64,000 nt of DNA from positions 1-64,000 of the forward strand of contig DATGHU010000051.1 in the NCBI GenBank assembly GCA_035307765.1, in the 5' to 3' direction. Each line of letters opens with the position of its first letter. Positions within the stretch are counted from its first letter, which is position 1. Below the pieces are notes generated by a model. That model saw only the letters and a program-made list of their open reading frames with translations, did no database searches and was not told the DNA's origin. The position numbers and the translations under genes are program-made. Positions 1-64,000 of the stretch are shown here, piece by piece. This stretch comes from a bacterium (lineage in GTDB: Bacteria > Sysuimicrobiota > Sysuimicrobiia > Sysuimicrobiales > Segetimicrobiaceae).

Positions 1-185
1 GCTGTCCTCGAGGGTCACGTCCGTCTCCCTCCTCCCGAAACCCGGCAGGTCTCGGTTGGAGTATTCGGAGGCTGGGCTGTGACCCTCTTGCTGTCACGGG
101 AGGTAGCCCTCCAAGTGTCAACACTACATCCAAACAGTACAGCCTAGGCGACGTCCATGTATAGGTACTTGTGTGCGCCTAGACC
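1..185. other. Left edge: upstream region, possible start of a leftward gene
   Basis: No complete gene is visible. Read on the minus strand, a purine-rich GGGAGGAGGGAG lies just before a GTG at position 18, giving the first six codons (M-T-L-E-D-S) of a gene that would run off the left edge. This is only suggestive because so little of it is present. A short inverted repeat, GGAGG-TAGC-CCTCC, sits around 100-117. The bases immediately before the pilC scrap at 186 do not encode the expected preceding part of PilC in any frame. Confidence 0.3.
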
Positions 186-353
186 ATGCTGACGAAGGTG
201 GCGGACTTCTGCGACTCCGAGATCGAGAACACCGTGGCCAGCCTGACCTCGATCCTCGAGCCCATCCTGATCGTGGGCATGGGCGTCGTGATCGGGGCGA
301 TGCTAATCTCGCTGTATCTGCCGATCTTCAACCTGGCGCTCTCCGTCAAGTGA
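186..353 (+). pseudogene. 3' remnant of type IV pilus / type II secretion inner-membrane protein (PilC/GspF)
   Basis: A 55-residue reading frame starts at ATG 186 and ends at TGA 351. It begins MLTKVADFCDSEIEN, continues through TSILEPILIVGMGVVIG and ends with LPIFNLALSVK. This matches the C-terminal end of PilC/GspF: the cytoplasmic helix, the LEPxLI motif and the last transmembrane helix followed by the short SLYLPIF tail. PilC/GspF proteins are normally about 400 residues, so roughly seven eighths of the gene is missing. A TAG stop sits one codon before the ACC that precedes the ATG, and no frame upstream continues the family. It therefore looks like a clean truncation rather than a frameshift. 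No other pilus gene is seen. The alternative is a chimeric join in the assembly. Confidence 0.75.
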
Positions 354-639
354 GCGGGGAGCGCAAGGGCGGGCCGCTAGCATCCCCTCGGGTTGTTCCT
401 CCAACGCGGCCCGGGGATTGGTCTACCGGTATTACCGGTCAACCTATTCTTACTATACGGTTTGGCGGCGATTCAAGATGAAGGTTGCCCCCGGCGCCGG
501 AACTTTCAACGACCCGGGGGTGATTTTCGCTCTCAGAAGCGGCTGGATTCCCGAGGGGCTTCCGATCGGAAGGTGTTCGGGAATCTATCGTGGAAACTCC
601 AGAACACCTTTTCGCAAAGTGTGAATACCTTGGAAGGAG
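354..639. other. Leader region upstream of the sugar ABC operon
   Basis: This stretch is less GC-rich than its surroundings and has no convincing gene. It holds the ACCGGT dyad described separately (425-439), an AT-rich patch with a weak -10-like TACTAT at 451-456, and then unrecognised sequence up to the small reading frame at 640. It most likely carries the operon promoter and a long 5' leader. Confidence 0.35.
425..439. promoter_or_regulatory. Candidate operator: ACCGGT dyad
   Basis: The sequence ACCGGT-ATT-ACCGGT forms an almost perfect palindrome, and TACCGGT is also repeated directly at 9-base spacing. It is followed by an AT-rich patch about 320 bases before a sugar-binding-protein gene, where a LacI- or GntR-type operator would be plausible. 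No regulator gene is adjacent, so the assignment rests only on symmetry and position. Confidence 0.3.
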
Positions 640-777
640 ATGAGAGAGTCAAGCGATCAGATTCCAATCTCAAGAATGGTGTCTGCTTGCATCGGTTGTC
701 GGTACGAGGCCGGTTCCTCAATCTTCTGTCGTCCAAGTGCGGTTTCAGAGCTTGGCATAATGAAGGGGAGGGAGTGA
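640..777 (+). CDS. Possible 45-residue leader ORF overlapping the binding-protein start
   Basis: ATG 640 opens a 45-residue frame with three cysteines in the pattern CIGC...FC and no recognisable family. Its TGA (775-777) overlaps the ATG of the sugar-binding protein as TGATG, the usual arrangement for translational coupling. A GGAAGGAG lies directly against the ATG, which is closer than a normal ribosome-binding-site spacing. The binding protein has its own good site (GGGGAGGGAG), which falls at the end of this frame. The overlap could therefore be chance, since TGATG arises easily there. Codon usage is less GC-rich than in the neighbouring genes. I consider it a candidate leader peptide at best. 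Confidence 0.22.
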   Translation: MRESSDQIPISRMVSACIGCRYEAGSSIFCRPSAVSELGIMKGRE

Positions 778-2087
778 TGAGAGGTCGCTTAGTGATCACG
801 GTGGTCCTGATGTTGATTCTCGGCGTTGGCACCTCGTACGTGGGTGCACAGGCCAAGACGACGATCACGCTTTGGTATCCGGCGGGGGATGTTGCCGCCG
901 GCCCCACGTCCCCGTTTCATGACCCCGCACTTTTTAAGCCTTTCGAAGACGCCAACAACGTTCGGGTCAACCTTGTTGGTCTGGATTACGACACGATGGA
1001 GCAAAAGATCTTCGCGGCTGCGGCGGCGAAGAACATTGCGGACATCATTTTTGTTGATCGCTCTTGGGTCTCCGGGTTTCTCAAGGAGGGGATGTTGGAG
1101 CAGCTCCCCCCCGCCGTAGCCAAGCGATGGCTTGCGGCCGTTTCCCCCGACGTGGTGGCGCTTTCCGATTTTGGCAATGGGACGATGTATGGCTATCCGC
1201 AACTGGGGTATGACGTGTATGCCCTGACGTGGAACAAACAGCAGTTTAAGGAGGCGGGCCTCGACCCGAATCGAGGGCCGCAGACGTGGGACGAACTTCG
1301 CGCCGACTGCAAGAAGCTTGCCCGCCGTGACGCCTCCGGCAACCTGACCCGCGTGGGATTCGCCATCCGGCACGTCGGCGAGCCTCACGGCATCGTGGAC
1401 AAGTTCGCCTGGGCGCTGTGGGGCGCCGGCGGTGATCTGATCAACGATCAGAATGCGCTGCGCGGCGGCCACGTCATGTTCGACAACGCGAGCGGTCGGT
1501 CCGCGCTGCAGCTCGTGCTCAACATGCTGAATGTTGACAAATGCACCAGCCTGAACTTCCCGGACCCGCGCGCCGCGTTCCTCAAGGGGATCGCCTCGAT
1601 GCAAATCAGCGAAGCCGTCAGTATCCGGGCCCGCCAGCCCAAGGAAGCCCCCGACATGCCGTGGCAGACCGGGTGGGGGATGGAGGTTCCTCCGGTACCC
1701 AAGGCGGGCGACAAACCCGTGACGTTGCTGGGCGGCTGGATTTTTACTGTCCCGAAGGCGGCGAAGTCCGATGCGATGGCCTGGAAGGCCATCGCATGGC
1801 TCAGCACCGAGGCCAACGATTACTCGGTTGCGGCGAAGTTCGGAATGACCCCGCGGTACAAGAGCAACTGGGCCAAAGAGCCGTTCAAGTCCGACAGCTA
1901 CGATCAGGCGTTGCTCAAGATCGCGAAATACGGTCGCCGGTACCCACTGAACCTCGGGCTCGATGGCGTGATGGAGGCGTTGGGTGCGTCGATCCAGAAA
2001 GCGTGGCACGGCGAGGCGACCGTCGACCAGGCGCTGACGGAAGCTGCGCAGGCAGGGAACAAGGCGATAACGGACGCCGCGAAGTAG
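777..2087 (+). CDS. Sugar ABC transporter substrate-binding protein
   Basis: A 436-residue family 1 extracellular solute-binding protein that captures a sugar outside the membrane and delivers it to the two permeases encoded downstream. Residues 1-24 form a signal peptide (basic start, hydrophobic core, cleavage near VGAQA). The mature protein shows the usual order of motifs: ITLWYPAGD at the start, an IADIIFVDRSW segment, a TWDEL segment in the first lobe, and LGGWIFTVPKAAK in the C-terminal lobe. I chose ATG 777 because GGGGAGGGAG lies just before it and the signal peptide starts there; an in-frame extension to 393 is possible but has no coding character. A strong stem-loop follows the stop, suggesting higher expression than the permeases. 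The sugar is not identifiable. Confidence 0.9.
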   Translation: MRGRLVITVVLMLILGVGTSYVGAQAKTTITLWYPAGDVAAGPTSPFHDPALFKPFEDANNVRVNLVGLDYDTMEQKIFAAAAAKNIADIIFVDRSWVSGFLKEGMLEQLPPAVAKRWLAAVSPDVVALSDFGNGTMYGYPQLGYDVYALTWNKQQFKEAGLDPNRGPQTWDELRADCKKLARRDASGNLTRVGFAIRHVGEPHGIVDKFAWALWGAGGDLINDQNALRGGHVMFDNASGRSALQLVLNMLNVDKCTSLNFPDPRAAFLKGIASMQISEAVSIRARQPKEAPDMPWQTGWGMEVPPVPKAGDKPVTLLGGWIFTVPKAAKSDAMAWKAIAWLSTEANDYSVAAKFGMTPRYKSNWAKEPFKSDSYDQALLKIAKYGRRYPLNLGLDGVMEALGASIQKAWHGEATVDQALTEAAQAGNKAITDAAK

Positions 2088-2099
2088 CACGGCGGGGGA

Positions 2100-2135
2100 G
2101 GGCGTACCGCGTGACGTGATGGACGCGGTACGCCC
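2100..2135 (+). terminator. Intra-operon stem-loop after the binding-protein gene
   Basis: GGGCGTACCGCGT (2100-2112) and ACGCGGTACGCCC (2123-2135) form a perfect 13-base-pair stem around a 10-base loop, followed by CTTCCTC but no T-run. It sits 13 bases after the binding-protein stop and 22 bases before the first permease start. In other binding-protein transporters, such intercistronic hairpins stabilise the upstream message or partly stop transcription, so the binding protein is made in excess. The structure is directly visible; the role is inferred. Confidence 0.7.
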
Positions 2136-2156
2136 CTTCCTCGGTTCAGTCTAAGC

Positions 2157-3059
2157 ATGCCGAGCGTCGCGTACGCTCTGCGTCGGATCTACCGTCGCCA
2201 CTACCTGCACGCATACGCATTTATCGCTCCGGTCGTCATCCTGTTTGGGTTGTTTCGCGTCTGGCCGTCCCTCGAGACTTTGTACTTCAGCGTCTTCAAC
2301 GTGGAGCTCCTCAAGCAGCAGCTCACGTTCATAGGGCTGAGCAACTTCCGCGACATGCTGCAGGACCCCGTCTTCCGCCAGGCGCTCGTGAACACGCTGA
2401 TCTACGCCGCGGTCATCGTGCCGGTCTCGACGGTGCTGGCGTTGCTGCTGGCGGTGGTGTTCACTGAGGAGTTCGGCCTAAAGGATCTTTTCAAGGCGGT
2501 GTACTTTTCCCCAACGGTGACCAGCACAACCGCCGCCGCCGTCGTCTGGTGGTGGATGTACAATCCGCAGTTCGGACTCTTCAACGTGATCCTAAAGCTG
2601 TTGCATCTCCCTCCCCAACCGTGGCTGATGTCCAGCCACATGGCGCTGTCCGCCGTCATCATTTTCAGTGTGTGGAAGACGCTCGGCTACAATATGGTGA
2701 TTTACATCGCGGGTTTGCAGGCCGTCCCGACGATGTTTCATGAGGCGGCGACCCTCGACGGGGCGTCACCGTTCCGGCGGTTTCTGTCGATTACGGTGCC
2801 GCTCCTTGCGCCTACCACGATCTTCATCGTGATCTACAACATGATCTTCGCGCTGCAGGCGTTCGACCAGGTCTTCGTCCTGACGAGCGGCGGGCCGGCG
2901 AACAGCACCAATGTGGTCGTCTTGGAACTCTACCATCAGGCGTTCCGCCGATACCGCTTCGGGTACGCGTCCGCGGAGGCGACGGTGCTCTTCGTGATCA
3001 TCTTGGTCGTGACGGTCTTCCAGTACATCTACAGCCGGCGGTACGAGGTGGCGTATTGA
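2157..3059 (+). CDS. Sugar ABC transporter permease, MalF type
   Basis: A 300-residue integral membrane permease forming half of the channel for the sugar bound by the protein encoded upstream. About six transmembrane segments are visible, beginning with YAFIAPVVILFGLF. The ATPase-contacting EAA loop is at about residues 196-216 (EAATLDGASPFRRFLSITVP). Length and layout match MalF/UgpA-type permeases without the extra periplasmic domain of E. coli MalF. ATG 2157 lies after the stem-loop. The partner permease starts 40 bases downstream. No ATP-binding subunit is present in this operon. Confidence 0.92.
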   Translation: MPSVAYALRRIYRRHYLHAYAFIAPVVILFGLFRVWPSLETLYFSVFNVELLKQQLTFIGLSNFRDMLQDPVFRQALVNTLIYAAVIVPVSTVLALLLAVVFTEEFGLKDLFKAVYFSPTVTSTTAAAVVWWWMYNPQFGLFNVILKLLHLPPQPWLMSSHMALSAVIIFSVWKTLGYNMVIYIAGLQAVPTMFHEAATLDGASPFRRFLSITVPLLAPTTIFIVIYNMIFALQAFDQVFVLTSGGPANSTNVVVLELYHQAFRRYRFGYASAEATVLFVIILVVTVFQYIYSRRYEVAY

Positions 3060-3099
3060 TCCCCGCGAATCCCGGACGGGAGGGGTAAAGACGGGAAAG

Positions 3100-3909
3100 G
3101 TGATCCGCCGGTCCCTTGTGTACGCGCTGCTGACACTCGGCGGGGTGGTGATGGTGCTTCCGTTCTACTGGATGCTCGTCACTGCCGTGAGCCCGGCCTC
3201 GGATATCATCGCCTTCCCGCCGCGGTGGTTCCCTTCGCACATCACGTTCGAGCATTTCGCCGACGCCTGGGCCAGGGCGCCCTGGCTCGTTTACTATCAG
3301 AACAGCCTGATCGTCGCGGTCATCTCCGTCGGTTTGTCGATGCTCTTTGGGTTATTCGCCGCATACGCGTTCGCGGTCTACCGATTCCCTCTTCAAACGC
3401 CGCTGTTCCTCCTCATCTTGGGGACGCTGATGGTGCCCGTCCAAGTGAGCAGCGTCGCGCTCTACGTGCTGCTCGCCCGGATCGGGTGGGTGGACACCTA
3501 CGCCGGCATTCTCGCACCGAATTTTGCCAGCGCGTTTGGGGTGTTTCTGATTCGTCAGGCGATCGGCACGATCCCGATGGATCTGATCGAAGCCGCACGC
3601 ATCGACGGTGCGGGCGAGGTGGGCATCGTCCTGAGGATCGTCGCCCCATCGATCAAGACGATGCTGGTCGTTGTGGCGTTGATCTTGTTCCTCGGCAGCT
3701 GGAACGACTTCCTCTGGCCGACGATTGTTATCAACTCCGAGGGGCTGCGCACGCTTCCGGTCGGCATTGCCCTCTTCAAGGATCCTTACGGCATCGACTA
3801 CGGCCCCCTGATGGCTGGAGCGGTGATCGCGACGGCGCCGATGCTCATCGCCTATGCCGCGTCTCAGCGGTTCATGATCCGGGGTGTGACGCTCACCGGC
3901 CTCAAATAG
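3100..3909 (+). CDS. Sugar ABC transporter permease, MalG type
   Basis: A 269-residue second permease subunit. It starts at GTG 3100 with GGGAAAG before it. The N-terminal helix (YALLTLGGVVMVLPFYWML) and the PASDIIAFPPRWFP segment are typical of MalG/UgpE proteins. The EAA loop lies near residue 164 (EAARIDGAGEVGIVLRIVAP), and FLGSWNDFLWPTIV is a well-conserved family segment. It ends the operon. A convergent SDR gene follows after about 210 bases in which I see neither a gene nor a clear terminator. Confidence 0.92.
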   Translation: MIRRSLVYALLTLGGVVMVLPFYWMLVTAVSPASDIIAFPPRWFPSHITFEHFADAWARAPWLVYYQNSLIVAVISVGLSMLFGLFAAYAFAVYRFPLQTPLFLLILGTLMVPVQVSSVALYVLLARIGWVDTYAGILAPNFASAFGVFLIRQAIGTIPMDLIEAARIDGAGEVGIVLRIVAPSIKTMLVVVALILFLGSWNDFLWPTIVINSEGLRTLPVGIALFKDPYGIDYGPLMAGAVIATAPMLIAYAASQRFMIRGVTLTGLK

Positions 3910-4120
3910 GACAGCTGGCTCAAGCCGGCGTTCCGCACGACCACTTCGAGGCGATCGGAGCGGGGGCTAAGGGTTTTCGATCACGCACACAGATGCAGAC
4001 TGCCTACATTGATCCAGGTTGCCCCCGTCGGCGATTGATGGGGTCGTACGCCCCGGACACGTTGCCGTCGGTGCAAGGCCCCGGGAGCATCCGTGCAGTT
4101 GTCTGCGGTCTCGGCGGAGG

Positions 4121-4930
4121 CTACTCGCGCAGCTTCGCCGAGACGGATAGCGGTAACGGGGTGTCCACCTGCGGGGAGCGGAGCTGAGCCAGCATGCCGC
4201 CGTCGACATAGAGGATTTGGCCGCTGATATAGCTCGCGTCGTCGGAGGCGAGAAACGCCACTGCTCCGGCAATATCCGCGGGGTAGCCAACCCGTCCCAG
4301 CGGCACCACCCGCCCCCGCTTCGCCTTTGCCTCCTCGCCGAGCGGTTCGTACTCCTCCGTGTGGATCGCGCCGGGCCCCACGGCGTTGACCCGAATTCGA
4401 AAGGGCGCGAGGTCGACCGCCATCGCTCGGGTCAGCGCTTCGAGGCCACCCTTGCTGGCGTCGTAGGCCCCCTGCATCCGATGCGCGCGGGCGGCCGCGA
4501 ACGAGCTGATGGAGATGATGCTCCCGGGGCGGCGATGGTCAACCATGAACTCTGCCACCCGGTGGGAACAGAGGTAGACGCTCTTCAAGTTCGTGCGGAT
4601 GACGGTGTCCCAGTGAGTCTCATCCATCTCTAGGAAATGCGCCGACGCCGTTGCCCACGCCGCGTTGTTCACGAGGATGTCCACCCCGCCGAAGGCGCGT
4701 ACCGTCTCGTCGAACAACCGGTCCACGTCCCCTTTGTACCCGACGTCCGCAGCGATCGCCACGGCCTCCCCTCCCGTGGCGCGGATGGACTTCGCTACCG
4801 GCTCGATCGTCTCCGGCCGGCGTCCGTTGACGACGATCCGCGCCCCTTCCGCCGCCAGCCGTTCGGCGATCCCTCGACCAATCCCGCGACTCGAGCCCGT
4901 GACAATTGCCACGCGATCACGCAGTGTCAT
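4121..4930 (-). CDS. SDR family NAD(P)-dependent oxidoreductase
   Basis: A 269-residue classical short-chain dehydrogenase/reductase, probably cytosolic and tetrameric. It has the cofactor motif TGSSRGIG at residues 11-18, the NNAAWA structural motif, an SISSF catalytic-serine segment and the YDASK catalytic pair (Y154, K158). It ends with the usual YISGQILYVDGGML. The ORF extends five codons further, but I chose the internal ATG because GGGAGG sits six bases before it. Lying between a sugar transporter and an SMP-30 lactonase, it is likely a sugar (aldose) dehydrogenase making the lactone. The substrate is inference. Confidence 0.88.
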   Translation of the reverse strand: MTLRDRVAIVTGSSRGIGRGIAERLAAEGARIVVNGRRPETIEPVAKSIRATGGEAVAIAADVGYKGDVDRLFDETVRAFGGVDILVNNAAWATASAHFLEMDETHWDTVIRTNLKSVYLCSHRVAEFMVDHRRPGSIISISSFAAARAHRMQGAYDASKGGLEALTRAMAVDLAPFRIRVNAVGPGAIHTEEYEPLGEEAKAKRGRVVPLGRVGYPADIAGAVAFLASDDASYISGQILYVDGGMLAQLRSPQVDTPLPLSVSAKLRE

Positions 4931-5408
4931 CGCAGCCTCCCGCACGGGCGGTGTGTATCGCCGGCCCCCACAGTGCTTAATATAGCATTACGGTATCCGA
5001 ACGACGCGGGACGGTTGTCCAACGCGGGCGAGGCGAAGAGTCTTTGCGGATCGCCGGTCGTAGGAAATTACACGCTCGGTCTCAAAAACGAGCCAAAGCG
5101 TGGGATGCGGATGGCGAGCTCGTAGGGGAGTTGGAGGGCGCCATTTTGCACGCGTGGGTCGTCGGGGTTCGAAGCGTACGGTCCGGGCCGTCCCTTGCAA
5201 ATCGGCAGGCCTAATTCTAACGTGGATCCAACCCATCGGACAGCGATGGTGTTCGGACGATGGTGTCCCCTGCCAGGGGATGTGTCCATCGGCGCCGTCG
5301 GCCAAATTCGGACGGGGAGAATTGAGTTCGGTAAATGTGCGCGCCGGCCGTCGCCTCAGATTAGGCAGGTGCCGCCGCTCATGTCGATATGCTAGGAGGA
5401 TTGACGCC
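4931..5408. other. Divergent intergenic region between SDR and lactonase genes
   Basis: About 480 bases without a recognised gene. On the minus strand an extended -10-like TGCTATATT (plus positions 4979-4987) lies about 50 bases before the SDR start, with no good -35. A minus-strand reading frame at 5068-5289 (73 residues) has a plausible-looking C-terminal half but matches nothing I recognise, so it may be a gene scrap. The lactonase ribosome-binding site, TAGGAGGA, lies at the right end. Confidence 0.4.
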
Positions 5409-6347
5409 ATGTGGGAGTCGATTCAACGATACCCTGATCCTGCGGTGCGGGTGCTGCATCCAAGCTTTGCAAAGTACCGTCTCGCTCAGGCAGCCGTTGA
5501 ACGCCTGGCCGCCGGATTCCGCTGGGCCGAGGGGCCGGTATGGTTCGGCGATGGACGGTTCCTATTGTGGAGCGATATCCCGAACAACCGGATCATGAAG
5601 TGGGAGGAGGAAACCGGCGCGGTCAGCGTCTTCCGAAAGCCCACCAACAACGCCAACGGCAACACCCGCGACCGTCAAGGCCGCCTGATCACCTGCGAGC
5701 ATGACGCGCGGCGTGTGACGCGCACCGAGTACGACGGTACGATCACGGTTCTGCTCGATCGGTTCGATGGGAAACCGCTCAACTCCCCGAACGATGTCGT
5801 GGTGAAGTCGGATGATTCGATCTGGTTCACCGATCCGGCGTTCGGCATTCTCGGCTATTATGAAGGGCACCCCGCGACCCAGGAACTGCCCATGAACGTG
5901 TACCGCGTTGATGGCCGGACGGGTCGGACGAGTGTGGTGGCCGAGGGGATCAGCAGCCCGAACGGGCTGGCCTTCTCGCCGGATGAATCCAAGCTTTACG
6001 TCGTCGAATCGCGTTCATCACCGCGCAAGATTCGGGCCTTCGACGTTGTGGAAGGCGGTACCAAGCTCGCCAACGGCCGCGTGCTGATCGATGCCGGCCC
6101 CGGCACGCCGGACGGGCTCCGCTGCGACGTCGACGGCAATCTCTGGTGCGGGTGGGGCATGGGCGATCCCGACCTGGATGGCGTGCGTATATTCTCCCCG
6201 GCCGGCCAGCCGATCGGCCATATCGCGCTCCCCGAGCGATGCGCGAACCTGTGCTTTGGCGGGCTGCACCGGACCCGGGTGTTCATGGCGGCCAGCACGT
6301 CGATCTATTCACTCTACGTGAATATACAGGGAGCGTCGGGTGGGTGA
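5409..6347 (+). CDS. SMP-30/gluconolactonase family lactonase
   Basis: A 312-residue six-bladed beta-propeller of the SMP-30/gluconolactonase/LRE family, which opens sugar lactones to aldonic acids. The metal ligands expected in the family are present: E41 (RWAEGPVW), N185 (SPNGLAFSPDE) and D235 (TPDGLRCD), plus the substrate-side N128 in SPNDVVV. ATG 5409 has AGGAGG nine bases upstream; a longer in-frame opening to 5100 lacks coding character. Next to the sugar ABC transporter and SDR it fits the second step of an oxidative sugar pathway (dehydrogenase, then lactonase). It appears to be cytosolic, with no signal peptide. Confidence 0.9.
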   Translation: MWESIQRYPDPAVRVLHPSFAKYRLAQAAVERLAAGFRWAEGPVWFGDGRFLLWSDIPNNRIMKWEEETGAVSVFRKPTNNANGNTRDRQGRLITCEHDARRVTRTEYDGTITVLLDRFDGKPLNSPNDVVVKSDDSIWFTDPAFGILGYYEGHPATQELPMNVYRVDGRTGRTSVVAEGISSPNGLAFSPDESKLYVVESRSSPRKIRAFDVVEGGTKLANGRVLIDAGPGTPDGLRCDVDGNLWCGWGMGDPDLDGVRIFSPAGQPIGHIALPERCANLCFGGLHRTRVFMAASTSIYSLYVNIQGASGG

Positions 6348-6529
6348 ACGGCGCCGGGCACCGATCACCCCACCGCGAATACCTGGCCGGCGAGACCGAT
6401 ACGCCCCGCAACGGCCGTGGCCGGGTTGTTTGCGGAGGGGCGATGATCCCCCGGCGGTTTCCTCAGGAGAACTTCAGGCGATGTCGAAGGTGACGGCCGG
6501 GCGGCACCCCGCTCCAGGAGGATCGGACG

Positions 6530-7942
6530 ATGGACACTACTGGGCTGTGCTACACGCCGGCAACCGAGCTGGCCGGGGCGATCAAGAACAAGAAGCTCTC
6601 TCCCGTCGAGGTCGTTGACGCGGTGCTCGCCCGCATCGACCGGCTCAATCCCGCGCTCAACGCCTTCTGCACGGTGACGGCGGACGCAGCGCGAACCGCT
6701 GCCAAAGATGCCGAGGCGGCCGTCATGCGGGGAGACCGGCTGGGCATCCTGCACGGCGTTCCCGTCTCGATCAAAGACCTGATCATGACCAAAGGCGTGC
6801 GGACGACCTGGGGGTCGAAGATGTTCGAGCACTATGTCCCCGAGGAGGATGCCCCGGTCGTCGAGCGCCTCCGGCAGGCCGGGGCCATCGGCCTCGGGAA
6901 GACGAACACCCCGGAGTTCGGATTCAAAGGGGTGACCGACAACCCGGTGTTCGGCCCGAGCCGCAACCCGTGGAGCCTCGGGCACACCCCCGGAGGGTCG
7001 AGCGGAGGCGGCGCCGCCGCTGTGGCGGCCGGGCTCGGGCCGCTGTCGGTGGGCACCGACGGCGGCGGGTCGATCCGAATACCGTGCAGCTGCTGCGGCA
7101 TCTTCGGGCTGAAGCCGACCCTGGGGCTCGTCGCCGCTGCGCCCACCTACGGCGGCCTCGAGACGCTCTCGCACACCGGGCCGATGACACGGACCGTGCG
7201 CGACGCCGCGCTGATGCTGAATGCCATCACGGGTCCCGATCCGCGCGACCTGAGCTCGCTGCCTGCCGACGGGACGGATTACCTCGCCGAGCTCGACCGC
7301 GGGGTATCAGGACTCCGCCTCGCCTGGACGCCCGACTGGGGGTATGCTCCGGTCGACCCCGAGGTCAGGCGGATCGCGGAGGCCGGCGTGAAGCACTTCG
7401 CCGACGCCGGATGCCGGGTAGACGCCGCGACCCCGGGCTTCCCCAGCCCGGAGGGGGCGTTTGACGTGCTGTTCTCAGCTTCGATCGCGGCGCGGTTGGG
7501 TGATAAGCTGACCGAGTGGGGCGATCGCTTCGACCCCGGCCTGGTGACGATGATCAACCGCGGAATGCGCTGGACGGCGGTGGATTTCATCAACGCTGCC
7601 AACTGCCGGCGCACGCTCGGGGAGTCGTTTCGGAGGTGCTTCGCCCGCTACGACCTGGTGCTCACGCCGACGCTGGCCGCGCCCCCGCTGCCGGTCGGCG
7701 TCAACCTCTACGAAGAGATCGGCGGGCGCAAAGTGGCGCTGACGGGGTGGTTTGCCTTCACCTACCCCATCAACATGACCGGATTTCCGGCGGCGACGGT
7801 CCCATGCGGCCGGACGTCGGAGGGACTGCCGGTGGGGTTGCAGATCATCGGCCCCCGGCTGGCGGATGCCCTGGTGCTTCGCGCCGCCGCCGCGTTCGAG
7901 GCCGCAGCCCCCTGGGCGGTGACGCGTCCGGCGCTGACCTAA
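6530..7942 (+). CDS. Amidase (amidase signature family)
   Basis: A 470-residue amidase signature enzyme hydrolysing a C-N amide bond. The Ser-cisSer-Lys triad is visible: K82 in SIKDLIM, the serines at 157-158 in PGGSSGGGAAAVAAG, and nucleophile S181 in GTDGGGSIRIP. ATG 6530 is preceded by AGGAGGATCGGACG, a good site. Length matches the family (450-500). There are no GatB or GatC genes nearby, and the sequence reads like a stand-alone amidase rather than GatA. The substrate cannot be read from sequence. The gap between the lactonase and this gene (6348-6529) holds no other gene. Confidence 0.9.
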   Translation: MDTTGLCYTPATELAGAIKNKKLSPVEVVDAVLARIDRLNPALNAFCTVTADAARTAAKDAEAAVMRGDRLGILHGVPVSIKDLIMTKGVRTTWGSKMFEHYVPEEDAPVVERLRQAGAIGLGKTNTPEFGFKGVTDNPVFGPSRNPWSLGHTPGGSSGGGAAAVAAGLGPLSVGTDGGGSIRIPCSCCGIFGLKPTLGLVAAAPTYGGLETLSHTGPMTRTVRDAALMLNAITGPDPRDLSSLPADGTDYLAELDRGVSGLRLAWTPDWGYAPVDPEVRRIAEAGVKHFADAGCRVDAATPGFPSPEGAFDVLFSASIAARLGDKLTEWGDRFDPGLVTMINRGMRWTAVDFINAANCRRTLGESFRRCFARYDLVLTPTLAAPPLPVGVNLYEEIGGRKVALTGWFAFTYPINMTGFPAATVPCGRTSEGLPVGLQIIGPRLADALVLRAAAAFEAAAPWAVTRPALT

Positions 7943-8108
7943 CCGCCGCCCGAATACCGAAGAAATGCCGCCCCATCGAGGGGAGCGGCGGCCGTCCCAC
8001 GATTCGGGCCAACCCGGCGCCGTGGCGCGGTCTGAGTCGTTCGGAGATCCGCCGATACCCGCCCGGCCGTTACCCCGTGCGCACGGCGGCGTGATGAGCC
8101 CCCGCGGT

Positions 8109-8498
8109 TTAAAGATGCGTGCTTGAGGGTACTTGCGCGGCACTTTCCCCGTGCTCTTTTTGCAGCCGCTCCATCAAATCGCCTAACCGTTTCAAGTGCA
8201 CCCGGACTTGGTGGGTGGCCAAGAATACCCTTCGTACTTCCGTCGAGGACTCCGCAGCTTGCAAGATGCCAAGGCATTTCTCTTGCAAGATCCGCATTTG
8301 ATCCAACAAGGGCTCGGGGCCTCGAGGGGCCGGGGGGGTCTCTGCCGCCCCCGCGGAAATGTGGCTTCGATGGCCCAGGATCGCCAAGACGGAGGTCCCG
8401 AAGCGCAGCGCGATCAGATCATGCGGTTCAGCGCTGAGGATCGCCTTTTCGATTTCGCTGCGCCTGTCGTGGCCGCAGATTCTGCAGGGTCTGGACAT
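8109..8498 (-). CDS. Small Cys-containing, HTH-like protein of unknown function
   Basis: A 129-residue protein starting MSRPCRICGHDRRSEIEKAI. The N-terminal part has a CxxC pair (C5, C8), then a helix-turn-helix-like stretch (SEIEKAIL...DLIALRFGTSVLAILGHRSHI). This resembles the widespread small 'CxxC...RFG.S..A..RH..H' proteins found in soil bacteria and phages. The remainder is helical and charged (VRRVFLATHQVRVHLKRLGDLMERLQ), probably a coiled-coil or oligomerisation tail. It converges on the amidase gene. DNA binding is a guess from the pattern. Base composition is slightly less GC-rich than its neighbours, which may indicate transfer. Confidence 0.6.
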   Translation of the reverse strand: MSRPCRICGHDRRSEIEKAILSAEPHDLIALRFGTSVLAILGHRSHISAGAAETPPAPRGPEPLLDQMRILQEKCLGILQAAESSTEVRRVFLATHQVRVHLKRLGDLMERLQKEHGESAAQVPSSTHL

Positions 8499-8748
8499 CT
8501 TCGATCACCGATTTCTGCCGCGTCGTTGCCTGTCCATGATACCCTGGCGAGGGCGACCCCGCGTTCCCCCGAGAGAACAATTTCTGCGTATCCAAAGGAT
8601 GGCACGTCTTCGCGGTGTCCCCGTATCGTTGAATACTCGCTCCGGGACGCGGCGGTCCGCGCTCCCCCCGTCGTGCCTTCGTGGCCTGACGCGGAGTCGG
8701 CAGAGGGCCGCTTGTACCCGTCCACGCGCACGAGGATGGTCCTCCCCC
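8499..8748. other. Intergenic region
   Basis: About 250 bases between two leftward genes. It should hold the promoter for the small Cys-containing protein and the end of the copper operon. I see no clear terminator hairpin, promoter hexamers or additional gene. Confidence 0.35.
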
Positions 8749-9489
8749 TCACGCGCCCGGGCGCGCCGTCTGGCGGCGCCGCCGGCCCGCCGCGAAGGCG
8801 ATGAGCGCCGCGAGCAGGCCGGCGATGGCCGCGCCTACGGCGACGGTCGCGATCCAGGAGATGCCCGTTGCCCCCTCGGGCGCGGCAGCGATAAACACGC
8901 CGAGCTGATCCGTGCTGGCGAAGATCTGCAGCGACCCCGGGACGACGTGCGCCTCGAGCGGGGTCCACCCCGTCCCCGTGGAGCGAAGCAGCATCGTGGC
9001 GTGCCTGGGGTAGCGGAGGACCACGGTGATGGGCGCCCCCAGGAGCACGGATCCTCCTGTGGCGTCGGTCGCCTCGACGCGGTAGGCGTTCCCGTCAAAC
9101 TGGAGTCTCGCCGGGGGTGGGGACAGCGTCCCGGGGTCGAGCGGGGTGATGGTCACCTCGACCGCGCGGGCTCCCGGGCGCGGCGCGATCGCCCCGGACC
9201 GGAGGATCACGCCGGCCTGCCCATCTCCCGTCACCACGGATGTGGAGGGGGAGCCGGCGGCGCCGAGTGTGATCGACTCCTGCCCCGTCTGTGGGGACTG
9301 GTTGGGTTCGGGGAGGTTAGCGGGGGGATGGACCCAGCGATATGGGAGGGGAGGGGCGATGCCTTCGTAGAGGAGGTGCGTCGGGATTTGCGGCCATGTC
9401 GAGCTTCCCGCCACAAGGTAGACGCCGACCGCGACTGCCCCCCAGATCCACACCCGGATGCCGGCCGCGCGACGGTATTGTGGGGGCAT
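8749..9489 (-). CDS. Membrane-anchored extracytoplasmic protein of unknown function
   Basis: A 246-residue protein with an N-terminal transmembrane segment (about 11-27, IWGAVAVGVYLVAG) and a second one near the C-terminus (about 210-236, VAVGAAIAGLLAALIAFAAG) followed by an RRRR stop-transfer signal. The middle is a beta-rich extracytoplasmic domain with segments such as VEVTITPLDPG, YRVEATDATGG and LRYPRHATMLLRSTG. Its start lies one base after the stop of the CPBP protease gene (TGA-C-ATG), so it is the last gene of the leftward copper-type operon. I do not recognise a family. A role at the cell surface is inferred from topology. Confidence 0.65.
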   Translation of the reverse strand: MPPQYRRAAGIRVWIWGAVAVGVYLVAGSSTWPQIPTHLLYEGIAPPLPYRWVHPPANLPEPNQSPQTGQESITLGAAGSPSTSVVTGDGQAGVILRSGAIAPRPGARAVEVTITPLDPGTLSPPPARLQFDGNAYRVEATDATGGSVLLGAPITVVLRYPRHATMLLRSTGTGWTPLEAHVVPGSLQIFASTDQLGVFIAAAPEGATGISWIATVAVGAAIAGLLAALIAFAAGRRRRQTARPGA

Positions 9490-9490
9490 G

Positions 9491-10105
9491 TCAGAATATC
9501 TGGAGCAGATTGGCGGTGGCGTGGGTGAGTGCCGGGGCGAGCCATCCCCCCGTCGCCCACCGCTGCCAGCCGAAGATGATCCCCGCGGCGAGGTCGAGCG
9601 GAAGGGCTCGGACCCCGTAGGCCGGGACGTGCACCACCGCGAACAGGCCGGCCGTGCCGATCACCCCGGCGATCGCCCCGGCCTGGCACAGCCAGCCGTA
9701 CGCCAGCCGTCGAAAGAAGATCTCCTCGCATGCGGCGGCCATCACCGTCGCCGCGATGGCCACAAGCGTCGCCGGCGGTCCGACCGGGGCCGTGAGCAGT
9801 CGGCCCGCCGCGAACGCGGCGATCCCCACTCCCACCACCACGGCCAACCCCGCGGGGGTCGGGGGCGCTTCGCGCCGCAGCGGCACCGGGGCGATCGCGC
9901 CGACGATCCCGATCGCGCCGAGCACGGTAAGCGCGGCGATGGTGGCCGGGGGCCGCGCGGCGAGCGCCGCGCACCCCAGCGCGATACACGCCGCGGCGAG
10001 GATCGCGGCGGTCCGGGAATCTCGCCGGGGGAGTCGGCAGATCTCCCCGCTCCGCGACGACGCCTCGCTCATCGGCGCGATGAGATCGCCGCCGTCCCGC
10101 TTCAT
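9491..10105 (-). CDS. CPBP family intramembrane metalloprotease
   Basis: A 204-residue polytopic membrane protein with the CPBP (CAAX protease and bacteriocin-processing) signature: the EExxxR motif ACEEIFFRR at E127/E128, then an FAVVHVPAYG histidine motif and a final THATAN histidine motif. These Glu/His residues form the membrane-embedded metalloprotease site of the family. The ORF extends further upstream, but the ATG at 10105 overlaps the lipoprotein stop as ATGA, showing the true start and translational coupling. The substrate is unknown; the position suggests processing or quality control of a partner in the same operon. Confidence 0.82.
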   Translation of the reverse strand: MKRDGGDLIAPMSEASSRSGEICRLPRRDSRTAAILAAACIALGCAALAARPPATIAALTVLGAIGIVGAIAPVPLRREAPPTPAGLAVVVGVGIAAFAAGRLLTAPVGPPATLVAIAATVMAAACEEIFFRRLAYGWLCQAGAIAGVIGTAGLFAVVHVPAYGVRALPLDLAAGIIFGWQRWATGGWLAPALTHATANLLQIF

Positions 10106-10590
10106 TTGACCGTAAACGTGATCGTGCTGAGCACCCGCGGGTTGAACGGGAAGTGGTCGGTGGCCACGAACTCGGCCGTCAGGATGTGGGCGCCCGGCGT
10201 CACCGGGACGTCCTGCGTCACCCCGTAGCTCATCGACACGACCTTGCCGTCGAGGCTGAGGTGGACGTGCCCTTTGTCCGGGCTGAGCTGGGTCGAGGTC
10301 TGAGGCACGATCACCCCACCGGTCAGCCGGATGCGCACGTGGAGGGTGCGCCCGGTGATCTCCTCCCCGGGAATCGGCGAGACGATCGCCACGGTCGCGG
10401 TCGACCGGGGGCGGGCGCCCGCGGCTGGCGACGGGGTTCCGGTCTGGGGGCGCGGCGCACACCCGGCCAGCGCGCCGAGCAGGACCGCCGCCCCGAGCAC
10501 CGCCCCCGCCCGTCCCAGCGGCCCGATTCCGAATCCCACCCCCCCGGTGGTCGATCGGGATCGCGGTGACGTGCTCACGCCTCCCTCCAT
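10102..10590 (-). CDS. Secreted lipoprotein with an Ig-like domain
   Basis: A 162-residue predicted lipoprotein. The lipobox LAGC places the lipidated cysteine at residue 44, after a hydrophobic core (AGAVLGAAVLLGALAGC). The mature part is Pro/Thr-rich, then a beta-sandwich-like domain with IVSPIPGEEITG, LHVRIRLTGGV and GHVHLSLDGK, as seen in secreted proteins of copper and cytochrome gene neighbourhoods. The start is uncertain: ATG 10590 or the GTG four codons later; the open frame extends to 10635. It follows the CopC-CopD fusion gene after seven bases and overlaps the CPBP gene as ATGA. Confidence 0.75.
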   Translation of the reverse strand: MEGGVSTSPRSRSTTGGVGFGIGPLGRAGAVLGAAVLLGALAGCAPRPQTGTPSPAAGARPRSTATVAIVSPIPGEEITGRTLHVRIRLTGGVIVPQTSTQLSPDKGHVHLSLDGKVVSMSYGVTQDVPVTPGAHILTAEFVATDHFPFNPRVLSTITFTVK

Positions 10591-10597
10591 GGATGGG

Positions 10598-12544
10598 TTA
10601 GAGGCGGACGGGGAGGTGCGATCGCAGCACCTCACCCGCCGCCGTGGTTACGGTGAACGTAAGGTCCCACTCGCCTCGCGACAGCTGCGCATCCCCGATG
10701 AAGTGGCCGGGGCCAAACCGTCTGACCGGAAGGGGGGCGGGGGTTCCCCCCGGGCGGTTGGCCGTCATCGTCGCCAGTTGAGGAAGGGGCATCTCGTGGC
10801 CGGCCGCATCGATGTACGTCGCATGCACCTCGTTGAGCCCTGCCCGCCCCGGATCGAGATAGGCATCGAGCACCCGCCCCCCTGAGAGGTCGATAGAATA
10901 CAGCGTGGGTTGTCCGGGCGCCTCGATTGTCCGGATCCGCTGTGGCTGGGCGCGCACGTCGAGCGCGAGGGGAACCTCGACCGAGTTCGCCCCCTGTTCC
11001 ACCTGCACGGTGACGGCCCACGGGCCCTCTAGAGATAAGTTACTCCCTTGACCCCGGTAACTCCCGTCCGTGCTTCGGGCCAAATCCAATGAGGAGGTAC
11101 CGATGTCGGGGCGGTCCCTGGGGGTAAACCGCAGACTCACCCGATCCGCGTCGACCGGCCGCCCGGTGTCGAAGTCGCGGAGGCTTGCCGTGAAGCCATT
11201 CGGGCCGGGGTAGCCCGGGGCCACCTCCAGCCGCACGTGCGTCGTGGTGGCAAAGTCGCTTCCCGTGGCCACGAGAGGCGGCGGACCCTCCGCCTGCGTG
11301 GTGGGGAAGTTGGCGGGGGCGATCTGCGTGAGCGTCGCCGCGACCGCCAGCGTCAGGGCGCCGACGGCCAGCTCCGCCGCGCCGATCCGCCGGAGGCCGG
11401 CCAGGGTTTGGATCGCGCGGGGGACGCTCCGGAAGCGGTTGACGCCGCCCAGGATTGCGAGAAGCAGGAGGAGCGCCGCTTTGAGCATCACCAACCGACC
11501 GTACGCCGTCGCCGTCAGTTGCCCCCACCCGCCGACCTCGTTGACCGCTCGGAGCGTGCCGGTGGCGGCGACGAGCACCAGCAGGATCCCCGCGGCACCC
11601 GAGAACCGCCGCACCGCGCCCGCCTTCGCGTCGCTCGGCGTCCGTCCGAGCGCGGGAATCAGGACCGCCAGCCCTCCCAGCCACGCGCCGACCGACACCA
11701 CGTGGATCCATTGCGCGGCGACGTTCGCCCAGCGCCACGGCCCCAACGCCGCCGCCGCATGGCCGGCGACGACGTGAGCGAGGGCACCCGCCGCGGCTAA
11801 GATCCCGATCGCCCACAGGCTCAGGCGCCATCGACGCTCGGTCCCTCCCCGGGCGGCGAGGGCGGCGGCGACGCCGAGGAGAGGAAGGATCCGCCACGCC
11901 AGGGCCCGGCTGAGGGATGTATTCAAGAACTGCGCGAGCGGTGCCGCGGCGTCTTGGCGCTGAGACTCCCCCAGGGCGACAACGCCGAGGAGCGCGAGGA
12001 GGCAAGGAATCCAGAGCCAGCGGCCGTTCTGAGTCGAGACGGAGGGGAGCGCGATCGTCCACACCCAGGACGCCCCGAGGAGCACGCTGAGGCCCGCATA
12101 GAACGCCCAGCGCGCTGCTCCACCGAGGACGGAGGGCGGGGGGCTGACGACCTGGGGCAACGTGGCATTGGCGGGGGAGGTGCCCACCCCGAACGCGAAG
12201 GCGCCGCCGGTGACGTGTCCGTCGACCTTCGACACGGTTCGCCACGCCACCGTGTAGACGCCGGCGGCAATCGGGCCGACCGACACCTGCAGTGTGCGCG
12301 GCCGGCCCGGGATCGTCTGGATCGACCCCTGCGAGACCGGCTGGCCGGTGGGGAGGAGAACCCTGATGCTGGAGAGGCTCGGTTCCGGCTCCTCCGTGAA
12401 CGTCAGCGTGATCGTCTGCGGCGGGCGGTCGAGCGTGGCTCCCGATGCCGGATCAGATGCGCTCAGCAGGGCGTGGGCGGACGCGGCCTGCCCGAAGGCC
12501 AAGATGGCGACCGCGATCAGGCCCAGCCGTGCGACCCGGATCAT
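10598..12544 (-). CDS. CopC-CopD fusion copper-resistance protein with C-terminal YtkA-like domain
   Basis: A 648-residue copper-handling membrane protein. Residues 1-23 are a signal peptide ending AASA, so the mature protein begins HALL: this N-terminal histidine is the copper ligand of CopC domains. The CopC fold follows (ASDPASGATLDRPPQTITLTF, ending SKVDGHVTGGAFAFGVG). The middle (about 150-460) is a CopD-type membrane domain with some eight helices. The C-terminal 170 residues (VRLEVAPGYPGPNGFTASL onward) resemble the extracytoplasmic YtkA/FixH-like domain. ATG 12544 is chosen because the signal peptide starts there; the frame stays open to 12907 but reads as non-coding. It leads the leftward operon. 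The function is periplasmic copper binding and transfer across the membrane. Confidence 0.88.
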   Translation of the reverse strand: MIRVARLGLIAVAILAFGQAASAHALLSASDPASGATLDRPPQTITLTFTEEPEPSLSSIRVLLPTGQPVSQGSIQTIPGRPRTLQVSVGPIAAGVYTVAWRTVSKVDGHVTGGAFAFGVGTSPANATLPQVVSPPPSVLGGAARWAFYAGLSVLLGASWVWTIALPSVSTQNGRWLWIPCLLALLGVVALGESQRQDAAAPLAQFLNTSLSRALAWRILPLLGVAAALAARGGTERRWRLSLWAIGILAAAGALAHVVAGHAAAALGPWRWANVAAQWIHVVSVGAWLGGLAVLIPALGRTPSDAKAGAVRRFSGAAGILLVLVAATGTLRAVNEVGGWGQLTATAYGRLVMLKAALLLLLAILGGVNRFRSVPRAIQTLAGLRRIGAAELAVGALTLAVAATLTQIAPANFPTTQAEGPPPLVATGSDFATTTHVRLEVAPGYPGPNGFTASLRDFDTGRPVDADRVSLRFTPRDRPDIGTSSLDLARSTDGSYRGQGSNLSLEGPWAVTVQVEQGANSVEVPLALDVRAQPQRIRTIEAPGQPTLYSIDLSGGRVLDAYLDPGRAGLNEVHATYIDAAGHEMPLPQLATMTANRPGGTPAPLPVRRFGPGHFIGDAQLSRGEWDLTFTVTTAAGEVLRSHLPVRL

Positions 12545-12844
12545 CCCGACTGTTGGCCAACTTCTACCGGCACCGCTAATCAATTGCCCGGCGCGCGCAG
12601 GAGGCGATGCGCGCGCCGACGGCCGCCAAGCATGGCATCGTGCGTTCTTCCATAAGCGGCCGACCTCCTGTGGTGTCGTGAAGTTGTGCGTGCGGCGAAG
12701 ACCATGTGTATCATACCCCGTGCCACGTGCTTCGCCCTTCCTGACCCACGCGCAGATCGCAGGGGTCTTCCGTTTCGGCAGCGAACGGTCCCGCGCAGTC
12801 TTCGACCCGTCCCGCGGTTGGAACGAATCGCCCGGAGGTGTGTT
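12545..12844. other. Intergenic region upstream of the copper operon
   Basis: About 300 bases between the leftward copper operon and the rightward dppC remnant. A perfect 10-base palindrome, GTTGGCCAAC (12552-12561), lies 8-17 bases before the copC-copD start and could be an operator, though such a short palindrome may be chance. I see no gene here and no clear terminator. Confidence 0.35.
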
Positions 12845-13177
12845 CGGCAGCACCAGTGTATCGAGGCGACCCGTGCGGTGGGCGCCTCGGGATGCTGCGG
12901 CGTTCATTGCTGCCCACCCTCCTCACGGCGCTGATCGTGCAGGCGACCTTGTTCATCGCCGATGCGATCTTGATCGAATCCGGGCTGAGCGATCTCGGCG
13001 TCGGGTTCCAGCCCCCCGCCCCCAGCTGGGGAAACATGGTTAGTGGAGGGGAGACGTTACGTGGACAGCGCGTGGTGGATCGCGATCTTTCCCCGGACGG
13101 CGATCTTCCTCGTCGGGCTCAGCACCGACCTCGTCGGGGACGGGCTCCGCGACGCGCTCGACCCGAGGCGGCGATGA
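12845..13177 (+). pseudogene. 3' remnant of oligopeptide/dipeptide ABC permease (DppC type), frameshifted
   Basis: Three pieces of the DppC C-terminus can be read in order but in different frames. First CIEATRAVGAS, the EAA-loop start (around 12852-12890). Then a piece ending IVQATLFIADAILIESGLS and continuing LGVGFQPPAPSWGNMV (about 12892-13040). Finally RYVDSAWWIAIFP...DLVGDGLRDALDPRRR up to TGA 13175-13177. DppC family proteins are about 290 residues; the first two thirds are absent. At least two frameshifts separate the pieces (near 12885 and 13045). The stop overlaps the ATG of the next gene as ATGA, so an intact ancestor was translationally coupled to that hydrolase. No DppB, D or F genes are present. 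Confidence 0.8.
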
Positions 13178-14016
13178 AGGTTCGAGTCGGCGGGGTGGAA
13201 CTGCACTACGAGTCGGCGGGGTCGGGGCCGCCGTGCATCCTGGTCCACGGCGGGCCGGGGATGAGCCACCCGCAGATGCTGTCGGCATTCGCGCCCCTCG
13301 CGGACCGAGTGCGGCTCATTGCCTACGAGCACCGGGGGCACGGCGAATCCTCCCGCGCGCCGGTGGAGACCTATACCCAACGACAGTTGGCCGAGGACCT
13401 CCACGAATTCTGCCGCGCGCTCGGGCTCGAGCGTCCGCTCGTGCTCGGCGCCTCGGCGGGGGGGTTCGTCTCGCTGCTCTACGCCGGACGGCATCCCACC
13501 GAGCCGCGCGCCCTCATCCTGGTCGGCACCTCGGCCAGCCGAGGGTTCATGGCGCGCGCCACCGCCAACATGGGCCGGCTCGGCACCCCGGCGATGCAGG
13601 AGGCGTACCGTACGCTGTGGGATGGATCTCTCACCGACCCCGACGCCTTCCGGCGCGCGTTCGAGACGATACTGCCCATGTACTATTATGATCGGCGCCG
13701 CTGTCCGGCGAACCTTGCCGGACGACAGTTTGACCCCGAGACGCGCCGGGCCCTCATCCGGGACTATGCCGTCTACGACGCCCGGGCGGGCCTCGCGGCG
13801 GTGCGCGCTCCCACGTTCGTTGGGGTCGGACGCCACGACTGGATCTGTCCGGTTGAGGAGTCGGTCGAGATCGCGGGGTTGATCCCCGGTGCCGAACTCT
13901 ACGTCTTCGAACACAGCGGCCACTCCCCGCACGTCGAGGAGCCGGCCGCCTTTCAAGCGGCGTTGGGGGCGTTTCTCGACCGGGCGCTGGACCCCCGCCT
14001 CGACGGACCAGGGTGA
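13174..14016 (+). CDS. Alpha/beta hydrolase (proline iminopeptidase-like)
   Basis: A 280-residue alpha/beta-fold hydrolase. The oxyanion segment HGGPG is near residue 26, the nucleophile elbow GASAGG follows the first third of the protein, an acid sits in VGVGRHDWICP and the catalytic histidine is in EHSGHSPHVEEP. HGGPGMSH and EHRGHGESS resemble the S33 proline iminopeptidase group, but many members are esterases or C-C hydrolases, so the substrate is open. The ATG overlaps the stop of the dppC remnant (ATGA), fixing this start; the longer open frame upstream belongs to the remnant. It is followed closely by the TcuA-like gene and may belong to the same catabolic unit. Confidence 0.85.
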   Translation: MKVRVGGVELHYESAGSGPPCILVHGGPGMSHPQMLSAFAPLADRVRLIAYEHRGHGESSRAPVETYTQRQLAEDLHEFCRALGLERPLVLGASAGGFVSLLYAGRHPTEPRALILVGTSASRGFMARATANMGRLGTPAMQEAYRTLWDGSLTDPDAFRRAFETILPMYYYDRRRCPANLAGRQFDPETRRALIRDYAVYDARAGLAAVRAPTFVGVGRHDWICPVEESVEIAGLIPGAELYVFEHSGHSPHVEEPAAFQAALGAFLDRALDPRLDGPG

Positions 14017-14019
14017 GCG

Positions 14020-15504
14020 GTGGACGTTATCGACGTGATCGTGATCGGCGGCGGGAACGCCGCCCTCTGCGCGGCGTTGGCCGCCGCTGAGCACGGGGCC
14101 CGGGTGCTCCTGCTGGAACGCGCGCCGCTTGAGGCGCGCGGAGGAAACTCCGCGGTGACCGCCGGCGCGCTGCGGTTTCCCTACGGGGGGGTGGAAGACC
14201 TGAGCCGGATCGTCAAGGATCCGGCCCTCACCCAAGCGGGCAAGGTCGACGTCGGACGATACAGCGAGGACGACTTCCTTGGCGATCTCCAGCGGGTCAC
14301 GCACGGACAGACGGACCCTGCGCTTGGGCGGGCGCTCGCTTCGCAGGCGTTCCCGACGATGGGTTGGTTGAGCCGGCAGGGCGTGGAATTCGTCCTGGCC
14401 TACGATCGACAGTCCTTCCTCGTGGGCGAGACGTATCGCTTTTGGGGCGGCCTGGCGGTGAAGGTGAGGGGGGAGGGGCCGGGCCTCATCGCCGCGCTGT
14501 ACCGGGCGGCGCAGGCGGCGGATGTCGCCGTCATGTACGAGTCCCGGGCCACCGCCCTGGCGTGGGACGCCGCCGCCCGTGAGTGGAGGGTTGGCGTCTC
14601 GACCGGAACCCGCGCGCTGGAGCACCGGGCGCGGAGCGTGGTCCTGGCCTGCGGCGGGTTCGAGGCCAACCCCGAGATGCGGGCGGCACACCTCGGGCCG
14701 AAGTGGAGAGGGGTGAAGGTGCGCGGCACCCCGCACAACACCGGGGACGGCATCAAGATGGGGTTGGGGGTGGGCGCCCGGCCGTTCGGGCAGTGGAGCG
14801 GGGCCCACGCGGTGGCCTGGGACATCAACGCCCCGGCGGCCAACGACCGGCGGGCGGTCCAGCACTTCGAGCGGGATTCCTACCCGCTGGGGATGTACGT
14901 CAACATCCACGGGGAGCGATTCGTCGACGAGGGGGAGGACTTCCGCAACTACACCTACGCGCGCTTCGGGCGGGAGATCATGCGCCAGCCGCAGCGGGTG
15001 GCGTTTCAAATCTTCGATCAGAAGACCGTCCGGCTGCTGAAGAAGCCCTATACGCTTACCGGCACGACCCGCATCCAGGCGAACACGCTGGACGAGCTGG
15101 CCCGCGCCGCCGGTCTCGAAGGGCGCACGTTCGCGCGCACGGTCGCCGAGTTCAACGCGGCCGTCGGCGACCGCCCGTTCAACCCCGCGATCAGGGACGG
15201 GAAGGCCGCCGCCGCCCTCCGGCTCCCCAAATCGAACTGGGCCCAACGGCTGGACTCGCCGCCGTACGTGTGCTTTCCGGTGACCTGCGGCATCACGTTC
15301 ACCTTCGGCGGGCTCCGGGTGGGAGCGGACGCGTCCGTGGCGGGCGCCGACGATCGGAGGATCGGGGGACTGTTCGCCTGCGGCGAACTTGTGGGCGGGT
15401 TGTTCTACGACAACTACCCCGGGGGAACGGGGCTGATGGCGGGGGCGGTTTTCGGCCGGCTGGCGGGAACCGGCGCCGCCGCGCACGCAGGCCGCTCGGG
15501 GTGA
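14020..15504 (+). CDS. FAD-dependent oxidoreductase, fumarate reductase/tricarballylate dehydrogenase (TcuA) type
   Basis: A 494-residue flavoprotein with the N-terminal dinucleotide fold VIVIGGGNAALCAAL and the C-terminal FAD/substrate region LFACGELVGGLFYDNYPGGTG. Segments such as ARGGNSAVTAGALRFPY and GMYVNIHGERFVDEG are typical of the FrdA/SdhA-like subgroup that includes TcuA, which oxidises tricarballylate to cis-aconitate. GTG 14020 is three bases after the hydrolase stop. No Fe-S/cytochrome TcuB partner is nearby. It sits in front of a TPP decarboxylase pair and an MmgE/PrpD gene, suggesting a role in oxidising a di- or tricarboxylate. The exact substrate is inference. Confidence 0.85.
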   Translation: MDVIDVIVIGGGNAALCAALAAAEHGARVLLLERAPLEARGGNSAVTAGALRFPYGGVEDLSRIVKDPALTQAGKVDVGRYSEDDFLGDLQRVTHGQTDPALGRALASQAFPTMGWLSRQGVEFVLAYDRQSFLVGETYRFWGGLAVKVRGEGPGLIAALYRAAQAADVAVMYESRATALAWDAAAREWRVGVSTGTRALEHRARSVVLACGGFEANPEMRAAHLGPKWRGVKVRGTPHNTGDGIKMGLGVGARPFGQWSGAHAVAWDINAPAANDRRAVQHFERDSYPLGMYVNIHGERFVDEGEDFRNYTYARFGREIMRQPQRVAFQIFDQKTVRLLKKPYTLTGTTRIQANTLDELARAAGLEGRTFARTVAEFNAAVGDRPFNPAIRDGKAAAALRLPKSNWAQRLDSPPYVCFPVTCGITFTFGGLRVGADASVAGADDRRIGGLFACGELVGGLFYDNYPGGTGLMAGAVFGRLAGTGAAAHAGRSG

Positions 15505-15516
15505 AGGGGGCATCGG

Positions 15517-16026
15517 ATGGACTGGAGCGCGAAGATGGCCGAGTCGCTCAAGAGCAACGGGTACCAGATGGTCGCGTACGTCCCCGACGAAGTGGCCGAT
15601 CGCCTGCTGCAGCTGCTGCACCGGGACGGCGCGCTCACGATGGTCTCGGCCACCCGCGAAGAAGAGGCGCTGGCGATCCTGTGCGGCGGGTTCCTCGGCG
15701 GGAAAAAGGGTGTGCTGGTGATGCAGGGCAGCGGCCTCGGGAACTCGATCAACGCCCTGTGCGGGCTGGCGATCGGCTACCAAATTCCCTTCCTGATGGT
15801 GATCAGCGAGCGGGGGCGGCTCGGCGAGTTCAACAGCGTGCAGGTGCCGCTCGGGCGCGCGGCCCCCAGGATCTTTGAGGCCCTCGGGGTGCAGGCGTTC
15901 TGGATCAACCATCCCGAGGAGATCGCCCCGATTGTGGAGGGGGCGACAAAACTGGCATTCGGCGGTGGACTGCCCGTTGCGCTCATCCTGTCGACGGCGC
16001 TGAGCGGGGGGAAGACATGGCGATGA
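15517..16026 (+). CDS. Sulfopyruvate/phosphonopyruvate decarboxylase-like alpha subunit (TPP, PYR domain)
   Basis: A 169-residue stand-alone thiamine-diphosphate enzyme N-terminal (PYR) domain, matching the ComD-type alpha subunit in length. The conserved glutamate that activates the cofactor lies in ATREEEALAI, and KKGVLVMQGSGLGNSINAL is the usual following segment. It needs the beta subunit encoded next, which overlaps its end by ten bases. In methanogens ComDE makes sulfoacetaldehyde for coenzyme M; bacterial relatives decarboxylate sulfopyruvate, phosphonopyruvate or other 3-substituted pyruvates. In this neighbourhood a 2-oxo carboxylic acid is likely. ATG 15517 follows GGGGGCATCGG. Confidence 0.85.
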   Translation: MDWSAKMAESLKSNGYQMVAYVPDEVADRLLQLLHRDGALTMVSATREEEALAILCGGFLGGKKGVLVMQGSGLGNSINALCGLAIGYQIPFLMVISERGRLGEFNSVQVPLGRAAPRIFEALGVQAFWINHPEEIAPIVEGATKLAFGGGLPVALILSTALSGGKTWR

Positions 16027-16592
16027 CTCGCCTCGAGGCGTTTCAGCGGCTGCTCCCGCTGCTCGGCCGGGCGGCGGTCCTCGCGAACCTGGGGAAGAAC
16101 ACCTACGACCTGTTCGCCGCCGGGCACCGGCCGGAGAACTTCTACACCTGGGGAGCGATGGGCACGGTCTCGTCGGTGGGACTGGGGCTCGCCCTGGCCC
16201 GGCCCGATCTTCGGGTCGTCGTCCTCGACGGCGACGGCTCGCTCCTCATGAACCTCGGTTCGCTCGCCACGATCGCGGCGCTGCGCCCCTCGAACCTGGT
16301 GCACATCGTCTGCGATACGCAGACGTATGAGACGACGGGCGGGCAGGCCTCTCACACCGCGGTGGCCGCGGACCTCGCGGCGATCGGCCGGGGGGCGGGG
16401 CTCTCGCACGTCGAGGCCGTCGTTGATCTCGATGCCTTGGCACAGGCGGTGCGCCGCGGCCTGGCGGAGCCCGGCCCGTGGTTGATCGTTGCCCGGATGG
16501 AGGGGACGGCGACCACCGCGTCCAAAGTCCCCCGCCGCCCGATCTACGACAAGTATCGTTTCATGGAGGCGATCGGGTCGACCGGGCGCTGA
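16017..16592 (+). CDS. Sulfopyruvate/phosphonopyruvate decarboxylase-like beta subunit (TPP-binding domain)
   Basis: A 191-residue stand-alone thiamine-diphosphate-binding domain (ComE type). The GDG motif VLDGDGSLLMNLGSL binds the Mg-diphosphate, and the downstream part of the motif reads CDTQTYETTGGQ, where relatives usually have an asparagine (DN). This subtle departure is worth noting. It starts within the end of the alpha-subunit gene (ATG 16017), a ten-base overlap implying equal synthesis. Alpha and beta together make one active site at their interface. The MmgE/PrpD gene follows after about 20 bases. Confidence 0.85.
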   Translation: MAMTRLEAFQRLLPLLGRAAVLANLGKNTYDLFAAGHRPENFYTWGAMGTVSSVGLGLALARPDLRVVVLDGDGSLLMNLGSLATIAALRPSNLVHIVCDTQTYETTGGQASHTAVAADLAAIGRGAGLSHVEAVVDLDALAQAVRRGLAEPGPWLIVARMEGTATTASKVPRRPIYDKYRFMEAIGSTGR

Positions 16593-16615
16593 CCCGGAAC
16601 GTCGGAGCGCAGGCG

Positions 16616-18036
16616 GTGGCGCGGGTGGACGGCGGGATCGAGGGGGGACCGACCGGATCGCCGGGTTTGTCGAGGGGGCCACGTTTGAGCGGCTCCCGGC
16701 TGCGGTGGTGCAGAGGACCAAGGAGGTGCTCTACGACGGCCTCGGCGCCCTGTTGTCCGCCACCTCCGCCCGGTACGACAACGGTGAGGTCCTGGGGCGG
16801 TTCGGGCGCGAGGTGGGCGGCACTCCTGAGGCGCAGGTGTTCGGGGCGGAGTTCAGGACCAACATCGAGACGGCGGCGCTCATCAACGGGACATTCGGTT
16901 ACTACTGCGACGTGGAAAGCCACCACCCGGGCGCGATCATGCACGCGATCGCCATCGTGGGTCCCGCTGCCCTGGCGGTCGGCGAGAAGTGCCGCCGGGA
17001 CGTGCTCACCGCGATCGTCGTCGGCATCGACGTCGGCTGCCGGGTCAGCGCCGCGCTCGGAGGCGCCGCCCTGGTATGCGCGCGGGTTTCACCCGTCGTG
17101 CGTCGCCGGGACGTTCGGGGTGCTCGCGGCCGCGGCGCGCCTGATCGGGCTGCGGGGGGCGCCGCGGCGGCACGCGTTTGGACTCGCCGGCACCTCGGCC
17201 TCAGGTCTGCTGGCCTGGGTGAGCGATCCGAGCGAGCACTCCCGCCCGTACAACATGGGGCTCGCGGCCGGGCACGGCGTGCGGGCCGCGCACCTGGCCT
17301 CCTGCGGTTTCGGCGGCCCCCCGGCGGTGTTTGCCGGGAAGTATCCGCTGGGTCAGGCGTTCAGCGGGCGGTGGGACGGACGGGCGCTCTGCGACGGGCT
17401 CGGCGAGCGGTTCAAGGTCATGGAGATGACGTTCAAGCGCTACGCCTGCTGTGCGTTCATCCACCCCGGGCTCGACGGCCTTCTGGACATCCGGGCGGCG
17501 GACGCCGTGGCCCCCGAGGCGATGCGGCGGATCACCCTGCGGTGCCCCCGCTCCGGCTACCACGTGATCGACGGCAACCCGTTGCGCTCGCATTGCGCCC
17601 AGTACGTGCTGGCGCTCGCCGCCCATAAAGGCGGAGTGGAGTTTTCCGATATTCTCCACGACCGTCGGGGCGATCCCGAGATCCGGCGGCTTTCCGAGAA
17701 CATCCAGGTGGTCGGCGACGAGGAGCTGGATCAAACCTACCCCGATCTCTACCGGTCCATCATCGAGATCGAGACGACGGGCGGACGCCGGTTCCGCCGC
17801 GACGTGACGTATCCGAAAGGTGCCCCGGAGTGCCCGCTGACCCCCCCGAACTTCGGGAGAAGTTCGCGACCCTGACCCGCGAGGTGATTTCCCCGGGCCG
17901 GGGCGAGGAGATCGGGGCGATGATCGATCGCCTGGAGGACGTCGAGGATATCGGCGCGCTGGCGAGGCTCTTGGGACGAGAGCACCGTCCGGGCGCATCA
18001 GTGGAGCGGCGGCGCGGAAGACCCCCCGCATCCTGA
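16616..18036 (+). pseudogene. MmgE/PrpD family protein, interrupted by three frameshifts
   Basis: The whole length of an MmgE/PrpD protein (about 470 residues) is present but spread over two frames. A start at GTG 16616 gives ARVDGGIEG. After a run of six G (16642-16647) the frame changes to DRIAGFVEGATFERLPAAVV through DVGCRVSAALGGAAL. Near 17068 it returns to WYARGFHPSCVAGTFG, the family's diagnostic histidine segment. At a run of seven C near 17846 it shifts again to PADPPELREKFATLT and ends at TGA 18036. The family includes 2-methylcitrate dehydratase, aconitate decarboxylase and iminodisuccinate epimerase. The indels lie at or near homopolymers, so sequencing error is possible; otherwise the gene is dead. 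Confidence 0.75.
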
Positions 18037-18326
18037 CCCCCATATCCCACCCGGCGGCCCCGGAGCAGGCGATGATGGCCGCGGTGCCCAGGGTTAGGTC
18101 GATCTTCTCCCATACTTCTTCGAAGACTCCGGCCCCGCCACCGACTGCGCTAATCCGAAAGATAACCCAAACCATCACCCGGAATAGACTGAACCTCTCC
18201 CCCCTGCGGTAGGTAAGGGGTAGGGAAACGAGACATCCGGACGGATGGCGCACCTCATACGTTCGGAGGGTTCTTCGTCACGTTGCGGGGTCTGGTGGCA
18301 CTGAGCGACAGGAAGGAGCGCGCGGA
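18037..18326. other. Intergenic region before the ECF sigma gene
   Basis: About 290 bases. It should contain the promoter of the sigma-factor operon; GGAATA at about 18181 is only a loose ECF-like -35. Read leftward, the stretch around 18020-18130 has codon bias like a real gene (a peptide containing IDLTLGTAAIIACSG) but I recognise no family. It may be a scrap or chance. Confidence 0.3.
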
Positions 18327-18836
18327 ATGAACCGAGAGGATTTCGCCGGGATCTACGACGTGCAGTATCCGCGGGTGTTCCGCTACCTGCTGTGGCGGTT
18401 GCGCAACCGGGACGCCGCTGAGGAAATGACGGCGGAGGTGTTTGCCACGGCGCTCGCCGCATTTCAGAAGGGGACGACGCCGAAGCACGTCGGGAGCTGG
18501 CTCGTCGGCATCGCGGACCACTTCGCCTTGCGGTCCTGGCGGAGGCAGCGAACCGAGCGAGCGGCACTGTCCGAGAGTCCCGGGACCGAGCGGGATCCGG
18601 AGGAGCTGGTTCTGGCGCGATTGGAGCGGGATGAGATCTGGCGCTGCGTGGACGCGTTGAGCCCGGAGCATCAACAGGTCATCCTGCTTCGGATCGTTGC
18701 GGGGTTGAGCGCGCGCGAAGTCGGGGGGCTCACGGGAAAGACCGAGGAAGCCGTGAGGAGTCTGCAGCTTCGTGCGCTTCATGCATTCCGAGTTCGTTGG
18801 AGGGAGGCACAGGCCGATGCAGGGCTACGCAGCTGA
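18327..18836 (+). CDS. ECF-type RNA polymerase sigma factor
   Basis: A 169-residue extracytoplasmic-function sigma factor. Region 2 is at about residues 5-75 (FAGIYDVQYPRVFRYLLWRL, then DAAEEMTAEVFATAL), which melts and reads the -10 element. Region 4 is at about 110-160 (LSPEHQQVILLRIVAGLSAREVG, then GKTEEAVRSLQLRAL), a helix-turn-helix for the -35 element. AGGAAGGAG precedes ATG 18327. Its last 20 bases overlap the next gene, encoding a membrane protein with a cytoplasmic N-terminus, the classical sigma/regulator arrangement. Targets are unknown. Confidence 0.92.
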   Translation: MNREDFAGIYDVQYPRVFRYLLWRLRNRDAAEEMTAEVFATALAAFQKGTTPKHVGSWLVGIADHFALRSWRRQRTERAALSESPGTERDPEELVLARLERDEIWRCVDALSPEHQQVILLRIVAGLSAREVGGLTGKTEEAVRSLQLRALHAFRVRWREAQADAGLRS

Positions 18837-20781
18837 GCGTTCTGACCCGCTGGGCGAGAACCGCCTAGAGGCGCTGCTCGGGGATTTGCTGGGGAAGGAA
18901 CGCCCCGAGTGGCAGCGCATTACCGCGGAGACTCCGGACCTCGCCGAACTTGGCGAGGCAGCTCGGCGGCTCCGGGTCGTCAGCCTGCGGGCGCCGCTCC
19001 CCGAAGGGCGATTTGCGGTGCGGCAGGCGCTGCTGGTTGCGGCGCAGCAGGTCCGGGATTCCGTGGCGCCGGGGAGAGCGGCATGGCGGCGGGCGGGACT
19101 CTGGCTGAGCGTGGCGGCCCTCGTCGCGATCGCGGGAGCATTTGGTCTGGGCGCTGGTCTGCTCGATCCCCTCGCTCCGCCCTCCAGTCCGGTGTACGGT
19201 TTGAGACTCGCGGTGGACAAAGCGCGGGGCGTGTTCATCCCCGGCTACCCGGTAACGGGTCAGTACGCGCTGAACTACCAATTCTCGCCCGTCCAGGTGC
19301 CGAGCGCGGGTGGCGTGACCACGACCGATGGGAAAATCGGCGGGCTGCCCGTGCGGTTGACAATGACGGCGTCGGGCGCATGCCCGGCCGGCGGACCCTG
19401 CGGGAAGTTTGTCGTGGGGGTGGCCGGACTCTCGACCGAGGCACGCACACGGCTCGGGGAGCTTCGAGGGACGTTTGCCTGCGGTTCCGGTGGGTGCATC
19501 CTGACGGTGACCGAAGCGACGGGAATATTCGCTGAGGTGAACGGATCCCGAGTGTCGGTGGGAGGATCGGGGGCAAGCGAAGGGCAGCTGGGATCCAAGA
19601 TGAACTCGCTCGGGGATTGGGTGAATCATGTCGCCGCGGCGGCCGAGCAGTTGAAGGCGAGCGGGCTGCTGCCGGCTGGGCTCACGGTCGGAGACCTTGT
19701 CAAGGACGCGGTGACCAACGAGAAGACCGGCGGGCGCCCGGGTGGAAACGGCGGAACGGGGGCTCCCAAGGGCACCAATCTCAGCACGAAGCAGGGGGCC
19801 GTGGTTGACGCTCGCGATGGCATCCACGCCCGCGGATCCAGGGGAACGGGTCCCGTCGGCCCCGCCTCCAGCGCGAGCAGCATCGCCGGCGGTTCCTCGG
19901 TGCAGGGCGACACCGGAGTTCGTGGCGCCGCGCCCAATATCGACCTCGGCGTGCATGGTGGCATCGGCGTCACGGGCGACTCGCCTACGCCCAACCCTAG
20001 CATCGACTCGGCTTCCTCGGTCCCCACCGGTCGCAACCGTGTTGGTGCCGGTGCCACACTCGTAGGCGGCCCTGGCGCTCACCATGTTAACGTCGGCATC
20101 GGAGCACGCAGCGATAAGACAGGCGCCGGCGGCGAGGCCGCCGTCGGCGGCCTGGGCGTGGGCGTCGGTGGTGGGACCGGCGTAAAAGGCGGCAGCGGCA
20201 TCAGTGTCGGGGCCGGGGCGAACGTGAGCGGCAGCGGTGTCAGTGTGGGCGCCGGAGCGAACGTGAGCGGCAGCGGCGTCAGTGTCGGCGCCGGGGCGAA
20301 TGTGACCGGCAGCGGCGTCAGTGTCGGTGCCGGGACCACCGTGAACGGCGGGGGTGGAGGCGTCATCGTGACCAACGGGGTTACCCTGGGCACCAGCGGC
20401 GTGAGCGGGGGGGGCACTGTGAGCACAGGTGGCAGTGGCGCTGGAGGAGGGACCGCCGGTAGCAGCGAGGCCGGCGGCGCCAACGTAGGTGGGAGTTCGA
20501 GCGGCGGGGCCAGCGCGAGCGGTGGGGCCAGTGCCAGCGGGAGCGGGGCCAGCGCGAGCGGTGGGGCCAGTGCCAGCGGGAGCGGGGTTACCGCGAGCGG
20601 CGGGGTCACTGCCAGTGGGGGCGGCGCCAGCAGCACAGGCAGTGGGGGTATCGGCATCGGCATTGGCATTGGGCTCAACCTTGGTGGAATCAACATCGGT
20701 GTGGGGCTCAACCTCGGCGGTGGTGGGGGCGTTTCTGGAGGCGGGGGTACGAGCGGGGGCACCGGCAACAACTCGCGGTAG
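18817..20781 (+). CDS. Single-TM membrane protein with long Gly/Ser-rich repeat domain, partner of the ECF sigma factor
   Basis: A 654-residue protein. Residues 1-90 are cytoplasmic and helical (RLEALLGDLLGKERPEWQRI, RFAVRQALLVAAQQVRD). One transmembrane helix follows at about 95-113 (LWLSVAALVAIAGAFGLGAG). PPSSPVYGLRLAVDKAR next to it resembles the DUF5667-type segment common in proteins encoded after ECF sigma genes. The rest is extracytoplasmic: a small domain with a likely disulphide pair (GGPCGKF; FACGSGGCIL), then about 330 residues of Gly/Ser/Ala-rich repeats. ATG 18817 overlaps the sigma gene and follows GGAGGGAGG. I infer an anti-sigma or envelope-sensing role; the repeats could be a flexible or beta-structured surface stalk. 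No ZAS anti-sigma zinc motif (HxxxCxxC) is visible. Confidence 0.7.
   Translation: MQGYAAERSDPLGENRLEALLGDLLGKERPEWQRITAETPDLAELGEAARRLRVVSLRAPLPEGRFAVRQALLVAAQQVRDSVAPGRAAWRRAGLWLSVAALVAIAGAFGLGAGLLDPLAPPSSPVYGLRLAVDKARGVFIPGYPVTGQYALNYQFSPVQVPSAGGVTTTDGKIGGLPVRLTMTASGACPAGGPCGKFVVGVAGLSTEARTRLGELRGTFACGSGGCILTVTEATGIFAEVNGSRVSVGGSGASEGQLGSKMNSLGDWVNHVAAAAEQLKASGLLPAGLTVGDLVKDAVTNEKTGGRPGGNGGTGAPKGTNLSTKQGAVVDARDGIHARGSRGTGPVGPASSASSIAGGSSVQGDTGVRGAAPNIDLGVHGGIGVTGDSPTPNPSIDSASSVPTGRNRVGAGATLVGGPGAHHVNVGIGARSDKTGAGGEAAVGGLGVGVGGGTGVKGGSGISVGAGANVSGSGVSVGAGANVSGSGVSVGAGANVTGSGVSVGAGTTVNGGGGGVIVTNGVTLGTSGVSGGGTVSTGGSGAGGGTAGSSEAGGANVGGSSSGGASASGGASASGSGASASGGASASGSGVTASGGVTASGGGASSTGSGGIGIGIGIGLNLGGINIGVGLNLGGGGGVSGGGGTSGGTGNNSR
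20191..20346 (+). repeat. 36-bp in-frame tandem repeats encoding GSGVSVGAGANV
   Basis: Just over four copies of a 36-base unit encode G-S-G-[IV]-S-V-G-A-G-[AT]-[NT]-V. The copies differ mainly at synonymous third positions (GCC/GCG, GGC/GGT), so the protein sequence is kept while the DNA drifts. The unit lies within the Gly/Ser-rich part of the ECF-associated membrane protein. Confidence 0.85.
20503..20645 (+). repeat. Gly-Ala-Ser short repeats (GGASAS / SGSG)
   Basis: Units such as GGASASGGASASGSGASAS and the variant GVTASGG follow each other in frame. One 42-base segment (AGCGCGAGCGGTGGGGCCAG onward) occurs twice almost identically, which suggests recent duplication. It is part of the same extracytoplasmic domain as the 36-bp repeats. 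Confidence 0.75.
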
Positions 20782-20798
20782 GGTCTGGAAAGGGAATC

Positions 20799-22862
20799 AT
20801 GCGATCATCCGCGAGCGAGGTCCACAAGCATGGCGGCACGGGAAAGCCGGTGCGGCCGCTTCACCGCGTCGCCAACGTTCTCCAAAGCGGGGAGGGCGCG
20901 AGCGAGGATCTGGCCCACTACCGCGAGTTGTTCGAGAACGCCAGCGACTTGATCTACACGACTGACCTGGCGGGGAATTTCACATCTATTAATCCCGTTG
21001 GGGAAAAACTCACGCGGTACACGCGCGAGGAACTCCTCGCATCGAATATCGGTCAGATCGTTGCGGCGGAGAGCCTCAGCACGGTTCTGCAAATGCTGGA
21101 CCACGCCGTCAGGGGCTTGAGCTCCACGACCTGCGAACTCGAAGTCCTGGCCAAGGACGGCCGTCAGGTCCCGCTGGAGGTATGCTCGCGTCCAATCACC
21201 CAGGACGGGGAGGTGGTGGGGGTCCACGGGATCGGCCGCGACATCAGCATGCGCAAGCGGACCGATCGGAAGTTCCAGCAGCGCACCGCTCATTTGGAGG
21301 CGTTGAACGCGATCGTTGCGGCCGCGGATGCCGCGCCCGATCTTCCACTGCTGCTGACGGTGGTGATCGACCGGATCCTGGAGGCGCTCGCCCTCGGGAT
21401 GGGCGGGATCTGGGCGGGCGACCACCACGTCGTTCGAGGCCTCTCCCCAGAGATCGGGAAGACCGTGGTGGAGGCCGCTCAGTCCTCTCAGCAGAAGACC
21501 GCCAGCGCGGCCAGCGTAGCCGACTGGCAGGCAACGTCTGGGAACGGGGCACACCCGCTGGCGGAGAGGTGGATCCACATTGGCATCCGGGCGTCCCTCA
21601 CCGTGCCCATCGTGGCCGAGGGCCGGTGTATCGGGGCGTTGATCTTGGCCTCCCCGTACCCCAAGCCATGGACATGGGAGGAAGTCGTCCTCGCTGAGGC
21701 GGTCGGACAGCAAGTCGCGGCGACGGCCGAGGGCCTTCGCATCTTCCAGGAGTCCCAGCAGCACGCCGGGTTGATGAAGCGCCTGGTCGCGCTGAGCGAC
21801 ACTTTGAATCGTCCCGCCATCGTCGCGGACATCGCGACGGCCATCGGACAGGCCGCGCTGAGTCTGAGCGGGGCGACGGGAGGGGCCGTCTACCTCCGCG
21901 GACCGGAAGGCGCCGTCGCCTGCCCGTGGGCCAAAGGGCTGCCCGCTGATTCCGCCATCCCCGACCGCCTGCCGGAGGGGAGTGCGGGGTTGTTTTCGGA
22001 CGTGTCGGCCTTAGCTCCGGACGACGCGATCCGGGGCTTCGCGAGCCGTCAGGGCTTCCGGGCCCTCGGGATCTGGCCGCTCACCTACGAGGGACGGGAG
22101 ATCGCCGGGGTGCTGTGTTACTACGACGAGCCCCATGAGTGGTCGAAGCCGGAGCGGGAGGTCTTTCAGACGTTCACCTGGCAGGCCGCTTCCGCCCTCG
22201 AGAACGCGCGGCTCTACGAGGTGCAGGTCGAGCGCGCGCGCGAACTGGAAACGCTGCACCACAACCTCGAGGAATCATACATCCAGATGGTGCTGGCTCT
22301 GGCACGGGCGATGGACGCCCGAGACGCGTACACCGGAGACCACAGCGACCGCCTGGCCACACTGGCCGATCGCGTGGTCCGGGCGCTCGACCTTCCGGAT
22401 GACGAGGCGAAGGACATCCGCTGGGCGGCGCTCCTGCACGACATCGGGAAGATCGGTTCTCCGGACGGCATCCTGTGCAAACCCGGGCCGTTGACCGAGG
22501 ACGAATGGATGATCATGCGCCGGCACCCGATCGTCGGCGAGGAAATCCTGCGTCCCGTAGAACGCATGCGAGGGGTGGCCAAGATCGTCCGCCATCACCA
22601 GGAGAAATGGGACGGCAGCGGATACCCCGACGGCCTCAGTGGGAAAGCGATCCCCCTTGGGGCTCGCATTCTGGCGGTGGTCGATGCCTACAGCGCGATT
22701 GTTGACGAGCGCCCTTACAAGAAGTCGGGTACCCAAGAAGAGGCGGAGGCGGAAATCCGGCGTTGTGCGGGGGTGCAGTTCGATCCAGAGATTGTGGAGG
22801 TCTTCTGTCGAACACTGAGCGGTGACCATCAGGCATCCGACGCGGTCCTCCTCCGTCGGTGA
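20799..22862 (+). CDS. PAS-GAF-HD-GYP sensor phosphodiesterase
   Basis: A 687-residue cytoplasmic signalling protein with no transmembrane helix. A PAS domain lies at about 45-160 (FENASDLIYTTDLAGNFTSI, ending with VVGVHGIGRDISMRKR). Two GAF-like domains occupy about 175-320 and 325-480. The C-terminal HD-GYP domain carries H547-D548 in LLHDIGKIG, HHQEKWDGSGYPDGL with GYP at 608-610, and a DAYSAI segment. HD-GYP proteins hydrolyse cyclic di-GMP (some act on cGAMP). ATG 20799 lies 17 bases after the repeat protein, so it may be co-transcribed with the sigma operon. Confidence 0.92.
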   Translation: MRSSASEVHKHGGTGKPVRPLHRVANVLQSGEGASEDLAHYRELFENASDLIYTTDLAGNFTSINPVGEKLTRYTREELLASNIGQIVAAESLSTVLQMLDHAVRGLSSTTCELEVLAKDGRQVPLEVCSRPITQDGEVVGVHGIGRDISMRKRTDRKFQQRTAHLEALNAIVAAADAAPDLPLLLTVVIDRILEALALGMGGIWAGDHHVVRGLSPEIGKTVVEAAQSSQQKTASAASVADWQATSGNGAHPLAERWIHIGIRASLTVPIVAEGRCIGALILASPYPKPWTWEEVVLAEAVGQQVAATAEGLRIFQESQQHAGLMKRLVALSDTLNRPAIVADIATAIGQAALSLSGATGGAVYLRGPEGAVACPWAKGLPADSAIPDRLPEGSAGLFSDVSALAPDDAIRGFASRQGFRALGIWPLTYEGREIAGVLCYYDEPHEWSKPEREVFQTFTWQAASALENARLYEVQVERARELETLHHNLEESYIQMVLALARAMDARDAYTGDHSDRLATLADRVVRALDLPDDEAKDIRWAALLHDIGKIGSPDGILCKPGPLTEDEWMIMRRHPIVGEEILRPVERMRGVAKIVRHHQEKWDGSGYPDGLSGKAIPLGARILAVVDAYSAIVDERPYKKSGTQEEAEAEIRRCAGVQFDPEIVEVFCRTLSGDHQASDAVLLRR

Positions 22863-22943
22863 TCGGCGGTCCAGGTGGTGGTTTCCTCGCGCTCGCCGGA
22901 GGGTGGTCTCCGTCACAGGGCTCTGCTGAGCGACCGTGCCCCG

Positions 22944-23726
22944 CTAGCCGCGGCTATAGGGCAGGAAATATCGGCCGGCGCTCGACCCACCGCTGACATC
23001 CAAGACCGACCCGGTGATGTACTCCGCTTGCGTGGATGAGAGGAACAGGACGGCCTCGGCGATCTCGGCGGGCTGCCCCATCCGGCCCCAGGGGATATTC
23101 GTGATCAGCGTCTCTCGATAGGCGGGATTGACGTCGCCGCGGCGCCCCACGTCGATCAGGCCGGGAGAGACGACGTTGACGTGAATGCGGTGCTCGGCCA
23201 GCTCCTGCGCGAGCACTTTGCTGAACATCACGATTGCCGCCTTCGACGCGCAGTAGTGCGACGCGCCCCGCCGGGCCGATCGGTAGGCGCCCGAAGCGAT
23301 ATTGACGATGTGTCCGGCCACGCGTTCCGATACCATCCGGCGCGCGACCTCCCGTGACATCAGAAATGTCCCCTTGAGGTTGGTCTCGATGACCGCATCC
23401 CACTGTTCTTCCGGCATCTCGATCACCGGGCAGTTGGGGTACACCGCGGCGTTGTTCACGAGCACCTCGATCCGCCCCAAGTGTCCGACGGCACCTTGGA
23501 CGATCCGGTCGACCCCCGCGGCGGTGCGGACGTCCCCCGCGACGCCAAACGCCCGGCCCGGCCCGCCCCCGAGTTCCGCCACGACGCTCTTGACCCGATC
23601 GGCGACCACGTCGACCGCCGCCACCCAAGCCCCTTCCTGCACGAACGCCGTCGCGATTCCCCGACCGATTCCCGCGCCCGCTCCGGTGACCACCACACGC
23701 CGTCCCGAAAACGCACCCTCACTCAT
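22944..23726 (-). CDS. SDR family NAD(P)-dependent oxidoreductase
   Basis: A 260-residue classical short-chain dehydrogenase. The cofactor motif TGAGAGIGRG is at about residues 14-23. NNAAVYPN, a serine segment in NIASGAY and the YCASK catalytic pair follow, and the protein ends with YITGSVLDVSGG. I chose the second in-frame ATG (23726) because GGGGGAGG lies at normal distance before it; the first ATG is two codons upstream and too close. It lies in the same direction as the FAD oxidoreductase upstream, across a gap of about 150 bases. The substrate is unknown. Confidence 0.88.
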   Translation of the reverse strand: MSEGAFSGRRVVVTGAGAGIGRGIATAFVQEGAWVAAVDVVADRVKSVVAELGGGPGRAFGVAGDVRTAAGVDRIVQGAVGHLGRIEVLVNNAAVYPNCPVIEMPEEQWDAVIETNLKGTFLMSREVARRMVSERVAGHIVNIASGAYRSARRGASHYCASKAAIVMFSKVLAQELAEHRIHVNVVSPGLIDVGRRGDVNPAYRETLITNIPWGRMGQPAEIAEAVLFLSSTQAEYITGSVLDVSGGSSAGRYFLPYSRG

Positions 23727-23881
23727 CCACATGCCTCCCCCGTCGCGTTCATTCCGGCGATGCTCGGACCGCTCCGCCTGACCAGATTCGCCGTCCGGGG
23801 GCGAAACTCTCCCGCGGTACGTCTCGAGAATCGCGCCGGCGAGGCCGGATGCCTCCGGGGACGGACGAAGGGTGTTCTTGG

Positions 23882-25030
23882 TTAGATCACATTGAGCTCG
23901 TGCAGCGGCCTCCGAGCCAGGATCCGGTCAAACGACAGCGGGCTGAGGTCCAGCGTGCGGTATCCGCCGTCGACGATCAGTTCCGCGATTCCCCGTCCCA
24001 CCCCCGGGGCGTGTTGCAGCCCGTGGCCGCTGAAGCCGTTCGCGAAGAACACGTTGCTGAAGGCGGGATGGGGGCCCACGATTCCGTTGTGATCCAACGT
24101 ATTCAGCTCGTAGTACCCGGACCAGCCCCCCGTGACTTTGACCGCCTGGAACACCGGGACGCGCCGGGCCAGCGCCGGCCAGATGACCTCGTCAAAGCGC
24201 GTGTAGTCCACTTCCAGCGGCAGATCATCCGGGTCCGCTTCGCCCTCCTTGGGGGATGTTCCCCCGATGAACTGCGCGCCCTCGGGACGAAAGTAGACCC
24301 CGGATGGGTCGATGACCAGCGGGCAGTCGGGAACGGCGTCGCGGCAGGCGAATACGAAGATCGTCCGCCGCCGCGCCCGCACGGGGAGCTCAATGTCGAG
24401 CATCGCGGCGATGGAAGCCGCCCAGGGGCCCGCCGCGTTGACCGCGACGTCGCAGGGAACCCGCGACCCGTCGCCGAGGACGACCGCGTTCACCGTCCCA
24501 CCGGTGCGCACGAACCCGGTGGCTTCCTGAGTCAGATATTTGACGCCAAGCGCCACCGCCCGGCGGCGGAACGCCTGGAGCAACAAGTATCCGTCGAACC
24601 ACCCTTCGCCGGAGAGGCCCAGAGATCCGGCGGCGATCCCCTCCGTCGACAGCCACGGGAACCTGGCGGACAGCGCCTTGGGTTCGAGCAGCGCCACCTC
24701 GACCCCGTGCTGCCGCTGCAGGCGGTGGACCGCCTGCAGCGTCGAGAGCGTCGCGCCGGTGGCCAGGAAGAGGTATCCAGGCTCGCGGAGGCCGATGTCC
24801 GCGCTGATCGTCCGGAGGAACGCGATGCCGAAACGAGACAGCTCGATGTTTACCGGGGTCGAGAACTGCTGGCGGATCGCGCTTCCCGATAGGGCCGAGG
24901 AGGCCACCTTGTACGAAGGGTCCCGCTCCACCACGCAGACCTCACCGGAGAATTTCGGATGGCCGGCGACAAAGGACGCGATCGCGCTGCCGATCGCTCC
25001 CCCGCCCACGATTGCGACCTTGAGTGTCAT
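23882..25030 (-). CDS. FAD-dependent oxidoreductase (DAO family)
   Basis: A 382-residue D-amino-acid-oxidase-family flavoprotein. The Rossmann motif VAIVGGGAIGSAIA is at residues 5-18, SSALSGSAIRQQFS is near residue 47, and the C-terminal FAD segment is FFANGFSGHGLQHAPGVGRG. Relatives include sarcosine oxidase, glycine oxidase and FOXRED1-type proteins, which oxidise amino or imino acids and pass electrons to oxygen or a quinone. GGGGAGG before ATG 25030 supports the start. A formamidase gene is divergent to it, suggesting nitrogen-compound use, but the substrate is not readable. Confidence 0.88.
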   Translation of the reverse strand: MTLKVAIVGGGAIGSAIASFVAGHPKFSGEVCVVERDPSYKVASSALSGSAIRQQFSTPVNIELSRFGIAFLRTISADIGLREPGYLFLATGATLSTLQAVHRLQRQHGVEVALLEPKALSARFPWLSTEGIAAGSLGLSGEGWFDGYLLLQAFRRRAVALGVKYLTQEATGFVRTGGTVNAVVLGDGSRVPCDVAVNAAGPWAASIAAMLDIELPVRARRRTIFVFACRDAVPDCPLVIDPSGVYFRPEGAQFIGGTSPKEGEADPDDLPLEVDYTRFDEVIWPALARRVPVFQAVKVTGGWSGYYELNTLDHNGIVGPHPAFSNVFFANGFSGHGLQHAPGVGRGIAELIVDGGYRTLDLSPLSFDRILARRPLHELNVI

Positions 25031-25244
25031 GTTCCTCCCCTCGCCCGAACTGGGATTCCTTGCCCGCCTCTCGGCGATCGGGCGCCTGCCCTCGGGTCGT
25101 CGTCAGGTCGGGGCGGCGGCTCCATGCTGTTCGTGGACGCGCTCCGTCATGCCTTGTCCGTGACATGGGGGAGAACCGACCCATCCCCTCCGAATGTCTC
25201 AGTGCCACCATCCCACGGGCTCCCGCGAAGGAGGCACCACCGAG

Positions 25245-26216
25245 GTGAAGCGCCTAGAGCCATCGCCGCGCACCGTGCACTGGGGGTACTTTGACGCTTC
25301 GCTCGCGCCCGTCGCCGAGGTCGTCCCCGGAGAGGTCATCCACCTCCGCAGCGTCTCCGGCGCCCCCGACGATCCGGTCCCGAGCGGCTGGATCCCCCCC
25401 GAGATCCCCGGCATCTACGCCGAGGTCCACGACCGGGGCCCCGGCGGACACCTGTTGACCGGCCCCATTGCCGTGCGGGGGGCCCGGCCGAACCACGTCC
25501 TGCAGGTGGACATTCTATCCGTGACGCTGGGCGCACCCTACGGATACAATACCCTCGCTCCACTCGAAGGGATCTTCCCCGAGGCCATCGATCGGCGCGA
25601 TCGTCAGATCATTCCCATCGATCGCGAGACGGGCGTGGCCACGGTCCCGCCGGGCCTCACGCTTCCGACTCGGCCCTTCTTCGGCGTCATCGGCGTGGCC
25701 CCGCCGATCGGCTGGGGGCGTGTGGACACCGCCCCGCCCCGATGCCACGGGGGAAACATGGACAACAAGGAGCTGGTTGCGGGGACGACGCTGTTTCTGC
25801 CCATCTGGACCGAGGGGGCGCTGCTGAGTGTGGGTGACGGGCACGCCGCGCAGGGGGATGGGGAGGTGAACATCACCGCGATCGAAACCTCGCTGGACGG
25901 GGAGTTTCGACTGAATATCCGTTCGGATTTCGAGCTCGCCCTGCCCGTTGCCGTGACACCGTCGCACCTGATCGCCATGGGCTTCGACGCGAGCTTGGAC
26001 CGGGCGGCGCGCATCGCCGTGCGCTCGCTGCTCGACCTGCTCGTGCGGTTTGGAGGCATGGCGTGGCGCGACGCCTACCGCCTGGCCAGCATCGCCGCCG
26101 ACCTGCGCGTCACCCAGGTGGTGAACGGCGAAAAGGGCATTCACGTCATGCTGGAGCGGATGATTCTGGAGCAGTTGGCGACGCCGTTCCCGTTTGTTCC
26201 GCGCCGGTCCGTCTAG
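25245..26216 (+). CDS. Acetamidase/formamidase family protein
   Basis: A 323-residue member of the FmdA/AmdA family of zinc-dependent amidases that release ammonia from formamide or acetamide. Typical segments are VPGEVIHLRSVSGAPDD, GGHLLTGPIAVRGARPNH, the PPRCHGGNMDNKEL metal and substrate region, and GDGHAAQGDGEVNITAIE. The length is normal for the family's shorter group. GTG 25245 is chosen because GAAGGAGG lies upstream and similarity starts immediately; the track to 25194 adds residues without family likeness. It is divergent from the DAO-type oxidoreductase. Confidence 0.88.
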   Translation: MKRLEPSPRTVHWGYFDASLAPVAEVVPGEVIHLRSVSGAPDDPVPSGWIPPEIPGIYAEVHDRGPGGHLLTGPIAVRGARPNHVLQVDILSVTLGAPYGYNTLAPLEGIFPEAIDRRDRQIIPIDRETGVATVPPGLTLPTRPFFGVIGVAPPIGWGRVDTAPPRCHGGNMDNKELVAGTTLFLPIWTEGALLSVGDGHAAQGDGEVNITAIETSLDGEFRLNIRSDFELALPVAVTPSHLIAMGFDASLDRAARIAVRSLLDLLVRFGGMAWRDAYRLASIAADLRVTQVVNGEKGIHVMLERMILEQLATPFPFVPRRSV

Positions 26217-26224
26217 CGGAGCGG

Positions 26225-26830
26225 TTACGGCGAGACGCTTAAGGCGGCGTCGAACCCGTCGGTTTGCAGCGCCTTCATCAGACGCTCCGCCGCCGGGCGG
26301 TCGACCCCCGGGCCGACCCAGACGAGGAACAGCGGCCCCTGATTGATGATCGCGGCGGGATAGTGGCTGGCGCGGAGCTGCTGCACAAGGTCCTCCGCGT
26401 TCCCCCGGATCTTGAACGCCCCGGCCTGCACGTGAAACTGGGAAGATGCCGGCGGGCTCGCCTCCGGCACTATCGGGGCCGGGGGGGTGGGAGCGATCGG
26501 CTGGGGCAACGCGATCGCGGGTGGGGGTTCGGATGGGGGAATTGCCGGGGCCGCTTTGGGCTCCGACGGGGCCGGGACCGGAGCCGATTCCGGGATCCCC
26601 ACTGCGGGGGTGTTCGCGATCACCCCGGGAGGAAGGGCGGCCGCGGGTGGGGCAGGTGCCGGGGGGCCCGCCGGGGCCGCTGCGGGGCCGATCGACGGTT
26701 CGGCCGTGCCCGATGTCGTCGCGGCGGTCGTCGTCCGGGCTGGCGGATGCGCGATCAAATATGCGGAGGCGACCGCGACCAGGCACACGGTCAGGACCCC
26801 TGGCAAGGCCGAGAAGATTCGTCGTCCCAC
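26225..26830 (-). CDS. Membrane-anchored SPOR domain protein
   Basis: A 201-residue protein with an N-terminal membrane anchor (about 8-27, LPGVLTVCLVAVASAYLI), a long Pro/Ala-rich linker (about 35-125), and a C-terminal SPOR domain (about 130-201: FHVQAGAFKIRGNAEDLVQQL, then GPLFLVWVGPG). SPOR domains bind denuded glycan strands of septal peptidoglycan, so the protein probably acts in cell division or wall remodelling. The start is GTG 26830 with AGGAGG ten bases before. It is convergent with the formamidase gene (stops eight bases apart). Confidence 0.85.
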   Translation of the reverse strand: MGRRIFSALPGVLTVCLVAVASAYLIAHPPARTTTAATTSGTAEPSIGPAAAPAGPPAPAPPAAALPPGVIANTPAVGIPESAPVPAPSEPKAAPAIPPSEPPPAIALPQPIAPTPPAPIVPEASPPASSQFHVQAGAFKIRGNAEDLVQQLRASHYPAAIINQGPLFLVWVGPGVDRPAAERLMKALQTDGFDAALSVSP

Positions 26831-26992
26831 CCGATCAGCGCCTCCTGGGTGCTCCCCCCGGTTGGGTTCCTCGCCGGGGGTGGTTTACCTGCTCCCGGCG
26901 GGAGGGGGTAGGGTCCTAGGGTTTCGTGCAGGCCTCCTGGAACCCTACCGCCAGGTTTTTGCATGTCGTGACCGCGGAGGATCTGACGATTC
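26831..26992. promoter_or_regulatory. Divergent promoter region with inverted repeat GGTAGGGT...ACCCTACC
   Basis: The gap between the leftward SPOR gene and the rightward S9 peptidase gene must hold both promoters. It contains GGTAGGGT and ACCCTACC as perfect 8-base arms about 27 bases apart (around 26907-26950). This could be a regulator site or a weak hairpin. No clear -35/-10 pair is visible. Confidence 0.3.
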
Positions 26993-28993
26993 ATGCCCAC
27001 CCCCACACCGCGCGCCCTGCGCCCCGATGATCTGATCTCGATCAAGGCCGTGGCCGACGCCCAGCTCTCGCCCGACGGAGGCGCGGTGGCGTACACGCGG
27101 ACCGAGATGGCAGTGGAAGAGGATGGGTATCGCTCGACGATTTGGACGGTGCCGGTCGGGGGCGGGGACCCGGTTCAGCTGACCCGAGGCCCCAAGCGGG
27201 ACAGCGCCCCGCGCTGGTCTCCCGACGGGACGTGGCTGGCTTTTCTCTCCGACCGCGACGGTGCCCGCGCGGAGATGTACCTGATGCCCGCCCGGGGCGG
27301 TGAGCCGCGGAAGCTCAGCGCGCCCGGAGACGTGAGCAGCCCGGCCGTGTGGTCCCCCGACGGCACGCGAATCGTGCTCGCGGCGCGCGTGCCGAACGAG
27401 CCCCCGCCCGCGGACCCGGCGGCCCAGGCGCGCTGGGCGGAGCGGCCCAAGGTCGTGACCAAAGCCCACTACAAGTCGGACGGCCAAGGGTACATCGGGG
27501 GCGCCACCAGCTCCCTGTTCGTGCTTTCGGTGCACGGCGGCACCCCCACTCAGGTGACCCGGGGAGAGGGGGACGCCGTGGCGCCCGCCTGGTCGCCCGA
27601 CGGAAGCCGTATCGCCTTCAGCCGCGCGCGCGGCGGGGTCGCCGATTTCAACGTGTGCGATATCTGGGTGATGGACGCGGATGGCGGCGACGCGCGGCGC
27701 GTGACCGAGAACGTCGGGCGGGCGACGTCTCCCAGCTGGTCCCCCGACGGCGCGTGGATCGTGTGTTACGGGACGGACATGCAGGAGCCCGGGATGGGTG
27801 ATCCGATGGTGCGGGTCTGGTTGGTGCCGACGACCGGCGGTCCGCCGCGGCGGCTCACCGAGGGGGACGATCGGCAGGTGGTGCTCGTCGCCCGACCCGC
27901 GGTCACGCCGGGGGCGGTGTGGGCTCCCGACGGCGACTCGGTGACCTTCCTCGCGGCCGACTCGGGCAACATCCATATCGTCCGTGCCCGGGTGGGCGGC
28001 GGTTCGGTGCGCACGGTCGTTGGCGGCGAGCGCCAGGTGATGAGTGCGAGTGCCGTCCCCGGCCCCGGCCGGATCGCGTTCGTGGCAACGGATCCACAGC
28101 TCCCGAGCGACGTCTACGCGTGTCGGTGGGACGGCTCGGAGGAGCGGCGGCTGACGGCTACGAACGATGCCGTCCTCTCGCAGCTGGCGCTGCCCCGCGT
28201 GGAACGTCGGACCATCGCCAGCCCGCACGGGGGCGTGGTGGAAGGATGGCTGATTCGGTCGAAGGCCGGGAGCGCGCCGGCGCCGCTCCTGCTGGACATC
28301 CATGGCGGCCCCGCCAGTTTCCACGGCAACCAGTTCCCGCTCGGCTACTTCTACCGCTACGTCCTTGCCTCCCGCGGGTGGGCGGTGCTGGCGCTCAACC
28401 CGGTCGGGTCCGGATCGTACGGCAAGGCGTTCGCCCATGCCGCCCGAGGGCGATGGGGGGAGCGCGATCTCCCCGAGCAACTGGCCGGCGTGGACGCGCT
28501 CGTCAGCGAGGGGATCGCGGATCCGGACCGACTGGCCGTGGCGGGGTACTCGTACGGCGGCTTCATGGCCGCGTGGACGATTACCCACACCCACCGCTTC
28601 AAGGCGGGGGTGGTCGGTGCCCCGGTCACGAACCTCGAGTCCTTCCACGGGACCTCGGACATCGGCATGTGGTTCACGCCGTGGGAGATGGATGGCGAGT
28701 TGATCGCCCACCGTGAGAGGTATCGGCGTCTCTCGCCCATCAATTACGTCGATCGGGTCCGGACCCCGACGCTGATCCTGCACGGGGAAGCCGACGATCG
28801 TTGTCCGATCGGCCAGGGCGAGGAGTTCTTCATTGGGCTCATCTCCGAGGGCCGGGTGCCGGCGGAGTTCGTGCGGTATCCCGGAGAGAGCCACCTCTTC
28901 CTCGGCAACGGTCGCCCCAGTCACCGGATTGACTTCACGCGGCGCGTCGTCGAATGGGTGGAGCGCTATGTGATTGGCGCGGGTCGCGCCTGA
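26993..28993 (+). CDS. S9 family prolyl oligopeptidase-type peptidase
   Basis: A 666-residue cytosolic serine peptidase of the S9 (acylaminoacyl-peptidase/DPP) type. Residues 1-390 form a WD40-like beta-propeller with repeated blades (PRWSPDGTWLAFLSDRDG, PAWSPDGSRIAFSRARGG, SPSWSPDGAWIVCYG). The C-terminal hydrolase domain has nucleophile S520 in GYSYGGF, acid at D601/D602 in GEADDRCP and H634 in GESHLF. The oxyanion region LDIHGGPAS is also present. There is no signal peptide. It cleaves short peptides or releases N-blocked residues. ATG 26993 fits the family N-terminus (LRPDDLISIKAVADAQLSPD). Confidence 0.93.
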   Translation: MPTPTPRALRPDDLISIKAVADAQLSPDGGAVAYTRTEMAVEEDGYRSTIWTVPVGGGDPVQLTRGPKRDSAPRWSPDGTWLAFLSDRDGARAEMYLMPARGGEPRKLSAPGDVSSPAVWSPDGTRIVLAARVPNEPPPADPAAQARWAERPKVVTKAHYKSDGQGYIGGATSSLFVLSVHGGTPTQVTRGEGDAVAPAWSPDGSRIAFSRARGGVADFNVCDIWVMDADGGDARRVTENVGRATSPSWSPDGAWIVCYGTDMQEPGMGDPMVRVWLVPTTGGPPRRLTEGDDRQVVLVARPAVTPGAVWAPDGDSVTFLAADSGNIHIVRARVGGGSVRTVVGGERQVMSASAVPGPGRIAFVATDPQLPSDVYACRWDGSEERRLTATNDAVLSQLALPRVERRTIASPHGGVVEGWLIRSKAGSAPAPLLLDIHGGPASFHGNQFPLGYFYRYVLASRGWAVLALNPVGSGSYGKAFAHAARGRWGERDLPEQLAGVDALVSEGIADPDRLAVAGYSYGGFMAAWTITHTHRFKAGVVGAPVTNLESFHGTSDIGMWFTPWEMDGELIAHRERYRRLSPINYVDRVRTPTLILHGEADDRCPIGQGEEFFIGLISEGRVPAEFVRYPGESHLFLGNGRPSHRIDFTRRVVEWVERYVIGAGRA

Positions 28994-29084
28994 CCTCCGT
29001 CCGATCACGTCGCGCTCGGGCCCGCGTCGCGCGGCCGTCCCAGGGTGGGTTTCGTCGCGCCGGAATTAACAGATGGAGGCGAGG

Positions 29085-29990
29085 ATGGCCGGTCAACTGT
29101 ACGAGCGCATTCATGGGATCGCGGCACGGCTCGATGGGATGATGGGGGTCTACATTCGCGCGCTCCCCTCCGGGGAAGAGATCGCCCTCAACGCCGATCA
29201 GCCGTTTCAGATGGCGAGCGTGTTCAAGGTGCCGCTGCTGGTCGAGCTGATGTCCCAGGTGGAGGCGGGACGGCGGTCCCTGGAGGAGCGGGTGACCCTG
29301 ACCGATGACATGAAGGTGCCGGGGTCGGGCGTGCTCAAGGAGCTCTCCGCCGGCACCCCCTTGACCATCCGCGACCTGGCGACGCTGATGATCATCATCA
29401 GCGACAACACCGCAACCGACATCCTGCTCGGGCTCGTGACCAAGGACGCGGTGAACGCCCGCCTCCGATCGTGCGGGCTGCCCCGGACGACGGTCGCCAT
29501 GGGCTGTCGGGAGCTCCTCAACGACCTCGTCGGCCTGGGGGGCGCCCCCGACTCGCCGGAGACCCGACGGCAGGCGGTTGATCGTCTCCGGAAGCGGGAA
29601 CTCGATCCGCACTGCCGCGTCTACCACGACGTACAGGCCAACATGGCCACACCCCGCGAGATGGGAATGTTGATCGGACACATCGTCGGCCCGACCCTCG
29701 GCAACGGCCGCGGCGGGGCCGGGCCGCTGCCGGTAGCGGTCTCGAGGCAGGTGCTCGGCATCATGCGGCGTCAGCAGGTGCGCGACCGACTTCCGCTGTT
29801 ACTGCCGCTGGCGATCGAGATCGCGCACAAGACCGGCTCGTTGGCCAGGGTGAGCAACGACGCCGGGGTGCTCTACGCGCCGAAATCACCGTGTATCGTC
29901 ACGGTGTTCACGCGGGATTTGGCGGACGATCTGGCGGGCCGCATGGCGATCGCCGAAGTGGGACGGGCCCTCTACGAAGCCTACGCGTGA
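29085..29990 (+). CDS. Class A beta-lactamase-like serine hydrolase, no signal peptide
   Basis: A 301-residue penicillin-binding-protein-like serine hydrolase with all three active-site motifs: S45-V-F-K48 (SxxK), S106-D-N and K249-T-G. The family layout is that of class A beta-lactamases, but the region usually containing ExxLN reads SPETRRQA and shows no clear general-base motif. No signal peptide or lipobox is visible, which is unusual, since these enzymes act outside the cytoplasm. ATG 29085 is chosen for GGAGGCGAGG before it; the ATG four codons upstream makes little difference. The true activity could be an esterase or peptidase. It is the first gene of a chain of overlapping genes leading to azlC and azlD. 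Confidence 0.85.
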   Translation: MAGQLYERIHGIAARLDGMMGVYIRALPSGEEIALNADQPFQMASVFKVPLLVELMSQVEAGRRSLEERVTLTDDMKVPGSGVLKELSAGTPLTIRDLATLMIIISDNTATDILLGLVTKDAVNARLRSCGLPRTTVAMGCRELLNDLVGLGGAPDSPETRRQAVDRLRKRELDPHCRVYHDVQANMATPREMGMLIGHIVGPTLGNGRGGAGPLPVAVSRQVLGIMRRQQVRDRLPLLLPLAIEIAHKTGSLARVSNDAGVLYAPKSPCIVTVFTRDLADDLAGRMAIAEVGRALYEAYA

Positions 29991-30157
29991 CCGGCTCCTC
30001 GGGGAGCGGGACGGTCTACGGCGACCTTATCCAGCTGCGTGATCGCCGCGTGACCATCGCGAGGGGGGTCGGCTCCAACTGGGGCGGGGGGGGCGCCGCG
30101 GCCGCGGCGCGGGGTGAAAGGCCACCGGCCCGGGCCGATCGTGGGGTGATCGTGTGA
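29987..30157 (+). CDS. Possible 56-residue protein linking the beta-lactamase-like gene to azlC
   Basis: GTG 29987 overlaps the preceding stop as GTGA and the TGA at 30155-30157 overlaps the azlC GTG as GTGA, so both junctions have the coupling arrangement seen elsewhere in the window. The 56 residues (start MTGSSGSGTVYGDLIQLRDR) have no recognised domain; the middle, RRVTIARGVGSNW, looks protein-like, and the end is Gly/Ala-rich. The alternative is that 29991-30153 is simply a leader. Confidence 0.4.
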   Translation: MTGSSGSGTVYGDLIQLRDRRVTIARGVGSNWGGGGAAAAARGERPPARADRGVIV

Positions 30158-30837
30158 CCGATCCGCCGCCGCGCCGCAGATTCGGTGCGGGCGTCGTCGA
30201 TGCGCTCCCCCTGTGGTTGGGGGTCGTCCCGTTTGGGGTCGTCTACGCGGTGGTGGGCCGCCGCGCTGGGCTCAGCGCGTGGGAGATCCAGGTGATGTCG
30301 CTGCTGGTGTACGCGGGGGGCGCGCAGTTCACCGCGGTGCGCCTGCTGGCCCAAGGGGCACCGCGGAGCGTCCTCGTGGTCGCCACCGCGCTGATCAACC
30401 TTCGCCATGTGCTCTACGGGCTGTCGCTCGCCCAGCCGCTCCGCGAGGCGCGGCCCGGCCTCCGCGGGGTGGTGGCCTTCTTCCTGGTGGACGAAAGTTA
30501 CGGCCTCGGCACCCGCGCCTATCTCGACGGACGGGGAAGCGTGGCCTACCTGTTGGGCGCGGGGATCTCCCTCTACGTCGCCTGGAACGTCGGGACCGCG
30601 CTCGGGGCGGTGGTCACGGCCGCGGTCCCCGACCCGAGGTCGGCGGGGCTCGACCTGGTGTTTCCGCTGACGTTTGCGGCGCTGCTGGCGCCGCTCCTGC
30701 GCGGTCCAGCGAACCGGCAGGCGGCCGCGGCGTCCTTCCTCGCGGCGCTGGTGAGCGTGCCGAGGCTGCCGGGCGGGGCCGGGTTTGTGGTGGCCACGGT
30801 GCTCGGGATGCTCTGCGGGCTGCGGGCGCATGACTGA
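30154..30837 (+). CDS. azlC: AzlC family branched-chain amino acid exporter, large subunit
   Basis: A 227-residue membrane protein with about six or seven helices. It carries AzlC hallmarks: DALPLWLGVVPFGVVYAVVG, YAGGAQFTAVRLL, LINLRHVLYGLSL and FFLVDESYGLGTR. With AzlD it forms an exporter of branched-chain amino acids (and azaleucine in Bacillus). Start is GTG 30154. It overlaps azlD by eight bases. Confidence 0.92.
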   Translation: MTDPPPRRRFGAGVVDALPLWLGVVPFGVVYAVVGRRAGLSAWEIQVMSLLVYAGGAQFTAVRLLAQGAPRSVLVVATALINLRHVLYGLSLAQPLREARPGLRGVVAFFLVDESYGLGTRAYLDGRGSVAYLLGAGISLYVAWNVGTALGAVVTAAVPDPRSAGLDLVFPLTFAALLAPLLRGPANRQAAAASFLAALVSVPRLPGGAGFVVATVLGMLCGLRAHD

Positions 30838-31117
30838 AACGATCGTCGCCATGGCCGTGGCCACCTACCTGACCCGTTTGGTCGGCCTCCTCGGCGCGCC
30901 GATCCGAGGCGGGTGGGCGGTTCGGGCCCTTGCGCTGGTGCCGGTGGCGGCGTTCGCCGCCCTTACGGCGTCGAGTTTGGAGCTCCGCACCGATACGTGG
31001 TTTCGCTGGCTCGTGGTCGGCGTCGGCGGGTGGCTCTCCTGGCGCGGGGTGCCGGTATGGGCCTGCGTGGGAGGTGGGATCGCCCTCTACGTCATCGGGG
31101 GGCCGCTCTTCAGGTGA
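30830..31117 (+). CDS. azlD: AzlD family branched-chain amino acid exporter, small subunit
   Basis: A 95-residue partner of AzlC with three or four short helices (IVAMAVATYLTRLVGLL, LALVPVAAFAALTASS, VGVGGWLSWRG). AzlD family proteins are about 100 residues and carry the YLTR segment near the start. ATG 30830 lies inside the end of azlC. A strong bidirectional terminator follows. Confidence 0.9.
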   Translation: MTETIVAMAVATYLTRLVGLLGAPIRGGWAVRALALVPVAAFAALTASSLELRTDTWFRWLVVGVGGWLSWRGVPVWACVGGGIALYVIGGPLFR

Positions 31118-31141
31118 ATGCGGAGGAAGACCGACGGGGCA

Positions 31142-31173
31142 GGGGCGGGACCCGGTAATTCCGGTCCCGCCCC
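31142..31173. terminator. Bidirectional terminator between azlD and the MFS gene
   Basis: GGGGCGGGACC (31142-31152) and GGTCCCGCCCC (31163-31173) form a perfect 11-bp stem with a 10-base loop (CGGTAATTCC). It lies exactly between two converging genes (azlD stop at 31117, MFS stop at 31188). There is no T-tract on either side, so termination may depend on the strength of the GC stem. Confidence 0.75.
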
Positions 31174-31187
31174 CGTCCGTGCGAGCT

Positions 31188-32435
31188 TCACCGCGCCGGG
31201 GAGAGGACCGCCGGCTGCGCCTTCGCGGGCTTGCGGGCGATCAGCGGGAAGATCAGCACCACCACCATGAACACCGCGACGATGTAGAGGGAGGACTCGA
31301 AGTGCCCCGTGGCCTGGCGGATCCGCGCAATCAGAATGGGCGACGGGATGGCGGCGGCACCCCACGCCAGCAGGATCCACCCGTAGATTCCACCCATCTT
31401 CCTCGGGCCGAAGAAGTCGGCCGTGAACGACGGCATGCTGCCGAAGCCGCCGCCGTAGCAGAGGCCGATGATCGCGATCGCGATGCTGAAGGTCGTCGCG
31501 TCCTTGAGCGTGGGCAGGAGGAAGAAGATAACCGCCTGGATCGCGTACATGATGATGAAGACCGTCCTTCGGCCGATCATGTCCGACACCCAGGCCCAGA
31601 AGACCCGGCCGGTCCCATTGAAGATCGAGATCAGTCCAACGATGCCGGCGGCCGCCACCGGGGAGAGGCCGACCATCTCCTGCGCCATCGGCGACGCCTG
31701 CGAGATCACCATGATCCCCGCGGAGACGTTGCAGAAGAGGATCAGCCACAGGACCCAAAATTGGGGCGTGGACATCGCCTCGGCGACCTCGTAGTTATAC
31801 GTGCTGGCCGCCTTCGCCACCGCTCCGCGCGGTTCCCACCCGGCCGGCTTCCAGCCGGCGGGGGGGTTGGCGTAGAACTGTGCCGCGGCGATCACTAAGA
31901 TGAAATAGGCGATCCCGAGCGTGAGGAAGGTCGCCGGGACGCCGTAGAGGATGATCTCGCGGGCGGCGATCGGGCTCATGACCAAGGCCCCGGCCCCGTA
32001 GCCGCAGACGGCGACCCCGGTCATCAAGCCCCGCTTGTCCGGGAACCACTTTACCAGCGTCGCCACCGGACAGATATAGCCCATGCCCATGCCGATCCCG
32101 CCCAGCACGCCGTAACTGAGGTACAGTCCGCCGAGCGAGTGGTTCTTTGCGGCAAGGGCGGCGAGCATGTAGCTGACCCCGTAGAGGACCCCGGCGGTGG
32201 TGGCCACCTTGCGCGGGCCGGCGCGGTCCTGCCACAGGCCGCCGATCACCGTGCCTACGCCGAGGAAGAGGATGGCGAGCGTGAAATTCAGTGCGGTCTG
32301 GGTGATCGTCCAGTGCTCACTCGCAATCAGCGGCTTATTGAAGACACTCCAGCCGTAGGCTGCCCCCAGGCACAACTGCATGACGACGGCGGCCACGGCG
32401 ATCCCCCATCGATTCGGAAGCTCGTCCCGAGCCAC
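31188..32435 (-). CDS. OFA family MFS transporter (oxalate/formate antiporter-like)
   Basis: A 415-residue, 12-helix major facilitator of the OFA family. N-terminal LCLGAAYGWSVFNKPLI, the loop-2/3 region GLWQDRAGPRK and YLSYGVLGGIGMGMGYICP are family-typical; the family includes OxlT and other monocarboxylate carriers. GTG 32435 is chosen because GAGGGGGGATTTCAC precedes it, although the frame is open eight codons further. It lies divergent to the molybdenum-cofactor and formate-dehydrogenase-type genes, so formate or oxalate transport is attractive, but no oxalyl-CoA genes are seen and the substrate is inference. Confidence 0.87.
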   Translation of the reverse strand: MARDELPNRWGIAVAAVVMQLCLGAAYGWSVFNKPLIASEHWTITQTALNFTLAILFLGVGTVIGGLWQDRAGPRKVATTAGVLYGVSYMLAALAAKNHSLGGLYLSYGVLGGIGMGMGYICPVATLVKWFPDKRGLMTGVAVCGYGAGALVMSPIAAREIILYGVPATFLTLGIAYFILVIAAAQFYANPPAGWKPAGWEPRGAVAKAASTYNYEVAEAMSTPQFWVLWLILFCNVSAGIMVISQASPMAQEMVGLSPVAAAGIVGLISIFNGTGRVFWAWVSDMIGRRTVFIIMYAIQAVIFFLLPTLKDATTFSIAIAIIGLCYGGGFGSMPSFTADFFGPRKMGGIYGWILLAWGAAAIPSPILIARIRQATGHFESSLYIVAVFMVVVLIFPLIARKPAKAQPAVLSPAR

Positions 32436-32535
32436 GTGAAATCCCCCCTCTGATCGCATCGTCGATTGGTTCGCTCATCGGCGCGCGGAGCACGCCGAAT
32501 GGTCACGTCGGCTTCACCTCCCCTCGCACGGTAGA

Positions 32536-32564
32536 TTGACACCCCTTCCAATAAAATTAACAAT
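32536..32564 (+). promoter_or_regulatory. Candidate sigma-70 promoter for the moeA-mobB gene
   Basis: A perfect -35 hexamer TTGACA (32536-32541) is followed after 16-18 bases by an AT-rich AACAATAG element that could serve as -10. This is the most AT-rich patch between the divergent MFS gene and the GTG at 32615. The -35 is clear; the -10 match is weak. Confidence 0.4.
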
Positions 32565-32614
32565 AGATTCACCCGCGCGGGACCCACTCCTCCCGCGCCG
32601 CATGGGGGGGGATT

Positions 32615-34393
32615 GTGGCGCGACTCGAAGAGGCGCTCGGCCGGTTGCTGGCGGCGGCGGTGCCGCTGTCGGCGGAATCCGTCCCGGCCGCGGACGCGGC
32701 CGGGCGGGTCGCGGCGGAAGACGTTCGCGCCACCGCCCCTGTGCCGCACTTCGCCCGCGCGGCGATGGACGGATACCTGTGTCACGACGCAGACGTTCGC
32801 GGGGCATCCCCCGATCGGCCCGTCGTCCTCCGCCTCACCGGCGGGGTCCGGATGGGGGAGGGACCGGAGGGCGGGCCGGCCCGCGGGGAGGCCTGGGCGA
32901 TCACGACCGGCGCGCCGATGCCCCCTCGCGGCGACCGGGTGGTCCCCGTGGAAATGGTGCGGCGCCAGGGCGATGACGTGCAGATCGCGCAGTCCCCCGG
33001 TCGGAAGACGCATATCTCCCCACCCGGAGAGCTGATTCGAGAGGGGGCTGCGCTGATCGCCGCGGGCGAGGTGGTGGGACCGACCGCGGCGGGCGCGCTG
33101 GCCGCGTGCGGGTTGGGCACGGTGTCGGTGTACCGGCGTCCTCGGGTCGCGGTGGTGGCGACGGGCGATGAGTTGGTTGAGGCGACCGATGGGGCGGCGG
33201 CCCCGCCGCCGGGACGGGTGTTCAACAGCAACGCGGTGACCCTGCGGGGCCTGCTCCGCGCCGCGGGGTGTGAGGTCGACTACCGGGGCATCGTCCGCGA
33301 CGCGCCCGACGATATGCGCCGGATCTTCGCCGCGCTGCGCGATGCATACGATGTGGTCCTCTCCACCGGGGGCGTGTCCATCGGCCGGTACGACGCGGTC
33401 CACCGCACCTGGCTCGACCTCGGAGCCCAGCGGATTGTGGGGCGGGTGGACCTCAAGCCCGGCGGCCCTTTCTTTACCGGTCGCTTCGCCGCGTCGTGGG
33501 CCGTCGGACTCTCGGGGACGCCGGTGGCCTGCCTCGCGGCGTTCCACCTCCTGGCACGCCCGTTTCTGTTGCGGTTGGGGGGAAGGCGTCGGGTGATCAG
33601 GCCGCTCGAGGACGCCGCGTTGGCCGTCGGGTTTTCCCGTCCGGCGGAAGAGGCGCGCGCGCTGTGGGCGCGGATCGTCCCCACACCGACGGGGCTTCCC
33701 TCGGCGGAGATCCTGTACGGCGATGCCGCCGGGACGGTCGGCGCGCTCCTCGGCGCCAACGCCCTTGTCCTGATCCCACCGGGGACTCCGCCTCTGCCGT
33801 CGGGAACCCCGGTCTCGGCGCTGCGGCTCGATCGCGATGAGGATCGCGACCGCCTGATCCTGCCCCCGGTCCACCCGGGACCGCTGGTGATCGGGATCGT
33901 TGGGGCATCCGGATCCGGGAAAACGATTGTGATCGTCGACCTGATTCAGCGGTTGGTCGCCGACGGGATCCGCGCCGTCGCCGTAAAGCACGCCGCACAC
34001 GGGTACGACGCCGACCGCGAGGGAAGCGACAGCGCCCGCATGGTCGAGGCGGGCGCCCGCGTGGTTGTGCTCGCCGGGCCCGTGGAGACCGTCCTGCGCA
34101 TCGCCGCGCCGGCGGCTCACCCCGGTGGGGCCGTCGCCCTGGCCGCCGCGGCCGCGGAGCGGGTCTGGGGGAAGCCCCCCGATCTTGTGCTCGTCGAGGG
34201 ATTCACGCACCCCGCCGACCCCGTGATACAGGTGGGCCAGCAGAAACCGGGCGCCGCCTCGGGCGAGGTGCTCGTGTCGATCCCGGCGTTGCCGGGGATG
34301 AACGCGGAGGCACGGGCGGATGAGCTGCGGCGCGTGCGGGACGCGGTTCTGGCGCGAATGGGTGCGGGAACAGCGCCCCGGCCGATTAATTGA
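32615..34393 (+). CDS. MoeA-MobB fusion: molybdopterin molybdotransferase with GTP-binding domain
   Basis: A 592-residue fusion. Residues 1-400 are MoeA, which inserts molybdate into adenylated molybdopterin: FARAAMDGYLCHDADV, AITTGAPMP, VAVVATGDELVE, FNSNAVTLRGLL, STGGVSIGRYDAV and LKPGGPFFTGR are all family motifs. Residues from about 425 are MobB: Walker A GASGSGKT at 430-437 and KHAAHGYDADREGSDSARM, then ARVVVLAGP and DLVLVEGF. MobB assists dinucleotide-cofactor delivery; such fusions are known but not universal. GTG 32615 begins the similarity. It is followed by fdhD and a molybdoenzyme gene. Confidence 0.92.
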   Translation: MARLEEALGRLLAAAVPLSAESVPAADAAGRVAAEDVRATAPVPHFARAAMDGYLCHDADVRGASPDRPVVLRLTGGVRMGEGPEGGPARGEAWAITTGAPMPPRGDRVVPVEMVRRQGDDVQIAQSPGRKTHISPPGELIREGAALIAAGEVVGPTAAGALAACGLGTVSVYRRPRVAVVATGDELVEATDGAAAPPPGRVFNSNAVTLRGLLRAAGCEVDYRGIVRDAPDDMRRIFAALRDAYDVVLSTGGVSIGRYDAVHRTWLDLGAQRIVGRVDLKPGGPFFTGRFAASWAVGLSGTPVACLAAFHLLARPFLLRLGGRRRVIRPLEDAALAVGFSRPAEEARALWARIVPTPTGLPSAEILYGDAAGTVGALLGANALVLIPPGTPPLPSGTPVSALRLDRDEDRDRLILPPVHPGPLVIGIVGASGSGKTIVIVDLIQRLVADGIRAVAVKHAAHGYDADREGSDSARMVEAGARVVVLAGPVETVLRIAAPAAHPGGAVALAAAAAERVWGKPPDLVLVEGFTHPADPVIQVGQQKPGAASGEVLVSIPALPGMNAEARADELRRVRDAVLARMGAGTAPRPIN

Positions 34394-34438
34394 CGCTCCT
34401 GGGGGGCGATGCTACGATACCCTCGAAAGGGTCGGACT

Positions 34439-35392
34439 GTGCAGACGTCTGATGGTGCGGAGCCGCGTGTGGCGATTCGAACCAACCGGCCGGAGGCCGC
34501 GGGTCGCGAACGCGAGCCCGAGTCCCCCCGCACGAGCACGACACGACGCCGCGTGGCTCAGGTGCGGGCGGACGAGGTGCGCCTCCGTGACGATCAACTC
34601 GCGGTCGAGGAGCCCCTGGAGATCCGGCTGTACCCCGGCGTCGGATCCCCGTACGTCCAGGTTGCGGTGACGATGCGCACCCCCGGGCATGATTTCGAGC
34701 TGGCCGCGGGGTTCTTGTACAGCGAAGGGATCGTGGAGGACGCGGGACAGATCGACCACATCAATTACTGCGCCGACCACTCCCTCGAGAGTACGCAGCG
34801 CTACAACATCGTGAACGTCTTCCTCCGGCCCGGCGTCGAGGTCGATACCGAGCGCCTTCGGCGCAACTTCTATACCACCTCCAGCTGCGGGGTGTGCGGG
34901 AAGGCGTCGATCGAGGCGATCCGGGTCCGCGGCGTCCGCCCCGCCGCGCCCGGCCTCGAGGTGGACGCCGACGTCGTCGGGCGGTTGGGCGAGACGCTGC
35001 GCGGCGGGCAGGCGATCTTCGACAAGACCGGGGGCCTCCACGCCGCCGGCCTCTACGATGAGCGGGGGCACCTGTTGGCGATCCGCGAGGACGTCGGGCG
35101 CCACAACGCGGTGGACAAGCTCGTCGGCCACGCCGTGCTCAACCGGTCGACGCCGCTGCACCGCTGTCTTTTGATGGTCAGCGGACGGGCGAGCTTTGAG
35201 ATCGTGCAGAAGGCCGCGGTCGCCGAAATCCCCGTCGTCGCGGCCATCTCCGCTCCGTCGAGCCTTGCCTGCGATGTGGCCCGGACATTTGGAATGACCC
35301 TGATCGGTTTCGTGCGGAGCGATCGGTTCTCGGTGTATTGCGGCGCGCACCGGATCCGGCACCGCGGGCAGGCGATCACGGGGATCGACTGA
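34439..35392 (+). CDS. fdhD: Formate dehydrogenase accessory sulfurtransferase FdhD
   Basis: A 317-residue FdhD, which transfers sulfur from a cysteine desulfurase to the molybdenum cofactor of formate-dehydrogenase-type enzymes. The essential CxxC is present (SSCGVCGK, C150 and C153). TMRTPGHDFELAAGFLYSEG, GGLHAAGLYDERGHLLAIRE, DVGRHNAVDKLVG and SGRASFEIVQKA are family segments. The N-terminal 45 residues are a variable tail. The start is uncertain: GTG 34439, with AAAGGG before it, or ATG 34409. It sits between the moeA-mobB fusion and the molybdoenzyme it presumably serves. Confidence 0.92.
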   Translation: MQTSDGAEPRVAIRTNRPEAAGREREPESPRTSTTRRRVAQVRADEVRLRDDQLAVEEPLEIRLYPGVGSPYVQVAVTMRTPGHDFELAAGFLYSEGIVEDAGQIDHINYCADHSLESTQRYNIVNVFLRPGVEVDTERLRRNFYTTSSCGVCGKASIEAIRVRGVRPAAPGLEVDADVVGRLGETLRGGQAIFDKTGGLHAAGLYDERGHLLAIREDVGRHNAVDKLVGHAVLNRSTPLHRCLLMVSGRASFEIVQKAAVAEIPVVAAISAPSSLACDVARTFGMTLIGFVRSDRFSVYCGAHRIRHRGQAITGID

Positions 35393-35454
35393 CGCCGGGC
35401 GCCCCGTGGGGGGGGGGGCCGGCACGCGCGAAGATCTGCGAGCGGAGGTGGCGT

Positions 35455-37743
35455 ATGGACGTAAACGGGCAGCGGCGCACCGGAAAGGCGCGGCGGTATG
35501 TCAGTCCCTCTCCGATCGGGATCGGCTACACGAAGCCCAACCACTACCTCGAGATGGCCAAGGTGCTCGGGGAGAACAGCGACCAACTCGGGTTTGCCTG
35601 GCGGATCCTGAACGACGGGTGTTGCGACGGGTGCTCCCTCGGCACGGTGGGGCTCCGGGACTGGACGATGAAAGGGATCCACCTCTGCACGATCCGGCTC
35701 AAGATGCTCCGCCTGAACACGATGCCCGCGGTCGACCACCGCGTGCTCGAGCAGCCGCAGCGGCTGCGCGGCCGGTCGGCGAAAGCGCTCAGGCAGTTGG
35801 GCCGACTTCCCTACCCGATGGTCTGGCGCAAGGGCGAGCCGGGGTACCGGCGGGTATCCTGGGACGAGGCGCTCGACGTGTGCGCGGAGCAGATCCGCGG
35901 GGTGGTGGCCCGGGATGCGGACCGCATGTACTTCTACATGACGTCGCGCGGCATGCCGAACGAGCCGTACTTCGTGCTGCAGAAGGCCGCGCGATTCTTC
36001 GGCACCAACAACGTGGATAACTCGGCGCGGATCTGCCATGCCCCCAGCACGACGGGCCTCGGCGTCGCGATCGGGTACGGCGCGACCACTTGTTCCTACC
36101 GCGATTGGATCGGGACCGACCTCCTCGTGCTGATCGGGACCAACCTCGCCAACAACCAACCCGTGGCCGTGAAGTACATCGACGAGGCGAAGAAACGGGG
36201 CACCCGCGTCGTGGTGATCAACGCCTACCGCGAGGAAGGGCTGGACCGCTATTGGGTGCCGTCGTCGTGGGACAGCGCCGTCTTCGGCACCAAGATCATG
36301 GACGAGTTCTTCCAGGTGGCGATCGGCGGCGATGCCGCGTTCCTCACCGGGGCGCTGAAGCACCTGGTGGAGACCAACCGGCTGAACGAGGACTTCATCG
36401 CCAAGTACAGCGTTGGGTTCGAGGAGCTGCGGACTCACGTGCGCGCGTTGGCCTGGGAATCGCTGGAGCAGGACTCCGGGACGACCGCCGCCGAGATGCG
36501 CCGGTTCGCCGATCTCTACGCCGGCGTCGAGACCTCGATCTCCACGTGGTCGATGGGCGTGACCCAGCACGAGCACGGCCAGCAGAACGTGTTCGCCATC
36601 GCCAACCTCGCCCTCGCGATGGGCCGCATCGGCCGGCCCCACACCGGACTGAATCCCATCCGCGGCCACTCCGGCGTCCAGGGCGGCGCGGAGATGGGCG
36701 CGGTGCCGAACACTTACGGACAGGGGCGCAAGGTGGGCGACCCCAAGACGATGGCGACGATGAAGGAGTTGTGGGGCTTCGACGTTCCGGCGAAGCCCGG
36801 GGTGACCGCCGCCGCCTCAATCAACGCCGCGCACGAGGGGAAGTTCGACCTGCTGTATTCGGTGGGGGGTAATTTCATCGAAACGATGCCCGACCCTGCC
36901 TACGTGCGGGAGGCGCTGGCCCGGGTGCCGGTCCGGATCTTCCAGGACATCGTGATCAGCCCGATGATGCTGCTCGATCCCGGAGAGGTCTCGGTGATCC
37001 TCCCCGGGGCCACCAGGTACGAGACGCCGGGCGGGGTGACGGAGACGACGACCGAGCGGCGGATCGTGTTCAGCCCGGAAATCCCCGGGCGGCGCATCGG
37101 CGAAGCCAAGCCGGAGTGGGAGATCCCCATGCTCATCGCCGAGCGGGTGCACCCCGATCGCCGCCGGCTCATCCACTACGACACCACCCAGCAGATCCGG
37201 GACGATATCGCCAGCGTGATCCCCTCGTACGACGGCATCCAGCGCCTCACGAGGAAGGGCGACCAGGTGCAGTGGGGCGGTCCCCGGCTCTGCGCCGACA
37301 ACCGGTTCAACACCCCCGATGGTAAGGCGCATTTCGTGGTTCCGCGGTGGCCGGATCGGCGCCTGCCCCCCGGGAAGTTCTACGTCTCCACCCGCCGCGG
37401 GAACCAGTTCAACAGCATGGTGTGGGGCGACCGCGACCCGTTGACCGGATCGGACCGCGACGACGTGTTCATCTCCGCCGCGGATGCCCGCCGCCGAAAC
37501 CTCAAGCGGGGCGACCCCGTGATCCTCCGGTCCGAGGCGGGAGAGTTCCGGGGGAAGGTCCGCATCGCCGCGATCACCCCGGGAAACCTGGCCGTGCATT
37601 GGCCGGAAGGCAACACGCTGATCAGGACCGGACACTACGACCCCAGCTGTGGGGAACCGGACTACAACGCCGTCTGCGATTTGACCGTGCCCGCGGGACG
37701 GGAGGCCGTCCCCTCAGAGGCGGTGCTCGGCGGCGCGCGCTAA
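35455..37743 (+). CDS. FdhF/YdeP family molybdopterin oxidoreductase (formate dehydrogenase-like)
   Basis: A 762-residue bis-molybdopterin enzyme. The N-terminal cysteine cluster (C56, C57, C60 in NDGCCDGCSLG, and a further Cys about 20 residues on in GIHLCTIR) is typical of the YdeP/FdhF-like group. SARICHAPSTTGLGVAIGYG contains the cysteine that takes the metal-ligand position in related enzymes; it is an ordinary Cys codon, not TGA. The C-terminal cofactor domain includes RRGNQFNSMVWGDRDP and GDPVILRSEAGEF. GGAGG seven bases before ATG 35455 fixes the start. It lacks extra ferredoxin domains. The physiological reaction is uncertain; formate oxidation is supported by fdhD and the OFA transporter nearby. 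Confidence 0.9.
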   Translation: MDVNGQRRTGKARRYVSPSPIGIGYTKPNHYLEMAKVLGENSDQLGFAWRILNDGCCDGCSLGTVGLRDWTMKGIHLCTIRLKMLRLNTMPAVDHRVLEQPQRLRGRSAKALRQLGRLPYPMVWRKGEPGYRRVSWDEALDVCAEQIRGVVARDADRMYFYMTSRGMPNEPYFVLQKAARFFGTNNVDNSARICHAPSTTGLGVAIGYGATTCSYRDWIGTDLLVLIGTNLANNQPVAVKYIDEAKKRGTRVVVINAYREEGLDRYWVPSSWDSAVFGTKIMDEFFQVAIGGDAAFLTGALKHLVETNRLNEDFIAKYSVGFEELRTHVRALAWESLEQDSGTTAAEMRRFADLYAGVETSISTWSMGVTQHEHGQQNVFAIANLALAMGRIGRPHTGLNPIRGHSGVQGGAEMGAVPNTYGQGRKVGDPKTMATMKELWGFDVPAKPGVTAAASINAAHEGKFDLLYSVGGNFIETMPDPAYVREALARVPVRIFQDIVISPMMLLDPGEVSVILPGATRYETPGGVTETTTERRIVFSPEIPGRRIGEAKPEWEIPMLIAERVHPDRRRLIHYDTTQQIRDDIASVIPSYDGIQRLTRKGDQVQWGGPRLCADNRFNTPDGKAHFVVPRWPDRRLPPGKFYVSTRRGNQFNSMVWGDRDPLTGSDRDDVFISAADARRRNLKRGDPVILRSEAGEFRGKVRIAAITPGNLAVHWPEGNTLIRTGHYDPSCGEPDYNAVCDLTVPAGREAVPSEAVLGGAR

Positions 37744-37800
37744 GCGGCCCGCCCGTCCGGGCGCGACCGCGGAGGCGGGGAGCCGTCCCGCCCCCCGCGA

Positions 37801-38052
37801 TCAGGCGTAGGCCGGCAGCGGGTGGTGCGCCGGGCGGCCGCCGGATCCGGCCGGGTTCAGCCCGTGCCGGGCGCAGTAGCGGCGGATGATCTCAGCGTCG
37901 CGCGCCGCCCGAACGGTGTTCGGGAGCACGGTCCCCGCGATCAACGCGTGCAGCTTCGCCAGCGTGTGCTCGTGCACCCCGATCACGGCTCGCACGAAGG
38001 CCTCGGGGGTGTTTTCGTCGTGCGGGCAGTGCGCGCTCTCAGCGGCGATCAT
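37801..38052 (-). CDS. Small protein of unknown function
   Basis: An 83-residue protein starting MIAAESAHCPHDENTPEAFV. The first half is a helix-rich stretch (FVRAVIGVHEHTLAKLHALIAG) and the second contains RRYCARHGLNP. A few Cys and His residues (HCPHDE, HEH, YCARH) could bind a metal, but there is no known motif. GAGAGGAGACAG lies before ATG 38052. It converges on the molybdoenzyme gene and is divergent from the urate operon. I recognise no family. Confidence 0.5.
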   Translation of the reverse strand: MIAAESAHCPHDENTPEAFVRAVIGVHEHTLAKLHALIAGTVLPNTVRAARDAEIIRRYCARHGLNPAGSGGRPAHHPLPAYA

Positions 38053-38231
38053 GGTTCTGTCTCCTCTCACTCCACATTGGCACTATCCGATATATACCCA
38101 TCGTGAGGGGCCCCGCATTCTCCAGAGGGCGGCGGGTGCGGAATTGTGACACCGAGCGGGGCAAAGGATGCCCCTGCCGCCCAGCGAATACTCCCCTGAT
38201 CGTGAGGAACGTCTTCCACCGAGGCGCGCCG
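38053..38231. promoter_or_regulatory. Control region of the urate operon with hairpin GGGGCA-AAGGA-TGCCCC
   Basis: The divergent region between the small minus-strand gene and the purine operon. It holds an AT-rich GATATATACCC patch (around 38087-38100) that could provide a -10 in either direction, and a perfect 6-bp inverted repeat at 38158-38174 that could be an operator or leader hairpin. A weak GAGG lies before the aminotransferase ATG. Confidence 0.35.
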
Positions 38232-39563
38232 ATGGCGACAGTATATGGAAAGGCGGTCGTCGAGCAGTACCTCCGGGCCAATCGGCGGTCACAGGCCCTC
38301 GGCGACCGCGCCGGGTCCGTGCTCCCGGGCGGGATCACCCGCACCTCGGTGTACTTCGACCCGTATCCCCCGTACATGGAGCGCGGCGAGGGGTGCCGGA
38401 TTACCGATGTCGACGGCAACGAGCGGATCGATTTCTCGAACAACTATACGTCGTTGATCCTCGGCCACTGCCCCCCGGCCGTCGTGTCCGCGGTCCAGGC
38501 CCAGGTCGCCCTCGGCAGCGCCTTCGCCGCGCCGACCCGTCATGAGATCGCGCTCGCCGAGCTGATCACTCGGCGCGTGCCGTCGGTCGAGCGGCTCCGA
38601 TTCGCGAGCTCGGGGACCGAGGCGGTGATGTTTGCGCTGCGGCTCGCTCGAGCGTTCACCGGGCGGACGAAGATCGCGAAACCCGAGGGCGGGTTCCACG
38701 GGACGTCCGAGTACGCGTCCGTCTCCGTGAGCCCCGACCCTTCGCGTGCCGGTGATCCCCGCCGGCCGGCGTCCCTGCCGGCGACCGAGGGGCTCCCCGA
38801 GCGCGTGGTGGACGACGTCGTTGTGTTCCCGTTCAACGACGCGGAGGCGACCGAAGCGCTGATCCGCCAGCACCAGGACACCCTCGCCGCGGTGATCATC
38901 GAGCCCGTGCTCGGGTCCAGCGGGATGATCCCGGCGCGGCGTGAGTACCTCGCCCGGGTGCGGGAGGCGACCGCGCGGTACGGCGTCCTCCTCATCTTCG
39001 ACGAGATCATCACCCTGCGCGTCGCATCCGGGGGCGCCCAGAGCGCCTACGGGATCGTCCCCGATTTGACCGTGATGGGCAAGATCATCGGCGGCGGATA
39101 CCCCGTCGCCGCGTTCGGCGGCCGCGCGGACATCATGGCGCCGCTCGATCCTCGGGGGGGCCGCCCGTCCATTCCCCAGAGCGGCACCTTCAATGGGAAC
39201 CCGATCGGGATGGTCGCCGGCACGGCGACGCTCGAGGCCCTCACCCCCGCGGTGTACGACCGCCTCAACGCCATGGGCGACGACCTCCGCTCGCGGCTGC
39301 GGGATGTGTTCGCGCGCAAGGGGATTGCGGCGCAGGTGACGGGGATGGGCTCCCTCTTCAACCTCCACTTCACCGACGTCGAGGTCGTGGACTTCCGGAC
39401 GATGCGGACCGGGGACGCGGATCGGCTGCGCGAGGTCTTCTTCCGGCTGCTCAACGAGGGGATCTTCGTGGCCCCGCGTGGCATGGGATGCCTCTCCGCG
39501 CCGATGGGCGAGGCGGAGATCGCCGCCTTCGTCCGGGCCACGGAGCGGGCGCTCGAAGGGTGA
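38232..39563 (+). CDS. Class III (GSA-type) PLP-dependent aminotransferase
   Basis: A 443-residue fold-type I aminotransferase of class III, close in style to glutamate-1-semialdehyde 2,1-aminomutase. The cofactor lysine is K284 in MGKIIGGGYPVAAFGG. FASSGTEAVMFALRLARAFTG, FDEIITLRVASGGAQ and SGTFNGNPIGMVAG are family segments. ATG 38232 is chosen from where similarity begins; the frame extends to 38103. It leads the purine operon, overlapping the HIU hydrolase start as GTGA. No heme-synthesis genes are near, so an unrelated amino-transfer step, perhaps on a purine-breakdown product such as glyoxylate, is a reasonable guess. The usual ureidoglycine-glyoxylate aminotransferase is class V, so this is not that enzyme. 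Confidence 0.87.
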   Translation: MATVYGKAVVEQYLRANRRSQALGDRAGSVLPGGITRTSVYFDPYPPYMERGEGCRITDVDGNERIDFSNNYTSLILGHCPPAVVSAVQAQVALGSAFAAPTRHEIALAELITRRVPSVERLRFASSGTEAVMFALRLARAFTGRTKIAKPEGGFHGTSEYASVSVSPDPSRAGDPRRPASLPATEGLPERVVDDVVVFPFNDAEATEALIRQHQDTLAAVIIEPVLGSSGMIPARREYLARVREATARYGVLLIFDEIITLRVASGGAQSAYGIVPDLTVMGKIIGGGYPVAAFGGRADIMAPLDPRGGRPSIPQSGTFNGNPIGMVAGTATLEALTPAVYDRLNAMGDDLRSRLRDVFARKGIAAQVTGMGSLFNLHFTDVEVVDFRTMRTGDADRLREVFFRLLNEGIFVAPRGMGCLSAPMGEAEIAAFVRATERALEG

Positions 39564-39862
39564 GGCCGTCGATCTCGACCCACGTCCTCGACACCGAACG
39601 GGGGGAACCCGCGCGCGGGCTTCGCGTCGAGCTGTTCCGGCGGGATGTGCTCCTCTCGGCTCAGGCCACCGATGCCGACGGGAGGATCACCGATCTGGTG
39701 CAGGGGCCGCTGGAGCGGGGCTCGTACCGTTTGGTGTTCCGCCTCGGCGGGCGCTTCTTCTCGTGCATCCAGATCGAGTTCGCCGTGGACGACCCCGGGC
39801 GGCACTATCACGTCCCGTTGCTCGTCGCCCCCTACGCATGCACCACGTACCGCGGCAGCTGA
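39560..39862 (+). CDS. uraH: 5-hydroxyisourate hydrolase (transthyretin-like)
   Basis: A 100-residue HIU hydrolase that opens 5-hydroxyisourate to OHCU, the step after urate oxidase. It has the N-terminal signature ISTHVLDTERGEPARGLRVEL and the diagnostic C-terminal YHVPLLVAPYACTTYRGS that separates HIU hydrolase from vertebrate transthyretin. The conserved His/Arg active-site positions (STHVLD, GLRVEL, YHVPLL) are present. Start GTG 39560 overlaps the aminotransferase stop; its end overlaps uraD by 25 bases. Confidence 0.95.
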   Translation: MRPSISTHVLDTERGEPARGLRVELFRRDVLLSAQATDADGRITDLVQGPLERGSYRLVFRLGGRFFSCIQIEFAVDDPGRHYHVPLLVAPYACTTYRGS

Positions 39863-40275
39863 CCGCGGACGAGCTCGCCGCGCTCTTCGAGGGTCGCACC
39901 CGATTCGTCGAGCGGCTGGCGGCGTGCGCCGATCCGCTTGCGGAGGCCCGGACCCTGCTCGCGCGCCTACCGGAGGAAGAGCAGCGCGAGGCGCTGAACG
40001 CGCACCCGCCGATCGGCGCGGGGCGCCTTTCGGCGGCGTCGGCGCGGGAGCAGGGACGGGAGGACGACCCCGAGGTGCTCGCCGAGCTCGCCCGGCTGAA
40101 CCGCGCCTACGAGGCCAAGTTCGGGTTCCGATTCGTGGTCTTCGTCAACCGGCGCCCCCGATCGGAGATCCTTCGCCTGCTCCGCGCCCGGATCACGCAC
40201 ACCCCCGAGGAGGAACTCCGGACCGGGCTGGACGAGCTCGTCTCCATCGCCCTCGACCGGTATCGGTCCCGATGA
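39838..40275 (+). CDS. uraD: 2-oxo-4-hydroxy-4-carboxy-5-ureidoimidazoline (OHCU) decarboxylase
   Basis: A 145-residue, mostly helical enzyme giving S-allantoin from OHCU. The catalytic histidine is H56 in NAHPPIGA; LNRAYEAKFGFRFVVFVNRRP is the conserved core and ARITHTPEEEL the usual C-terminal segment. ATG 39838 lies within the end of uraH. Its stop overlaps the urate oxidase start (ATGA). Confidence 0.93.
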   Translation: MHHVPRQLTADELAALFEGRTRFVERLAACADPLAEARTLLARLPEEEQREALNAHPPIGAGRLSAASAREQGREDDPEVLAELARLNRAYEAKFGFRFVVFVNRRPRSEILRLLRARITHTPEEELRTGLDELVSIALDRYRSR

Positions 40276-41069
40276 GCATCCATTACGGCAAGGCGGCGGT
40301 GAGGGTTTACCGGACGGACGGGCGGAGCACGCTGTTCGCCGCCGAGATCCGGCTGGATGTGTCGGGGCAAGCCTTCCTGCCCGCGTATACGCAGGGGGAC
40401 AACGCGATGGTGGTCCCGACCGACACGATGAAGAACTTCATCCACGCCACGGCGCTCGGCTACGACGGGGCGGCGCTGGAGGAGTTTTTGGCGTTGCTCG
40501 GCCGGCGGTTTCTCGACGCCTACGCCCACATCGAGCACCTTGCCCTACACGGACGCGAGTTGGTGTTCGCGCGCCGCGGGACGGTGCTGTTCCAGCAGCT
40601 GGAGGAGGACTACGAGGTGGCCGAGCTGACCATGGATCGCGCCGGCATCCGGCGGCACCGCTCCGGGCGCGAGGCGCTGCGGCTGATCAAGATCACGGGG
40701 AGCTCGTTCGCCCGGTTTCCCCGCGACGACTACACGACGCTGCCCGAGACGGCCGACCGGCCGCTGTTTATCCACCTCAACGTCTACTGGCGGTACCGGA
40801 CGTTTGCCGACCGGGTGCCGAGCGCGGCGGTGCGGGACGTGGTGATGGCGACGTTTGCGGAGTTCGTGTCGAAGTCGATCCAGCATCTGCTCCACGAGAT
40901 GGGCGAGCGCGTGCTCGGGCATTTTCCGGCGATCGATGAGGTCTCGTTTGAGGCGGAAAACCGCCTCTGGGATACGGCGCAGACGTGCGAGCGGGATCCG
41001 CGGGTCAACGTCTACTGCGATCCGCGTCCCCCCTACGGGATCATCGGGTACACGCGGCACCGCGGATGA
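40272..41069 (+). CDS. Urate oxidase (uricase)
   Basis: A 265-residue cofactor-free urate oxidase producing 5-hydroxyisourate and hydrogen peroxide. It has the N-terminal lysine segment HYGKAAVRVYR, the catalytic YTQGDNAMVVPTDTMKNFIHA motif, IKITGSSFARFPRDDYTTLP and the C-terminal NRLWDTAQTC region. It is a little shorter than the 290-300 of many uricases. The ATG overlaps the uraD stop and its own stop overlaps the next gene (both ATGA). Hydrogen peroxide made here must be removed; no catalase is in the window, but a peroxiredoxin is encoded at 61483. Confidence 0.93.
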   Translation: MSIHYGKAAVRVYRTDGRSTLFAAEIRLDVSGQAFLPAYTQGDNAMVVPTDTMKNFIHATALGYDGAALEEFLALLGRRFLDAYAHIEHLALHGRELVFARRGTVLFQQLEEDYEVAELTMDRAGIRRHRSGREALRLIKITGSSFARFPRDDYTTLPETADRPLFIHLNVYWRYRTFADRVPSAAVRDVVMATFAEFVSKSIQHLLHEMGERVLGHFPAIDEVSFEAENRLWDTAQTCERDPRVNVYCDPRPPYGIIGYTRHRG

Positions 41070-41962
41070 GGGACGTCCTCCGGCCCCGCACCTTGCCCGA
41101 GGCGCTGGCGATGAAGGCCGAGCACCCCGAGGCGGTCCCGATCGCCGGCGGGACCGATCTGATGGTCGATCTCAACTTTGACCGGCGGCGCCCGGAACGC
41201 CTGATCGACATCTCGCACCTCCCCGAGCTGGCGCGGTGGCGGTGGGAAGACGGCCAGCTGTTCTTGGGAGCCGGCGTCACGTACGCGGTCATCGTGCGGG
41301 ACCTCTCGGCGGTCACCCCGCTGGCCGAGGCGGCGCGGGCCGTCGGCTCGCCGCAGATCCGCAACCGCGGCACGGTGGGGGGAAACCTCGGCACCGCCTC
41401 GCCGGCCGGAGACGCGCTCCCCGTGCTCGCGGCGTACGACGCCGAGGTGGCGCTGGCGAGCGCCGGAGGGCAGCGGACGGTCCCGTGGGCCGAATTCCTG
41501 GTCGGGCCCAGGCGCAGCGCGCTCCGCCCCGACGAGTTGATCGTCGGCGCGCGGTGGCGCGTGCCCTCGGGACCGGGGTCGTTCTCCAAGGTCGGTCCGA
41601 GAAACGCCATGGTCATCGCGATCGCCAGCCTCTGCCTGGTGGTCGATGAGGAGCGCCGGGAGGTGCGGGTCGCCCTGGGATCCGTCGGCCCCACGGTGCT
41701 GCGGGTCCGCGGCGCGGAGATGCACCTCGCGGAGGCGCTTGCGGCAGCCGGGGTGTGGGACGATCGGGCCGCCCCGCTGCCCGCCCGGGCCGTGGAGCAG
41801 TTCGGGGCGGAGGTCGCGGACGGCGCCCGGCCGATCGACGATGTCCGCGGCACCGCCGCGTACCGGCGCCACGCCTGTGGCGTCCTCGCGCGGCGCGCGC
41901 TCGGCTGGGCCCTTCGCGATCGCCTCCCGCGCCGCGGTCCAGGGGCGAGCCGCGGGCGGTAG
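41066..41962 (+). CDS. Xanthine dehydrogenase-type FAD-binding subunit
   Basis: A 298-residue FAD-binding (medium) subunit of a molybdenum hydroxylase. PIAGGTDLMVDLNF is the first FAD loop and NRGTVGGNLGTASPAGDALP the second. The C-terminal CO-dehydrogenase flavoprotein domain follows (MVIAIASLCLVVDEE). ATG 41066 overlaps the urate oxidase stop. With the small Fe-S and large Mo subunits encoded next it forms the complete heterotrimer that hydroxylates hypoxanthine/xanthine to urate. Confidence 0.92.
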   Translation: MRDVLRPRTLPEALAMKAEHPEAVPIAGGTDLMVDLNFDRRRPERLIDISHLPELARWRWEDGQLFLGAGVTYAVIVRDLSAVTPLAEAARAVGSPQIRNRGTVGGNLGTASPAGDALPVLAAYDAEVALASAGGQRTVPWAEFLVGPRRSALRPDELIVGARWRVPSGPGSFSKVGPRNAMVIAIASLCLVVDEERREVRVALGSVGPTVLRVRGAEMHLAEALAAAGVWDDRAAPLPARAVEQFGAEVADGARPIDDVRGTAAYRRHACGVLARRALGWALRDRLPRRGPGASRGR

Positions 41963-41965
41963 TGG

Positions 41966-42442
41966 ATGACGCGGGTCACGGCGCGCGTCAACGGCGAGGT
42001 GCGGGCGGCCGACGTCTGGCCGGGGGCCAGCCTCCTCTTCATGCTGCGCGAGCATCTGGGCCTCGCCGGCGCAAAAAATGCCTGCGAACAGGGGGAATGC
42101 GGATCGTGCTCAGTTTGGCTCGACGGCGACCTCGTCTGCTCCTGCCTCGTGCTCGCCGCGCAGGTGGACGGACGCGAGGTGCGCACCGTGGAGGGGCTGG
42201 CGGACGGCGATCGCCTCCATCCCGTCCAGGAGGCGTTTCTCGAGGCGGGCGCGGCGCAGTGCGGTTTCTGCACCCCGGGGTTCATCGTCGCCGTGGCCGA
42301 TCTGCTCGCCAGGGGCATCTCCCCCGACGACGCGGTGGTGCGCGAAGCGCTGTCCGGGAACCTCTGCCGGTGCACGGGGTATGAGAAGATCCTCGACGCC
42401 GTGAGGATCGCCGCCGAGCGGATGCGCGGGGGCGGGGGATGA
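41966..42442 (+). CDS. Xanthine dehydrogenase-type 2Fe-2S subunit
   Basis: A 158-residue small subunit with two [2Fe-2S] clusters. The plant-type ferredoxin cluster uses C40, C45 and C48 (NACEQGECGSCSVW) and a cysteine at 58 or 60. The second, helical-domain cluster uses AAQCGFCTPGF and NLCRCTGYEKIL. It passes electrons from the Mo centre to FAD. It starts three bases after the FAD subunit and overlaps the Mo subunit as ATGA. Confidence 0.95.
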   Translation: MTRVTARVNGEVRAADVWPGASLLFMLREHLGLAGAKNACEQGECGSCSVWLDGDLVCSCLVLAAQVDGREVRTVEGLADGDRLHPVQEAFLEAGAAQCGFCTPGFIVAVADLLARGISPDDAVVREALSGNLCRCTGYEKILDAVRIAAERMRGGGG

Positions 42443-44832
42443 GCATCCGCACGGTGGGGCCGGTGCGGGGCGGCGTAGGGGAGAGCGCGCGCCGGATCGA
42501 CGGCGTCCCCAAAGTGCGGGGGAGCTTTGCTTTCGCCAGCGACCTCTGGGCACCGGGAGGGCTCTGGGGGCACACGATCAGAAGCCCGCACCCGCACGCG
42601 CGCATCCGGAGCGTCGACATCGCGAAGGCGCTGGCCACCCCCGGCGTGCACGCGGTGCTCGTTGCCGGGGACGTGCCCGGCAAGAAGACGTACGGGCTGG
42701 AGTTCGCCGACCAACCGGTCCTGGCGTGGGATCGGGTGCGCTACGCGGGAGAGCCGGTGGCGATCCTGGCGGCCGCCGACCCGGAGACCGCCCGGCGCGC
42801 GGCGGAGCGAGTGGCGGTGGACTACGAGGTGTTGCCGGCGGTGACCGACATGGCCAGGGCGCTCGAGGGGGCCGCGCCGCGCGTGCACGAGTTCGGGAAC
42901 GTGCTCCGCCACACGCGGATCGTGCGCGGCGATCCCGACGCCTCCGCCAAGGTGTGGGTCGACGGGTACTACGAGACGGGGATGCAGGATCAGGCGATGC
43001 TCGGCCCGGAGGCGGGGATGGCGGTGCCGGGCGCCGACGGCGGGGTAGACTTGTACGTCGCGACCCAATGGCTGCACGTGGACCGCCAGCAGGTCGCGCC
43101 CTGCCTCGGTCTCCCGCTGGAGAAGGTCCGGCTGCACCTGGCGGGGGTGGGGGGGGCGTTCGGGGCGCGCGAGGATGTCAGCATGCAGGTCCACGCCTGT
43201 CTGCTCGCGCTTCGCACCGGGAAGCCGGTCAAGATGGTGTACGGCCGCGAGGAGTCGTTCTTCGGCCACGTGCACCGGCACCCATCCCGGATCTGGATGC
43301 GGCACGGGGCCGCCCGCGATGGGCGGCTGGTCTGCGTGCGCGCGCGGCTCCTCGTCGACGGCGGAGCGTATGCCTCCTCGTCGTCCGCGGTGATCGCGAA
43401 CGCCAGCACCTTTGCCACCGGTCCGTACGAGGTGCCGAACGTGCTGATCGAGGGGACCTGCGTGTACACCAACAACCCGCCCTGCGGCGCGATGCGGGGC
43501 TTCGGCGCGGTCCAGGCCTGCTTCGCCTACGAGGCGCAGATGGACAAGCTCGCGCGTGCGCTCGGCCGGGACCCCGTCGCCCTGCGCCTCCAGAACGCCT
43601 TGGCCACCGGGGCGGTCCTGGCGACCGGCCAGCGGCTCCGCGGCAGCGCGCCGGTGCGGGAGGTGATTGCCCGCTGTGCCGCCCTGCCGATGCCCGAGGC
43701 GCGCGGGGAGGGTGCGGCGGGCGCGGGGAGCCTTCGCTACCCGGGGGGCGCCGGAAACGTATCCCGGGGCGAGGGGCTCCGTCGGGGGGTCGGCTTTGCG
43801 GTGGGGTGGAAGAACATCGCCTACAGCGAGGGGTTCGACGATTCGTCACAGGCGCGCGTTCGCCTCGCGACCACGCCCGGCGGGCCGCGAGCGGAGGTGT
43901 GGTGCGCGGCGGCCGAGGTGGGACAGGGGGTGCACACGGTCCTCGCCCAGATCGTTCGGACCGAACTCGGCGTGGAAGCGGTGGTCGTGCATCCCCCGGA
44001 CACGACGATGGGCTCTGCCGGGTCGAGCTCCGCGTCGCGGCAGACGATGATGTCGGGAGGGGCCGTGCAGCTGGCCTGTGCGGCGGTCAGGGACGTCCTC
44101 GCGGCGCGGGTGCGCTCCGGCGGCAGGGACGCTCGCGGCGACCTGCGCGTGGAGGAGGGGCGGATCCTGGTGGGGGGGCACCCGGTCGGGCCCGTCGATG
44201 CCTACTTGGGGGACCCGATCGAGGTGACCCGCGTGTACCACCATCGCCAGACCACCCGGCTGGACGCGTCGGGCGCGGGCGATCCCCACGTGGCGTTCGC
44301 GTTTGCCGCCCAGCGCGCGGTGGTGGAGGTGGACACCGAGCTCGGGCTGGCGCGGGTCGTCCAGATCGCGACGGCTCAGGACGTGGGGCGCGCCCTGAAC
44401 CCCCAGAGCGTGCACGGCCAGATCGAGGGCGGCACCGCCCAAGGGATCGGCCTGGCGCTGATGGAGGAAGTCCAGCTTGAGGGCGGCCGGATCAAGAACG
44501 CGTCGTTCACCGACTATCTGATTCCCACGATCCTGGACATGCCGCCGGTGGTCGCCGCGCTCGTCGAGGAGCCCGAACCCGACGTCCCGTTCGGCGCCAA
44601 AGGGGTGGGGGAACCTTCCACGATCGTCTCCACGGCGGCGGTGGCGGCCGCCCTTCGCGACGCCACCGGGCTCCCGCTCAACCGCGTGCCGGTCCGGGCG
44701 GACGACCTGATCGGGCTGGCCCCCCCGGCGGACACCGGCGAGCCGCCGCCTCCCCCCGTCGTTCCCGGGCCCGGCCCCGTTCCCCAGTTCTTCGGGCTGG
44801 CGGCCGGCCAGCAGGAGCTCACCGATTCGTGA
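42439..44832 (+). CDS. Xanthine dehydrogenase-type molybdopterin-binding subunit
   Basis: A 797-residue large subunit carrying the Mo cofactor. The N-terminal ald_Xan_dh domain starts RRIDGVPKVRGSFAFASDL; GGVGGAFGAREDVSMQVHA and NPPCGAMRGFGAVQ are cofactor-binding segments. The catalytic glutamate is E725 in GVGEPSTIVS. VCAAAEVGQGVHTVLAQI also fits the family. The operon with urate-pathway genes points to xanthine as substrate, but other purine or heteroaromatic substrates cannot be excluded from sequence. Cofactor-maturation genes (MoeA-MobB) are about 8 kb away. The XdhC chaperone is not seen. Confidence 0.93.
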   Translation: MSIRTVGPVRGGVGESARRIDGVPKVRGSFAFASDLWAPGGLWGHTIRSPHPHARIRSVDIAKALATPGVHAVLVAGDVPGKKTYGLEFADQPVLAWDRVRYAGEPVAILAAADPETARRAAERVAVDYEVLPAVTDMARALEGAAPRVHEFGNVLRHTRIVRGDPDASAKVWVDGYYETGMQDQAMLGPEAGMAVPGADGGVDLYVATQWLHVDRQQVAPCLGLPLEKVRLHLAGVGGAFGAREDVSMQVHACLLALRTGKPVKMVYGREESFFGHVHRHPSRIWMRHGAARDGRLVCVRARLLVDGGAYASSSSAVIANASTFATGPYEVPNVLIEGTCVYTNNPPCGAMRGFGAVQACFAYEAQMDKLARALGRDPVALRLQNALATGAVLATGQRLRGSAPVREVIARCAALPMPEARGEGAAGAGSLRYPGGAGNVSRGEGLRRGVGFAVGWKNIAYSEGFDDSSQARVRLATTPGGPRAEVWCAAAEVGQGVHTVLAQIVRTELGVEAVVVHPPDTTMGSAGSSSASRQTMMSGGAVQLACAAVRDVLAARVRSGGRDARGDLRVEEGRILVGGHPVGPVDAYLGDPIEVTRVYHHRQTTRLDASGAGDPHVAFAFAAQRAVVEVDTELGLARVVQIATAQDVGRALNPQSVHGQIEGGTAQGIGLALMEEVQLEGGRIKNASFTDYLIPTILDMPPVVAALVEEPEPDVPFGAKGVGEPSTIVSTAAVAAALRDATGLPLNRVPVRADDLIGLAPPADTGEPPPPPVVPGPGPVPQFFGLAAGQQELTDS

Positions 44833-44863
44833 GGCAGGTCACGCTCCACCCAGGAGTGTCGTG

Positions 44864-46573
44864 ATGCTTGACCGGATTACCGTCTCGGTGGTGCAGCACC
44901 GCTTCGTGGCGATCGTCGCGGAGATGGGCGAGGCGATGCTGCGCACCGCCTACTCGCAGATCTTGAACTCGAGCCGAGATTTCTCGACCGCGCTCACCGA
45001 TGGGGAGGGGCGGCTGGTGGCGCAAGCGGAGCACGTGCCGATTCACGTGGGGGCGCTCCCCTGGGCGGTGCGGTCGGTGTTGGGGACGTTTGCCGGCCGG
45101 ATCCGCCCCGGCGACCTCTACCTCCTCAACGATCCGTATCACGGCGGGAACCACCTTCCCGATCTGACCGTGCTCCTCCCGGTGTTCGCGGGGGGGCGGC
45201 TGATCTTCTGGTCGATCAACCGGGCGCACCAGAGCGATATCGGCGGCTCGACGCACGGCGCCTACAATCCGGGGGCGACGGAGATCTGGCAGGAAGGGAT
45301 TCGGATTCCTCCGCTCAAGCTCTACGACGCCGGCGACCTCCGCGACGACGTCATGCACATGATCGCGACGAACGTGCGTCACTCCAGCGACTTTCTCGGG
45401 GATCTCCGCGCCTCGATCGGCTCGGCCCGGCTCGGCGAGCGCCGCCTGCTGCGCCTCGCGGACGAGTACGGCGTCGCGACCGTCGCGGACGCGGTGGGGG
45501 AGATCCTCGATGGCACCGAGCGGCAGACCCGCGCCTGCATCCGGACCTGGAAGGATGGGGTGTACCGAGGCGAGGCGGTGCTCGACGACGACGGCCACGG
45601 GGCGCGGGACATCGCGATCCGCGCGACGGTGCGCAAAGCGGGCGACGGCCTGACCGTCGATTTGAGCAGGAGCGCTCCCCAGGTGACGGGGTTCGTCAAC
45701 TCGTCGTACCCCAACACGATGTCCGCGGTCTTCATGGCGATCGCCTACCTCATCGATCCGGACATCCCCAAAAACGACGGGACGTTCCGCCCGGTGACAG
45801 TGGTGGCGAAGCAGGGGACCGTGGTGTGGCCGTACCCGCCGGCTCCGGTGACGCTGGCGACGAACCACTGCGGCCAGGAGATCTGCGAGGCGGTGATCAA
45901 AGCCCTGGCCGCGTCGTGCCCGGAGCGGGCGATCGCGGGGTGGTCGCGGAGGTTTCGCATCGCCATCCGCGGCATCGACCCCCGGACGCGGCGGCCGTTT
46001 ATCTGGCACATGTTTCACGCCCGGGGCGGCGGCGGCGCCTCCGCCGCCGGCGACGGGTGGCCGACGGCGGGGGAGGGACAGGCCGCGGGGGGGATCAAGT
46101 TCGGCAGCGTCGAGGTGACCGAGGTCCGGTTCCCGCTCTACCTCCGCCGGCACGAGTTCCGCCCCGACTCGGGCGGGACGGGCAGGTATCGAGGAGGGGT
46201 GGGCTCGGTGCTGGAGATGCGGGTGGAGATCGCCGAGCCGGCAAGCGCCAACACCGCCGGCGACGGAGTCCGCCACGCTCCGTACGGCCTCTTCGGCGGC
46301 GCGGATGGTCTGCTGCACCGTTATCGCCTGCGCTCGCACGGGAGCGATCGGGTCCTGCGGACCAAAGAAGTCGGGATTCCCGTCGGGCCGGGCGATGTGT
46401 TCTTCGTCGAGTCGTCGGGGGGCGGCGGTTACGGAGACCCGCGCGGACGCCCCGCGGACGCCCACGCCGCGGACCTGCAAAACGGGGTGGTCACCCCGCG
46501 CCGCGCGCGGTCGAGACCGCGCTCCGGCCGCACGCGGGCCCCGCGGCGCGCAGCGTCCCGGGCGCATGTCTGA
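44864..46573 (+). CDS. hyuB: Hydantoinase B/oxoprolinase family subunit
   Basis: A 569-residue HyuB subunit. Motifs include FVAIVAEMGEAMLRTAYSQI, YLLNDPYHGGNHLPDL, HQSDIGGSTHGAYNP and a C-terminal FVESSGGGGYGDPRGR. With HyuA it hydrolyses five-membered cyclic amides (hydantoins, 5-oxoproline) using ATP, or carboxylates ketones in related systems. AGGAG seven bases before ATG 44864 decides the start over the GTG one codon earlier. It lies 31 bases after the Mo subunit gene, in the same direction. Allantoin, the product of the upstream genes, is itself a 5-substituted hydantoin. Confidence 0.92.
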   Translation: MLDRITVSVVQHRFVAIVAEMGEAMLRTAYSQILNSSRDFSTALTDGEGRLVAQAEHVPIHVGALPWAVRSVLGTFAGRIRPGDLYLLNDPYHGGNHLPDLTVLLPVFAGGRLIFWSINRAHQSDIGGSTHGAYNPGATEIWQEGIRIPPLKLYDAGDLRDDVMHMIATNVRHSSDFLGDLRASIGSARLGERRLLRLADEYGVATVADAVGEILDGTERQTRACIRTWKDGVYRGEAVLDDDGHGARDIAIRATVRKAGDGLTVDLSRSAPQVTGFVNSSYPNTMSAVFMAIAYLIDPDIPKNDGTFRPVTVVAKQGTVVWPYPPAPVTLATNHCGQEICEAVIKALAASCPERAIAGWSRRFRIAIRGIDPRTRRPFIWHMFHARGGGGASAAGDGWPTAGEGQAAGGIKFGSVEVTEVRFPLYLRRHEFRPDSGGTGRYRGGVGSVLEMRVEIAEPASANTAGDGVRHAPYGLFGGADGLLHRYRLRSHGSDRVLRTKEVGIPVGPGDVFFVESSGGGGYGDPRGRPADAHAADLQNGVVTPRRARSRPRSGRTRAPRRAASRAHV

Positions 46574-48659
46574 CCTGCCGCAGGGACACGGGGGGCATCC
46601 CCAGGCGGGGGAGGGACACGCGTTCAGGATCGGCATCGATGTCGGCGGGACCTTCACCGATCTCGTGGCGGTCGACGAGGCCGGCCGGGTCACGCTGACC
46701 AAAGTGGCATCCACCCCCGACGATCCCTCGCGAGGGATCCTGGAGGGTCTGGGCCTCCTCGCGGAGGCCGTGGGGCGAGACCTGCGCACGCTGCTCGCCC
46801 AAACCGACCGCCTCGTCCACGGCACGACGGTGGCGACGAACGCGCTGGTGGAGCGGAAGGGCGCGCGGGTCGGCCTGCTGACCACCGAGGGGCATCGGGA
46901 CATCCTGGAGATGCGCGAAGGCCTGAAGGACGACCGCTACAATCTGAGGATGCCCCCGCCCGTGCCGCTGGTGCCCCGGTACCTCCGGATCGGCGTACGC
47001 GAGCGGGTGCGGTCCGACGGCACGGTGGATCGTCCCCTCAGCCGAGCGTCCCTGGCCGCGGGGATCCGCGCGCTCGCCCGGGCCGGCGTCGAATCGGCGG
47101 CGATCTGCTACCTGCACGCCTACGGAAACCCCCGGCACGAGGCCAGGACCCGGCAGGCGGTCGCGCGCAGCCTGCCCGGCGTCTACCTGTCGGTCTCGTC
47201 GGAGGTCCTCCCCCAGATCAAGGAATACGAACGGGTCTGCACGACCGTCGTGAACGCCTACGTGGGACCGGCCCTCTCCCGGTACCTCGCGGCGCTGGCC
47301 GCGCGCCTGACGGCGAGCGGCTACCACCGGGGCGTTTTGATCATGCAGTCGCACGGCGGGGTGGCCACGATCGAGGACTCAACGCGCCTGGCGGCCGGGG
47401 TGATCCTCTCCGGGCCGGCGGGGGGGCTGGCCGGAAGTCGATTCTGCTCGGACCTCCTCGGGCACGGCGATCTGATCACCTTCGACATGGGCGGGACGAG
47501 CACCGACATCGCCCTGCTCGAGGGCGGTGAGCCTCCGCTGACGGGAGACAAGGCCGTGGGCGGCCACAAGGTCGCCCTGCCCAGCCTGGACATCCACACG
47601 CTGGGCGCGGGGGGCGGATCGATCGCCCGCGTCGATCTCGGCGGCATCCTCCACGTCGGGCCCCAAAGTGCGGGGGCGGTTCCCGGGCCGGCCTGCTACG
47701 GGCGCGGCGGAGACGCGGCCACGGTCACCGACGCGAACGTGGTGCTGGGGTACCTCGACCCCGACAATTTTCTCGGCGGCCGCACCCACCTCGACGCCGA
47801 CGCCGCGCATCGGGAAGTGACGCGGATCGCCCGCCGGTTGGGGTGCTCGGCCGTGGAGGCGGCGGAAGGGATCCACGCCGTCGTCAACACCACGATGGCG
47901 GAGGGGATCCGGATCGTCTCGGTGCGCCGCGGCGTCGATCCCCGCCGCTTCGCCCTCCTCGCGTTTGGGGGCGCGGCCGGGCTACACGTCACCCGGGTGG
48001 CCCGCCAGCTGGAGATCACCCGCGTCGTCGTCCCGCGGATCGCGGCGGTGCTGTCGGCTTGGGGGATGCTGGCCACCGATCTTCGGTACGAGCTCGTGCG
48101 CACCCGCGTGGGTGAGGTGCGCCGCGTCGGGGCGGCGGGGCTCCGGCGCCTCTTCGCCGAGATGGAGGCCGAGGGGCGGACGCGGCTCGGCCCGGCGGAC
48201 GCCGTCGCCCCCACGTTTCGGCGATCGCTCGACATGCGGTACGGAGAGCAGATCTTCGAGATCAACGTCCCGCTCGACGGGCTCGATCTGGAGGCGCCCG
48301 ACCTGGTCGACCAGGTCGTGGCGCGATTCCTGCGCCGCCACGAGGCGCTGTACACGTACAGCGCCGCCGATCAGGATGTCGTGTTGGTCAACGCCCGCCT
48401 CACGGTCGTCGGCGAGCTCCCGGTCACCCCCGTCGAGCCGCGGATCCCGGCCGGGGGAACGGCCGCGCCGGCGAAGCAGCGGCGCGCCTACCTCGGGGGG
48501 TGGACGGAGGTCCCCGTCTACCGGTGGGACGACCTCCCCCCAGGGGCGCGGGTTGTCGGTCCGGCGATCTTCGAGTCGGATACCACGACGGTGGTCGCCC
48601 ACCGCGGCGAGGGCGTCCGCGTGACCCCGCACGGGTGGCTGGACGTGACGATCACCTAG
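46566..48659 (+). CDS. hyuA: Hydantoinase A/oxoprolinase family subunit
   Basis: A 697-residue ATP-binding partner of HyuB. The actin-like ATPase fold starts RIGIDVGGTFTDLVAVDEAG; VHGTTVATNALVERKG, QSHGGVATIED, SGPAGGLAGS and FDMGGTSTDIALLEGG are the phosphate and adenosine loops. The C-terminal part includes FESDTTTVVAHRGEGV. Its ATG lies within hyuB (eight-base overlap). It is the last gene of the purine operon; the glycosidase gene that follows is on the opposite strand and converges on it, with about 27 bases between the stops and no clear terminator hairpin. Confidence 0.92.
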   Translation: MSDLPQGHGGHPQAGEGHAFRIGIDVGGTFTDLVAVDEAGRVTLTKVASTPDDPSRGILEGLGLLAEAVGRDLRTLLAQTDRLVHGTTVATNALVERKGARVGLLTTEGHRDILEMREGLKDDRYNLRMPPPVPLVPRYLRIGVRERVRSDGTVDRPLSRASLAAGIRALARAGVESAAICYLHAYGNPRHEARTRQAVARSLPGVYLSVSSEVLPQIKEYERVCTTVVNAYVGPALSRYLAALAARLTASGYHRGVLIMQSHGGVATIEDSTRLAAGVILSGPAGGLAGSRFCSDLLGHGDLITFDMGGTSTDIALLEGGEPPLTGDKAVGGHKVALPSLDIHTLGAGGGSIARVDLGGILHVGPQSAGAVPGPACYGRGGDAATVTDANVVLGYLDPDNFLGGRTHLDADAAHREVTRIARRLGCSAVEAAEGIHAVVNTTMAEGIRIVSVRRGVDPRRFALLAFGGAAGLHVTRVARQLEITRVVVPRIAAVLSAWGMLATDLRYELVRTRVGEVRRVGAAGLRRLFAEMEAEGRTRLGPADAVAPTFRRSLDMRYGEQIFEINVPLDGLDLEAPDLVDQVVARFLRRHEALYTYSAADQDVVLVNARLTVVGELPVTPVEPRIPAGGTAAPAKQRRAYLGGWTEVPVYRWDDLPPGARVVGPAIFESDTTTVVAHRGEGVRVTPHGWLDVTIT

Positions 48660-48686
48660 AAAGGCGGGGGCCGATGCGGGAGACGC

Positions 48687-49859
48687 TCAGACGGTAAAGC
48701 CTTCGCCGAGCCCGAGGGCGTGGACCGCGTACACGTACACCCCGGCGTTCCAGGCGAAGGGGACCTCGGCGGTGTAGAATCGCCGGGAGATCGGCGTGCC
48801 GGTTCGATCGTAGACCTCGTTCACGGCGTTGTGGCGCAGGTACCACCCCCCGATCAGCGCGAGGTCGGCGAACGCCCCGGCTCGGTCCCCGTACCGCTCC
48901 TTGCACACGGCGTTGAGGGTCCCCAACCACGGCCAGATCATCGTTCGGTGGTAGTCGGGGATCCCGGCGAGATAGTACATCGGGAAGACCTGCCACGGGG
49001 GGTAGACGGGATCGACCACGCGGAGCGGCGCGTCCGCGTCGAGCCGGCCGGCCCGGATGCGGCCGAGGATCCCGCGGGCCTGCGCCAGGGTCGCCACCCC
49101 GAAGAACATGGCGAGGACGTTGCCGTCCGAGGAAAATCCCCCGCGTTTCGCTCCCCAGATCCAGTCGGTGAAGTGGTCGCCGCTCCAGAAGATCTGCAGG
49201 CGCTGGAAGGTCCGGTCGGCCGCGCGGCCGATCTCCCGCGCCTCGTCGGCCTGACCGTTCACGTCCTTCAGCGCCGCGTAGGCGCGCAGAGCCTGATAGT
49301 AGATGACGTTCAGGTTGAAGACCTTGTTGGCCTTGATGATGGAGTCCATCCAATCGGCGAGCCAGTAGCTCTCGATCAACCCGTCGCCGTCGCGATCGTG
49401 GCGCCCCAGCCAGCGGATCGCCCGGTCCATCGTCGGATCGAACCGCCGGCAGAACGAGACGTCGCCGCTGCGCTCGAAATACTCCCGTGCCGCGATGATG
49501 AACAGCGCGGTGGGGTCGATCGGATCGGAGAAGATGCCGCCGGCGCGCCCCACGACCTTGGGGCGGCTCCTCAGCGTGTTGTAGCCGGTGATGTGGTGCC
49601 CGACGAACTCCACGCGGACCGGGAGCTTCCCCGACGGGAACTGGTACTTGATGAAGGTATCGAGCTCCGCCAGCGCCTGCGCGTGATCGCCGAGCGCGAG
49701 CGCGCCGAACGACGCCCACAGCCCATCCCGCGCCCAGTAGGCATTGAAGTGGAGGCGCCCGGCGACGATGCCGTCGGGGTTGTAGCACGCCCGCAGGTCG
49801 CGCACGGCGACGCCGTACGCCCGCCGGATGATGTCGAGGTCGGTCGTCTGCTCAGGCAT
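48687..49859 (-). CDS. Six-hairpin glycosidase-like protein (GH-type alpha/alpha toroid)
   Basis: A 390-residue protein with repeated helical hairpins typical of glycogen-debranching/trehalase/rhamnosidase-type (alpha/alpha)6 barrels. Likely acidic catalytic segments are NAYWARDGLW and ESYWLADWMDS; WPWLGTLNAV and PFAWNAGVYVYAV near the end are also typical of sugar-processing barrels. ATG 49859 is chosen where similarity starts; the frame extends to 49976. There is no signal peptide. The exact CAZy family and sugar are not clear. It lies divergent to the LLM oxidoreductase gene. Confidence 0.75.
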   Translation of the reverse strand: MPEQTTDLDIIRRAYGVAVRDLRACYNPDGIVAGRLHFNAYWARDGLWASFGALALGDHAQALAELDTFIKYQFPSGKLPVRVEFVGHHITGYNTLRSRPKVVGRAGGIFSDPIDPTALFIIAAREYFERSGDVSFCRRFDPTMDRAIRWLGRHDRDGDGLIESYWLADWMDSIIKANKVFNLNVIYYQALRAYAALKDVNGQADEAREIGRAADRTFQRLQIFWSGDHFTDWIWGAKRGGFSSDGNVLAMFFGVATLAQARGILGRIRAGRLDADAPLRVVDPVYPPWQVFPMYYLAGIPDYHRTMIWPWLGTLNAVCKERYGDRAGAFADLALIGGWYLRHNAVNEVYDRTGTPISRRFYTAEVPFAWNAGVYVYAVHALGLGEGFTV

Positions 49860-49981
49860 GCGCAGGGAATGAGGTCTGCCCTTTCGGGTTCCGCACAACA
49901 TTCTCCGGGGGCGCAGGCGCCCCTCCCACATCCCCGGAGGCGGCAGGACATTTCGCCGCGGGTCGCTAACCCTCATCCGCC

Positions 49982-50872
49982 ATGGAGTACGGGATCACCC
50001 TGCCGGGCGCGGGGCCGCTCGCCACCCCCGAGGCGTTGACCGCGGTGGCGACGCTCGCGGAATCGCTCGGGTACGCGTCGGTGTGGGTGACCGATCATAT
50101 CGCGTTTCCCGAGCAGCACACCAGCGCCTACCCGTACCGAGCGGACCGGAAAGCCCCGTGGCCGTCGACCATTTCCTACCTCGATGCCTTCACCGCGTTG
50201 AGTTGGGTGGGGGCGGTGACCCGACGGGTCGGCCTCGGCACCTCGGTGCTGATCCTTCCGTTGCGTCCCCCGTTGATCGTCGCGAAGACGGTGGCCACCC
50301 TGGACTACTTGAGCGGCGGCCGGATGCTCCTCGGGGTGGGCGCGGGGTGGCTTCGCGAGGAGTTCGACCTGCTGGGGCAACCGTTTGAGGACCGCGGTCG
50401 GCGGATGCGGGAGGCGATCCGAATCTTGCGGGCGTGCTGGGGTCCCGATCCGGTGCGGTTCGAGGGGGCGTTCTATCATCTCGCGCCGTTCGGGATGGAT
50501 CCCAAACCGGTCCAAGGCCCCCGGCTGCCCGTGCTGGGGGGAGGCGAGGGCGACGTCGCGCTCCGGCGCGTGGCCGAAGTCTGCGACGGCTGGCATCCCC
50601 TGAACCTGACCCCCGAGCAGGTGGCGGAGCGTCTCGACCGGCTTCGCCGGTACGTGGCGGACGCCGGACGCTCCATGGCCGACCTGCTGCTCACCGTCCG
50701 TCCCGGGCTGGCCAACCCGGTGACGGTCGATCTCGCGGCCCGCTACGAGGCGCTGGGCGTCCGGTTGCTCGTCGCCGACGTCGACTATCGGCGGTTGACG
50801 CTGCCCGAGGCGCTCGCGCAGGTGGCCCACCTGGCGCGGGCGCTGCATCTTTCCGGCGCCGGCGTGGCGTGA
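49982..50872 (+). CDS. LLM class flavin-dependent oxidoreductase (F420-type)
   Basis: A 296-residue luciferase-like monooxygenase-fold enzyme. The TIM-barrel motifs are typical: YGITLPGAGPLATPEAL, WVTDHIAFPEQHTS, RVGLGTSVLILPLRPPLIVAKTVATLDYLSGGRMLLGVGAGW (discontinuous in function but clear) and FEGAFYHLAPFGMDPKPVQ. This pattern belongs to the group usually annotated as TIGR03619-type F420-dependent oxidoreductases. Whether the cofactor is F420 or FMN cannot be decided here, since no F420-biosynthesis gene is present. ATG 49982. Confidence 0.88.
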   Translation: MEYGITLPGAGPLATPEALTAVATLAESLGYASVWVTDHIAFPEQHTSAYPYRADRKAPWPSTISYLDAFTALSWVGAVTRRVGLGTSVLILPLRPPLIVAKTVATLDYLSGGRMLLGVGAGWLREEFDLLGQPFEDRGRRMREAIRILRACWGPDPVRFEGAFYHLAPFGMDPKPVQGPRLPVLGGGEGDVALRRVAEVCDGWHPLNLTPEQVAERLDRLRRYVADAGRSMADLLLTVRPGLANPVTVDLAARYEALGVRLLVADVDYRRLTLPEALAQVAHLARALHLSGAGVA

Positions 50873-50887
50873 CCCGCCGCGTGTCCC

Positions 50888-51481
50888 GTGTTCACCTGTA
50901 GGGAGACGATCGTGCTGGCGTCGGCGTCGCCGCGGCGGCGTGACCTGCTGGCCTCCGCCGGGATCGCCGTGCGGGCGGTGGCGAGCGGCATCCCCGAGGA
51001 GGATCATCCGGGGGAGCACGCCGAGGCGCGCGTCCGCCGCCTGGCCGAGGCGAAGGCCCGGGCCGTGGCGCGCGCCGCGGCCGGGGCGGGGCGGTTTTTC
51101 ATCGGCGCCGACACCGTGGTCGTGCGGGGCGCGGAGGCGCTGGGCAAGCCCCGCGACCGCGGCGATGCGGAGCGGATGCTGCGCGCGCTTTCCGGAGGGG
51201 TGCACGAGGTTGTCACCGGCGTGGCGGTGTACGACGCCGCGGCCGATCGGGTGCACGTCGAGGCGGTGCGCACGCGCGTCACCTTCAAGGCGCTGCGCGA
51301 TCGGGAGATCGCGGCGTATGTCGAGGAGGATCGTCCCTTCGACAAGGCCGGCGCCTACGGGATTCAGGGGCGGGCGGCGTTCATGGTGGAGCGGATCGAC
51401 GGATCGTACACGAACGTGGTCGGCCTGCCGCTGTGCGAGACGGTCGAAGCGCTGCTCGCGATGGGGGCCATCTCCCCCTGA
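50888..51481 (+). CDS. maf: Maf family nucleoside triphosphate pyrophosphatase
   Basis: A 197-residue Maf protein, a house-cleaning pyrophosphatase acting on modified or canonical nucleotides (dTTP/UTP subgroup). IVLASASPRRRDLLASAGI is the N-terminal signature, FFIGADTVVV the catalytic aspartate loop, LGKPRDRGDAERMLRALSG and GAYGIQGRAAFMVERIDGSYTNVVGLPL the remaining conserved blocks. The start is GTG 50888 or possibly the GTG at 50912, which has GGGAGACG before it; both leave the signature intact. Confidence 0.93.
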   Translation: MFTCRETIVLASASPRRRDLLASAGIAVRAVASGIPEEDHPGEHAEARVRRLAEAKARAVARAAAGAGRFFIGADTVVVRGAEALGKPRDRGDAERMLRALSGGVHEVVTGVAVYDAAADRVHVEAVRTRVTFKALRDREIAAYVEEDRPFDKAGAYGIQGRAAFMVERIDGSYTNVVGLPLCETVEALLAMGAISP

Positions 51482-51545
51482 GCGGTCGGCGTCGGCGAGT
51501 GTGGGGGGAGCGCCCTCCACGGGAAGCGGGTAGTGAGCGCGCCGG

Positions 51546-52541
51546 ATGGCTCGGATCGTCCTGCTGAACTCGATGCTCCACCGCGTCGGCGAGGACCTCC
51601 TCGCCGCGCGCGCCCAGGTGGAGATCGTCCCCGCCGCCGCGGCCCCCGACCGACTTCGGTCGGCGTTGCGCGATGCCGACGCGGTGCTCGTCCGGTTGCC
51701 CGCCCGGATCACCCGGGAGGTGATCGCCGCGGCGTCCCGGCTCCGCGTCATCGGCACCGCGGGGGCGGGATTCGACAACATCGATGTCGCCGCGGCGACC
51801 GCCGCCGGGATCCCCGTCGTCAACAACGCCGGGGTCGGCCCGAACCCGGTCGCCGAGCACACGGTCGGCCTGATGATCGCGCTCGCCAGGCGGATCGTGG
51901 CCGGCGACCGTCGGCTGCGGCGGGACGGGTGGGCCTGCCGTGAGCGCCTGCTGGGCGCGGAGCTCGGCACCGAGCTGTCCGGCAAGACCGTCGGCATCGT
52001 GGGGTTCGGATTCATCGGCCGGCGGGTGGCGGGCATCTGCACCGCCGCCTTCGGGAGCCGCGTCCTGGCCTACGACCCGTTCCTGGAGGACGCGGCGTTC
52101 GCGGCGGCGGGGGTGGAGCGGCGGGGGGATCTCGACGCGCTCCTCCCCGAGGTGGACTTTCTCACGGTCCACACGCCGCTGAGCGAGGAGACGCGCCACG
52201 TGATCGGCGCGCGAGAACTGGCCCTGCTTCGGCCGACGGCGTACCTGATCAACTGCGCGCGCGGCGGAGTGGTCGATGCGGACGCGCTCGCCGATGCGCT
52301 TCGGGCCGGCCGACTCGCCGGCGCGGGCATCGACGTGTTCGATCCGGAACCACCCGCGCACCCGCACCCCCTCTACGCTCTGGAGAACGTGATCGTCACC
52401 CCCCACATCGCCGGGCTGAGCGACGAAACGAACCGCCGGCTGTCCGTCTCCGCCGCCGAACAGGTCCTGCAGGTGCTGGCGGACGAGCGGCCGCCGCGCC
52501 TCGTGAACCCCGAGGTCTGGTCCCGCCGCCGGCGTGGCTGA
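51546..52541 (+). CDS. D-2-hydroxyacid dehydrogenase (phosphoglycerate dehydrogenase-like)
   Basis: A 331-residue NAD-dependent D-isomer 2-hydroxyacid dehydrogenase. The Rossmann motif is IVGFGFIGRRVAGI. The catalytic Arg lies in NCARGGVVDADALADAL, the Glu in DVFDPEPPAHPHPLY, and the His in TPHIAGLSDETNRR. There is no ACT or regulatory C-terminal domain, unlike long SerA forms. It could be a glyoxylate/hydroxypyruvate reductase or a phosphoglycerate dehydrogenase. It is followed, after about 60 bases, by the small protein and amidase unit. Confidence 0.88.
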   Translation: MARIVLLNSMLHRVGEDLLAARAQVEIVPAAAAPDRLRSALRDADAVLVRLPARITREVIAAASRLRVIGTAGAGFDNIDVAAATAAGIPVVNNAGVGPNPVAEHTVGLMIALARRIVAGDRRLRRDGWACRERLLGAELGTELSGKTVGIVGFGFIGRRVAGICTAAFGSRVLAYDPFLEDAAFAAAGVERRGDLDALLPEVDFLTVHTPLSEETRHVIGARELALLRPTAYLINCARGGVVDADALADALRAGRLAGAGIDVFDPEPPAHPHPLYALENVIVTPHIAGLSDETNRRLSVSAAEQVLQVLADERPPRLVNPEVWSRRRRG

Positions 52542-52600
52542 GGGCGCGGCCGCCTCGGCGGCTCCGAGGAAAACGATCGCGCGGCGTGGTACTGAGTGAC

Positions 52601-52789
52601 ATGCCCACCCGACGGTCCCGCCCGCAGGCCCGACGGTCCCCCGCCCGAACACCCCCGAGGCGGCGGCCCCGCGGTTCCGCCGCGGCCGAGCTGCGCCAGG
52701 TGCAGAAAGCCCAGCGCGAGACCGGCCAGCGTCTCCAGGACGTGAAAGTGCCGCCGGCCACAGAGCCGGCCGTCGTGTTCAGGGTCTGA
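52601..52789 (+). CDS. Small basic protein upstream of the amidase gene
   Basis: A 62-residue frame, ATG 52601 (or GTG 52586), ending three bases before the amidase ATG. The first half is Arg/Pro-rich (MPTRRSRPQARRSPARTPPR); the second is a helix (AAAELRQVQKAQRETGQRL) followed by VPPATEPAVVFRV. The last codons have strong G/C third positions like the neighbouring genes. The helix plus a short '.P...EPA..F' tail resembles small proteins I have seen next to amidase genes, possibly helpers analogous to GatC, but this is a weak comparison. Confidence 0.5.
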   Translation: MPTRRSRPQARRSPARTPPRRRPRGSAAAELRQVQKAQRETGQRLQDVKVPPATEPAVVFRV

Positions 52790-52792
52790 TCC

Positions 52793-54229
52793 ATGGACAC
52801 GCCCCTCTACCTCACCATCGGCGAACTGGGGGACGGGCTGCGGCGCCGGCAGTTTTCGTCGGTCGAGCTGACGCGCGCGGCGCTCGACCGTCTCGAATCG
52901 ATCGGCGGCCGATACAACGCCGTCGCCAGCATCATGCACGAACGCGCGGTGCGCGAGGCCCACGCGGCGGACCGCATGTTGCGGGACGGCCGGCACCGCG
53001 GATCGCTGCTGGGGATCCCCTACGGGGCAAAGGACCTCCTCGCCGCCGTGGGCGCGCCGACGACCTGGGGGGCTCCGCCCTTCGCGCGCCAGACCTTCGA
53101 CTACGACGCGGCGGTGGTGGAGTCGCTGCGGCGCGCGGGCGCGGTGCTGACGGCGAAGCTGGCGATGATCGAGCTCGCGGGGGGCGGAGGGTACCGATAT
53201 GCCTCGGCGTCCCTGCAAGGGCCGTGCCGGAACCCGTGGAACCCGCAGCACTGGTCGGGGGGCTCGTCCAGCGGGACGGGCGCCGCGGTGGCGGCGGGCC
53301 TGGTGCCGTTCGGCATCGGATCGGAAACCTCGGGATCGATCCTCTCTCCTTCCTCGAACTGCGGGGTCACCGGACTGCGCCCCACCTACGGGCTGGTCAG
53401 CCGGTACGGCGCGATGGCGCTGGCCTGGACGATGGACAAGATCGGCCCGATGTGCCGGAGTGCGGAGGACTGCGGGCTGGTGCTCGAGGCCATCGCCGCC
53501 CCGGATCCCCGCGACCCGGGGTCGGCGGGCCGTGTCTTCCGGATGACGCGCAAGGCCCGGCAGCGGCTGTCCGCGCTGCGGGTGGGGTACGTGGCCGGCG
53601 ACTTTGAGCAGGGCATGCACCGCTCGGCCCGGGGCGTGATGCAGGATGCGGTGGCGGCGGTGCGCAGCCTCGGCGTGCGATGGAAGCGCATCGCGCTCCC
53701 GGATCTCCCGATCGACGCGGCGGCGAGGACGATCATCCGTGCCGAGGGGTCGGCGGCGTTCCAGGGGCTGCTCAGGGGCCGTGGACTGCCGCCGCTGGCC
53801 GACCGCCGGCAGGCGATCGGACTGCGCGCGGGCCTCGAGGTGACCGCGGTCGATTATCTCAACGCGATGCGCATCCGCCGCCTGCTGCAGGACGCGTTCG
53901 CCCGCCTCTTCACCGAAGTCGACGTGATCATCGCGCCCACCCGGTTCGCGCCGGCCGGGCGGATCGATGAGCCGATTGATCCGCTGTGGCGCTCCCGCGG
54001 CGGCGGCGGGATGGGCGTGGCGCTCGTGCCGGCGGGAAACCTCGTCGGCATTCCCGCCCTGTCGCTGCCGTGCGGGTTCACCTCCTCGGGGCTGCCGGTG
54101 GCGATCCAGCTGGTGGGCCGGCCGTTTGAGGAGGGGACCTTGATCGACTTCGGGCGTGCGTTTCAGGGGATCACCGACTGGCACCGCCGCACGCCTCCCA
54201 TTCCGTGGAAACCCCCCCGCCGCCACTGA
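52793..54229 (+). CDS. Amidase (amidase signature family)
   Basis: A 478-residue second amidase signature enzyme. Catalytic residues are K80 in PYGAKDLLAAV, the serines in WSGGSSSGTGAAVAAG (158-160) and nucleophile S182 in GSETSGSILSPSSNCGVTGLRP. The linker RPTYGLVSRYGAM and the C-terminal GIPALSLPCGF are typical. It resembles GatA/AtzF-like stand-alone amidases. It follows the small basic protein by three bases and overlaps the next gene as TGATG, so the three genes are probably translated together. Confidence 0.9.
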   Translation: MDTPLYLTIGELGDGLRRRQFSSVELTRAALDRLESIGGRYNAVASIMHERAVREAHAADRMLRDGRHRGSLLGIPYGAKDLLAAVGAPTTWGAPPFARQTFDYDAAVVESLRRAGAVLTAKLAMIELAGGGGYRYASASLQGPCRNPWNPQHWSGGSSSGTGAAVAAGLVPFGIGSETSGSILSPSSNCGVTGLRPTYGLVSRYGAMALAWTMDKIGPMCRSAEDCGLVLEAIAAPDPRDPGSAGRVFRMTRKARQRLSALRVGYVAGDFEQGMHRSARGVMQDAVAAVRSLGVRWKRIALPDLPIDAAARTIIRAEGSAAFQGLLRGRGLPPLADRRQAIGLRAGLEVTAVDYLNAMRIRRLLQDAFARLFTEVDVIIAPTRFAPAGRIDEPIDPLWRSRGGGGMGVALVPAGNLVGIPALSLPCGFTSSGLPVAIQLVGRPFEEGTLIDFGRAFQGITDWHRRTPPIPWKPPRRH

Positions 54230-55392
54230 TGCACGGGACGGCGGAGGTGGTGATCATCGGGGCCGGGGTGATGGGGGCGAGCGTCGCCTACCATCTGGCC
54301 CGGCGCGGGTGCCGGGACGTGGTCGTGCTGGAGCAGTTCGACGCGTCCGGCCTGGGGAGCACCGGCAAGGCCACGGGGGGGTTCCGCAGCCAGTTCACCA
54401 CCGAGGTCTACGTGCGCCTCTCGTTGCTGGCGCGGGAGCGGCTGCGACATTTTCACGAGGAGACGGGAGTCGATCCCGGCTACCGGCCGGTGGGCTACCT
54501 CTTCATGGCCAAGACGGAGGCGCAGCTGCGGAGCCTGCGGGCGGCGATGGCCGTCCAGCGGGCGGCGGGCCTGACGGACGTGCGGGAGGTGGACCAGGCG
54601 GACCTCCGCCGACTCTCCCCGTCCGTGCGCGCCGACGATCTGATCGGCGGGATCTTCGGACCCACCGACGGGTACATCGTGCCGCTGGAGATCATGCGCG
54701 GGTTGCTCGAGGCGGCACAGCGGTTGGGGGTGGCGTTCGAGTACGGGTGCGGACCCGCGGCGTGTCTCGTGGACGGCGACCGCATCGTGGGGGTGCGGAC
54801 CGGCCGGGAGGACGTGGCGACGCGCCGGGTGGTCAACGCCGCGGGGGCCTGGGCCGGGCTGGTGGCGCGGACGGCCGGCGTGGAGATTCCCGTCAGTCCG
54901 CTGCGGCGGCAGACCGCCGTCACCCAGCCGTTTCCCCGGCTGCCGGGTGAGACGCCGATGACCATCAACGTGGACGACGGCTTCCACTTCCGGGTTCGGG
55001 ACGGGCGGGCGTGGTTGCTGTGGCCCCAGGATACGCCCACCGTGGATCCGTTTGACACGACCTTCGACCGGGAATGGTTGGACGGGCTGCTGCCCCGGGC
55101 CTACGACCGCGTGCCCTGCCTCCGCGAGGCGGAGATCGATCTGGGCCGGTGCTCGTGCGGGCTCTACGAGATGTCCCCGGACAAACACGCGCTGGTCGGG
55201 CCGGCGCCGGGGATGGACGGGCTGTATCTGATCAACGGCTCCTCGGGACACGGGGTGATGCACTCCGCGGTGCTCGGCCAGCTGCTCGCCGAAATCATGC
55301 TCGACGGGCGCGCCCACACGCTGGACATCCACGCCCTTCGTCCGACGCGGTTCGCCGAAGGCCAGCCCAACCCCCAGTCTGAGATCCTGTAG
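54229..55392 (+). CDS. FAD-dependent oxidoreductase (DAO family, sarcosine/glycine-oxidase-like)
   Basis: A 387-residue DAO-family flavoprotein with EVVIIGAGVMGASVAYHLAR at the N-terminus, a conserved STGKATGGFRSQF segment after the ribose-binding strand, and a C-terminal LYLINGSSGHGVMHSAVLG. It probably oxidises a secondary amine or amino acid. ATG 54229 overlaps the amidase stop (TGATG); an earlier GTG at 54205 would overlap more and adds only a Pro run. The gene for PdxH follows nine bases after the stop. Confidence 0.88.
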   Translation: MHGTAEVVIIGAGVMGASVAYHLARRGCRDVVVLEQFDASGLGSTGKATGGFRSQFTTEVYVRLSLLARERLRHFHEETGVDPGYRPVGYLFMAKTEAQLRSLRAAMAVQRAAGLTDVREVDQADLRRLSPSVRADDLIGGIFGPTDGYIVPLEIMRGLLEAAQRLGVAFEYGCGPAACLVDGDRIVGVRTGREDVATRRVVNAAGAWAGLVARTAGVEIPVSPLRRQTAVTQPFPRLPGETPMTINVDDGFHFRVRDGRAWLLWPQDTPTVDPFDTTFDREWLDGLLPRAYDRVPCLREAEIDLGRCSCGLYEMSPDKHALVGPAPGMDGLYLINGSSGHGVMHSAVLGQLLAEIMLDGRAHTLDIHALRPTRFAEGQPNPQSEIL

Positions 55393-55400
55393 CGCGTCTC

Positions 55401-56057
55401 GTGGAGGGTCCCGCGGACCGCACATCCGCCGCCGCGCACGCAGACCGCGCGGGGCGGTCGCTCGACGAGGCCGACGTTCACCCGGATCCGTTCGTCCAGT
55501 TCCACCGCTGGCTGGATGAGGAGGTGGCGGCCGGACTGCGGCTTCCCGCGGCGATGATCGTCGCCACGTCCGCGCGGGACGGCGCCCCCTCGGTCCGGAC
55601 GGTGCTCCTCAACGGGCTCGACGGGCGGGGCTTTGTCTTCTACACGAACTATGAGAGCCGCAAGGCGCGCGAGCTGGCGGAGAACCCCGCGGGGGCGATT
55701 CTGTTTTATTGGCCGAGGGGCGGGCGGCAGGTTCGCGCCGAGGGCCCCGTGGTCAGGATCTCCGCCGACGAGTCGGACGCCTATTTCCGCACCCGCCCGA
55801 GGGAGAGTCAGTTGAGCGCCTGGGCCTCGCGCCAGAGCGAGGTGATCCCCGCCCGAGCGGTGCTCGAGGCGCGGGTGTGCGCGCTCGCCGAGGAGTACCG
55901 GGATCGCGAGGTCCCCCGGCCGCCCTTCTGGGGCGGGTACCGGATCGCCCCTCATGTGGTCGAGTTCTGGCAGGGGCGCCTTAACCGGCTGCACGACCGC
56001 CTCTGCTACCGCCTGGTCGAGGCCGGGCGCTGGCGGATCGAGCGGCTGTCTCCGTAG
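55401..56057 (+). CDS. pdxH: Pyridoxamine 5'-phosphate oxidase
   Basis: A 218-residue FMN enzyme making pyridoxal phosphate. PDPFVQFHRWLDEEV, PSVRTVLLNGLDGRGFVFYTNYES (in part the FMN-binding strand), RPRESQLSAWASRQS and the C-terminal dimerisation block VVEFWQGRLNRLHDR with WRIERLSP at the very end are all diagnostic. Start GTG 55401. PLP made here would serve aminotransferases such as the one in the purine operon. Confidence 0.93.
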   Translation: MEGPADRTSAAAHADRAGRSLDEADVHPDPFVQFHRWLDEEVAAGLRLPAAMIVATSARDGAPSVRTVLLNGLDGRGFVFYTNYESRKARELAENPAGAILFYWPRGGRQVRAEGPVVRISADESDAYFRTRPRESQLSAWASRQSEVIPARAVLEARVCALAEEYRDREVPRPPFWGGYRIAPHVVEFWQGRLNRLHDRLCYRLVEAGRWRIERLSP

Positions 56058-56097
56058 CGCTCGCGGGCGATCGATCACGATGAGGGGGGAGCCCGAC

Positions 56098-57480
56098 ATG
56101 CCCGTCTTCGACATCGTGATCCGCAACGGCCGCCTGGCCGTCCCCGCGGGGGCGGCGCGGACCGATCTGGGGATCGACGGCCAGCGGATCGCCCAGATCG
56201 GCGGCCCGATGTCCGGCACGAACGAGATCGACGCCGCCGGCCTTCTGGTTCTGCCGGGGGGCGTCGACGCCCACGTGCACCTCACCCCCGGCCTGCGCTC
56301 ACCCCAGGAGGGGCCGGTGTGGATCGACGACATCGCCAGCGGGTCCGCGGCTGCCCTGGCCGGGGGAATCACGACCCTCGGCAATATGACCTTTCTGCGC
56401 GACGGCGAGCTGCCCCTCGATGGGCTCGACCGCGAGGCCGCGCTGGTGCGCGAGGGGGCGATCGCCGATTTCATCCTGCACCCGGTGCTGCGTGAGCCGA
56501 CCCCCGCGGCGCTGGATCAGATCCTGACCCTGCGCGATCGGGGGCACACCAGCCTCAAGTTTTTCATGGTGACCCCGGGATTCGACCGCCAGGTGGCCGG
56601 CTTTCTCGAGGCGACCGAGCGCGCCGCCGCCGCCGGACTGATCACGATGATACACTGCGAGGACTACGCGATCATCGCTCGGGCGACGGCGCGCCTGATC
56701 GCCGAGGGTCGCTCGGACCTCCGCCACTACGCCGAGAGCCGGCCGGTGGTGTCGGAGACCGTGGCCACCGAGCGCGCCGTCGCGTTCGCCGCGGCGACCG
56801 GGGCGCCCGTCTATGTGGTGCATCTGTCGGCCGCAGCCGCGCTCGACGTCTGCCGCCGCGCCCAGTCGCACGGACTGCCGGTGTACGTGGAGACGCGGCC
56901 CCTCTACCTCCACCTGACCCGGGAGCGTTTCGGCGAGCCGGATGGGGCGAAGTACGTCGGACAGCCGCCGCTGCGGGACGCGGCCGATGTCGCCGCTCTC
57001 TGGGACGGCTTGAGGCAGGGGTCCGTGCACACCGTCTGCAGCGATCACGCGCCGTGGAGCTTGGCGGCGAAGTTGGACCCCGCCTTGTCGGTCGCGACGC
57101 TGCGCCCCGGGGTGGAGGGCTTGGAGTTGCAGATGCCGATGCTCTACTCAGAGGGCGTGCGGACCGGGCGACTTTCGCTGGAGCGTTTCATCGAGGTCAC
57201 GTCGACCAACGCGGCAAAGCTGTTCGGCCTCTACCCCGCGAAGGGGTGCATCGCCGTCGGCAGCGACGCCGACGTGGTGCTCTTCGACCCGAACCTGACG
57301 CGGACGGTCGGCGCCCCGCGCTTCTCTCGATGCGACTACTCGGTGTTCGCCGGGCGGTCCGTGACCGGGTGGCCCGTTCTGACCATGCGTCGCGGGGAAG
57401 TGGTGTTCGATCACGGGCGGGTCACGGGATCGCCGGGAACGGGGCGGTTGATCCCGCGCCTGCCCACCTGCCGGTTGTAG
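56098..57480 (+). CDS. Dihydropyrimidinase/allantoinase-type amidohydrolase
   Basis: A 460-residue cyclic amidohydrolase with a binuclear zinc site: H59 and H61 in VDAHVHL, K154 (to be carboxylated) in TSLKFFMV, the histidines of MIHCED and VHLSA, and D316 in CSDHAPW. The C-terminal ASNAA-like segment reads TSTNAAKLFGLYPAKG and GSDADVVLFDPN. This pattern covers dihydropyrimidinase, hydantoinase and allantoinase; allantoinase is of interest because the urate operon lacks one. GGGGGGAG before ATG 56098 decides the start over ATG 56080. Confidence 0.87.
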   Translation: MPVFDIVIRNGRLAVPAGAARTDLGIDGQRIAQIGGPMSGTNEIDAAGLLVLPGGVDAHVHLTPGLRSPQEGPVWIDDIASGSAAALAGGITTLGNMTFLRDGELPLDGLDREAALVREGAIADFILHPVLREPTPAALDQILTLRDRGHTSLKFFMVTPGFDRQVAGFLEATERAAAAGLITMIHCEDYAIIARATARLIAEGRSDLRHYAESRPVVSETVATERAVAFAAATGAPVYVVHLSAAAALDVCRRAQSHGLPVYVETRPLYLHLTRERFGEPDGAKYVGQPPLRDAADVAALWDGLRQGSVHTVCSDHAPWSLAAKLDPALSVATLRPGVEGLELQMPMLYSEGVRTGRLSLERFIEVTSTNAAKLFGLYPAKGCIAVGSDADVVLFDPNLTRTVGAPRFSRCDYSVFAGRSVTGWPVLTMRRGEVVFDHGRVTGSPGTGRLIPRLPTCRL

Positions 57481-57696
57481 GGCTCCCCCCAGGGGGCGTG
57501 CGAGGCGGTCAGCCCGCGGATCCTCTTACGCGAGTTGGCTCTCGGGCCCCGTCGGGGCGGGCCGCAACAATCGAGGATCTCGGCCCGACATTCAGGCCCC
57601 TCGCGGCGTCTATCGTTTGGTCGCTCCAATTGCACACAACCTCTCGAAGGGTAGAGGGGGGCGCAACGTCCCAAAAGGCAGACGAATGCGCGTTCG
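57481..57696. other. Convergent intergenic region
   Basis: About 215 bases between the rightward amidohydrolase and the leftward methyltransferase. A small GCCCC-GTC-GGGGC hairpin (57546-57558) is the best terminator candidate and is weak; there is no T-run. No gene is visible. Confidence 0.35.
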
Positions 57697-58511
57697 TCAG
57701 TCGGGGCGCGCACCCTCCACGGCGAGCAGGTAGAGGGTTTGGGACTCCGCCTGGGAGCGGATCCAGGTTCGATAGTCAAATTCCGCGGCAGCGCGCTCCG
57801 TCTCGGTGATCACCCCGTCCACGACCATCTGACGCCCTCGGGACGCGGCGACGTCTGCCCACATCCCGATCTTGCTTTCGAAATCCAGCTCGCCGCGCCG
57901 CGTCGCCTCAGCCTGGTTGCGGGTATCGATTTCGACGAGCCCGGCGCGCACGAACATGTCGGCCAGGTGGTCGGCGATGGCGTTGTCCATCGCGCACTCG
58001 TCGCGCCATCGGAGGTAGGCATCGTAAAACGCCCGCATGCTGGCCGGCGGGTGGGGGTCCACGCGATCCGCTCGTGGTTGTAATCGAGGACGATGACGCG
58101 CCCACCCGTTCGCGCCGCGCGGGTCATGGCCTCCAGCGCGGTGAGGGGGGAGGGGAGCCACTGCAGGACGCGCGCGGCCGTGACGAGATCGAATGTCTCC
58201 GCGAACGGGAGACAGCACGCGTCGGCCACCGCGAACCTCAACCCGGGAACCCCGACGTGACGACGCCGGGCGCCGGCGATGAATTCCGTGTTGAGGTCGA
58301 CGCCCACCACACGGCCGCCGGGCGCCACCACCTCGGCGATGCCGCGCGTGATGGCCCCGGTGCCGCACCCCACGTCGAGGACTTCGTGTCCCAGCCGGAG
58401 GATCTCGGCGAGGCGCCGGTGCGCGGTGCGAAGCGACCGCGCGTTCAGGATGGCCGCGGTGCCCTCGGGCAGCGCCGCGCGACGGCGAGCGATGTCATCG
58501 GTCTTCGCCAT
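57697..58511 (-). pseudogene. Class I SAM-dependent methyltransferase with one frameshift
   Basis: A full-length (about 271-residue) methyltransferase split between two frames. From ATG 58511, with GGGAGG before it, the first frame gives the SAM-binding motif HEVLDVGCGTGAITRG, VVGVDLNTEFI, VADACCLPF and GGRVIVLDYNHERIAW. At about 58058 the frame changes and the family continues as DPHPPASMRAFYDAYLRWRD, NAIADHLADMFVRAGL and ends at 57697. A single lost G before a run of C would explain it. Substrate unknown. It may be an intact gene with a sequencing error. It is convergent with the amidohydrolase gene. Confidence 0.78.
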
Positions 58512-58810
58512 GGGAGTCCTCCCGATTGCGAACGGGGGTCCGGTGCGATGAAGATCCGGCCCGCGGGGGCGTCCGGCGAACACGACGCGCATACGGTACC
58601 GTCGTCCGCCCTCGCGGCGCCCCGATCGTCGAGGGGCGGCCGTCGGCGTCGCGGGACGCCGTTCCTTCCTGACCGCCTTTGCGTCTCGAGCGCGCCGATG
58701 CCGCGCGCGCCTGCCTTCTCGCCGATGGAGCGGAGAGAGTATTTCCCCAGGGGGCATCGAATTCCTAGGGAGGTTCCCCTCCCCGACGAGGGGCGCGAGG
58801 AGGGCGATGC
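58512..58810. promoter_or_regulatory. Divergent intergenic region
   Basis: About 300 bases between the leftward methyltransferase and the rightward reductase. It should contain both promoters, but no clear hexamers are visible. Reading frames through it are low-complexity Arg/Pro/Ala and look non-coding. Confidence 0.3.
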
Positions 58811-59908
58811 ATGGAGTTTACCATTGTCGGGGCCGGGGCGATCGGCGGGACGCTCGGGGCGCACCTGGTTCGCGCCGGCCACCCCGTGCTCTTCGTGGAC
58901 AGCGTGGCCGAGCACGTCCAGGCCATGGAGCGGTCGGGGCTCGAGATCGAAGGGCGCACCCCGTTCCAGGTCCGCGTCCGCGCGGTGACGATCGAGGGGC
59001 TGGCCGGGGCGGTGGGCGGGCGGCCGCTCGATGCCGTGTTCCTCGCGGTCAAGGCGATGCACACCGCAGCGGCGCTGGAGCCGATCGTCCCCTTGATGGG
59101 GGCGGACAGCTTTGTCGTGTCGATGCAGAACGGGCTCAACGAGACCGTGATCGCCAGGCGGATCGGCGAGAAGCGGACCGTGGGGGCCTTCGTGAACTTC
59201 GGCGCCGACTACCAAGGTCCCGGCCGCATCATGTACGGCGGGAGCGGCGCCCTCTATCTCGGTGAACTGGACGGACGGACCACCCCACGGCTGGAGCGCC
59301 TGGGGACGATCCTTCGTGAGGCGTTCCTGGAGCGCACGACCCTCACCCCGAACATCTGGGGGTACCTCTGGGGCAAGCTCGGGTATGCGGCGGTGCTGTT
59401 CGCCACCGCCGTGGTGGACGAGACGATGGCGGACGTCCTCGACGACCCGGCGTCGCGGCCGCTGCTGGCCAACCTGGCGGCCGAGGTCGTCCGCACCGCG
59501 GACGCGGAAGGCGTGCGCAGCGAGGCGTTCGATGGGTACGACCCGGACGCGATGCGGTTCACGCAGCCCCGCAACTGGGCGGCGATCGACGCGAGCTTCG
59601 ACCGGCTCGCCGCGTTCAATCGCGGCTCGCTCAAACAGAAAAGCGGGATCTGGCGCGACCTGGCGATCCGACACCGCCGCACGGAGGTGGATCACCAGCT
59701 GACCCCGGTCGTGGAGACCGCCCGCGCGCACGGGCTCGACGCCCCGCTGCTGGCGCGGGTGACGGAGATGATCCACGACCTCGAGGACGGCCGGCGTCAG
59801 ATGGTTCCCGCCAATCTCGAGGAGTTGCGCCAGTTGAACGCGCAGGTCTACCCAGAGTCCGGGCCGGGGAGGGAGTCCGTTGCCGAGCAGCGTTCGCGCA
59901 TCCGTTGA
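58811..59908 (+). CDS. Ketopantoate reductase (PanE/ApbA) family protein
   Basis: A 365-residue member of the 2-dehydropantoate 2-reductase family. The NADPH motif is VGAGAIGG at residues 5-12, VFLAVKAMHT contains the catalytic lysine, and MQNGLNE and the C-terminal SGIWRDLAIRHRRTEVDH region match the family. It is longer than true PanE (about 300), with an extended C-terminus, so it may reduce another 2-oxo acid rather than ketopantoate. It overlaps the peptidase gene that follows by 29 bases. Confidence 0.83.
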   Translation: MEFTIVGAGAIGGTLGAHLVRAGHPVLFVDSVAEHVQAMERSGLEIEGRTPFQVRVRAVTIEGLAGAVGGRPLDAVFLAVKAMHTAAALEPIVPLMGADSFVVSMQNGLNETVIARRIGEKRTVGAFVNFGADYQGPGRIMYGGSGALYLGELDGRTTPRLERLGTILREAFLERTTLTPNIWGYLWGKLGYAAVLFATAVVDETMADVLDDPASRPLLANLAAEVVRTADAEGVRSEAFDGYDPDAMRFTQPRNWAAIDASFDRLAAFNRGSLKQKSGIWRDLAIRHRRTEVDHQLTPVVETARAHGLDAPLLARVTEMIHDLEDGRRQMVPANLEELRQLNAQVYPESGPGRESVAEQRSRIR

Positions 59909-61016
59909 CCGTCAGCTGGAGGCGTTCCTCACCGACCTGCGGGCGTTCGTCGAGGTGGAGTCGCCGACGAACGATAAGGCCGCCGTTGATCGCGCCGCCC
60001 GACACCTCGCCGAGCGGTTTGCCGCCTATGCCCACGCCGAGATCACCTGGCACCCGCAGCCGCAGTGGGGCGACCACTTCGAGGCGCGGATCGGGACCGG
60101 CCGGCGACGTATCCTGCTTCTTGGCCACGTCGATACGGTGTGGCCGATCGGGACGCTCTCCCGCCTCCCCTGCCGCGTGGAGGGGGACCGATTCACGGGG
60201 CCGGGCAGCTTCGACATGAAGTACGGCGACATGCAGGCGGTGTGGGGGCTGCGGCTCGCGCTCGAGGCCGGCGCGCTTCGCGACAAGACCTTCGTCTTCT
60301 TCGCGAACACCGAAGAGGAGGTGGGGAGTCCCACCTCGCGACCGATCATCGAGCGCCTGGCCCGCGAGTCGGAGTGCGTCTTTGTGCTCGAGCCATCGGT
60401 GGGGGAGGAGGGGGCGATCAAGTTGTGGCGCAAGGGGGTGGGGATGTACCACCTCGAGGTCGTGGGAGTGGCCAGCCACGCCGGGGCCGACCCGGAGAAA
60501 GGCCGCAGTGCAGTGCTCGAACTGGCCCACCAGATCGTCGACCTCCACACCCTGAACGACGCCGCCAAGGGGACCACGGTCAACGTCGGCGTCGTCCGCG
60601 GCGGTACCAGATCGAACGTCGTGGCGGCGCACGCCGAGGCGGAGATCGACCTTCGGGTCCGGACGGCCGACGAGGCGAGGCGGGTGGACGAGCGGATCCT
60701 CCATCGGCCCACCTTCGTGAGCGGGACCGCGGCGCGCGCCCGGGGCGGGATGAACCGGCCCCCGATGGAAGAGACGCCGGCGTCGCGCCGCCTGTACGAG
60801 GTGGCGAAGCGCTTGGCGGCGGACGAGGGATTCGACCTGCCGGCCGGCGGGACCGGAGGGGGCAGCGACGGGAACTTCACGGCGGCGGTGGGAATTCCGA
60901 CGCTGGACGGCCTCGGCGCCGTGGGCGACGGCGGTCACGCCGATCACGAACACGTGCGGGTCTCCACCATCGCCCCGCGGCTCGCCTGGTTTACCCGTCT
61001 CCTGGCGGAGGTGTAG
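59880..61016 (+). CDS. M20 family metallopeptidase (carboxypeptidase G2-like)
   Basis: A 378-residue M20 peptidase with a two-zinc site: H and D in LLGHVDTVWP, D in SFDMKYGD, the catalytic and ligand glutamates in FANTEEEVGS, then GVASHAGADPEKGRSAV from the dimerisation domain, and DGGHADHEHV near the end. Its layout matches glutamate carboxypeptidase/CPG2-type enzymes. It starts at TTG 59880 with GGGAGGG before it, a rare start codon, inside the end of the previous gene. No signal peptide is seen. Confidence 0.88.
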   Translation: MPSSVRASVDRQLEAFLTDLRAFVEVESPTNDKAAVDRAARHLAERFAAYAHAEITWHPQPQWGDHFEARIGTGRRRILLLGHVDTVWPIGTLSRLPCRVEGDRFTGPGSFDMKYGDMQAVWGLRLALEAGALRDKTFVFFANTEEEVGSPTSRPIIERLARESECVFVLEPSVGEEGAIKLWRKGVGMYHLEVVGVASHAGADPEKGRSAVLELAHQIVDLHTLNDAAKGTTVNVGVVRGGTRSNVVAAHAEAEIDLRVRTADEARRVDERILHRPTFVSGTAARARGGMNRPPMEETPASRRLYEVAKRLAADEGFDLPAGGTGGGSDGNFTAAVGIPTLDGLGAVGDGGHADHEHVRVSTIAPRLAWFTRLLAEV

Positions 61017-61021
61017 CGCCC

Positions 61022-61330
61022 GTGCGGCGCGTGCAGACGCAGCGGGCCCGGGCGTTCTTTCGGATCGTGGCCGGGACCGAGCGATCGCAGGCCGCCACCA
61101 TGGTCCTGCGGCCGGGGGAGCGCACCGGCGGCGCGGACAACGTGCACGCCGCCTCTGACCAATGGATGTACGTGGTTTCGGGGAGGGGGATCGCCACCGT
61201 CGACGGGCGCAGGGTCGCTCTGGATCCCGGCGCGCTCCTGCTGATCGAGGCGGGGGAGACCCACGAGATCGCCGCCGATGGCGAAGGGGACCTCGTCACC
61301 GTTAACGTCTACGCGCCGGCCGCCTACTGA
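61022..61330 (+). CDS. Cupin domain protein
   Basis: A 102-residue single-domain cupin. The two metal-binding motifs are present: HAASDQWMYVVSGRG (motif 1) and LIEAGETHEI (motif 2). Small cupins bind iron, zinc or manganese and act as isomerases, dioxygenases or sensors. GTG 61022 is five bases after the peptidase stop, so the two are co-transcribed. Substrate not known. Confidence 0.85.
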   Translation: MRRVQTQRARAFFRIVAGTERSQAATMVLRPGERTGGADNVHAASDQWMYVVSGRGIATVDGRRVALDPGALLLIEAGETHEIAADGEGDLVTVNVYAPAAY

Positions 61331-61482
61331 GGACGCGACGGCAGAGGCGGGCGGCCCTCCCGGATCAGCGGCGATGCGGCCCGGGCGCGAGGCCGGCAAG
61401 ACGACCGCATTCCGGATCCCCGGGTGCGCCACGGCATGAAGCGCGGCGCCCGGTCTGAGAGACGTGATGGAGGGGAACGCCC

Positions 61483-62058
61483 ATGGCGGGGCCCGACAAT
61501 TGGCTCGATCTCCCACCCAACCTTCCGGTTCCAAAGGATGACGGGGCGTGCGACCACCTCACCGGCATGCCGCTTCCCTCGGTCCCGCTTGCGTCGACGG
61601 CGGGGAGGGCGGTGGATCTAGCCGCTCTCCCGGGGACCACGGTCGTCTATGCCTATCCCCGGACCGGCCACCCCGGCGTCCCGTCCCCCGCGGGGTGGGA
61701 TGCGATCCCCGGGGCGCGGGGATGCACGCCGCAGTCGTGCGCGTTTCGCGACCACCACGGGGAGTTCGCGGCGCTGGGAGCCCGCGTGTTCGGCTTGAGC
61801 GCGCAGACGATCGAAGACCAACGGGAGGCGGTCGAGCGACTGCACCTGCCGATGGCGCTGCTCAGCGACGTCGATCTGGCCTTCGCCCGGGCGCTGCGCC
61901 TCCCTACGTTTGTGGTGGAATCGTTGGTGCTGATCAAGCGGCTCACGCTGGTGGTCCGCAACGGTCGGATCGCCACGGTATTCTATCCGGTCTTTCCCCC
62001 GAACAAGAACGCGGAAGAGGTGCTGGCGTGGCTGCGGCGCCACCCATCCCCCGCGTAG
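61483..62058 (+). CDS. Peroxiredoxin/redoxin family protein
   Basis: A 191-residue thioredoxin-fold peroxidase. The peroxidatic region reads GCTPQSCAFRDHHGEF, with CAFRDH the conserved core, preceded by YAYPRTGHPGVPSPAGWDAI. It continues with GLSAQTIEDQREAVERLHLP and FYPVFPPNKNAEEVLAWL. It removes peroxides using thiol donors. Together with urate oxidase, which makes hydrogen peroxide, it is a plausible partner, though 20 kb away. GGAGGGGAACGCCC lies before ATG 61483. Confidence 0.88.
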   Translation: MAGPDNWLDLPPNLPVPKDDGACDHLTGMPLPSVPLASTAGRAVDLAALPGTTVVYAYPRTGHPGVPSPAGWDAIPGARGCTPQSCAFRDHHGEFAALGARVFGLSAQTIEDQREAVERLHLPMALLSDVDLAFARALRLPTFVVESLVLIKRLTLVVRNGRIATVFYPVFPPNKNAEEVLAWLRRHPSPA

Positions 62059-62121
62059 CCGGCAGCGTTTCCGACGGCGGGATGGCGCGGGGGCGCTCGG
62101 AGCGCGAGGAGGTCCAGGATC

Positions 62122-63753
62122 GTGCACGGCGCGCGTAGCGTCATGGCGCCGGGGGGGCTGGTCACCTCGCCGCACTCGCTGGCGACGGCTGCCGGACTGC
62201 GGATCCTCCAGCGCGGCGGGAACGCCGTCGAGGCGGCGATCGCCGCGGCGGCGACGATCGCGGTCGTGTATCCGCACATGAACTCGCTGGGGGGGGACAA
62301 TTTCTGGCTGATCTATAACGCCCGCGAGCGGCGCGTTCGGGCGCTGCTGGCCTGTGGGACGGCCGGGGCGGCGTGCACCATCGACGCCTACCGCGGCGGG
62401 GGGCACGCGGAGATCCCGCGCCGAGGCCCGCTCGCCGCCAACACCGTGCCCGGGGCGGTCGATGGATGGTGGGAGGCCCACGGATACGCGCGGACGTCGC
62501 TCGGCGGACGCGAGCCCTTTGGGGCGTTGCTCGCCGACGCGGTTCACTACGCCGGGTCCGGTTTCCCCGTCACCCCCAGCCAGGAAACGTGGACCCGAAA
62601 GAACATCGGCCCCAACTCCGGCCGATTCGGCCACCTCGAGACCCTGGACGGGTTTCGGCGCACCTTTCTCCGGCCGGACGGGAGCGCGTTCGCACGGGGG
62701 GATCGGTTCGCGATGCCGGACCTGGCCCGGACGCTGGCGGAGGTCGCCCGCGACGGACGGGACGCGTTTTACCGCGGACCCCTCGCCGGGCGGATCTGCG
62801 CGGCCCTCAAGGGAGGCGGGGGCCTGCTCTCGGAACGTGACTTCGCCGAGTACCGCAGCCGATGGGCCGAACCGCTCTCGATCCGCTACCGCGGCTGGAC
62901 GGTGTGCAACACCCCCCCGCCCACGCAGGGGCTCACCTCGCTCCAGATCTTGAACATCATCGAGCGGTACCCGATCGCCGAGTGGGGCGATCAGTCCGCG
63001 GCCTACTACCACCTGATGGTCGAGGCGGCCAAGCAGGCCTTCATCGACCGGGACGCGCGGATCGCCGACCCGGAATTTCACTCGGTCGCGGTCGATGATC
63101 TGCTCTCCAAGTCCCACGCCGGCGTCCAGGCCGAGGCGATCGACCTCGACCGGGCGCAGGTGCATCCAGCGCCGCAGCCGTCGGGGGGAGACACCGTCTG
63201 GCTCGGCGTGATCGACGCGGCGGGGAACGCCGTGTCGCTGATCCAGAGCATCTACTTCGATTTCGGCTCCGCGGTCGTCGCCGAGGGCGTGGTCCTGCAG
63301 AACCGCGGCTCCGCCTTCTCGCTCGATCCGGCGCACCCCAACGCCCTCGCCCCGGGCAAGCGCCCATTCCACACGCTCAACCCCGCGATGGCGCTGCGGG
63401 ACCAGATGCCGGAACTGATCTACGGGACGATGGGGGGGGAGGGCCAGCCCCAGACCCAAGCGGCGGTGCTGACCCGGGTGCTCGATTTGGGGATGGACGT
63501 CCAGGCGGCGATCGACGCGCCGCGCTGGCTGTACGGGCGCACCTGGGGGGAGCCCACCGCCACGCTGTCGCTGGAGTCCCGCGTGCCGTCGCACATCATC
63601 GCCGACCTGGGGCGGCGCCGGCACGACGTGCAGGTGGTCGGCGCGTGGGATGACCGGATGGGTCACGCCCAGGCGATCTGGATCGACCCGCGGACGGGGA
63701 TCCGCTGCGGGGGCGCCGATCCGCGCGGGGACGGACTCGCCGCCGGGTACTGA
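62122..63753 (+). CDS. Gamma-glutamyltransferase family protein
   Basis: A 543-residue Ntn-hydrolase. The self-cleavage nucleophile threonine is T358 in GGDTVWLGVIDAAGNAVSLIQS, giving large and small subunits. GGNAVEAAIAAAATIAVVYPHMNSLGGDN and FHTLNPAMALRDQMPELIYGTMGG, both read as shorter conserved blocks, are typical. Start is GTG 62122. No signal peptide is visible, so unlike periplasmic GGTs it seems cytoplasmic. It would hydrolyse or transfer gamma-glutamyl or related acyl amides, matching the many amide hydrolases here. Confidence 0.88.
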   Translation: MHGARSVMAPGGLVTSPHSLATAAGLRILQRGGNAVEAAIAAAATIAVVYPHMNSLGGDNFWLIYNARERRVRALLACGTAGAACTIDAYRGGGHAEIPRRGPLAANTVPGAVDGWWEAHGYARTSLGGREPFGALLADAVHYAGSGFPVTPSQETWTRKNIGPNSGRFGHLETLDGFRRTFLRPDGSAFARGDRFAMPDLARTLAEVARDGRDAFYRGPLAGRICAALKGGGGLLSERDFAEYRSRWAEPLSIRYRGWTVCNTPPPTQGLTSLQILNIIERYPIAEWGDQSAAYYHLMVEAAKQAFIDRDARIADPEFHSVAVDDLLSKSHAGVQAEAIDLDRAQVHPAPQPSGGDTVWLGVIDAAGNAVSLIQSIYFDFGSAVVAEGVVLQNRGSAFSLDPAHPNALAPGKRPFHTLNPAMALRDQMPELIYGTMGGEGQPQTQAAVLTRVLDLGMDVQAAIDAPRWLYGRTWGEPTATLSLESRVPSHIIADLGRRRHDVQVVGAWDDRMGHAQAIWIDPRTGIRCGGADPRGDGLAAGY

Positions 63754-63760
63754 GGATCGA

Positions 63761-64000
63761 GTGCGGCGGGAGGCGCTCGGGGGGCGGGCTCGGCGCAGCG
63801 CGGTCGTCGGCATGTTCGCCGCGACCGCGTTCATCCTGATGGCGGTGGTGCAGGTGCCGCTGCTGCCGAGCGCGCCGTACCTCACCTACGATCCGAGCGA
63901 CGCAGTGGCGCTCCTCGCGGGGATAGGCTACGGACCCGCGGTGGGGGTCCTCGTCGTGCTGATCAAAGACTTCTTGTTCCTGTTGTTCCGAACGAGGGGG
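63761..64000 (+). CDS. ECF transporter S component (partial, cut by the window edge)
   Basis: The first 80 codons, from GTG 63761, eight bases after the gamma-glutamyltransferase stop. The segments MFAATAFILMAVVQVPLLP, YLTYDPSDAVALLAGIGYGP and GVLVVLIKDFLF match the first helices and the YDPSDVP-like loop of energy-coupling-factor S components of the RibU family, which capture a vitamin such as riboflavin for an ABC-type uptake system. The rest, including the A and T components, lies outside the window. Confidence 0.82.
   Translation, partial: MRREALGGRARRSAVVGMFAATAFILMAVVQVPLLPSAPYLTYDPSDAVALLAGIGYGPAVGVLVVLIKDFLFLLFRTRG

Follow-up and report, generated by a model that had tools for sequence, protein, structure and literature searches.

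Which part of a membrane-bound anti-sigma factor receives the signal, and by what mode its head would bind the sigma factor, are the questions raised by a gene that overlaps an ECF sigma factor gene in the window analysed here, a 64,000-nucleotide stretch of contig C51 from the 3.8-Mb draft genome (G000) of an uncultured soil bacterium. The original prediction was that this gene encodes a cytoplasmic head, one membrane helix and a very long exported region made of 12-residue Gly/Ser repeats, with a possible role in sensing wall mechanics and a possibly new way of binding the sigma factor. The open reading frame (18817-20781, plus strand; 654 codons) starts within the 3' end of the sigma gene (18327-18836, plus strand), the two overlapping, as had been described, over a length of 20 bases, and a GGAGG sequence stands about 10 nt 5' of the ATG at 18817. 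Its 654-aa product comprises, in this order, an anti-sigma head, a transmembrane helix, a DUF5667 stub, an exported beta domain and a Gly/Ser-rich tail.

The sigma factor (169 aa) gave matches above the Pfam cut-offs to PF04542, PF04545 and PF08281 (Sigma70_r2/r4), that is, to regions 2 and 4 only, which places it among the ECF sigma factors. Its best-scoring model of 69 NCBIfam families is TIGR02952, yet the score of 86.6 bits lies under the curated equivalog cut-off of 206.45, and from this sequence comparison we call the protein BldN-like, not BldN. In the PDB it matches best 6dxo_A, which is sigma-BldN in complex with RsbN (E 5.7e-13, the second-best match having 3.4e-6). The overlapping gene opens with a predicted cytoplasmic sigma-binding head (aa 1-89; 18817-19083, plus strand), the homologues of which adjoin a homologous sigma gene in 10/10 loci. 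The assignment of its product as the anti-sigma factor of the overlapping sigma factor, as originally predicted, is thus well supported by position. AlphaFold2 predicts helices in the head at residues 12-24, 40-58 and 65-81 (pLDDT mostly about 60-75). The predicted head and single membrane helix were likewise borne out: one strong hydrophobic segment is present in the protein, at about aa 90-116 (19084-19164, plus strand; Kyte-Doolittle maximum 2.07), where the AlphaFold2 model draws a helix at aa 90-108.

Zinc-binding class I anti-sigma factors (ZAS/ASDI) are defined by an HxxxCxxC motif. This motif was not found in aa 1-93, which contain no Cys or His at all, so the absence of a canonical zinc motif was correctly noted. 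However, a zinc-free class is already described: ASDIII, that of RsbN, comprises zinc-free, membrane-anchored anti-sigma factors with a three-helix domain (PMC7406223, PMC8103513). Like RsbN and sigma-BldN of Streptomyces, the pair described here consists of a BldN-like ECF sigma factor beside a membrane-anchored anti-sigma factor devoid of the zinc motif (membrane helix at about aa 90-116; neighbouring sigma gene in 10/10 loci), and its head has, with moderate confidence, three predicted helices, the number described for RsbN. It differs from RsbN in that its exported part consists of a folded beta domain and a 350-aa Gly/Ser tail acquired by gene fusion. Sequence searches of the PDB with the head alone and with the head alignment as queries did not return RsbN. 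As sigma-BldN, solved together with RsbN, is the nearest relative of the sigma factor among known structures, the head, being zinc-free, most likely conforms by analogy to the known RsbN class. A zinc-free head is expected for a BldN-like sigma factor and is therefore, by itself, not evidence of a new binding mode, which weakens that suggestion. A comparable plan, namely a sigma-binding N-terminus, one transmembrane helix and an exported C-terminal module, is found in the RsgI anti-sigma-I factors of Clostridium thermocellum and Bacillus, the exported sensors of which are CBM, GH or PA14 modules placed behind a periplasmic domain that is autoproteolytic (SEAL) in the studied cases (PMC12203970). 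The resemblance is one of plan only: RsgI proteins serve the sigma-I family, whereas the window protein belongs with another sigma lineage, and neither the RsgI N-terminal domain nor the SEAL domain was found in it with Pfam and NCBIfam, which gave no match of any kind at E <= 1.

The Gly/Ser-rich low-complexity tail, delimited by its Gly content and by pLDDT values mostly below 50, covers aa 306-654 (19732-20778, plus strand). Measured over aa 303-654 (352 aa; 34% Gly), its self-match at 13 residues is 0.319, compared with a shuffle mean of 0.170; as this value exceeds those of all 2000 shuffles (largest 0.224 at period 13 and 0.253 over any period from 4 to 29), the repetition is not due to chance. 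At period 12 the self-match is 0.138, under the mean of the period-13 shuffles, and the unit is one of 13 residues (39 nt) rather than 12. The tail is thus long, Gly-rich and repetitive as stated, but its tandem array is confined to aa 458-511 (54 aa) and aa 563-605 (43 aa), corresponding to a block of 4.1 copies of GSGVSVGAGANVS (20189-20349, plus strand; TRF, 39-nt period, 86% match) and a second 39-nt block of 3.3 copies of GGASASGGASASG (20504-20631, plus strand; TRF). The remainder is of low complexity without clear periodicity. Structure prediction, which had been proposed as a check of the repeats, gave a similar picture: the 13-aa repeats form regularly spaced short strands at about aa 460-505 (pLDDT 61-70), but the rest of the tail lies mostly below pLDDT 50 and is predicted to be disordered. 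The 13-aa unit, SVGAGANVSGSGV, looks similar to those of the left-handed beta-roll heads of YadA type. We do not claim membership, as the protein differs from these in having only about four units and neither trimeric stalk nor anchor; the best PDB sequence match of the repeat block is not significant (1p9h, PDB name Invasin, which we take to be the YadA head; E 5.5). The comparison of repeats, made here between species, gave a unit of 13 aa in the window, 19 aa in the related genome G002 and GN runs in unfused homologues, and among these sequences no part of the protein is less conserved than the tail.

The conserved portion of the exported region is, at the sequence level, a folded beta domain that the description of this region as repeats had overlooked, along with the DUF5667 stub preceding it. 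This domain (aa 148-305; 19258-19731, plus strand), defined by alignment A1 and AlphaFold2, is predicted with a pLDDT of 85 when folded alone and of 92-97 within the full-length model, as a non-repetitive fold with roughly eight beta strands and, at its C-terminus, two helices. Of its four cysteines, C222/C227 are invariant across the alignment and C189/C195 are present or absent as a pair, a pattern expected of an exported (non-cytoplasmic) disulfide domain. The domain has no match in Pfam, NCBIfam or the PDB, and Foldseek, run with the domain alone and with the full-length model, gave nothing below E 0.05, the closest weak resemblance being to streptavidin-type barrels. Searches of 43 genomes of the order with the A1 profile found it in two genera only, of one family; as judged from these sequences, it represents an undescribed, unnamed domain family so far present in one family of Sysuimicrobiota. 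It is also found without a sigma neighbour (G010:C109). A divergent relative that carries a GN tail, P0001 (hhalign probability 96%), has relatives in 4/4 genera of the family.

The origin of this arrangement can be read from loci at which sigma factor, anti-sigma factor and secreted protein are encoded by three successive genes. Six such loci were found: a paralogous locus in the window genome (G000:C3) and five in the sister genus g2 (G010:C131, G010:C16, G008:C125, G008:C108 and G005:C68). Their anti-sigma factors exceed the Pfam cut-off of DUF5667 (PF18915) in 4/4 cases tested, and a genome search placed above-cut-off DUF5667 matches at 6/6 of the loci. Their secreted proteins have signal-peptide-like starts that end where the beta domain begins, followed by a beta domain 36-48% identical to that of the window and by a Gly/Asn-rich tail (49-60% Gly and 20-37% Asn in the five measured). 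The window protein shares with the DUF5667 anti-sigma factors of the same family the head, the transmembrane helix, the first DUF5667 helix and the sigma neighbour, but has lost most of DUF5667 and carries the secreted domain and tail in its place. What is left is a truncated stub of about 23 residues between the membrane helix and the beta domain (about aa 122-144, PSSPVYGLRLAVDKARGVFIPGY; 19180-19248, plus strand), which aligns to the first DUF5667 helix of homologues that match PF18915 above the Pfam cut-off; the window protein itself and its counterparts in G002 and G001 gave no Pfam match to this family. At the junction, the window sequence ...PSSPVYGLRLAVDKARGVFIPGYPVTGQYALNYQF can be compared with DUF5667 helix 1 of the paralogue, SPASPWYGARVALEELEVALIPD, and with the mature start of the paralogous secreted protein, GWTA/QPDYSLNYQF: head, transmembrane helix and first DUF5667 helix align with the anti-sigma factor, and the residues right after them with the secreted protein from its mature N-terminus onwards. 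On these alignments, the second and third genes of the locus have become joined in frame in the window gene, with loss of about 70 DUF5667 residues, a spacer and the signal peptide.

The fused reading frame and its junction are intact both in the window genome and in G002, their proteins being 57% identical over aa 3-304. Nucleotide differences between the two are heaviest at third codon positions (within the beta domain, 0.36, 0.20 and 0.53 of sites differ at positions 1, 2 and 3), which indicates that the fused frame is under constraint in these two species. A third genome, G003, probably carries the same fusion; the call is limited to probable because the gene is split across two contig ends, the head closing one contig and the beta domain opening another, where a PAS protein follows. 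In the domain tree a branch (100/99) splits the fused-gene rows from the separate-gene rows, and in the sigma tree the three-gene sigma factors group at 89/88. These sequences are consistent with a single fusion origin, in three species of the genus Ca. Segetimicrobium (Sysuimicrobiota). We infer that the fused state is derived, since the fused proteins retain a fragment of DUF5667, itself a known domain of wider occurrence. The G001 orthologue keeps the sigma factor and the head, and its protein stops soon after the stub, without DUF5667, beta domain or tail; the exported domain is therefore not always needed. Every genome used is a draft assembly, and the ones with titled records are metagenome-assembled; a contig search found relatives with the sigma factor as query and none with the fused protein as query. 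DUF5667 proteins of other phyla (G069, G101, G115) have no sigma neighbour within the stretches read, so that DUF5667 alone does not mean an anti-sigma factor; within the literature collection searched, no paper names this domain.

Downstream of the fused gene, after a gap of 17 nt, lies a gene (20799-22862, plus strand) for a PAS-GAF-GAF-HD-GYP protein identified with Pfam, a predicted c-di-GMP phosphodiesterase with an HD_5 match (E 2.5e-40) and both the HDIGK and GYP motifs. The two genes probably form one operon. A PAS protein gene also stands 3' of the fused gene in G002 and of the domain/tail gene in G003, and, on account of this recurrence and of the adjacent HD-GYP gene, we regard c-di-GMP turnover as a probable output of this operon.

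Taken together, we consider it probable that the window gene encodes a membrane-anchored anti-sigma factor that arose by fusion of an anti-sigma gene with a secreted-protein gene, and in which the exported beta domain acts as signal receiver. The fusion itself is read from sequence, through the three-gene relatives, the fused state, the junction and a tree that fits one fusion event. An anti-sigma gene encoding head, membrane helix and DUF5667 would have fused in frame with the next operon gene, that of the secreted protein; the head would keep the sigma factor membrane-bound and inactive as RsbN does, without zinc; the beta domain and flexible tail would have taken over signal reception from DUF5667, most of which is gone; and binding of a ligand or partner to the exported part, or its proteolysis, would release the sigma factor, which may then transcribe the operon that encodes it, HD-GYP gene included. 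Since unfused copies accompany the sigma/anti-sigma pair elsewhere, the fusion also points to an action of the secreted protein on the anti-sigma factor where the three genes are separate, just as RseB acts on RseA, instead of a role as regulon product only; it suggests further that the cell gauges an exported protein when choosing which genes to switch on. A more specific version, in which the regulated surface protein and the anti-sigma factor form a single molecule, its exported beta domain and Gly-rich tail serve as product and gauge alike, the state of the surface protein is read directly through the fused anti-sigma factor, and the unfused secreted domain is a diffusible ligand of DUF5667, is put forward tentatively, as a rather unlikely case; if true, DUF5667 gains a role and a binding partner. 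What is new here is thus a BldN-type pair whose sensor has been swapped by fusion to a neighbouring secreted protein, the zinc-free class itself being already known. Within one anti-sigma lineage the sensing end exists in three states, as DUF5667, as a fused secreted domain with tail, or as nothing, and a testable Rosetta-stone prediction follows, namely that secreted beta domains of the unnamed family work together with anti-sigma factors of the DUF5667 type. Both the signal sensed by DUF5667 and the activation of BldN-like sigma factors outside actinobacteria thereby become open to direct test.

The exported part might be cargo instead of a sensor: the sigma factor would control a surface protein, which the fusion tethers while the head still inhibits, the tail serving as passive linker or adhesin. 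In Streptomyces, sigma-BldN directs the surface sheath proteins, chaplins and rodlins (PMC4255298), a precedent for this reading, to which can be added the related secreted proteins that exist away from sigma genes and a tail that is mostly predicted disordered and varies between species in length, unit and composition. However, DUF5667, in the sensor position, has been lost, so a non-signalling replacement would leave the anti-sigma factor without an evident input, and the beta domain has stayed folded and constrained after the fusion; cargo is, in our view, possible but not probable. The reading originally proposed, in which sensing would fall to the tail, its repeats forming a stalk that responds to wall mechanics or binds a surface polymer, draws on the length of the tail and on the regular short strands predicted for the 13-aa block (aa 462-503, pLDDT 61-70). 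This order is predicted in only about 50 residues, neither unit nor length is conserved, and the G001 protein has no tail, which makes this reading improbable; we think it likelier that the tail is a flexible extension than that it is tuned to sense mechanical force. That the gene is a pseudogene in decay, or an artefact of assembly, would fit the draft state of the genomes and the loss of the exported part in G001, but the window genome and G002 share the junction, an intact reading frame, third-position-biased substitutions and a conserved downstream gene, and we regard this explanation as highly improbable.

A link with type IV pili would give the secreted protein yet another role, as a pseudopilin accessory, with the sigma factor controlling pilus genes and c-di-GMP (HD-GYP, MshEN-type PilB) as a second input. 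Two of the three-gene loci, G008:C108 and G010:C16, are flanked by pseudopilin genes, which are also present on the G000:C3 contig, and a gene for a PilB-type ATPase with an MshEN domain lies 3' of the G001 sigma/head pair. The pseudopilins concern only three loci, though, and no pilin motif was found in the 64-kb window or in the sequence read around the remaining domain or pair loci. As these other loci showed no pilin, pilus function is a lead only, and we hold the link to be doubtful. Setting it beside the other readings, we retain the exported beta domain as the probable signal receiver.

Upstream of the sigma gene, by about 80 bp, stands a perfect palindrome, CATCCGGACGGATG (18234-18247), a candidate regulator site. 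The pattern CATCCGNNCGGATG has three perfect sites in the 3.8-Mb genome, compared with none for a reversed-pattern control, and the palindrome also lies 5' of the orthologous sigma gene in G002 (L047:1944-1957). An imperfect second copy, CATACGTTCGGAGG (18256-18269; two mismatches), follows 22 bp on, and is suggestive by position alone, two-mismatch matches being common by chance in the window. A regulator shared by the fused-gene operon and surface polysaccharide is possible. Inspection by eye for a common ECF promoter upstream of the sigma genes, with some stretches taken at wrong starts, yielded only CGTCACG-like matches and the palindrome, on which we build no promoter assignment.

Several minor observations were made along the way. 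The other two perfect palindromes both lie on contig C16, one inside a gene of an apparent polysaccharide cluster and one 5' of a sugar-epimerase-like gene. In G006, a related sigma gene (L093, 5905-6474) has no recognisable anti-sigma gene, and the short frame after it, which ends in a GGGQGNGG-like sequence, is possibly an operon remnant. The G000:C3 contig, which bears the unfused sigma paralogue, also bears a PilB/PilC/pilin cluster (L094) and, in L056 (6515-11099), the gene for the secreted GN-tail protein P0001 (6515-7225), with three pseudopilin-like genes and then a PilX-like one directly downstream; a secreted-looking reading frame with perfect NGGQG repeats lies at the contig edge (L056, 3-365, minus strand). 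At the contig start of the window itself, a short T2SSF (PilC/GspF) fragment (183-323) is probably a gene remnant.
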